From a virus, in the IMG/VR virus record IMGVR_UViG_3300013006_000094, positions 1-30,635 of that record: DNA of 30,635 nucleotides; one strand, given 5' to 3'. Position 1 is the first letter of the stretch. Each line of letters starts with the position of its first letter. Positions 1-30,635 of this stretch are shown piece after piece. The translations under genes and the position numbers were made by a program. Under the pieces are notes generated by a model that did no database searches, had not been told where the DNA came from, and worked only from the letters and a program-made list of their open reading frames with translations.

Positions 1-413
1 GTATCATTGATTTTGTAATAAGAAGATGTCGCCCAAGTACTTCTATTCTCAACACCATCATTTAGTAATTGCCAATTTGAAGAATCAGAGTAGAAGCCAC
101 CATTTGCTGTTGCGTTTGATGTGTGACCAGATGTAGCAATATACAAACGCCCGCCATATTTGGCAATATCGTTTACTTTATAATAAGTTGATATCGCCCA
201 AGTACCACGATTAGCTATACCATCATTGATGAGATTCCAATTTGCGGAATCCGTATAGAAGCCACCAGATACAGAAGCATTTGAAGTGTGATTAGCCACG
301 CAAACATACGAACGACCACCATAAGTTACGATGTCATCTTTAATAAACGCAGTAGAGGTCGACCAGTTGCCTTTATAGACAAACTTCAATCTACCTAATA
401 CAAAATCGACCAT
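1..413 (-). CDS. CBM-like tandem-repeat virion protein (partial, runs off left edge)
   Basis: Open from an ATG at 413 to the window edge with no stop: 137 codons seen, C-terminus missing. A good ribosome site (AGGAG) lies about 9 bases upstream. The visible part begins MVDFVLGRLKFVYKGNW and then repeats with a 55-residue period, with tryptophans at 17, 72 and 127. Each unit has the pattern W-(S/A)-x-S-x-x-(F/Y), then (D)D-I-(V/A)-x-YGGR-x-Y, HTSNA, GGFY-x-DS-x-NW and NDG. The W...Y...D.V.Y.G..Y core resembles small chitin/carbohydrate-binding modules (CBM5/12-like) found in tail and fibre proteins of T4-like phages of marine bacteria. A role in surface sugar binding or as a virion-surface spacer is inferred. 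It is the last gene of the leftward series in this window. Confidence 0.75.
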   Translation of the reverse strand, partial: MVDFVLGRLKFVYKGNWSTSTAFIKDDIVTYGGRSYVCVANHTSNASVSGGFYTDSANWNLINDGIANRGTWAISTYYKVNDIAKYGGRLYIATSGHTSNATANGGFYSDSSNWQLLNDGVENRSTWATSSYYKIND

Positions 414-443
414 ATACTATTACTCCTAATTCTTCTTTTTTAT

Positions 444-1208
444 TTAATATGAGTAATCTGCACCATATCTTGCTACCAAGAAGCCATTGCTATTTATATA
501 GTATGATAGTTGAAGATTATCAAATCTAACTTGCTCATATTTTCTATATTTCGTATTTGTTAATTCTGATGTGATTTTCAGAATACCATAGCAATTAGCA
601 TCTTGTCCTGAAGCATAATACAGTTGATCTGGTGCATCCATTGGGACATTAATAATCAAAGCATCTGAAGTAGTAACATTAGCATCATATGCCGATCTAG
701 AATATTGCACACCTTTGAGATATTCATTTGTATATGAACCACTACTTGGTGTGGTCGAAATAAAGAAAGGATGATTCAAAGTTGATGGATCATCAGTTGT
801 AAATTTATAGGTAGAACCTCTATACATTTCAAGTGCTGGATTGTTAGCTGTATCACCGTTAATTCTGATTGCAGAATTACTTCCGGATGTTACAAATCTA
901 ACTATGAATGTGTTAGCCAGTAAATCACCAGTACCAGATTGAGAATCGTATTCTCGTGTTAGGTTAAAATCTGTATTACCAATACTAACACCAGAAATAA
1001 ATTCCTCAATACCATTATATGCCAACCCATCGCCGTTCGTCATATCCACGGTTTCGCTGGTATTAGCCCAGAGAACTTTAGTATATGTCAAAAGACCTTC
1101 AGAATCTCTATTCAATGCATGCATCGCAAACTGTGACGGTGCAGCTGCGTCTGTTATCGCACCAGTAGTTTGAATTAGATTAGAAAGTTTAAGCATTGGG
1201 ATTCCCAT
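444..1208 (-). CDS. Virion protein with a cupredoxin-like beta domain (ligands apparently lost)
   Basis: 254 residues, no signal peptide. Roughly residues 120-215 follow the pattern seen in cupredoxin-like domains of marine T4-like structural proteins: a Y-R-G-S-T-Y-x-F strand, a HPFFIST segment, a Y-x-x-GV turn, then a NVPMDAPDQLYY strand and a closing G-I-L-K-I strand. In copper-binding members the LYY strand leads into a Cys-x-x-His-x-x-Met type loop. Here that loop reads ASGQDANCYG, so the usual His is missing and the copper site is probably gone. The fold is inferred by pattern only. The start is uncertain: ATG 1208 has AAGG only two bases upstream, while the in-frame ATG at 1196 (MLKLSNLIQ...) has GGGA six bases upstream. 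It lies between a fibre-fragment region and the CBM-like repeat gene, consistent with a distal baseplate or fibre component. Confidence 0.65.
   Translation of the reverse strand: MGIPMLKLSNLIQTTGAITDAAAPSQFAMHALNRDSEGLLTYTKVLWANTSETVDMTNGDGLAYNGIEEFISGVSIGNTDFNLTREYDSQSGTGDLLANTFIVRFVTSGSNSAIRINGDTANNPALEMYRGSTYKFTTDDPSTLNHPFFISTTPSSGSYTNEYLKGVQYSRSAYDANVTTSDALIINVPMDAPDQLYYASGQDANCYGILKITSELTNTKYRKYEQVRFDNLQLSYYINSNGFLVARYGADYSY
491..498 (-). promoter_or_regulatory. Candidate T4-type late promoter box (TATAAATA)
   Basis: Exact TATAAATA on the minus strand, inside the last codons of the 254-residue gene and about 78 bases upstream of the ATG at 413. The box overlaps Tyr-Ile-Asn codons, so chance is possible in AT-rich DNA. 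Position fits a late promoter for the repeat-protein gene. Confidence 0.4.
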
Positions 1209-1224
1209 TACCTTATGTTTTTAT

Positions 1225-1232
1225 TATTTATT
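1225..1232 (-). promoter_or_regulatory. Possible late promoter box, one mismatch
   Basis: AATAAATA on the minus strand (7 of 8 matches to TATAAATA), about 17 bases upstream of the ATG at 1208, in non-coding DNA. Weak evidence alone because the surroundings are very AT-rich. Confidence 0.25.
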
Positions 1233-1268
1233 ATGCCTGAGTTTCAGATCATCATAGTACAGTCATGA

Positions 1269-1376
1269 TCAACATACCATATTAGGATTTGTATTATACG
1301 TTAATTCTCCCACCTTACCGGTAAATGCATTAATATCATTATTACCTTTGTATAATACTACCTTTGGTGATGTCAT
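1269..1376 (-). CDS. 35-residue fibre-head fragment (mini-gene or remnant)
   Basis: A short ORF of 35 codons whose ATG (1376-1374) overlaps the stop of the preceding gene as ATGA, the coupling used elsewhere here. It begins MTSPKVVLYKGNN and contains FTGKVGELTYNTNPNMVC before TGA. The 'G-E-L-x-x-N' segment matches the head motif of the two neighbouring fibre proteins (GELAVN in the 315-residue protein, GELAF in the 568-residue protein). Such segments normally lead into a longer protein, so this looks like a fibre N-terminus cut short. In a neighbouring frame the next codons read WYVDHDCT, resembling the 'VVHDG' step seen in related heads, which suggests a frameshift. After two stops the original frame continues for 12 codons to TAATAA. 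It may be a decayed gene or a genuine tiny virion protein. Confidence 0.45.
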   Translation of the reverse strand: MTSPKVVLYKGNNDINAFTGKVGELTYNTNPNMVC

Positions 1377-2320
1377 GTAAATACTTTCCAAGTAGTGCCT
1401 GTATAAACAAATTCGGCAATTGTATCAGGCACATCAAATGATAAATCATTCGAGCTACCACCAATAGTTGATCCATTTCTTAAAATTACAGCAGGATTGA
1501 CTATCTTATCACCACCACCATCTGCAATTGATAATCTTTGTCCTTCACTTGGTGTTACCGGAAGCGTAAGATAAACAGACCCATTAGAAGTATCAGCAAG
1601 AAATGATCTGTATGGAATCAACGTTGTATTTGATGTTAGTCTTATATATGGACCGACACCGCCATAACCCCAGGACATACCAGAACCATTGCTGGTAAGA
1701 ACCTGTCCATTTGAACCAAAGCCACCATTAGCAATAATAACAGCTGTATTACCCAGAACAATATTTGCAGTGTTAGTGTTGATTGAAGTCGAATTGATGG
1801 TTACATTACCAACAGATAATGTCCCTGTTGTCTTATTGTAAGTGAAATTATTTGAACCACCAAGTAAAGACGAATCATTGAACTGAATGTTAGTATTGGA
1901 TCCACCATTTGCTATGGCGACAACCCATTGAAAATTTCTGTAAATATAGAGAGTTAGAGTAGTGCTATTCCACCAAAGATCACCATCATCAGGCGGTGGT
2001 GATGATGGAGCTATACTGCTTATTTGTACTGAAGCTTTCGCCGCTGCTGTCGCCCAATAAACCGAAGTTCCATTACTAGTAAGAACCTGACCAGCAATAC
2101 CTGAGCCACCATTTGCAACGAATCTGCCGGTACCGAAAATCAGATTCCCAGTTATCGAAATATTTGATACATTTGAGCTCAACTCAAATACAGAGCTACC
2201 GTTAGAAGTGTATACTTTTTTATCAGCTATGTTAACAGCCAATTCACCAAGATCAAGATCTAGGGTTGTAGGTATTACTCCACTGATTGTACTTCTTTTG
2301 ACTTTAAACTTGGTTGCCAT
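1373..2320 (-). CDS. Fibre-like virion protein (315 aa)
   Basis: 315 residues, very rich in Asn, Ser, Thr and Gly. The N-terminus reads MATKFKVKRST, then a DLGELAVN segment: the K-R-S-T...GELA head module shared with the 568-residue protein and typical of T4-like phage fibre and baseplate attachment proteins. Two copies of a G-Q-V-L-T-S-N-G-x-x-x-x-W motif (about nt 2050-2100 and 1665-1720) mark beta repeats. Between them is a PPPDDGDLWWN segment, followed by LYIYRNFQW, a type often seen in phage fibre domains. The C-terminus (about residues 225-315) is a compact beta domain ending WKVFT. Its start overlaps the upstream coiled-coil gene by 17 bases. Probable trimeric fibre or fibre-attachment protein; the receptor cannot be told. 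Confidence 0.65.
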   Translation of the reverse strand: MATKFKVKRSTISGVIPTTLDLDLGELAVNIADKKVYTSNGSSVFELSSNVSNISITGNLIFGTGRFVANGGSGIAGQVLTSNGTSVYWATAAAKASVQISSIAPSSPPPDDGDLWWNSTTLTLYIYRNFQWVVAIANGGSNTNIQFNDSSLLGGSNNFTYNKTTGTLSVGNVTINSTSINTNTANIVLGNTAVIIANGGFGSNGQVLTSNGSGMSWGYGGVGPYIRLTSNTTLIPYRSFLADTSNGSVYLTLPVTPSEGQRLSIADGGGDKIVNPAVILRNGSTIGGSSNDLSFDVPDTIAEFVYTGTTWKVFT

Positions 2321-3026
2321 CAGTCCACTCAGAGTTTGTAGGTGTTAGTTTCTTTTTATTATTTTTGATATTACTGAGCTTCGAGAGTTTGCCATTGGCT
2401 TCTTCCAAAGCTCCATTCAACTTATCATAATTTTCTTTCATTTGATCCATACTCTTTTGATATGTTTCAACTTTATTGCTGAGCTTTTCAGTTATTACAG
2501 ATTTGTTTGCTAACTCATTTTCTACTGTTTTGTAAGCACCATTTATTTTATCATAATTTTCTTTTAATTCGTCGAAATTTTTACTGTAATTTTCTTTTAA
2601 CTGATCAACATTTTTCTGATGGTTTTCTTTTAACTGATCAACATTTTTTTGATATGATTGTAGCTCGTTGTTTAGTTTTTCGGCTAACAGTGTTTTGTTA
2701 GCAAGTTCGTTTTCTACTGTTCTGTATTTGTTTTGAAATTCAGTTAAGTAGTCAACTTTTCCTTCCGCTTCATCAAGCTTTTTCTTTAGCGTATCTCTCT
2801 CATTGGTAATCGACTGCAGACCATTGACAGCTTGACTAATAGCAGTGTTGAGTTGTCTCAGTTGTTCTTCTAATTCAGCAACTGTTGCATTACGCTCATT
2901 TAGAGCTATCTCTAATACAGTCGACTTGGTGTCAGCCTGTAGTAGCCTACGCATTTGCTCAAGAAAAAGAGTTTCTTGTTTCTTTATGTATGTTTCAACA
3001 AAGAAATCGTTATCATTTTCACTCAT
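2304..3026 (-). CDS. Long coiled-coil protein with 11-residue repeats
   Basis: 240 residues, highly charged (Lys, Glu, Asn, Gln) and helical almost throughout, unlike its beta-rich neighbours. An AAAGGAG ribosome site precedes the ATG. Residues about 120-160 carry tandem 11-residue units (NVDQLKENHQK, NVDQLKENYSK, NFDELKENYDK), a hendecad coiled-coil pattern. A larger duplication is visible: a block starting YRTVENELANK recurs as YKTVENELANK, the second copy lacking two 11-residue units. The Lys-rich C-terminus (NNKKK) ends in a short polar tail. No enzymatic motif. It may be a rod or spacer in the fibre apparatus, or a chaperone for fibre trimers; its place between two fibre genes suggests either. 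No named family recognised. Confidence 0.6.
   Translation of the reverse strand: MSENDNDFFVETYIKKQETLFLEQMRRLLQADTKSTVLEIALNERNATVAELEEQLRQLNTAISQAVNGLQSITNERDTLKKKLDEAEGKVDYLTEFQNKYRTVENELANKTLLAEKLNNELQSYQKNVDQLKENHQKNVDQLKENYSKNFDELKENYDKINGAYKTVENELANKSVITEKLSNKVETYQKSMDQMKENYDKLNGALEEANGKLSKLSNIKNNKKKLTPTNSEWTDGNQV
2557..2655 (-). repeat. Three tandem 33-bp repeats encoding hendecads
   Basis: Three consecutive 33-base units at 2557-2589, 2590-2622 and 2623-2655, each starting TTTTCTTTTAA on the plus strand. The last two are nearly identical over their first 26 bases. Each encodes one 11-residue coiled-coil unit of the minus-strand gene, so copy-number change keeps the frame and alters rod length. 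Confidence 0.85.
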
Positions 3027-3041
3027 AATAAAAGTTCTCCT

Positions 3042-4748
3042 TTAGAACGTTCCGCCATCAAGTATATCATAAACTAACGCAGTTCCGTTTGACTGCAATA
3101 CGTATCCAGAAGTTCCTAATGACAACTGACTGAATCCGTTAGTAGAATTACCAAACAGAATAGCATTATTTGTTACAGTACTTATACCAGTACCACCACT
3201 ATTTGATTGAAGAGGTGATGAAATCGTAATCGAGTTAGCAACGATCGCAACGTTTACGGTAGAGTTACCGGTGATTGCTAAAGTAGTTGCATTTGTTACC
3301 AAACCACTCGAATTCAAATACAGATATGCTGTTGATAATTTGAAAGAAGCATGATTGATATCAATGACGTTATTATTTGGTTCTGGTGTATAATTTTTGA
3401 ACAGATAATAAGCATCTGTAGCAGCGTGTCTTATAACACCGGTATGTCTTGCTGTAGCGCCATCATAATATCCGCCAACAAAACCAATATCTACAAGATC
3501 GCCGGTAGTATTATTTGAAGCCAAAAAGATCAGAGGGTCAGAAACAATAACCGAGCTAACATTTGTTGTTACAAGATTACCAGTAATAATAAGGTCGCCG
3601 CCTACTTCAAGATTACCTTCAATGTAACCACGAGTGCTATGAACGTTTGCAGCGTAAATATAATTCCAGCGCTGCCCTGATGCACCGATATTATAGGTAG
3701 TATTAGCTGCTGGATTAAAGTTAGTATTGGCTCTACCAAGGAAACTGATATTGTCTACAACGTTATTACCAATAACAACGTTACCAGTAGCAGCAATAGC
3801 ATCGAATGTAACACTGTCAGTAACCGCAACAGGCTGACCGATATGAACGCCAGTAGCATTTACAGTAACGCCAGTACCTGGATTTACAAATACACCAGTT
3901 GTATTAGCGATAATGCCATTATTTGCAAGAACCGATATAGTGCCAGTAGTTGTAATTGCGCCGCCAGTAAGACCATTTGAGGTAGCTACTGATGAGACTC
4001 TATCACCCCAATAAACGGATGAAGAATTTGAAAGTAATACTTGTCCTACAGTTCCCAAACTTCCGTTTGCCTGAAGCCCAACGTTTGAACCGATTACAAC
4101 TTTTGTTGAATTTGCAACAAAACTAGATCCGACAGATAGTATTGCGGCATTTACACTATTAGCTACAAAAACACCCGTGCCATTAGCAACAAAATTACTT
4201 CCTAGAGAAACTACAGAAGCATTAACAGTCCCAGTTAAAAATGTGCCTGTAGTATTAGCAATAAAATCTGAACCGATTGTATATGTGGCTGCATTTACTG
4301 TATTAGCCCTAACATTGACTGTTGTTAGAGTCCCGGTTGCTTGATCGAATGTTAGATTTGCATTAGCGCCAAGTGCGCCACTATTATTGAATTGAACTTG
4401 TGTATTGGAACCGACAACACCAGGTAGAGGTGTGTTCCAATAAATCCCACCAGTTGAATTGGATGTTATAACTTGCCCATTGGTACCGAAAGCCCCATTT
4501 GCATAAACTTTCGTTGCGACGAGGTTGGCAGTTCTGATCTCGTTAAGATAACCAATTGTGTTCGCTACAAGTGCCTGATTCGCAGTTAGGAATCCCGGTA
4601 CCCTTACGCCGCCAATCGCAACAACACTACCGTTCGGGCTACCAATGTAGAGCACATCACCATTTGAAGTAAAGGCGAGCTCACCATTGGCTAAAGATGC
4701 CGGAATACTAGCGATAGTACTACGTTTGATCTGAATTAAATTTGCCAC
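3042..4748 (-). CDS. Fibre protein with KRST head and beta repeats (568 aa)
   Basis: 568 residues, GTG start directly after the preceding stop (TAAGTG), with GGAGGA nine bases upstream. The head reads MANLIQIKRSTIASIPASLANGELAF in outline, the same module as in the 315-residue protein. Three motif copies of G-x-x-G-x-V-L/I-x-S-N-(G/S) followed by an aromatic lie near nt 4435-4500, 4005-4065 and 3070-3125. The middle (residues about 150-225) repeats a unit with pattern G-S-x-F-(I/V)-A-N-(T/G/S)-T about every 25 residues. Residues about 345-390 (NTTYNIGASGQRWNYIYAANVHS...) match the 'N-I-G-...-R-W-...-I-Y' pattern common in phage tail fibres. The C-terminus ends ILDGGTF, like the 138-residue neighbour (DLDGGNF). 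Likely a trimeric beta fibre on the baseplate rim with a host-recognition or spacer role (inferred). Confidence 0.7.
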   Translation of the reverse strand: MANLIQIKRSTIASIPASLANGELAFTSNGDVLYIGSPNGSVVAIGGVRVPGFLTANQALVANTIGYLNEIRTANLVATKVYANGAFGTNGQVITSNSTGGIYWNTPLPGVVGSNTQVQFNNSGALGANANLTFDQATGTLTTVNVRANTVNAATYTIGSDFIANTTGTFLTGTVNASVVSLGSNFVANGTGVFVANSVNAAILSVGSSFVANSTKVVIGSNVGLQANGSLGTVGQVLLSNSSSVYWGDRVSSVATSNGLTGGAITTTGTISVLANNGIIANTTGVFVNPGTGVTVNATGVHIGQPVAVTDSVTFDAIAATGNVVIGNNVVDNISFLGRANTNFNPAANTTYNIGASGQRWNYIYAANVHSTRGYIEGNLEVGGDLIITGNLVTTNVSSVIVSDPLIFLASNNTTGDLVDIGFVGGYYDGATARHTGVIRHAATDAYYLFKNYTPEPNNNVIDINHASFKLSTAYLYLNSSGLVTNATTLAITGNSTVNVAIVANSITISSPLQSNSGGTGISTVTNNAILFGNSTNGFSQLSLGTSGYVLQSNGTALVYDILDGGTF

Positions 4749-5165
4749 TTAAAAATTTCCTCCGTCTAGGTCCATTTGTCTAACGACATATTTATTATTT
4801 GTTGTATTGAACACTAGTGTGCTATTATTTGCCGGAGGAACTTGTGAAAGCTGAACATCAGAAATCGAAGCTACGGCGATATTTGCTACACTATTAGATA
4901 TAAGATTTGCTGCGTAAGCTATAGCATTTGCGTATGCCGTTTCAGCAACATTGTATCCAAGATTTGCTGCGTAAGCTATAGCATTAGCGTATGTTGTTGC
5001 ATCGTTTGCCAACATAGCAGTGGTATTTGAAAACTTAGTAAGGTCGGAGATAGCTGAAGCAGTAACAACAGGAACGCTAGCAGGCATCGTGAGAAGTGAA
5101 CCGTTCTGATTTACTACTCTAACTTTATATTTATTGGTCGTTATAGATTTGACTACGAAAGACAT
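4749..5165 (-). CDS. Small virion protein with DGG-x-F C-terminus (138 aa)
   Basis: 138 residues with a GAGG ribosome site close to the ATG. The N-terminus (VVKSITTNKYKVRVVNQNG) looks like a beta strand pair. The centre has a duplicated alanine-rich helix segment (YANAIAYAANL twice, 19 residues apart), encoded by a near-perfect 34-base repeat. The C-terminus (LVFNTTNNKYVVRQMDLDGGNF) resembles short C-terminal modules of structural proteins in marine T4-like phages and shares its DGG-x-F end with the next gene. It is packed between the 108-residue protein and the GTG-started fibre gene. Probably a minor baseplate or fibre-attachment component; exact role unknown. Confidence 0.6.
   Translation of the reverse strand: MSFVVKSITTNKYKVRVVNQNGSLLTMPASVPVVTASAISDLTKFSNTTAMLANDATTYANAIAYAANLGYNVAETAYANAIAYAANLISNSVANIAVASISDVQLSQVPPANNSTLVFNTTNNKYVVRQMDLDGGNF
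4903..4993 (-). repeat. Direct repeat, two 34-bp copies
   Basis: Copies at 4903-4936 and 4960-4993 start AGATTTGCTGCGTAAGCTAT on the plus strand and differ at one base over 34. They are 57 bases apart (19 codons), so the repeat is in frame and encodes YANAIAYAANL twice. Confidence 0.9.
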
Positions 5166-5166
5166 A

Positions 5167-5493
5167 TTACCTCGTCACTTGTGGAGTAACCGTTACAATA
5201 CCTTCAACGATACGAGAACGAATGCCAGAAAGGCTCTCGACCTCGACATCATAAACATAACGACCGGCAACAATACTGCTAGTTGTTGCTGCATTCATAG
5301 AAAGAGTTACCAAACCATTATTACTCAAAACTACATCAAATACATAAGAGTTCGATGAAGAATAAGCTTTCCTAATCTGGGAATTTGCTGTAAAACCAGT
5401 AAAGTCAATTGGCTCATCGATTGCGTCATGGATCGTATACGTTGTATTAAACGTAGCACCTTGATCGATTACGATGTTTACTTTTGCTGCCAT
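5167..5493 (-). CDS. Small beta-sandwich virion protein (108 aa)
   Basis: 108 residues, preceded by an AGAGG ribosome site. The sequence MAAKVNIVIDQGATF...DFTGFTANSQIRKAYSSS...VAGRYVYDVEVES...IVEGIVTVTPQVTR follows a recurrent family of about 100-residue proteins in T4-like phages of marine bacteria: I-x-Q-G-A-T-F start, D-x-T-G-(F/Y)-T-A-x-x-Q-I-R-K middle, and G-x-Y-x-Y-D-V-E...G-x-V-T-V-T-P end. The predicted fold is an Ig-like or BppU-type beta sandwich. Such proteins sit among baseplate and fibre genes and may act as attachment adaptors; the function is not established here. Confidence 0.65.
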   Translation of the reverse strand: MAAKVNIVIDQGATFNTTYTIHDAIDEPIDFTGFTANSQIRKAYSSSNSYVFDVVLSNNGLVTLSMNAATTSSIVAGRYVYDVEVESLSGIRSRIVEGIVTVTPQVTR

Positions 5494-5502
5494 GTTAACC
5501 TC

Positions 5503-6591
5503 TTATGGAACGAAGGAAGTTCTGATGAATTTAGCCACAACATTCGCTGTCGTTGGGGTTAGCTGTAATGCTAGATTACCACCATTGATAAGAACATTAA
5601 AAGAACCAAGAGTTACAAGATTAAACAAAGTCTGATATTCGGTTATGTACGGTGTCGTACCATCATGAAGTATGATAAGTTTTGTCATATGATAATATGG
5701 GTTAGGAGTTACGGTCGTGTCCGAAAGCTGAATCGTGTACTCGAAAGAACGATACGTTGAAGCAGAAACAGTATCAATGTTCGCAGCTGCAGTGCTGTTA
5801 GTGAATATATAGCTATTCGCGAATTGATGACTGATTGAATTTAATATCAATCTGTTTCCTACATTAATATCATCGAACGAAACGTTACCGTATGCGAAGC
5901 TTCCACCGACAACAACGTTACCTTCAACTCTAAGATTACCGGCAATGTTAGCAGAACCATAAACATTCAGCTGATTGATGTTAGCTGTGCCTCTAATATT
6001 CACCGAGTTTGCGAAAGTAGTGTTTCCGACAACGAATGTATTGGTTGTATTAGCCAGAACGGTTACATCGCTATTGTTACCAGTTATCGACAAAACAGTG
6101 AATGTTGTGTTTGATTTGAAAAAAGTGTTGCCGGTAAAAGTACTTACACCATTGTAGTAAAATGCGCCAGAATTAACGTTGATTACGTTGGCTGTCAAAA
6201 GGATATATAAACCGCCGATCGTTACATTACCACCATTGGCTACAAGGTAGATTGAATTTGTCGTAACGACTGTATTGGAATAAATGCCGTTAGCATTGAA
6301 CGAAGCTAGGTTAGCGCCTGCGTATACAAAAGCTGTATTCGTCAAAAGATTGAGAGTGTTACCAGCTGTTAAGGTACCGCCTGCTATACCATCACGGGCA
6401 ATAAGAGTGTTCGCTCCGAAATAACCATTTACGTAGCCATTTCCTGTAGAAAGAGATCCACTAAAAGTCGCATCAACAGTAACTGCGTTTTGCGTCGCAA
6501 TGGTCGCTAGCGTATTGGTTCTTTCGAGCCAAGTGCCGAAACTGTCCGAAAAAACGGAATTGGCTATGATGTTAGCTACTGCAATAGTCAT
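5503..6591 (-). CDS. Fibre-like virion protein (362 aa)
   Basis: 362 residues. The N-terminus has SVFSDSFGTWLERTNTLATIATQNAVTV, a short 'F-x-x-W-x-x-x-T-N' helical segment seen at the head of fibre-type proteins in marine T4-like phages. Residues about 40-245 are an Asn/Thr/Gly-rich beta-repeat shaft (NTTFANSVNIRGTANINQL, NIAGNLRVEGNVVVGG). The C-terminal about 105 residues form a distinct domain (SYRSFEYTIQLSDTT region, then YHMTKLIILHDGTTPYITEYQTL, ending FIRTSFVP) resembling terminal beta domains in related phages. No enzymatic site seen. It follows the small coiled-coil gene by two bases. Likely a short tail fibre or baseplate-rim protein; homology to T4 gp12 or gp10 is not claimed. Confidence 0.65.
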   Translation of the reverse strand: MTIAVANIIANSVFSDSFGTWLERTNTLATIATQNAVTVDATFSGSLSTGNGYVNGYFGANTLIARDGIAGGTLTAGNTLNLLTNTAFVYAGANLASFNANGIYSNTVVTTNSIYLVANGGNVTIGGLYILLTANVINVNSGAFYYNGVSTFTGNTFFKSNTTFTVLSITGNNSDVTVLANTTNTFVVGNTTFANSVNIRGTANINQLNVYGSANIAGNLRVEGNVVVGGSFAYGNVSFDDINVGNRLILNSISHQFANSYIFTNSTAAANIDTVSASTYRSFEYTIQLSDTTVTPNPYYHMTKLIILHDGTTPYITEYQTLFNLVTLGSFNVLINGGNLALQLTPTTANVVAKFIRTSFVP

Positions 6592-6593
6592 AT

Positions 6594-6809
6594 TTACTTC
6601 TGCCCTAACAGTTGTATCAATAAAGATTTGATCTCGTCTATATCATTTCTCATTTGCTGATTTTGTTCTAAAATATTTTTCAATTTTAGCTTTTCTTCAC
6701 GCTCTTGTTTGTATTTATCTAACTCTTTCGAGTTTACATTCAGAACAGCTTTACTTTCTTTCAGCCTCACCAAATCTTTGTTGTCTCTTACTTTTAAAAT
6801 TTCAGTCAT
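6594..6809 (-). CDS. Small coiled-coil virion-region protein (71 aa)
   Basis: The start at 6809 is preferred over 6845: it gives MTEILKVRDNKDLVR and leaves four bases after the stop of the upstream 835-residue gene, whereas the longer form adds 12 residues translated from that gene's 3' end. The protein has a short N-terminal 'E-I-L-K-V-R-D-N-x-x-L-V-R' motif followed by a charged helix (residues about 25-71) with heptad hydrophobics and Lys/Glu richness. Similar short proteins lie between structural genes in marine T4-like phages. Possibly an assembly factor or minor coiled-coil virion piece. No strong ribosome site is visible, so translation may be coupled to the upstream gene. Confidence 0.65.
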   Translation of the reverse strand: MTEILKVRDNKDLVRLKESKAVLNVNSKELDKYKQEREEKLKLKNILEQNQQMRNDIDEIKSLLIQLLGQK

Positions 6810-6813
6810 TATA

Positions 6814-9321
6814 TTAGATCTGCAGAGCCAGGCAACGCATATCAACCATTCTTGGAATTACATGAGAAGTGTTCGAGACTAGAACGATTTTTGTTGCGAA
6901 AGTCTTGAACGTCTCAAAAATTCCGTCGTCTGGTGTTGTATATCTGATTATGTTATTATTATTAGCGTATCTAAATGCCCCAAACTGAGATTGCAATCCT
7001 GGAATTACACCAACCGTAGCGTTCGCCGACACTATCGATAGGTTAGAGGAAACAACCAATACAGTGGAATTCGGAACTGCTATGACCTGTCTTACGTTAA
7101 ATCCAATAGTGTTAGAAGTAGTAACATTAGCCGAAACGTATACGTAATTTCCAGCAGCAAATCCAGAAGTCGAACTTACTGTAACGTTCGCCGATGTAGT
7201 GTTTACTGAAGCGTTACTACCAATTACCATCTGAGAAGTTGGGAGATCGTATATCAGTTCGACGAAATCATCTTTATTTACAAGACTACTCGTAAGTGCC
7301 GGATCTGATAACTCTGGCATATAGGACCAATGTTTGTTTACTAGATTATCATAATCAGCTCCAGCTAAAAACTTACCATATACTCTGAAATTAGTTCCAA
7401 TTGGTCTGTATCCTGTGATGTAACAGACCATATCTTCGGCGTCTTGCTGCTCCGCTAGAACTACGTTTTTTGAAATATATCTAGAAGCAAACTTTTGCGA
7501 AACTCCACCAATTTCGCTAAATATTGAAACGCCAGTGATATTAGCTGATATTGTTCTAGTTGTATTGTAAATGACATTATTAGAGATGTTAAATTTTGCA
7601 ATCGAAGATGTATTCGAAGATGTTACATTCACCAAATAAATTGTACTGGTGTTGCAAGAGAACACCGTTGCGTTTGCAGTCACTGTCGAATTTGATTGCT
7701 GAATTATATCACCTTCATAAAAATTACCATTTGTGTTACTGTAAGAAATAATGTAACCTGCCAAATCAGATGTTTTACAGATAACATTGTCAGTCATCGT
7801 TGCCATTCTACGAACCACATCGATATATGGACTAACTTTTGTATTAGCTGTATTTAAGGTCGCCGAAATAGACAACGAACTGTTTCCGCTTAAATTAGCA
7901 AACTCAGAGCTTCTTGAGAATAATTGTCTAGTGGTATCGATGAACTCGTATGGTATTTCATTATCGATAGGAATTGGAGAAGAATCATAATTAGAGTTTA
8001 AATCGATTCCTCGGAAACCCCAGGCTATTTCAGATTGATTTGGGTAGATGTTAGAAATCTGACTTGTAATACTTTCGTACTTCAAATTCATAATTTTGCC
8101 AATCTGCGCCGAAGAACCAGATGCTGTGCCAATTAGATACTGACCCTCGCTACTGGCAAAGTTTTGCGAAGCATTGGAAGTAACCGAGTACATACTGAGA
8201 ATACCATTATACCCAGGAGTAATTGTATCAAAATTCCCCTTAAGATTGGCATCAGCTTTAACTCTTCCGATTATCGCATTGGTTTCTGTGAATTCCATAG
8301 GATCATTCAAAGTCAAAGTTCTGCTAGCAGGAGAAACCGCAGTAATTTGTTTGACGCTTGTTTGAGATCTAGTTTTCGTAGCGATGTAAATGTAATTTCC
8401 ATTAGCAAAATCTGTTAACAAAGCAGAATTTGCATTTGGAACTGTTATGACATTACAAGCAGAAGTTGTTACTACGGTTTGATTCGCGAATGTAGGAACG
8501 GAAGAAACTAGATTAGAGCTATTACCTCTGACAGTGTTGTTAGCGTCACTGGAAAGAAAAGTTCCGTAAGTGTTGCCCATAACTACAGCAGTTGTGTTTG
8601 CAAATAATACTGTCCCGTAAGCTGTCGCTTGAGTCAAATTAGCAGCGTTATTCCCACCTGGTTGAAATACAATTTCTCCAGAAGTAAAAGTGTTCGAACC
8701 ACTTATAGTCAATGATGAAATGTTCAGAACATTATTGGAAACAACGAGCTGTTCTCCTCTAGAAAAACCTCCCGTATTGTAGTTAATCATAAAACTGTCG
8801 ACTGCTGGATTTTTGAAAACCGCAGTCGCAGATTGGTATTTGAAACTAGCAACGTAGAGATTGTACTTCATACTCTCGTTTTGTATCGGAGTGAAATTCA
8901 AGTCATTTGAGGATACGAATAGAGAACCAAGTTGGTTGTTAGTATAAATCGGTGTCTTTGTAGAAATATCTACAGAATTTAGAGCGCCGACCCATACGTT
9001 GTAGTATGGATTACCACCAACAGGAACCACAACCAATGCATATTGTTCATTGGTCCTCAAAAGAACTGGCGTTATGAAATCAAAAGCTGTGGCGTTGGTT
9101 CCATCTTGGCTCAATGTAACAGCTGTTGGATATAAAACAACTGAGCCATACGGGACAATTTTGCTAGAAGGATAACCGTTAACGGTTTCTCTTATTTGCA
9201 ATTCAACACCATCAAAGTCTGATTTATTTTGAAAAAATAAATCGACTTTTGTCAAGAAAACCGCATCGACACCTTTTTCGGGTTCATTAATAATAAAAGT
9301 TTGAGCAATTGGTTTCGTCAT
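6814..9321 (-). CDS. Large virion protein, partner of the DUF4815 protein (835 aa)
   Basis: 835 residues. The N-terminal about 175 residues (TKPIAQTFIINEPEKGVDAVFLTKVDLFFQ...) form a beta domain with the pattern I-A-Q-T-F...G...F-L-T-K-V-D-L-F-F...Q-I-R-x-x-V-N-G-Y-P...EQYALV. In related phages I recall this domain inside the C-terminal half of the DUF4815-type protein, so here it seems to be a separate gene. The middle holds beta modules of a 'G-E-x-V-x-Q...A-x-G-x-V...G-x-F' type also found in the gp8- and gp7-like proteins. Near residues 605-670 is SKNVVLAEQQDAEDMVCYITGYRPIGTNFRVYGK in outline, and the C-terminus has FKTFATKIVLVSN...VPRMVDMRCLAL-like strands, both typical of the family. 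Probably a baseplate-rim or fibre-connecting protein (inferred). Confidence 0.65.
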   Translation of the reverse strand: MTKPIAQTFIINEPEKGVDAVFLTKVDLFFQNKSDFDGVELQIRETVNGYPSSKIVPYGSVVLYPTAVTLSQDGTNATAFDFITPVLLRTNEQYALVVVPVGGNPYYNVWVGALNSVDISTKTPIYTNNQLGSLFVSSNDLNFTPIQNESMKYNLYVASFKYQSATAVFKNPAVDSFMINYNTGGFSRGEQLVVSNNVLNISSLTISGSNTFTSGEIVFQPGGNNAANLTQATAYGTVLFANTTAVVMGNTYGTFLSSDANNTVRGNSSNLVSSVPTFANQTVVTTSACNVITVPNANSALLTDFANGNYIYIATKTRSQTSVKQITAVSPASRTLTLNDPMEFTETNAIIGRVKADANLKGNFDTITPGYNGILSMYSVTSNASQNFASSEGQYLIGTASGSSAQIGKIMNLKYESITSQISNIYPNQSEIAWGFRGIDLNSNYDSSPIPIDNEIPYEFIDTTRQLFSRSSEFANLSGNSSLSISATLNTANTKVSPYIDVVRRMATMTDNVICKTSDLAGYIISYSNTNGNFYEGDIIQQSNSTVTANATVFSCNTSTIYLVNVTSSNTSSIAKFNISNNVIYNTTRTISANITGVSIFSEIGGVSQKFASRYISKNVVLAEQQDAEDMVCYITGYRPIGTNFRVYGKFLAGADYDNLVNKHWSYMPELSDPALTSSLVNKDDFVELIYDLPTSQMVIGSNASVNTTSANVTVSSTSGFAAGNYVYVSANVTTSNTIGFNVRQVIAVPNSTVLVVSSNLSIVSANATVGVIPGLQSQFGAFRYANNNNIIRYTTPDDGIFETFKTFATKIVLVSNTSHVIPRMVDMRCLALQI

Positions 9322-9344
9322 TTATTTCTCGTTCTGTTTTATAA

Positions 9345-9352
9345 TATTTATG
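9345..9352 (-). promoter_or_regulatory. Candidate late promoter box, one mismatch
   Basis: CATAAATA on the minus strand (7 of 8 to TATAAATA), in the 44-base spacer between the DUF4815-type gene and the 835-residue gene, about 24 bases upstream of the ATG at 9321. One of the few real gaps in this packed series, which supports a promoter role. Confidence 0.4.
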
Positions 9353-9365
9353 TATACAAATTTAA

Positions 9366-12300
9366 TTATTCGCCGCCGCTGCCACCGCCAGTTACATCAA
9401 TGTTTATATCAATGTAATTACCTTCATCGTCTCGTGGAGCAAATCCATCGATAACTGCGAAACCGCTGTCATAGGTAACATTACCAGAGCCTGGATCGGG
9501 GGCGACATACGGAACCTCGGATGGTATAATTGTACCATCACCATTTTCTCTATATTCAATATGAACAGGAGGCTGCGGATCAGAAACCCAAGTTATTTCC
9601 ACCGGTGTATATTCAATTATTGGAGCTACCGGTTCCAGTACAGGCGGCTCATAAGGTGGATAATAAACGACAACAGGAGGATCCGGAAATACACATACTG
9701 TAGGTGGGACATACGGAGGCTCTGGACTTATTATTACTTCCTCTACAACCTGATAAGTTGGCTCTTCCACTTTTGGGGGCTCCGGTAATGATATACTTAC
9801 GTCTTCTTTTTGTTCTTCTTTTTGTTCTTCTTTTTGTTCTTGTTCTTGCTGCTCAAAAAATTCGGGTGACGGAAAACCACCGCCACCAGCTGGCTGTGAT
9901 GGCGTATCATCTTCAACAACCGGTTGAATTGTAATCACGTCTTCTTCAACAACCGTGATTGGTTGTTTGTTTTCAACCACTACTGGTGTGATAACATTGT
10001 TGGAAACAGTGATATTTGTATTTGGGGTGACCGTAACAAAAGTGTTAGGAAGAGGTAATACAGGGGTCGGAGGATCTGGTATAACAGGAGGAGGTGGTAG
10101 TTTCACTTCCCATTCTTTTATATCAACTGTATTTTTTTGTATTGTTTGAAACTCTGTTACTTCTTGTGTAGTAGTCACAGGAGATCTTACAGTCAGATTC
10201 GTTTTACTAAACTGCACCGAAAGAGCAGAACAGAACATCACATAGCTGGCTTGTGTTGTTACATTTTCTTGACCTAAATCCAAATTTGATATATCAGTTA
10301 GTTTGAATTCAAGAGATCCGCTTTTGAATATATTAGGTGGAATTTTGAAGACACCATAAACATTGCCAAAAGCGTCGCTATATATCTGCCCGCCCCAGTT
10401 ATTATTATGAACGTAGACAGTACCGTCGTAAGCAACGTACACATAATTTCCAGCTGGAGTCTCATAAGCGCCGCCAACTCTTGTTACTTGACCAGCATAA
10501 GGACCCATGTATAGGCAATGATTGTTTACATCAACATTGTCGAAAAAAGCATAGATCTTCGAGTTAGGTTTCATACCTCTAGCTCTAAAGAATACATCTC
10601 TAGAAGGAACGAATGTTTGTATAGAAACGTCGGAAACGTAATCGCCTGTCGAAACTGTAGATTCAGTCGATGACACTGTAAAAGTTCTACCAACACGTTT
10701 TTGTTGTTGTTCTAACGTGGTTGTGGTTGTGTTTCTAAAATTCTGAGCTGATTGCGAACTGGCAGTCAAACTAATTCGACTGTCTTGATTGACAACTTTT
10801 GCGCTCTCAATATCAGTCCAATTACCCCACTCAGTACCGAATTTAGAAGAAGATCCGCCACCAACAAAATTGGTATAATTGTCAATACTGCCGGTGATTG
10901 TTGGTCTTTTCAAGACGTCCGGGGCTGTGATGCCAACTGGATTCATCTCCAGCACTCCACGATAATTATACAAATTGCCTTGGATACAATTTCTGTATTT
11001 AGAAGCAAAATTTTGACCTTGATTCAAAACACTTACGAACGGAATTAAAATTAAATCGCCGTACAATTTTGCAGAAGAAGAATTTTGGTCAAACCAAAGA
11101 TCAGTCATTTTTTGATTAAACGTCGGTCTCGCTTCCGAAGCATTTCTATCGATAGAAATATTATACGTACCGTCGTTTGTATTACCGATTGAGTGATCTT
11201 TGAATGGGTCTACGAGAATACCGTTTTTGAATCGATTTAGACCAGTTGAATCGCTGCGAACTAATAAAGAGTTCGTTGATTGTTCTAGAAGAGATAGCGA
11301 TGTGTAATATTCTAATTTTTCAATACGTTTCGAAAGTTTGTTGATATCCGCCATCGTATAACGTTTTGTTTGGAATATCGTTGTTTGGACAGCATAGTCA
11401 TAGCGATTATATTCTTTGGCTTCATCTGGAGTTAGCGAAGGATACGGAGGTATATTCGCAAAACCGATTGTCATAGTACCCGGAACTTCATTCGGAGCTG
11501 CTGGAACTAGCGAAGGATCTCCTTCGGTTACTAAAATCTGCCCAGCTATTGTTAAAGAAATTCTGTCTTTTCTCGGGTAATAATATTGAACTCTCGAAAT
11601 ATAATTCGAGTCAGGTGATACCAAATAAGCCCCACCGCCACCGTATGTTTGTAGAGTTAGAGTGTTCGAAGGGTTGATTGAAGATGATGAAATGATTGTA
11701 GCATTGGAAATAGCAGTGTTCTGAGCATAGGGTCTAAAATCAATACTATCTCTCAGATCAATCGATTCACCAATCGAAGATGTATACTGAGGTATTTCAT
11801 AAATTCTAATCGTTGATGTATTCGATGTATTGACATCGTCGACGGGATAAGAAGCTGCTGTGAAGAATCCGACACCTTGTGAAGGAGAAGCAACAAAATT
11901 ATCTATGGATACAAGTAAAGATGAATTTGGGGCAATAGGTCTATTCGAAACAAGATACGCCAGACCATAGAAAGAATCTTGCTGTCCGTTTCTTATAGCA
12001 AATGAATTCGTAACGTTAAGATTTGTAGTTAGATACGTATTAGCACCAGTTTCATCAATGTAAACAGCATTTAATTTTACAACGTCAGGAATGCCGAGGC
12101 ACCAAGGACCATTGACTCCGGCATAATGTGTATTAGCCTGGATTCGTACGTAAGTAGATCTCTTTATTTGTTTGGCAATTGGAACTGTGTTAAGACGCAG
12201 AGTATTGAAATACACCGAGGATGTGAAGTCAGCATTACTGGTTTCGCCCAACGAGACAGTTGCAGTTGTTCCGGAAGTGATAGTAATATTTCTAGAAGCC

Positions 12301-14285
12301 GTAGAAAAATTGATAGGAACACCTGCTGGCCAAACTTTTTGATGCGAAAGACCAGATGCCGGTGATCCAGAAAACACTGAATCAACAGTCATAGATGTGT
12401 CGCTAGTAACTGATATAACTCTTCTTGTGTTAGCCGAAGATAAAAAATAATCGCCGACTTGATACTGAGACAAAAATGTCGTACCAGATCCTACGACATT
12501 TGCCGAAGTTGCATTAATAGAAACAGTACCTGTTTTTGTATTACTATAGCCATTCGCGGAAGGTATTACGATGAACGATTTTTCTGCAGCATTCGAAAGA
12601 ACTCCCGTACCATAATTAAATATCTCTGTTCCTGTACCAACAACAGCAGGTATTGTTAGAGACATACTTCCACTGACTGCTAGAAAGCTGGAGTTAACTC
12701 TGTTTCTATACACATACTGAGCAGTTGTAGAGAATCCTTCTGGTCTTATCGCATTTTGACCGAAAGGATAGATCATCAATTCAGAATTAGAAGCTTGAAC
12801 CTTGGCTACATCAACACCATTGAAATCTTTATCAAGGATAATGTCTGCTACAGCTTTTAAACCTGAATTGTAATTAATTATGCTTCTGACATCAGAAATT
12901 TTTTGACCTGGTAGCATTGTGATATTGAAAACATAAAAATCGTATACAGCATCGACACCAGGAGTTCCGGAATAATAATTAATACCACGCACATAAGCAG
13001 TGCCGATTTTCGTGTCTGCAGAATAGGATGTTGCTAAAAATGTTCTATTAGAGACAGCTGTTTTTGCTACACTGTGGAGCTCAACTTGTGTAGCATTTTT
13101 ATTGTTGAAATCACCACAAAATTGTGTAACATTGAAATAATAACCAAATGTGGCTGTAACAATTTGATTATTAACAGTCGCGTAGTCAGTACCTTTTCTC
13201 AGATCAGCTGTATTGTTATTGATGTATTCGACTCTGTAACCTTTTACGTATCCGATACCAGGCGAAGCAACAATACTGTTGTATGTTGTATTAGCAACAT
13301 TATTTGAGATTTTTTTTGTTGTGCTTAGGAAAAAAGGATTGACGACGTAGTCGCCGTTAGTTTCATATGTTCTACGAGCTGACTCTTTAGCTAATGCTGC
13401 ATACTGAGGATCGTTTTTAATTGATATAGGTAATCCGTTTTTGAAATCGCAAATAGAGAAAAATGAAGTTGTGTTTGATGAAGTTGTGTTTGTTATTGAA
13501 CTGGTTTCTCTTGTAACCAATACTGGAATAAGTTTCAAACGATGAGCGCCAGGCGCGTCGTAGTTTGGAGAACCAGCAGCATTATCTAAAAGGGAAGTGT
13601 CTATTTCAGACGTGATAATTTCTTCGTTTGCTTCAAATCCGACTGAAATATTATCCGGGACATTGTTATACTTAGAGACAACTAGAGTCTGAGGCGCGAC
13701 ACGAATGAAGAAACCTTTTTTAAATATAACACCTGAAGTTGTAGTAAAAGCGTATCCTTTACCTGCAGAATCAGCAACCGTCGCAACTACAACATTTGCA
13801 ATATTAACGTTTGTAGCATTAAAAATCTGAAGTACTTCACCATTAGAAAACGCAGTTTGTTCTGAACCGTTAGCGTAAGTACCAGAGTTTAAGTACTTAA
13901 GATAAAGAGTGTTGAGGTCCGGATTATTAGATTCAAAACCCCCGTATACATTAACAATACCTGCTCTCAGACCGTTTGAATTGATAACTGATTTTCTTAA
14001 GAAATCGGTAACGTTTGAAATGGCAGAGTTGTTGGCGTAATTGTCTCTGATTTTTACGTAGTTGTAAGAATTATCAAACGTGAATCCACATCCCTCGATA
14101 ACTGAGCCTTCTTTAAAAATGTGTCTACCAAACTTGTCGATCTGATCTTGCAGAATAGTCTGCATCTGATTGAGCTCGCGCGCTTGAACAGCAGCTGCAG
14201 GACGATAAAGTACTCGATAGAAATTTTTAGTTACTCTATAGTCATCAAAATAAGGCTTGAGTGAAAGATTCGTTTCTAGTGTCAT
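9366..14285 (-). CDS. Giant DUF4815-type baseplate/fibre-associated protein (1639 aa)
   Basis: 1639 residues, the largest gene in the window. GAGGG four bases before the ATG is a good ribosome site. The N-terminus (NLSLKPYFDDY, then RVLYRPAAAVQARELNQMQTILQ, DQIDKFGRHIFKEGSVIEG) is the signature of the DUF4815 family of large virion proteins in T4-like phages. A long beta-rich body follows; near residues 595-637 is a GSGT...F...Y-x-V-G-D-Y...RRV module that also occurs in gp8. Residues about 970-1010 (DINKLSKRIEKLEYYTSLSLLEQ) are helical. The C-terminal about 270 residues are rich in Pro, Val and Glu with EQKE repeats and PP-x-V-P segments, likely extended or disordered, ending in a Gly-rich tail. 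Probably a baseplate-rim component to which fibres attach (inferred). A gp10 equivalence is possible but not shown. Confidence 0.7.
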   Translation of the reverse strand: MTLETNLSLKPYFDDYRVTKNFYRVLYRPAAAVQARELNQMQTILQDQIDKFGRHIFKEGSVIEGCGFTFDNSYNYVKIRDNYANNSAISNVTDFLRKSVINSNGLRAGIVNVYGGFESNNPDLNTLYLKYLNSGTYANGSEQTAFSNGEVLQIFNATNVNIANVVVATVADSAGKGYAFTTTSGVIFKKGFFIRVAPQTLVVSKYNNVPDNISVGFEANEEIITSEIDTSLLDNAAGSPNYDAPGAHRLKLIPVLVTRETSSITNTTSSNTTSFFSICDFKNGLPISIKNDPQYAALAKESARRTYETNGDYVVNPFFLSTTKKISNNVANTTYNSIVASPGIGYVKGYRVEYINNNTADLRKGTDYATVNNQIVTATFGYYFNVTQFCGDFNNKNATQVELHSVAKTAVSNRTFLATSYSADTKIGTAYVRGINYYSGTPGVDAVYDFYVFNITMLPGQKISDVRSIINYNSGLKAVADIILDKDFNGVDVAKVQASNSELMIYPFGQNAIRPEGFSTTAQYVYRNRVNSSFLAVSGSMSLTIPAVVGTGTEIFNYGTGVLSNAAEKSFIVIPSANGYSNTKTGTVSINATSANVVGSGTTFLSQYQVGDYFLSSANTRRVISVTSDTSMTVDSVFSGSPASGLSHQKVWPAGVPINFSTASRNITITSGTTATVSLGETSNADFTSSVYFNTLRLNTVPIAKQIKRSTYVRIQANTHYAGVNGPWCLGIPDVVKLNAVYIDETGANTYLTTNLNVTNSFAIRNGQQDSFYGLAYLVSNRPIAPNSSLLVSIDNFVASPSQGVGFFTAASYPVDDVNTSNTSTIRIYEIPQYTSSIGESIDLRDSIDFRPYAQNTAISNATIISSSSINPSNTLTLQTYGGGGAYLVSPDSNYISRVQYYYPRKDRISLTIAGQILVTEGDPSLVPAAPNEVPGTMTIGFANIPPYPSLTPDEAKEYNRYDYAVQTTIFQTKRYTMADINKLSKRIEKLEYYTSLSLLEQSTNSLLVRSDSTGLNRFKNGILVDPFKDHSIGNTNDGTYNISIDRNASEARPTFNQKMTDLWFDQNSSSAKLYGDLILIPFVSVLNQGQNFASKYRNCIQGNLYNYRGVLEMNPVGITAPDVLKRPTITGSIDNYTNFVGGGSSSKFGTEWGNWTDIESAKVVNQDSRISLTASSQSAQNFRNTTTTTLEQQQKRVGRTFTVSSTESTVSTGDYVSDVSIQTFVPSRDVFFRARGMKPNSKIYAFFDNVDVNNHCLYMGPYAGQVTRVGGAYETPAGNYVYVAYDGTVYVHNNNWGGQIYSDAFGNVYGVFKIPPNIFKSGSLEFKLTDISNLDLGQENVTTQASYVMFCSALSVQFSKTNLTVRSPVTTTQEVTEFQTIQKNTVDIKEWEVKLPPPPVIPDPPTPVLPLPNTFVTVTPNTNITVSNNVITPVVVENKQPITVVEEDVITIQPVVEDDTPSQPAGGGGFPSPEFFEQQEQEQKEEQKEEQKEDVSISLPEPPKVEEPTYQVVEEVIISPEPPYVPPTVCVFPDPPVVVYYPPYEPPVLEPVAPIIEYTPVEITWVSDPQPPVHIEYRENGDGTIIPSEVPYVAPDPGSGNVTYDSGFAVIDGFAPRDDEGNYIDINIDVTGGGSGGE
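9804..9839 (-). repeat. Three tandem 12-bp repeats (EQKE units)
   Basis: Units TTCTTTTTGTTC at 9804-9815, 9816-9827 and 9828-9839 are identical. They lie in the Pro-rich C-terminal part of the DUF4815-type gene and encode a run of Glu-Gln-Lys-Glu units. Slippage here would change the length of a charged linker in frame. Confidence 0.9.
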
Positions 14286-14294
14286 TTTGCCCTC

Positions 14295-17200
14295 TTAAAA
14301 TTTTATTACCAGTTTAATTTCTTCTTTAGTAGTCGCCGAACGAGTAACTGGTGCGAAACTTTCCGAATAAATTAATTTTCCTGAATCTCTAACCAAATCT
14401 GGGTTTCTTACTAGTAAATGATTGTTGCAAATACCAGTAGCGCCTGATACTAGCCCATTGATGTTATTCGATCCAGCCTGGAAATTATTTACATCTGAAA
14501 CATCATCTAAAACAAGAACAGGGAAAACATATTGACTAATAGCATTTGCTCCTGATCCATTATTTATAAAATGCGCATCACCTGTGCGGGAATCACCAAA
14601 TGCTAAATTCTGGCTCACACAAGTCAATTTCAAATAAGTCGAGTTAGCAAAAATGCAAATTCCGTTAGCATTTGTGTTTGCGTCGGTTATAGTTTGCCCA
14701 GGAGCAAATGAACCGACTAGGTTAGCAAACACTAGATCTTTATCATTCGTCGAAGAAAGAACTCTACCTTTAGCAAGCGACACCTCTTGCTGGACGTATT
14801 CTCCGTTAGAAAACGCTCCTGTGTTTGAAGTAAGAGTTATTCTTGCAGTTTGATTGAAACGATCTCCGAATGAATAAGTAACGTCTTTTGTACCGTTGGC
14901 TGTATAGATACTCGAAACAGTAGCATAAGCATTTACAACACTATCATACATAATGTCACCAGCTGCAAACTGGCCAATAACATTACTCATAAAGTAAACG
15001 GTATTACTAACTTCTGAAATAACTATACCTGTCGCGCCAGAGTTTGCCTGAGTCGTTATTTCCGCAGAATTTCCAACTGGGAAATATATCGTGTTAGAAG
15101 AGATTACATTTGCTGAGGATCCAGAATAGTAAGCATAGACTGTATTGGAAATATTGAACGTTCCTTTTGCGTCCCTCAGCTGTAGGAAAGTTGAATTTCC
15201 GTAGACAACAACACCAGCAGCGTTGGTTGTAGATTGCAACACAACTTCACCTGGAGTCCAGTTAACTGCATTACCCGAAGAGTTAACAGACAGATTAACT
15301 CGATCAAAATTAGTCAGCCCAACTCTAATATCTAAAAATTGAGGATTCTGAAGAATACCAGCTTTTCGGTAAGAACCGTATCCTAATATTCCTTGATTTT
15401 CATTTGACAGAGTGTCGAACGTAATGTCAACTCCAACGTATCTACCACCAAGCTCAGCGACGGAGTCATAACCGTGACCAAATACAGGGGAGATAATCGC
15501 TCTCGCTTTGGCGCCAACACCATAGTTCGTATTAGCGTAGATTGAGATGTTCGCTTGAGTGTATCCGGTTCCTGGATTTACAATATCAATACCAATAATG
15601 TCGTAATTTGAATTAGCAGCTGTATTGACAACAGCAATCGCAACAGCATCTGAACCGTCTCCTGTCACCTTTACGGTTGGTCCGATTTGATACTCAGTCT
15701 GATCGTTTGGTAAAGATACCTTAGCTACCAGGGTTGCATTACCGCTAGACAAAACTGAATTGGCTGCAGTTTTAAAATTCACCGGGTAACCCAATTTGAA
15801 TGTTCCATTCGGGTTGCTCAGCGTAATATTAGGGCTGCTTTGAATTGATGAGATTTTGGCGCGTTGCAGTGAAGATTCACCGCTCACATAAAATTGCGTT
15901 CCACCACTATTGGCTAGCCAAGTTCCATTCACGCCCGATAAAATAACAGTCGTTGCGTTTGCATATGCAATGATAGCATTGGCGCCTTGATTGACTAAGC
16001 TAATATCAGTCATATTAGCTTTCTCACCAACAGAAAAATACAAACCTGATATGTAAGAATTAGAGATAGCGACTTGAATGGAATTCAAGTTTGTGTTTGA
16101 AACATATCCATTTGATCCAGAAATTACGATAGAAACAGGCTCTGCAGCGACAGTCATTTTGTAATGTGAATTAGCAGAAGCTGAGAAAGAATTGTCAAAA
16201 GGCTGGCTGACGATAAGAGCAGTCGTGTTTACGGTGTTAACAACTCTACGGATATTACTAGTAGTGTTTGCGCCGATACGAATGTATTCATTATTAGAAT
16301 AACCATTAGCTGAGTCGTTGAGTTGCGTTCCAGAACCACGGATGATCTGATTATCACAGTACATAATAGCTGAAGCTGTTTGTCCTTGAAGGCTGTGACC
16401 TGTTTGGTTCGCACCTTTTGTTAGAGCAATACGTGAACCAGTTGGAGAAGCTTTCAGAGCAATTACAGTTGCGTTAGCGAATTCGACGTAATAAGTCGAA
16501 CCCGAAGTAAGCCCACCAATAGCCGTATTACCAGTTGCTACTGTATAAGTTATTAGATCGTTGGCGGTATAAAAAGCTGTGGCAGAAGTTACGTTTGCGA
16601 CCAAATAAGTTACGGTCGTATTACCAGCAGCTGTTCCACCAGTTGAGTTAGTGATAGCTATATTTGATACTGGAATAGTTCCCGATAAAGCAAAACCTGC
16701 GCCCGTATTCGCGATTGTAAACGTGAGACTACCACCTGTTGTGTTTGTCGTAAAAGTGACGGTGGCGTTGGTTGTTGCCGATTTAACCGTTATGATATCG
16801 TTATTGTCATACCCAAGAGCGGTTCCTCCTGACAAAGAAATATTGTCCAAACGAGTAAGATTGATAACGTTATTTGAACCACTACCTGTGCCATTAGTTA
16901 CTGCAGTATTAGAGTTGAATGTCTGTGCTACTGGAGCCGATATTGTAAGAGTTGGAGCTTTGAAATAAGAATTACCTACTGCCGTAATATTGATAGTGGA
17001 AATCTTACCAGTGCTATTAGCCTGAGCATTAGCAGCTGCTCCAGATCCAGTACCATTAGCTGTGATTGTTACTGTAGCGTTGGATGTATAACCAGAACCA
17101 TTCGAAGTGACGAAAGCAATATTACAAGCTCCGAGATTAGCAACCGATACAGTTCCTGTTTTTACAACTCCAGAATACGTTGTGTCGATAATAGGCAGAC

Positions 17201-18206
17201 CGGTCTGGAAAAGCTTATCATACACATATCTCGTTACCTGCAAAACCGAAGTGTTAGCAGCCAGAACTTTACCGGAAGTTCCGGTGTCGGACTGTGTTAC
17301 TGTTCCGCCAGTATTGAAATAACCTTGAGTGTAAAAGTAATCTACAATGTCGTAAGGTTGATCAACGTAATAACCAGTCGCGACTGTACCCACAATATTT
17401 GCAAGATCTAATTTTATGAAAGTTTCAAATGGTGAATCAACAATAATTTGTTTCGAAACACCGTTTGATGATTGAATTTCACGAATCTGCCCTGCGCCGA
17501 ATCCTGACTTCAAATAGATAGAAGAGTTTACGTAATAATTGTCGGTGTTAGAAGCTGTCTGCGGGAGCTGAACGATGTATCTGTTAACCATACTGTTTAT
17601 GAAACCTGTCTCATAAACAAAGTAGCTATTACCACCATCTGTGATTCTCATCACATCGATAGAACCTGGGCTTGTGTTCCCTCTAACCGCTGCGTTCGTA
17701 CTAACAGGAACGTAATTAATTGTAGTGAATTTGGTGTTCGAATAAGAGTCGATACTATACATGTATCTCCATACGTATCCATCCCCAGTCTTAAACGTTC
17801 CTGATGTTGACGTTAAAGTTGGCTTAACGTAGGACTGAGCTCTGTTATTGTTGTCGATACACTTGTATACTTCGTATTTGTCGGTGACTACGTAAAATAT
17901 TTTGTCGTAAAGATCGGCATCATTTTGGTCATAGGCATCGTAAACGGTGTTTGTGGTCCAGTTGTGTCGAGGTATCAGACTGATTATATCTTCATCTCTT
18001 ATAAGCTTACCATACAATATTTCGCTATACAAAGTTTGCTCAACCTGAGCTACAGAATTGTTCGATGCAATCGCCACATAATCACCATTGGTACCCCAAG
18101 GTTGTGATTTCCCTACAAACAAATAGTAATTATTTTTGTTATTCTCGATATCGGAAATAAAACCATTTGCTTGATTAATGTAATGATTGATCGTAAGTAT
18201 TGCCAT
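14295..18206 (-). CDS. 8: Baseplate wedge protein gp8-like, greatly enlarged (1303 aa)
   Basis: 1303 residues against 334 for T4 gp8. The N-terminal about 230 residues carry the gp8 signature: DIISLIPRHNW, VYDAYDQNDADLYDKIFYVV, KYEVYKCIDNN, then GDGYVWRYMYSI. A second conserved stretch begins near residue 909 (GHGYDSVAELGGRYVGVDI, then GSYRKAGILQNPQ), resembling the later gp8 region in marine T4-like phages. Between them are about 670 residues of Asn/Thr/Gly-rich beta modules (G-S-G-Y-T-S-N-A-T-V-T-I type repeats, a TYYVEFAN module shared with the gp7-like protein, and a GSGT...RRV module shared with the DUF4815-type protein). So gp8 appears to hold a long decorated insertion. gp8 normally joins gp7, gp6 and gp10 in the baseplate wedge. 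It has its own spacer with a late promoter box. Confidence 0.8.
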   Translation of the reverse strand: MAILTINHYINQANGFISDIENNKNNYYLFVGKSQPWGTNGDYVAIASNNSVAQVEQTLYSEILYGKLIRDEDIISLIPRHNWTTNTVYDAYDQNDADLYDKIFYVVTDKYEVYKCIDNNNRAQSYVKPTLTSTSGTFKTGDGYVWRYMYSIDSYSNTKFTTINYVPVSTNAAVRGNTSPGSIDVMRITDGGNSYFVYETGFINSMVNRYIVQLPQTASNTDNYYVNSSIYLKSGFGAGQIREIQSSNGVSKQIIVDSPFETFIKLDLANIVGTVATGYYVDQPYDIVDYFYTQGYFNTGGTVTQSDTGTSGKVLAANTSVLQVTRYVYDKLFQTGLPIIDTTYSGVVKTGTVSVANLGACNIAFVTSNGSGYTSNATVTITANGTGSGAAANAQANSTGKISTINITAVGNSYFKAPTLTISAPVAQTFNSNTAVTNGTGSGSNNVINLTRLDNISLSGGTALGYDNNDIITVKSATTNATVTFTTNTTGGSLTFTIANTGAGFALSGTIPVSNIAITNSTGGTAAGNTTVTYLVANVTSATAFYTANDLITYTVATGNTAIGGLTSGSTYYVEFANATVIALKASPTGSRIALTKGANQTGHSLQGQTASAIMYCDNQIIRGSGTQLNDSANGYSNNEYIRIGANTTSNIRRVVNTVNTTALIVSQPFDNSFSASANSHYKMTVAAEPVSIVISGSNGYVSNTNLNSIQVAISNSYISGLYFSVGEKANMTDISLVNQGANAIIAYANATTVILSGVNGTWLANSGGTQFYVSGESSLQRAKISSIQSSPNITLSNPNGTFKLGYPVNFKTAANSVLSSGNATLVAKVSLPNDQTEYQIGPTVKVTGDGSDAVAIAVVNTAANSNYDIIGIDIVNPGTGYTQANISIYANTNYGVGAKARAIISPVFGHGYDSVAELGGRYVGVDITFDTLSNENQGILGYGSYRKAGILQNPQFLDIRVGLTNFDRVNLSVNSSGNAVNWTPGEVVLQSTTNAAGVVVYGNSTFLQLRDAKGTFNISNTVYAYYSGSSANVISSNTIYFPVGNSAEITTQANSGATGIVISEVSNTVYFMSNVIGQFAAGDIMYDSVVNAYATVSSIYTANGTKDVTYSFGDRFNQTARITLTSNTGAFSNGEYVQQEVSLAKGRVLSSTNDKDLVFANLVGSFAPGQTITDANTNANGICIFANSTYLKLTCVSQNLAFGDSRTGDAHFINNGSGANAISQYVFPVLVLDDVSDVNNFQAGSNNINGLVSGATGICNNHLLVRNPDLVRDSGKLIYSESFAPVTRSATTKEEIKLVIKF
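14561..14568 (-). promoter_or_regulatory. Possible internal late promoter box (TATAAATA)
   Basis: Exact TATAAATA on the minus strand inside the 3' end of gp8, about 276 bases upstream of the DUF4815-type start at 14285. Inside coding sequence, so chance remains likely; an internal promoter for the next gene is the alternative. Confidence 0.25.
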
Positions 18207-18230
18207 CAGTTCACCCAGCTGCCTTTTTAC

Positions 18231-18238
18231 TATTTATA
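18231..18238 (-). promoter_or_regulatory. T4-type late promoter box upstream of gp8
   Basis: Exact TATAAATA on the minus strand in the 52-base spacer between the gp7-like gene and gp8, about 25 bases before the ATG at 18206. Spacing and a non-coding site fit the T4 late promoter, which is a -10-like box without a -35 element. This is one of the two best-placed boxes in the window. Confidence 0.65.
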
Positions 18239-18258
18239 TGATTTTTACGATTGTTTTT

Positions 18259-20487
18259 TTAAGAATAAGCACGAATTTCAATAATATCATTTATAGCAGC
18301 TGCGGAATTCAATACTACTGAAACCCCGTTTGTTGCAGTAAATTCAGAATTTGATAATTTGATACCTTTAAATTCATGAATTTCTCCAGCCCCAGTTCTT
18401 GTTTCCAAAATATTTGCGTTGGTTCCTCCTATAGTGGTTGACAGCGCAATCGAGCTCGAATTTGAAAACGTAACGTAGTAATACGTATTGCCTGTTAAAT
18501 TAGAAATTGCTATATTACCGGTAGGAACGCTATAGTAAATCAGATTATCCACATCGATATAAGTGTTTGCGTTCGTAACTGTTAATACATCTGCGGTATT
18601 ATTTGCATACGACGTGTTCGCTATAATTTTATAATTTCGGTAGACATCTAAATTACCAGCTGTATAACCAGTTTGTGGAGTAAACGAAGTCTGATTGGCT
18701 GCAGCAACGAAAATATCGTATTTTGTTTTTGTAAAAGTTTCCGGTTCTGATTGATCTGACATCAGTTCGGTGTTAAGTCTGAATCTTCCGAAAAGAGCCA
18801 AACCTGATGGATGAATTAGATCTAGAACCAATCCTTTATATAGATCAAACATCTTATTTACCAGAATTTCATAAGAGAATTTCTGATAGTAGTAGCTGTC
18901 TTGTATCTTAATAATATCGCTCAGAAATCCATTATTATTTCTGGAGTATCCAGTTCCTTTTCCATCAACTTCAACAATAGCAGAACCGGTGACAACTACG
19001 CCTTGGTTGAATGGAGTGGTTAAGAAAACTGTACCTCCTGGAGAAAACCCAAACCCAGAGTCAGTAACCTCGACAGCTAGAGCTACACCTTGAGCAGATG
19101 TAACTACCGAATCAACAATAGCATTATGACCTTTGATTCCACCAAAACCGTCAGGAATTCTTTGAGCTGCGACGTTAGGCTCTATTATGTCAATATAAGG
19201 ATTTGAAGAATAACCAACACCAGGATTAATTTGTGATAAGAAAGAAATTGTTCCTGCTTCTATACTTACGAACGAAAGGGTGTCATAAATTTTAGAAGCC
19301 AGATTCGCTACAGGATTTTTCGGAAAGTACCAGTTAGATGTAAGATTCGCGCTCAAATAACTGTAGATATAATCTGTATTGAGGTATATGATTTCGCGAT
19401 TTACCAGACCACCTACTTTAAAGTTAGCTCTAGCACCACCGCCACCGGCAACGCTCAAAATTGTCGCAGAAGCGCCATTTCCGTTTGTAACATTATCACC
19501 TACGTAGAAGCTAAGATTAGAACTAAAGTCAGTCGTCTTCACATATGAGCTATTCGAGAATCTAATAATTGCATTAGCCGAGGTATTTGAACTGGTTAAT
19601 ACATCGTTTATGGAAAAATTACCAATAGTGTTCGAGATGAAAAGATCAAGAGAAGTGGCAACTGTGACTACTGCGTTTAGGCTGTATCCGCTACCGCCAT
19701 TGATTAGCTCAAATTGAACTTTACCATTTTCGTCTCTAACTGCTGCGACTCTTGCTTTACCGTTTACGCCTGTTCCTGTTATATCTAATATGTCACCTTT
19801 TCTAAATCCCAATCCGCCATTATCAATAGCCACAGCCGTCAAAGAACCCAAAACAACAGGAGCATTGGCTAGAGTTATTTCGGGAACTGATTGCGAAAGG
19901 ATTTTCTCGCCATATTTGAATCTACCTTTTACAGAAGAAAGATATAGAACGTGCATAAAACGATCGCTGACAATTTTCTGGTTTACTGATTCAACAACAG
20001 CCGTTGCGCTATCGCTACTATTGTAAATTTGTTTGCCGATGAGGTTCTCTAGATAATCACTGTCAGAAATTTCAATATACCTAGGAACAACCCACTCTCC
20101 ATCTGAAGGTTTTAGAATAAAATCGCCAGGGATGTAGATCTCGATCGCCTCATTAAAGATAATTCTAAACAGCAGTTCGTACGCGCGCGGAGTGCCCTTT
20201 GATCTGTAAAGATCGAGTATGTGTTTTACAAGTAGTCTCTTATCAGCCAAGACAGACTCCGGGAGCGAATTCATGTAAGTGTTTTTAAAATACTTAACGA
20301 ACTCTGCTTCGGTTTCATCGATGTCTGAATAGTTTAATAACGATCTTGCATGATATAAAGGATTACTCGGCGATTCAAGCCATTCGTAGTATGCCTTTAC
20401 GAAAGTGATGAAGTTCGGTCCTTCTTCCTTATAGAAGGCAGGGAACTGCTGCGGAATGAATGGAGATACAAATTTATTAATAGTCAT
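18259..20487 (-). CDS. Baseplate wedge protein, gp7-like candidate (742 aa)
   Basis: 742 residues; its ATG shares one base with the gp6 stop (TAATG). The N-terminal about 170 residues (KFVSPFIPQQFPAFYKEEGPNFITFVKAYYEWLE..., NYSDIDETEAEFVKYFKNTYM, LYRSKGTPRAYELLFRIIF) are helical and belong to a recognisable family that follows gp6 in marine T4-like phages. The 'S-K-G-T-x-x-A-Y-x-x-L-F-R' segment recalls tail protein I of simpler contractile tails, the counterpart of part of T4 gp7. The rest is beta-rich and decorated; residues about 627-707 hold a TYYYVTFSN module shared with gp8. Position between gp6 and gp8 supports a gp7 role in the wedge core, but it is shorter than T4 gp7 (1032 residues), so the symbol is withheld. 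Confidence 0.6.
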   Translation of the reverse strand: MTINKFVSPFIPQQFPAFYKEEGPNFITFVKAYYEWLESPSNPLYHARSLLNYSDIDETEAEFVKYFKNTYMNSLPESVLADKRLLVKHILDLYRSKGTPRAYELLFRIIFNEAIEIYIPGDFILKPSDGEWVVPRYIEISDSDYLENLIGKQIYNSSDSATAVVESVNQKIVSDRFMHVLYLSSVKGRFKYGEKILSQSVPEITLANAPVVLGSLTAVAIDNGGLGFRKGDILDITGTGVNGKARVAAVRDENGKVQFELINGGSGYSLNAVVTVATSLDLFISNTIGNFSINDVLTSSNTSANAIIRFSNSSYVKTTDFSSNLSFYVGDNVTNGNGASATILSVAGGGGARANFKVGGLVNREIIYLNTDYIYSYLSANLTSNWYFPKNPVANLASKIYDTLSFVSIEAGTISFLSQINPGVGYSSNPYIDIIEPNVAAQRIPDGFGGIKGHNAIVDSVVTSAQGVALAVEVTDSGFGFSPGGTVFLTTPFNQGVVVTGSAIVEVDGKGTGYSRNNNGFLSDIIKIQDSYYYQKFSYEILVNKMFDLYKGLVLDLIHPSGLALFGRFRLNTELMSDQSEPETFTKTKYDIFVAAANQTSFTPQTGYTAGNLDVYRNYKIIANTSYANNTADVLTVTNANTYIDVDNLIYYSVPTGNIAISNLTGNTYYYVTFSNSSSIALSTTIGGTNANILETRTGAGEIHEFKGIKLSNSEFTATNGVSVVLNSAAAINDIIEIRAYS

Positions 20488-22310
20488 TAGACTGCCATTA
20501 CATCAATTGAAATGTTCTCTAAATCAATTTGTATAAGATCTTTATTTTTGGCATTAATGTCTAAATTTTTTGGTGTAGCAAAAAATTGAATCGAGGAAGA
20601 ATTAATAAATTTGCTAATGTTGATTCTGTTAAGTGTAATCTCTCCACTCATGTAATTTATTTCTCCACCATTATTGTAATTTTCGTATCCAGGATTCGTA
20701 ACATCCTTTAAGTAAACAACTTTCGATAAGTTGTTAACTTGCACTTTACCGTTGGGAAGCTGTGAAAAGACTAAAGTTTTATTTGATGGATTGTAATCCG
20801 TATATTGATACCTTCTGCCGTTGCTCTCGAATAAAGTTGACGAAAAAGTTCCGGCTGAAATTTCATTTTGATAATTTAGTTCGATATCGACTTCTGTATT
20901 CAGAACAGGATTAGCATCTTTTCTTAAGACGATATAAGTTTCATTACTAGTGATGCTCGGATCAGAATCATTGACCGCAGCTTCTAACCTCGAGAGTTTG
21001 AATGAGGTGTTGAATTCGATTAGATACGTTGTGTTGTAATTTTTAATCGCTTGATTTACAACCGATTTGATGTCAGTTGCAGTTTTAATCGTCGATGCGC
21101 TTGTGTATCTTACTGTAGTAGAAACCATAAGAAACAGATAATCCGGATCGATGATTTTAGGTTTAATTCCTAAAGTGCATTTGTCTTTTAGATATGTCTC
21201 GATGGTTTGTTTGTCTAGATCGGAAAGAGGAGCTCCGGAATAAGTTGCTGGCGCTATGAAAACTTTACCGTAATCAACTGAATTAGCCGAAATCTCACCA
21301 CCGAATACATTCAATGTTTTTACATTCACGAAATTATTTAGAACCAAGTTCCTGAAATCATTTGCTGTTATAGCTCTACCCTGAGTCTGATAATGTCTTG
21401 GTGCATTGTATCTAATAGAGTCTAACGTCTCGGCATTCGCTCCACCAGAACTTCCTGAACCGAATACAGTAATAGTTGGGCTAAGAAAACTACCTAGACC
21501 GTTTATCAACCCTAGATTATCATCTAGTGTAAAATTTGTAGAACCGTCAGAAAAAGAACCTGCGCATGTTCTGTATGTCACATAGACCAGAGAATTGTTT
21601 AGTGGTTTTTTACCAAAAACTCCATCTCCGAAAACAACCTCATAACGAGTATCTTCTGTAGCCTGTAGGAAGTAAATTTCGGAGTTTGAAGTAAGACCGT
21701 AGAGGTTTTCGGCTGCATTGAAGTAAGTATTCGTCTGCCCATCATTTTCCGAAACAAGAACAATCATCGAATCGGTGTCAATGTTATCGTTGGTCATAAC
21801 GAAACGTTGAGCTTCTGTAGAATTATCTACTACGAACGCATCAGAGATGTAAACACCTTCGTAGATGTTTAGATTAGCTGTGAAATACCCACCAGTAGGA
21901 TAAATTACATAAGACTGGTCTGTTGTATAGGTAAACGTGCCATTACCTGATTTGCCAGTAAATTTGGTTGCTGATGGAATTGTAAGAGTTGCAAGACCAG
22001 ACTGTGGGAACTTTACGTTTATCTTCGCTTCTGATGACTTGGCGGATCTCGGGATGTAGTTTAGTTCTTTAGCTCTAGAGATAATGCTGTTACGAAGCTG
22101 AGCCGAGTCAAGGAACATTTCTGATACAGCCATGTTCATATAGAACGCATTCAGGTGTGTGTTGTAGGTTAGTATGTCAAGCAGCACTGACATATTCGAA
22201 CCATCGAAGTCATAATCAGCAAACTGCGCCTGGGATTTCAGATACGTCTTCAGATTTGCTTTTAGACTATCGAAATCTAGATTCACCAGACTGATTGAGT
22301 TATTTGCCAT
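20487..22310 (-). CDS. 6: Baseplate wedge protein gp6
   Basis: 607 residues against about 660 in T4. The N-terminus shows the gp6 signature: LDFDSLKANLKTYLKSQAQFADYDFDGSNMSVLLDILTYNTHLNAFYMNMAVSEMFLDSAQLRNSIISRAKELNY in outline, with the L-L-D-x-x-x-Y-N-x-H/N-x-x-Y core and an A-x-x-L-N-Y-x-P-x-S end. The middle (about residues 300-400, RAITANDFRNLVLNNF and VFGGE) matches the baseplate J-like core of gp6 and P2 gpJ. gp6 dimers form the inner ring of the baseplate and hold gp7, gp25 and gp53. It starts directly after the gp25 stop (TAAATG). Confidence 0.9.
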   Translation of the reverse strand: MANNSISLVNLDFDSLKANLKTYLKSQAQFADYDFDGSNMSVLLDILTYNTHLNAFYMNMAVSEMFLDSAQLRNSIISRAKELNYIPRSAKSSEAKINVKFPQSGLATLTIPSATKFTGKSGNGTFTYTTDQSYVIYPTGGYFTANLNIYEGVYISDAFVVDNSTEAQRFVMTNDNIDTDSMIVLVSENDGQTNTYFNAAENLYGLTSNSEIYFLQATEDTRYEVVFGDGVFGKKPLNNSLVYVTYRTCAGSFSDGSTNFTLDDNLGLINGLGSFLSPTITVFGSGSSGGANAETLDSIRYNAPRHYQTQGRAITANDFRNLVLNNFVNVKTLNVFGGEISANSVDYGKVFIAPATYSGAPLSDLDKQTIETYLKDKCTLGIKPKIIDPDYLFLMVSTTVRYTSASTIKTATDIKSVVNQAIKNYNTTYLIEFNTSFKLSRLEAAVNDSDPSITSNETYIVLRKDANPVLNTEVDIELNYQNEISAGTFSSTLFESNGRRYQYTDYNPSNKTLVFSQLPNGKVQVNNLSKVVYLKDVTNPGYENYNNGGEINYMSGEITLNRINISKFINSSSIQFFATPKNLDINAKNKDLIQIDLENISIDVMAV

Positions 22311-22733
22311 TTAGCGCACTCTTCTTAGGAACAGGTTTACACTTTGTACTTCTATACTATTTATTATTGAAAATATAAGATTGATAGCTACTCGATCCTC
22401 TTCACTAAAAGAAGTAACCCGAACTTCAATCAGATTGACTCTTGGCTCGTGGAAACGAATTGCATTCTGAATAGCGAATCTTAGGTTTTCTTCCATGATA
22501 ATATCGTTAGGCTCGAACAAGGAAGCATACACATCCGAACCGATATTAGGCTGGAATGGTCTTTCGCCTAGATTGGTTAAAATGATGTTCTTTAGTGCCT
22601 GCTTGATTGACTGTTCGTTTTTTACACGACCAAGATCTTTGGTGATTGGATGTGGAGTCAGGTCATCAAGAAAATCCGAGAACAGATCTGGTGTAACTCT
22701 TGTTTGGGTGAAGTAATCGGATCTTGTTGACAT
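22311..22733 (-). CDS. 25: Baseplate wedge protein gp25
   Basis: 140 residues from the ATG at 22733, preferred over 22784 because the longer form overlaps the PAAR gene and an AGGA site sits seven bases before 22733. T4 gp25 is 132 residues. Conserved features: DLGRVKNEQSIKQALKNIILTNLGERPFQPNIGSDV in outline (residues about 33-68), then N-A-I-x-F-H-E-P-R-V at 90-99, the EPR motif of the gp25/gpW wedge family. gp25 sits at the junction of the wedges with the sheath and helps initiate sheath polymerisation. It has a lysozyme-like name in some databases but no lytic activity is expected. Next to gp6 as in T4-like phages. Confidence 0.9.
   Translation of the reverse strand: MSTRSDYFTQTRVTPDLFSDFLDDLTPHPITKDLGRVKNEQSIKQALKNIILTNLGERPFQPNIGSDVYASLFEPNDIIMEENLRFAIQNAIRFHEPRVNLIEVRVTSFSEEDRVAINLIFSIINSIEVQSVNLFLRRVR
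22358..22365 (-). promoter_or_regulatory. Weak late promoter-like box upstream of gp6
   Basis: AATAAATA on the minus strand (7 of 8 to TATAAATA) inside the 3' end of gp25, about 48 bases before the gp6 ATG. Suggestive position, weak sequence support. Confidence 0.2.
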
Positions 22734-22737
22734 TTGA

Positions 22738-22998
22738 TTATCCTGCAGATATATCTGAAATTGAAGAACTAGCCGTGTGCCCACAAGATGCGACGTCGCC
22801 GGATCTAACTACACCCCTTCCATTAACTAATACTTTGCTTGATGAACTGACCATCACAGCGCTGTTGTGAGGAGATCTACCATGAGGAGTCACTGTGTCC
22901 CCTACCAAAGCTATTCTTCTGCCGTGAGCAAAAACATTGGAGGAGCTCCCAATTATAGTACCCCCAGCATAATCTCCGTCTACACATATACCAGCCAT
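22738..22998 (-). CDS. PAAR-type spike tip protein (gp5.4-like)
   Basis: 86 residues, close to the 97 of T4 gp5.4. AAGGA precedes the ATG. Gly- and Ser-rich beta sequence with paired PAAR-like segments: IALVGDTVTPHG, then VLVNGRGVVRSGDVASCGH. His39, His44, Cys72 and His74 are the candidate metal ligands, matching the three-or-four-ligand site at the tip of PAAR cones. PAAR proteins cap the trimeric needle and sharpen it for piercing the outer membrane. The preceding gene is the needle itself and gp25 follows, so a spike tip role is well supported. The cytosolic face is not relevant; the protein is part of the virion. Confidence 0.85.
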   Translation of the reverse strand: MAGICVDGDYAGGTIIGSSSNVFAHGRRIALVGDTVTPHGRSPHNSAVMVSSSSKVLVNGRGVVRSGDVASCGHTASSSISDISAG

Positions 22999-23007
22999 GT
23001 ATTATCC

Positions 23008-23796
23008 TTATGGGTTAAGATTAAGCGGATTGCCAACAATTGTTGTTTGTCCGGAAGATGTAATCTCAGTCTGACCGGAAGATAGAATATTTATGTTAGA
23101 TCCTTGAATCTCAGTCTTACTTTGAGATGTCGACAGAACTTGACCTTGAGAATCAATAGTCACATCACCGGATTTTGTTTTTAACGTTATTGTTTCAGCC
23201 AAAACTTCGAAATTTTTACAAACGAATCTTATGTTGCCTTTACTGATAACTTCAATATTGCCAGCTGAATTTACGGACCAATTGCTATTTAATACTTCTG
23301 TCTTAGGTCCAACATAATTTGTTACAGATTTAGCACCAATGTTTTTACGCTCTGATCCTTTAACTGAAATTGTGGTATCACCATTGACCGTGTCAAATTT
23401 ATCTCCGGCAATTGCCTCTGTTAATGCGCCGCCCACGAGAAATTGAAAATTTTCTCCCGCTGCCATATATCTGTTGCCTTCAGTTTGTTCGCTAACAGAA
23501 CCATCAACATTGACATTCATCACTCCCTTTACTTTAACATCATAATGACCATCAACGGTTGTTGAAAATCCATCACACATATAATAATATGCTTTACCAA
23601 CTGAGTTGACTACTGTTCTTCCTGCTTTATCAATTTCTACATAAGAACCTTTAGTATGAGCAACTCTTAGACTTTCTTTATCCGGAGTATCATTTACATG
23701 TATCTCATGCCCACTTCGTGTAATCGTTGATTGATTATACGGATATTCGGCTTCGAATGTAGATTCCGGATGGCGTCTATTATTTGCGTCTGACAT
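23008..23796 (-). CDS. Beta-helical needle protein (gp5 C-terminal-like)
   Basis: 262 residues, AGAGG before the ATG. The N-terminus reads DANNRRHPESTFEAEYPYNQSTITRSGHEIHVNDTP in outline, then ESLRVAHTKGSYVEIDKAGR, a known start of spike needle proteins in T4-like phages and akin to the VgrG C-terminal part. From about residue 85 there are repeated short beta strands (VDGHYDVKVKGVMNVNVDG, KTKSGDVTIDSQGQ, SKTEIQGSNINILSSGQTEITSSGQ) with an eight-residue-like rhythm, as expected for a trimeric beta prism. In T4 this structure is part of gp5; here it is a separate gene downstream of an OB-fold protein. It should form the shaft beneath the PAAR tip. Confidence 0.8.
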   Translation of the reverse strand: MSDANNRRHPESTFEAEYPYNQSTITRSGHEIHVNDTPDKESLRVAHTKGSYVEIDKAGRTVVNSVGKAYYYMCDGFSTTVDGHYDVKVKGVMNVNVDGSVSEQTEGNRYMAAGENFQFLVGGALTEAIAGDKFDTVNGDTTISVKGSERKNIGAKSVTNYVGPKTEVLNSNWSVNSAGNIEVISKGNIRFVCKNFEVLAETITLKTKSGDVTIDSQGQVLSTSQSKTEIQGSNINILSSGQTEITSSGQTTIVGNPLNLNP

Positions 23797-23798
23797 GA

Positions 23799-25433
23799 TT
23801 ATCCTCTATTCAAACCGGCGAGAGCCAATGCATTTTGTCTCGCTAATATTGTTTGCGCGTTTACAAATTCATCCATGGATTCCCTAGCATCGCTTCCTGT
23901 GTATTCGGCTTGACTTATGTTAGGTTGAAATGCCGTGCTAATTGAAGAAACGATGGTTGGAATAAGAGCAGCTGCAACTCCAGCCATTTTAGCGGCACTT
24001 CCACCAGCACCTAAAGCTTTAGAAACACCAAATGCCTCTGTAAAGTTTAAACTACCTGATACTGCTTTTGATAGTGTATCAAAAGAGAGAGGCTGCCCGC
24101 TCAGTAATGTATTACCGATGGTTGAAGTGAATTGATTCTGGGCTGCGAAAGTAGTATGTTCTTCTGCACTAGAATAATTCGGCTCTCCATTTCTTGGAGT
24201 ATAAACGGAAGGACTGGTTCCGTTCGGATCTTTCCATTCAATGAATCCTGGATAAGGGTCGTTATCAACTGTATAATACTGCTGAATGTATCCTTCGGGT
24301 GCAACAGATAACGTATAAATTGAACTTGGTCTTGGTGATGTCGCTGTCGACACTGAAACAGCGGGAGGTAAAGGAACCGACCTTATCAGTGAATTCAATC
24401 TAGAATTAACAGTGCCTGTTATAGAAGCGCCAGCCGCAGTAACCGCTCCTGTGGTAGTATTTATAACGTTATTGATGCCACCAGTTATCGCCCCAACAGC
24501 TGAATTCAATCCACCAACCACGGAAGCAATTGCATAGTTGGCTGTATCAAACACTCCCTGATTAATAAGATTTACGCCGCACACTCGAACATTCAATGAA
24601 TTAATAAGTTTCTGAACTTCTTTAACGTTAGATACAGCAGCATTTAACATACCAAGGAGCTTGAACAACCCAATCCTTTGAGCTAATTGTAAAAGAGCAT
24701 TTCTCATTGCCTGCACAGCTGTCTTGACGACTCCAGAAACAACACCTTGAACTGTGCTACCAAGTAAATTTATAATAGAGGTCATAGAAATTAAATTATT
24801 GTTTAAACAAGGAAGCGAAGCAAGTGAACCCACGGGATCAACGGCATTGATTATGTTCAATACATTCATGTTACTATTTTTGTCATAAGAAGCTACTGTA
24901 GGCAATGTAGGATTAGCCATATTTCTTTCTACAAGGCTAGTCAATACTCCACCAGTTGTATTACTAACAGCTATAATATCAGTCTGACCAGAATCGATAT
25001 CCGAAATACTTACTCTGTTTTCATTCAGTGTTGTGTACGGATTATTTGGATTGCCCTGGCTCCCAGGAGGTATGCTTCCTGTGGCTGTATCGATCGTTGG
25101 CGCGCCACCAGTAGTTTGACCCTCTACAGGATCTCCGGCTCTACCAACAGCACCAAGAATAATAGGAAGCTGATGATCAGCATCAGCCCATTGTCCAAAT
25201 ACTCGCGAGCCAACTACAAGACCGACGGGAGCAGTTCCCATGCGACCGTTAGCGGCTGAGGTTACAGGCTGAACAACCTGCGCCCAGGGTAAAGCATCAT
25301 CAGGTATATTCGTCGTATCATCGTGACGACCGTAGATTCTAACTTTTACTCTACCTGATTGATGCGGGTCATGAACACTAACTACTGCAGCAATGAAAAT
25401 AGCCGATACTTGACCAAAATTACGATCTGTCAT
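23799..25433 (-). CDS. gp5-like hub/spike base protein with OB domain, no lysozyme
   Basis: 544 residues; its start overlaps the gp27-like stop as ATGA, with GAGGAGG upstream. Residues about 8-107 (GQVSAIFIAAVVSVHDPHQSGRVKVRI, LPWAQVVQPVTS, GLVVGSRVFGQWADADHQLPIILGAVGR) match the OB-fold of gp5/VgrG/gpV spikes. T4 gp5 then carries a lysozyme domain; I see none of its Glu-Asp-Thr signature here. Instead residues about 200-350 are Ala/Val/Gly-rich and repetitive (INNVINTTTGAVTAAGA), and a later segment has PYPGFIEWKDPNGTSP and YTPRNGEPN. The last about 130 residues are Ala/Ser-rich and helical. The needle and PAAR tip are in the next two genes, so this protein should form the spike base on the gp27-like hub. 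Peptidoglycan hydrolysis must come from elsewhere. Confidence 0.75.
   Translation of the reverse strand: MTDRNFGQVSAIFIAAVVSVHDPHQSGRVKVRIYGRHDDTTNIPDDALPWAQVVQPVTSAANGRMGTAPVGLVVGSRVFGQWADADHQLPIILGAVGRAGDPVEGQTTGGAPTIDTATGSIPPGSQGNPNNPYTTLNENRVSISDIDSGQTDIIAVSNTTGGVLTSLVERNMANPTLPTVASYDKNSNMNVLNIINAVDPVGSLASLPCLNNNLISMTSIINLLGSTVQGVVSGVVKTAVQAMRNALLQLAQRIGLFKLLGMLNAAVSNVKEVQKLINSLNVRVCGVNLINQGVFDTANYAIASVVGGLNSAVGAITGGINNVINTTTGAVTAAGASITGTVNSRLNSLIRSVPLPPAVSVSTATSPRPSSIYTLSVAPEGYIQQYYTVDNDPYPGFIEWKDPNGTSPSVYTPRNGEPNYSSAEEHTTFAAQNQFTSTIGNTLLSGQPLSFDTLSKAVSGSLNFTEAFGVSKALGAGGSAAKMAGVAAALIPTIVSSISTAFQPNISQAEYTGSDARESMDEFVNAQTILARQNALALAGLNRG
24458..24465 (-). promoter_or_regulatory. TATAAATA within the gp5-like gene, probably chance
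   Basis: Exact box on the minus strand inside coding sequence, about 660 bases from the next start. No gap or gene start lies near it. Recorded because the motif is exact; likely coincidental in AT-rich DNA. Confidence 0.1.
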
Positions 25434-26668
25434 AGTCCCTCCTCAAATCTACCCTTCAATGCTTCAATGATACAAGTATATCTAGGTTTCTCCTGAACCA
25501 AACCAATTTTATGATGTATTCGCGAAATCAAAAACTTACCAGACATTAGAGGGTCTTCCTGCATATTATTAGTGGTCGCCGATCTATTCGGCAGAGTGCA
25601 ATTAATCGTCACTCCAGCTGTTAGCTGAGTATCGCCAGGAACTCTTATCTTCAATGCATTTTGTAATAATTGAGCTATGTATGCCTGGAAGTCAGCAGTT
25701 GATTCTGGGATGTGAGTAACAGCTCTTTGTGACACGTCGATAGGAATCAGAGATTGCGGTGGGATTCTAGCATTGAAATAACGATTTATGAATCCGGTTG
25801 AAACATCAGTTCCTTTACCACCGTCTTTGTAGCTAGTATCAGAAGTTTGAACATCCTTCGTTTCGAACTGCCAGGTAGTAAAGTTGAAAGACGTTACTCT
25901 TCGTGGTCCACCAAACGTGATACGATCAATAGAAGAAAGCTGCTGCGGAATAGAAAACGACAGAATGTTATTGTCTTGTTCATTACTCAATGAGTTGATA
26001 TTGATAGCGCCAGACTGCTTGAACTCTTTTACAGGCTCTGTCGCAAATCTAGATTCAATCGTACAGAACCTCAGTAGCTGCTCTTCGTTTTCTCTTGTTT
26101 CAAAAAACACATACGATGACGAACGATTCTCTTCTGTTGAAACCGATCTGGCTCTGATCATTTTGATTGCTTCGAATGGACTCTTGTGAGGAACTAGAAC
26201 GTTCTGATTACCTCTGGTCTCTTCGACCTCAATTCTTTTTTTAGTGAATAGATATTTGTCACATATGTCCTTGACCATGTTTGAGCAAATATCATTATAG
26301 CTTTTCTGTACGTAGTTAGTCTTGGCGTACATTGCTTCTTCAGACACACACTTCAGAACATATGTTTTCGCTCTCTGGCTATCCAGCTGTTGCTGATCGC
26401 CGATCTCATATAGAGCAAAAGTGTAGTTGGCTTCTTTGAGGTTTGGGCTTTTGAACGTGAATGTGCAAGTCTCGTCACCAAGCAATCTCAGATTACCAAT
26501 AATATCTTGCGTATCCAAAACCGTAATATCACACACTACACCAGGAGTAAAGATACTCTCGTAGATAGATGCAGACACAAACGATCTGGTTAGATTGAGG
26601 CTTCCGCGCTGAGAAGTTACAATCAGATTAGATACAAGAACATCGCCAATAGACAAACTACCTGACAT
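25430..26668 (-). CDS. Baseplate hub protein, gp27-like
   Basis: 412 residues against 391 in T4 gp27. GAGG precedes the ATG. The N-terminal part (MSGSLSIGDVLVSNLIVTSQRGSLNLTRSFVSASIYESIFTPGVVCDITVLDTQDI in outline) and the F-T-F-K-S-P strand fit the first tube-like beta barrel. Residues about 155-215 (VLVPHKSPFEAIKMIRARSVST, SSYVFFETRENEEQLLRF) are the typical gp27/gpD middle segment ('P-x-x-A-I-x-x-I-x-x-R-A...Y-x-F-F-E-x'). The end (LISRIHHKIGLVQEKPRYTCIIEALKGR) is the second barrel close. gp27 forms the trimeric adaptor between the hexameric tube and the trimeric spike. The immediate downstream OB-fold spike gene strongly supports the call. Confidence 0.75.
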   Translation of the reverse strand: MSGSLSIGDVLVSNLIVTSQRGSLNLTRSFVSASIYESIFTPGVVCDITVLDTQDIIGNLRLLGDETCTFTFKSPNLKEANYTFALYEIGDQQQLDSQRAKTYVLKCVSEEAMYAKTNYVQKSYNDICSNMVKDICDKYLFTKKRIEVEETRGNQNVLVPHKSPFEAIKMIRARSVSTEENRSSSYVFFETRENEEQLLRFCTIESRFATEPVKEFKQSGAININSLSNEQDNNILSFSIPQQLSSIDRITFGGPRRVTSFNFTTWQFETKDVQTSDTSYKDGGKGTDVSTGFINRYFNARIPPQSLIPIDVSQRAVTHIPESTADFQAYIAQLLQNALKIRVPGDTQLTAGVTINCTLPNRSATTNNMQEDPLMSGKFLISRIHHKIGLVQEKPRYTCIIEALKGRFEEGL

Positions 26669-26669
26669 A

Positions 26670-27545
26670 TTACCTCAATAGAGTTTTCAGTTCTTTGGCG
26701 AGCTTACCGGAATAATCGCTTTTCAGAACTTGAATGGTTTTATTTCTCTCGTTGATCTCGTTTTCATAGTCATAAAGGTAAACGGGATCCCAGTAATTCA
26801 GTTCCTCTGATGGTATGTTGCCAACAAGAAGCGTAGCATTCGTATACACTTTGCTCTCATTGCTTTCTTTACCAACAACGGTCATTGTATTGATGCCGGT
26901 GTCTTCGGTCGCAATTCCTGAGGTGTGTTGTATCGTAAGGGATGTTGTCGACTTGCCGCAAACCTGACCGCTACCGATCAACGTTGAATTGCGGTACACA
27001 TTGACAATCTCATCAGTTATATAGTCTGTTCCATCTACATTGTAACTAACAACATTATTGGTCGATCTCTTCCAGTCTATTGGTTTTCTCTTATAACCTA
27101 GAGGAGTGGTTGACTGATAGATGTCACTGTAAATAGGTTCGTAGAATTTCTTCAATGTTTCGGTGATCGAATTGAACTGCAGATTCGAGATTGGGTCCGG
27201 ATAGGAATACCAATTGTTTCTGTAATACTTGACCTTGGTTACTGCATTAACATACGAACCATATTTCTTCACTATGAAGTCTTTGAAAGTCGTTTGATCA
27301 ATGTACCAGTCATAGTAAGGGTCAACGACCTTGTTCGTGAGATATAGAATCCAGCCCATATACTGATCATTATAATAACGATCAGCGATGTTATCGGGTC
27401 TTTCTCCTTCCCCAATATCATACGGATAATATAACACAGGGCTGTTGTAAACGGTATTGAGAACAGCTGCGCGCTCCGTGATGTTACGGACGTAGTTGTT
27501 CGCGTATTGGATTATCGGGAATTTTTCGAAGTATTTCTCAGCCAT
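26670..27545 (-). CDS. 53: Baseplate wedge protein gp53
   Basis: 291 residues against 196 in T4. The N-terminal about 115 residues are the gp53 signature: EKYFEKFPIIQYANNYVRNITERAAVLNTVY, LYYPYDIGEGERPDNIADRYYNDQYMGWILYLTNKVVDPYYDW in outline. The 'E-R-P-D-N-I-A-D-R-Y-Y-x-D-x-x-x-x-W' stretch is its LysM-like element, used structurally rather than to bind peptidoglycan. The C-terminal extension contains beta strands (VDGTDYITDEIVNVYRNS) and a helical end (NERNKTIQVLKSDYSGKLAKELKTLL). gp53 closes the inner baseplate by joining neighbouring wedges. GAGG sits about ten bases before the ATG. Confidence 0.9.
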   Translation of the reverse strand: MAEKYFEKFPIIQYANNYVRNITERAAVLNTVYNSPVLYYPYDIGEGERPDNIADRYYNDQYMGWILYLTNKVVDPYYDWYIDQTTFKDFIVKKYGSYVNAVTKVKYYRNNWYSYPDPISNLQFNSITETLKKFYEPIYSDIYQSTTPLGYKRKPIDWKRSTNNVVSYNVDGTDYITDEIVNVYRNSTLIGSGQVCGKSTTSLTIQHTSGIATEDTGINTMTVVGKESNESKVYTNATLLVGNIPSEELNYWDPVYLYDYENEINERNKTIQVLKSDYSGKLAKELKTLLR

Positions 27546-27560
27546 TTATTTTAATCCTCA

Positions 27561-28598
27561 TTAGCGATTAGGATCTTCTCCAGGCGCTGGTGGTGGAGTT
27601 AACAATCTAATATTTCGAGTTATAGCAGCAATATCGTTAAAAGAGCTTTCTTCGAAATCATTGTTAGTCCAGTATTCAATTTCTTGCATCTGAATGCTTA
27701 ATGTCACAGCTGTCGGAGCCTGAGAACGTTTGAAGAATGAAGGACCAGATCCAGCAGCATAATTAACGTCTACGCTTTCGATAACACAAGGTTTGAATCT
27801 GTAAAGGAATTCGCTAGAAGGAAACAAACTTACAATAACCATACTCGGAAAGGTAAAAAACAATCCATTACCTTCTGAGACCCCAGGAGAAGTATGAAAT
27901 TGAAATTTTCTAACCAAATCCCTTATTTTACCTGATTCTACTTCGTCTTTAGGCATAAGTTTCCAGGAAAAATTATGTTTCTTGAAAGTAGGTTGTTTAA
28001 ACAAAACTGTTTGAAAAGGATTTACAGCCATCCCGGAATAAGCAGATGCTACAGCTGAAGCTTGTGGGGCAGCTGATTGAACAGCTGCAACTGCAGTGCC
28101 TTCTATAAATGATGCGCCTGCTCCAACTATTCTTCCTAATCCTTGTGTTAATCCAGCTTCGCCCGTAGCGGAAGGACCAGTTCCAACAGCCGATTCCAAA
28201 GCAGCGCCAACGGCAGGTCCGAGTGGTTCAGCTGCATAAGAAACGTTCAAGTTATCTTTCAAATTACTTGGTAAAGGTAAACGAACTGTTCCTTCAGATC
28301 TCAAAAATGGAGAATCATTAATTGATCTTTTTTTGTATTCCTGAAAATTGAAAGAAATATAAAAATCTCTATTAGATTGGACGAGATCTGAGGGGAACAC
28401 TATCTGATTTTGAAATTGGTTAGCCATTCCAGCTCTTCTGTTATACAACCTACGAGCATCCTCAGTTGTATAAACTGCTATCGCAGCAACTGCTAAACCC
28501 TTAGCAGCTGATATTCTATTTGCTGATAATCCAACTCTTGCAGCTACATCCGCTAAATTCGTTGGTGTATTTCTTGGTTGGTTTCCCGTTCCCGACAT
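27561..28598 (-). CDS. 48: Tail-tube cap/baseplate protein, gp48-like
   Basis: 345 residues against 364 for T4 gp48. The N-terminal about 60 residues are Ala/Arg-rich (RVGLSANRISAAKGLAVAAIAVYTTEDARR), then YISFNFQEYKKRSINDSPFLRSEGTVRLPLP, an Ala/Gly-rich stretch (residues about 125-185), and a tube-type domain (FKKHNFSWKLMPKDEVESGKIRDLVRKFQFHTSP, FTFPSMVIVSLFPSSEFLYRFKPCVIESVDVNYAAGSGPSFF, PTAVTLSIQMQEIEYW). The 'F-x-W-x-L-x-P-K...L-x-x-I-I-x-x-F...P...V-x-L-S-I-Q-M-x-E' layout fits the gp19-like fold of gp48 and gp54 at the start of the tail tube. The gp54-like protein is on the opposite strand at 29691, so gp48 is the better label; the distinction rests on pattern only. First gene of the leftward series, with an exact late promoter box upstream. 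Confidence 0.7.
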   Translation of the reverse strand: MSGTGNQPRNTPTNLADVAARVGLSANRISAAKGLAVAAIAVYTTEDARRLYNRRAGMANQFQNQIVFPSDLVQSNRDFYISFNFQEYKKRSINDSPFLRSEGTVRLPLPSNLKDNLNVSYAAEPLGPAVGAALESAVGTGPSATGEAGLTQGLGRIVGAGASFIEGTAVAAVQSAAPQASAVASAYSGMAVNPFQTVLFKQPTFKKHNFSWKLMPKDEVESGKIRDLVRKFQFHTSPGVSEGNGLFFTFPSMVIVSLFPSSEFLYRFKPCVIESVDVNYAAGSGPSFFKRSQAPTAVTLSIQMQEIEYWTNNDFEESSFNDIAAITRNIRLLTPPPAPGEDPNR

Positions 28599-28613
28599 TC
28601 CTAGTTTACCTTT

Positions 28614-28621
28614 GATAAATA
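28614..28621 (+). promoter_or_regulatory. Late promoter-like box for the rightward genes, one mismatch
   Basis: GATAAATA on the plus strand (7 of 8), 34 bases before the gp4 ATG at 28655. It faces the minus-strand box 11 bases away, and both predicted starts fall near 28627, so the two promoters would overlap. Confidence 0.4.
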
Positions 28622-28632
28622 CTGGTTGCTTC

Positions 28633-28640
28633 TATTTATA
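28633..28640 (-). promoter_or_regulatory. T4-type late promoter box for the leftward series
   Basis: Exact TATAAATA on the minus strand in the 56-base divergent spacer, 35 bases upstream of the gp48-like ATG at 28598. The predicted start of transcription is near 28627. It should drive the wedge and hub genes. Confidence 0.65.
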
Positions 28641-28654
28641 ATGAAATTGAGAAG

Positions 28655-29098
28655 ATGGCAAAGTACACACAAGGCTATTTCAAACCAAGAAACCCGAAAA
28701 AATACAAAGGCGACCCGACCAATATCGTGTATCGATCTAGTTGGGAGCTTCGCTTGATGACTCACTTCGACCAGCATCAGGATGTTGTATGGTGGAAGTC
28801 AGAAGAAACAATCATACCTTATCGTTCACCGGTCGATGGAAAAATGCATCGTTACTTCCCGGATTTTCTTATAAATACAAAGAACAGACAGGGATTGAGC
28901 GAGACGATGCTGATCGAAGTCAAACCGAAAGCGCAGACAGTCGAGCCTAAGAAACAATCAACGGTGACGAAGCGATACCTGAATGAAGTCTTTACATGGG
29001 GAGTAAACTCCGCCAAGTGGGCAGCTGCCGAAGAATACTGTAAAGACAAAGGCTGGAAGTTCGTCATCATGACAGAGAAAGAAATCTACGGTAAATGA
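28655..29098 (+). CDS. 4: Head-completion nuclease gp4
   Basis: 147 residues against 150 for T4 gp4. MAKYTQGYFKPRNPKKYKGDP opens the family signature. A TnsA-type PD-(D/E)XK nuclease core is visible: Glu31 in YRSSWE, Asp70 in YFPDF, and Glu88-Val-Lys90 in IEVKPK. W46, W47 and the EETI segment before the PDF motif are also conserved in gp4. The protein acts late in head maturation, at the portal or head-tail junction; its exact cut is not settled even in T4. The SD is weak (GAGAAG abuts the ATG), so translation may be modest. It overlaps gp2 by four bases (ATGA). Confidence 0.85.
   Translation: MAKYTQGYFKPRNPKKYKGDPTNIVYRSSWELRLMTHFDQHQDVVWWKSEETIIPYRSPVDGKMHRYFPDFLINTKNRQGLSETMLIEVKPKAQTVEPKKQSTVTKRYLNEVFTWGVNSAKWAAAEEYCKDKGWKFVIMTEKEIYGK
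28870..28877 (+). promoter_or_regulatory. Exact TATAAATA within gp4, uncertain
   Basis: Exact late box on the plus strand in the gp4 coding region, about 218 bases upstream of the gp2 start. It coincides with Leu-Ile-Asn-Thr codons just after the PDF motif. An internal promoter for gp2 onward is possible, chance equally so. Confidence 0.2.
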
Positions 29099-29691
29099 CT
29101 TCATACATTTTTCAACAACTATCGCAGCGCGGCAGAGCAGAAGGTATAGACAGATCCGATATCGAGGACGCGCGCGATTGGTTTAGACAAGCTGCACAGG
29201 ACGTTCGTAATGTCAACCGTCGTCGTATGATGAATGACAAACAGAACATCAAGACTACTCTAGACCAGAAGTCTATTGGTAAAATGTATACGTTCTTCTA
29301 CGATCCGAAACACAAACAGACACTTCCTTACTACGATTTGTTTCCGCTGATCTTCCTTGTTGATTTCAAAGACAATGGGTTCATGGGAATCAATCTGCAT
29401 TATCTCCCGCCTGTGCTGCGCGCGAAGCTTATGGATTCTCTGTATCAAACGATCAACAATACAAAATACAATGACACAACCAAGCTTAAGATCTCCTATC
29501 ATATCTTATCTTCTGCTTCGAAATATCGCTGGTTCAAGCCATGTCTAAAGTATTATCTGTGGGAACAAGTTGCAAGCAATTACCTAAATATTGAACCTAC
29601 CAACTGGGATTCAGCGCTGATGCTACCGACAGAACAATTCAGAAAAGCGACCAAGGACAAAGTCTGGCGCGAGTCGAGAGAAATGATCTAA
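29095..29691 (+). CDS. 2: DNA end protector gp2-like
   Basis: 198 residues against 274 in T4. The N-terminus is polar and Arg-rich. The hallmark lies at about residues 60-115: IGKMYTFFYDPKHKQTLPYYDLFPLIFLVDF, then GFMGINLHYLPPVLRAKLMDSLY, the 'F-x-Y-D-P-K-x...L-P-Y-Y-D-x-F-P-L...G-x-N-L-H-Y-L-P' pattern of gp2 in T4-like phages. gp2 binds packaged DNA ends and protects them from RecBCD during infection. Next to gp4, as in T4 (genes 2 and 4 are neighbours). It overlaps gp4 (ATGA) and touches the next gene (TAATG), so the three are translationally coupled. Confidence 0.75.
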   Translation: MTSYIFQQLSQRGRAEGIDRSDIEDARDWFRQAAQDVRNVNRRRMMNDKQNIKTTLDQKSIGKMYTFFYDPKHKQTLPYYDLFPLIFLVDFKDNGFMGINLHYLPPVLRAKLMDSLYQTINNTKYNDTTKLKISYHILSSASKYRWFKPCLKYYLWEQVASNYLNIEPTNWDSALMLPTEQFRKATKDKVWRESREMI

Positions 29692-30512
29692 TGTTCAACA
29701 TCGCAAGATTTTCGGCTCACATAAATGACAGCGGAACTGTTCAAACTAACAAATTCATCGTAAGAATCCCACCACCTATAATTTTGCGAGATGGGTTTGA
29801 AGTAGTGCAAAGATCAATCGAATACAGAGCGAACTCAGTAAAAGTTCCTGGAGTCGATTTAGACACTCAAAATGTTTCACGCTATGGTGTGGGTCCATCA
29901 CAGAAATTTCCAACCAATGTTAACTTCACGGATGTTGATATCAACTTCCTTGATACGAATGGTAATTATATTTGGAAGTATTTTGCGAAATGGATGAACG
30001 GAATATTTGACTATACTGGAGTGAGTGGGGGAAATGAACCTAGTTATAAAGTTGAATACAAAAAATACTATCAGACAAATATTGAAATATTTGTTTTTGA
30101 TAATGCCGGTCGTCAAACCAACGCTATCATTTTGAAAGAAGCTTTTCCGATTTCGTTGAGTGATGTTAGTTTGTTATGGAGCGAAAATAATCGTCTGTAT
30201 GAATTCAGTGTAAGATTTTCATTCAGAGAATGGTTTTACAGTGGTTATAATATTGGTGTATATGACTCTCGTGAAACTATAGGTCCTGGACAAACAGCAC
30301 AAGTAGTTCCTAATCCAATCGAATCGCCAAGAATGCGAGATGAAGGTAGAATTAATCCTGGAGGATTCAATGCTGAAGCTCAACAGCGACGTAAAGAAAA
30401 TTTCGCTCAACGAGGAAGAAATAACGGGTTTTATTCGCCAGAGCAACAAATAGTATTCGAAAGTCTTGAACAGGCGGAAAACAACATAGCTGGCGGAGCC
30501 GCTGGTCGATAA
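29691..30512 (+). CDS. 54: Tail-tube initiator/baseplate protein, gp54-like
   Basis: 273 residues against 320 for T4 gp54. Residues about 14-205 carry a tube-type domain: GTVQTNKFIVRIPPP, VERSIEYRANSVKVPGVDL-like strand, then FPTNVNFTDVDINFLDTNGNYIWKYFAKWMNGIFDYTG, KKYYQTNIEIFVFDNAG, LKEAFPISLSDVSLLWSENNRLYEFSVRFSFREW. The layout (N-F-x-V-x-I...V-P-G-x-x...F-L-x-D-x-x...W-x-x-W-x-N) matches the gp19-like fold shared by gp54, gp48 and the tail tube protein. Its place after gp2 and before a gp26-like gene favours gp54, but the tail tube itself cannot be fully excluded. The last about 70 residues are Gln/Arg/Glu-rich and probably disordered. Begins at the gp2 stop (TAATG). Confidence 0.6.
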   Translation: MFNIARFSAHINDSGTVQTNKFIVRIPPPIILRDGFEVVQRSIEYRANSVKVPGVDLDTQNVSRYGVGPSQKFPTNVNFTDVDINFLDTNGNYIWKYFAKWMNGIFDYTGVSGGNEPSYKVEYKKYYQTNIEIFVFDNAGRQTNAIILKEAFPISLSDVSLLWSENNRLYEFSVRFSFREWFYSGYNIGVYDSRETIGPGQTAQVVPNPIESPRMRDEGRINPGGFNAEAQQRRKENFAQRGRNNGFYSPEQQIVFESLEQAENNIAGGAAGR

Positions 30513-30534
30513 ACATTAACAATGGAGTTATATT

Positions 30535-30635
30535 ATGCCACTACCTAAAATTAAACACCCAATTTACGAATTTCATATTCCATCATCTGGTTTCGATCGT
30601 AAGAAAGTAGAGCCTTTCCGCCCGTTCCTAGTCAA
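30535..30635 (+). CDS. 26: Baseplate hub protein, gp26-like (partial, runs off right edge)
   Basis: 33 codons visible before the window ends. GGAG sits seven bases before the ATG. The start reads MPLPKIKHPIYEFHIPSSG and then FRPFLV: the 'L-P-x-x-x-x-P-x-Y...x-P-S-(S/T)...x-R-P-F-L-V' opening of the T4 gp26 baseplate hub family. The rest is off the edge, so the call relies on this opening and on position after the gp54-like gene. Confidence 0.65.
   Translation, partial: MPLPKIKHPIYEFHIPSSGFDRKKVEPFRPFLV

Follow-up and report, generated by a model that had tools for sequence, protein, structure and literature searches.

Facing T4-type late-promoter boxes at the gp4 strand switch of a viral genome fragment and their recurrence among related phages

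The gp48–gp4 strand switch and its two boxes

The stretch of viral DNA analysed here, referred to as the window, spans positions 1 to 30,635 of the IMG/VR record IMGVR_UViG_3300013006_000094. According to its list of open reading frames, two late gene sets diverge from an intergenic strand switch of 56 bp (28599–28654). The leftward unit, on the minus strand, begins with a gene for a gp48-like baseplate tail tube cap (27561–28598; phrog_230, E 2.5e-42), and since T4 gp48 matches phrog_230 as well, the gene to the left can be identified specifically as gp48. The rightward unit, on the plus strand, begins with a gp4-like head closure protein carrying a TnsA-like N domain (28655–29098; phrog_218, E 3e-59), followed by a gp2-like DNA end protector (29095–29691; phrog_429, E 5.1e-52) and a gp54-like tail-tube initiator (29691–30512; phrog_45, E 5.4e-28), the latter belonging to the same family as T4 gp54. 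The names gp4, gp2 and gp54 proposed in a previous sequence-only reading of this DNA hold on the basis of these PHROG families; a PDB search with gp48 and gp54 gave no matches, and the names rest on the family assignments. In T4, gp48 and gp54 are adjacent and co-directional, and in the window they occupy opposite sides of the strand switch (27561–30512). Farther along the minus strand, the gene for a gp5-like baseplate hub and tail lysozyme appeared split into two ORFs (23008–23796 and 23799–25433), which match separate parts of phrog_430 (18–141 and 325–554 of 868) and in which no lysozyme domain was found in Pfam.

Within the strand switch, a late-promoter box GATAAATA on the plus strand (28614–28621), predicted to drive gp4, gp2 and gp54, points at a box TATAAATA on the minus strand (28633–28640), predicted to drive gp48 and the leftward baseplate genes. 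The two are separated by an 11-bp spacer (28622–28632), so that the plus strand reads 28614-GATAAATA-CTGGTTGCTTC-TATTTATA-28640, exactly the facing arrangement, 11 bases apart, that had been noticed from the letters of this DNA. The late-promoter box of T4 occupies positions −13 to −6 (PMC1524935). Because of this rule and the 11-bp spacer, both predicted +1 positions fall on the same base, 28627, in the middle of the gap, where the sequence-only reading had placed both starts only approximately. The predicted leaders measure 28 nt rightward and 29 nt leftward. Both boxes resemble TATAAATA with a degenerate −13 base and lie upstream of conserved late genes (gp48 on one side, gp4, gp2 and gp54 on the other), as expected for T4-type late promoters, and their geometry is that of a face-to-face divergent pair whose polymerase footprints would overlap.

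The minus box is perfect and the plus box departs from it by a single mismatch, a G at −13. Boxes upstream of genes in the window carry A, C, T and G at this position, NATAAATA boxes precede several other window genes, and other T4-like phages show the same degeneracy at −13 (PMC1524935). Among relatives the plus box has T in 10 cases, G in 5 and A in 3, and the minus box, too, varies at −13. Since this position is degenerate, G at −13 is a normal variant, and the weakness previously attributed to the mismatch was overstated. The earlier proposal of a lowered right side remains plausible at the level of translation. As judged from pairing with the 16S tail, the ribosome site of gp4 (−2.7 kcal/mol) ranks third weakest among 21 genes, in agreement with the weak site suspected before, while that of gp48 (−4.3 kcal/mol) is a mediocre twelfth strongest.

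Single boxes prove nothing in this DNA, because one-mismatch boxes are no commoner in the window than in shuffled sequences (52 found, 67 expected). The facing pair, defined as ATAAATA-N5-25-TATTTAT, is found a single time in the window, where 0.03 are expected, and 2 of 100 shuffles contain one. Its origin by chance is ruled out by the relatives, in which it was found in 18 of 45 gp4 clusters, again with 0.03 expected, and in which 28 of 29 pairs lie at gp4. At five diverged loci with the same 11-bp spacing, mean identity reaches 93% in the boxes, falling to 42% in the spacer and 44–54% in the flanks. This contrast between the conserved boxes and the unconserved spacer and flanks makes it very probable that both boxes are real late promoters. 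The phage collection held no close DNA relatives of the window.

Recurrence and variation at the gp4 locus

Searches with gp4 returned 80, 9 and 80 loci, with some contigs shared between the searches, and cultured phages were added to these, and clustering of the gp4 proteins at 70% identity left 45 clusters located at a strand switch. Facing NATAAATA boxes were present in 18 of these 45 divergent clusters (0.03 expected from shuffles), and outward NATAAATA boxes in none of them. When CTAAATA was also allowed, the facing pair appeared in 23 clusters against 0.05 expected; even this relaxed form is absent from the other 22, so the layout is not universal. Of 38 related IMG/VR records, totalling 1.11 Mb, 29 contained the facing pattern, once each, and 28 of these 29 had it at the start of gp4; the outward control pattern gave one match in the same records. 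No facing pair was present at 7 loci classed as co-directional, nor in four further cultured phages (44RR, IG49, CPX and GAP32). The gp4 clusters share ancestry and 18 clusters do not amount to 18 independent events, hence these counts show persistence more than repeated origin.

In the gp4 cluster of the window itself, 16 of 17 members keep both boxes of the facing pair. L007 and L009 have a perfect plus box, TATAAATA, at the same position and orientation as in the window, and the minus box TATAAATA is conserved among relatives. Genes for gp55, gp33 and gp45 were not recognised in the 30.6-kb window fragment; a search of related records for gp55 alone found it in T4, P-SSM4 and G032, the contig of L061, which also has an 11-bp facing pair.

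The same layout is found in T4, where the gap between genes 4 and 53 reads TATAAATA-TATTATC-TATTTATA, with a spacer of 7. Spacers in other cultured phages measure 7 in Klebsiella VPA32, 8 in Escherichia SAP, 10 in Escherichia VR7, 15 in Acinetobacter AB-Navy4 and 18 in Synechococcus S-CREM1. To the left of the gap lies gp53 in T4 and its kin; in the window and in Syn9, whose boxes at the gp4/gp48 gap are degenerate, it is gp48, and S-CREM1 has a tail tube protein there. Since the partner gene differs between phages, each box appears to serve its own gene. Overall, sequence comparison indicates that the layout recurs at the gp4 locus from T4 to marine phages.

Across facing pairs at gp4 the spacer ranges from 7 to 23 bp. 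By the T4 start rule, the predicted starts coincide only at a spacer of 11, run apart at 7–10, and give overlapping RNA 5′ ends at 12–23, with leaders of approximately 18–46 nt on both sides among the relatives. Although 11-bp spacers occur in several lineages, this range leads us to reject an exact shared start as a conserved trait; judging from the aligned gaps, the recurring factor is the overlap of the predicted polymerase sites and not one fixed register. Spacers cluster at 10–12 and 20–22, a hint at helical phasing, though values of 14–16, 18, 7 and 8 occur too.

Some divergent gaps depart from this picture. Those of L186 (Vibrio phage D482) and L128 carry CTAAATA- or GATAAATA-type boxes pointing outward, the reverse of the usual orientation. 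At L024, L025, L027, L029 and L031, a gap of about 24 bp upstream of gp4 holds one box, TATAAATAGTGGAATG, without a facing NATAAATA box, and the T4 rule would place the first RNA base at the A of the gp4 start codon ATG, predicting a leaderless late mRNA. T4 (NC_000866) has a second divergent gap, between inh and segE (112022–112041), in which late boxes face each other across about 6 bp.

Proposed promoter use at the shared site and its alternatives

We consider it likely that the window contains a compact face-to-face divergent pair of T4-type late promoters serving two late operons, with one polymerase at a time. Host RNA polymerase loaded with gp55, aided by the gp45 clamp and gp33, would open either box of the 56-bp gap. 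From the left box, transcription would proceed rightward through gp4, gp2 and gp54, and from the right box, leftward through gp48 and other baseplate genes, both RNAs beginning at or next to 28627 and diverging without overlap. A polymerase on one box would cover the other, and a given DNA copy would then be transcribed in only one direction at any moment. The many copies replicating late in infection would nevertheless allow expression of both operons, with interference at most modest. The late-promoter machinery and its start rule are established for T4; for the window phage we infer that both boxes are used, where exactly RNA starts, that the promoters exclude each other and how large any interference is. 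Since two polymerases cannot fit there together, size leaves almost no alternative to mutual exclusion, which sustains the previous suggestion that the holoenzyme occupies one box at a time.

The use of the minus box alone, with gp4 transcribed from 28870 or from farther upstream, would accommodate the mismatch in the plus box, as well as L010, which retains a minus-type box without a matching plus box. We judge it very unlikely, given that the facing pair is retained with its plus box in nearly all members of the window cluster and that the plus box is perfect in L007 and L009. The box TATAAATA at 28870–28877 (plus strand) sits within gp4 and is not conserved, being absent from L009 and most other clusters. 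It spells only part of the gp4 codons for FLINT and is lost when these residues change, as in L009, so it is probably a coding coincidence and an improbable promoter for either gp2 or gp4.

The inverted repeat could also be read as an RNA hairpin hiding the gp4 ribosome site on read-through RNA, with only one box being a promoter. T4 offers a precedent: of its four facing pairs, those at 71917 and 144430 fall within the leaders of segB and I-TevI, where published hairpins mask the ribosome site in early transcripts (PMC2988022). A stem of moderate strength (−9.5 kcal/mol) could also arise at T4 gp4 and in some relatives, where a hairpin might have a secondary role. The positive controls segB and I-TevI, however, fold at −19.4 and −16.2 kcal/mol, whereas the read-through RNA of the window lacks a box-to-box stem in its minimum-energy fold, and the openness of its ribosome site is the same with or without that stem (0.66 and 0.68, respectively). 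Moreover, the −13 bases cannot pair in 9 of 18 cluster representatives, and the flanking genes are both late and on opposite strands, unlike the endonuclease leaders. A strong stem between a box and its inverted copy that hides a ribosome site, the hallmark of the I-TevI type, was not found in the window, and we regard the hairpin as a highly improbable explanation of the pair.

If a face-to-face pair of late promoters is accepted, the reason for its overlap has to be considered. Two late genes meeting within about 50 bp, each needing a leader of 20–30 nt, might overlap their promoters as a matter of compaction, without any regulatory role. Facing pairs are commonest at gaps of 50–62 bp, occurring in 9 of 12, no gap shorter than 30 bp has one, and longer spacers accompany longer gaps. 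Short gaps favour facing boxes on space grounds alone, and because facing pairs are most frequent at 50–62 bp, compaction could by itself explain much of the pattern. Facing boxes also occur at gaps of 64–77 bp, yet phage D482 has outward boxes at 68 bp, which indicates that length alone is not deciding, and we hold the chances of pure compaction to be evenly balanced. Selection of the overlap for competition, such that firing one way represses the other and sets the ratio of the gp48 side to the gp4/gp54 side, appears doubtful. The overlap is conserved despite the varying spacer, and three of the four clusters with gaps of 62–80 bp, where outward boxes could fit, have facing boxes. At bidirectional promoters of E. 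coli the two directions interfere only when one of them is strongly activated (PMC12825309), a behaviour that lends the idea some support, but basal firing in that study was too weak to interfere. Any effect would be diluted by the many phage genome copies, and a spacer of 7–23 bp, rather than a fixed one, implies that the geometry is not finely tuned. A measurable competition between the two boxes is plausible but unproven. The orientation of the gp45 clamp on DNA sets the direction activated at T4 late promoters (PMC2988020). We speculate, as a very unlikely extension, that the pair works as a replication-polarity switch, in which the orientation of nearby clamps or nicks chooses between the boxes, so that the discontinuously copied strand picks the operon, and the shared site balances the flanking sub-assemblies.

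Relation to known promoters and meaning for T4-type phages

The late promoters of T4, which depend on gp55, gp33 and gp45 and include the pair at genes 4/53, share with the window the same 8-bp box without a −35 element, the position of gp4 at a strand switch and the facing boxes. The T4 pair differs in its spacer of 7, its predicted starts 4 bp apart and gp53 as left partner, compared with 11, coincident predicted starts and gp48 in the window. Face-to-face divergent promoters are known in bacteria from bioA/bioBFCD and argE/argCBH of E. coli. These resemble the window in their divergent genes, in promoters facing across the starts and in overlapping polymerase sites. In the window, by contrast, gp55 would act as the sigma factor, neither a −35 element nor a repressor operator is known, and the predicted starts coincide. 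The bidirectional promoters described by Warman and colleagues in E. coli likewise produce divergent RNAs from a short DNA segment with mutually exclusive polymerases; their starts, 18, 10 or 23 bp apart, flank a shared −10 element or fall inside it (PMC12825309). The window has no such shared element; instead, two separate boxes flank one shared predicted start. As for the I-TevI and segB leaders of T4, their hairpins overlap late promoters and they combine a TATAAATA-like box with an inverted copy downstream (PMC2988022). In those leaders a strong RNA stem keeps one gene from being translated, whereas in the window the two flanking genes are late and divergent and a strong stem is lacking.

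In the open literature searched, which lacks most subscription journals, we found no paper describing late promoters that face each other, diverge, overlap or act in both directions, and none mapping the starts of T4-type late promoters at the gp4 locus. Arrangements of this kind are known from bacteria, and the component parts from T4; the same literature yielded no account of the recurrence at the gp4 locus. That the layout returns at one gene boundary from T4 to marine phages, while partner gene and spacer change, suggests a link between late operons of opposite strands at the point where they begin. Since T4 shares the layout, both the mutual exclusion and a choice by clamp orientation are directly testable with the existing purified system.
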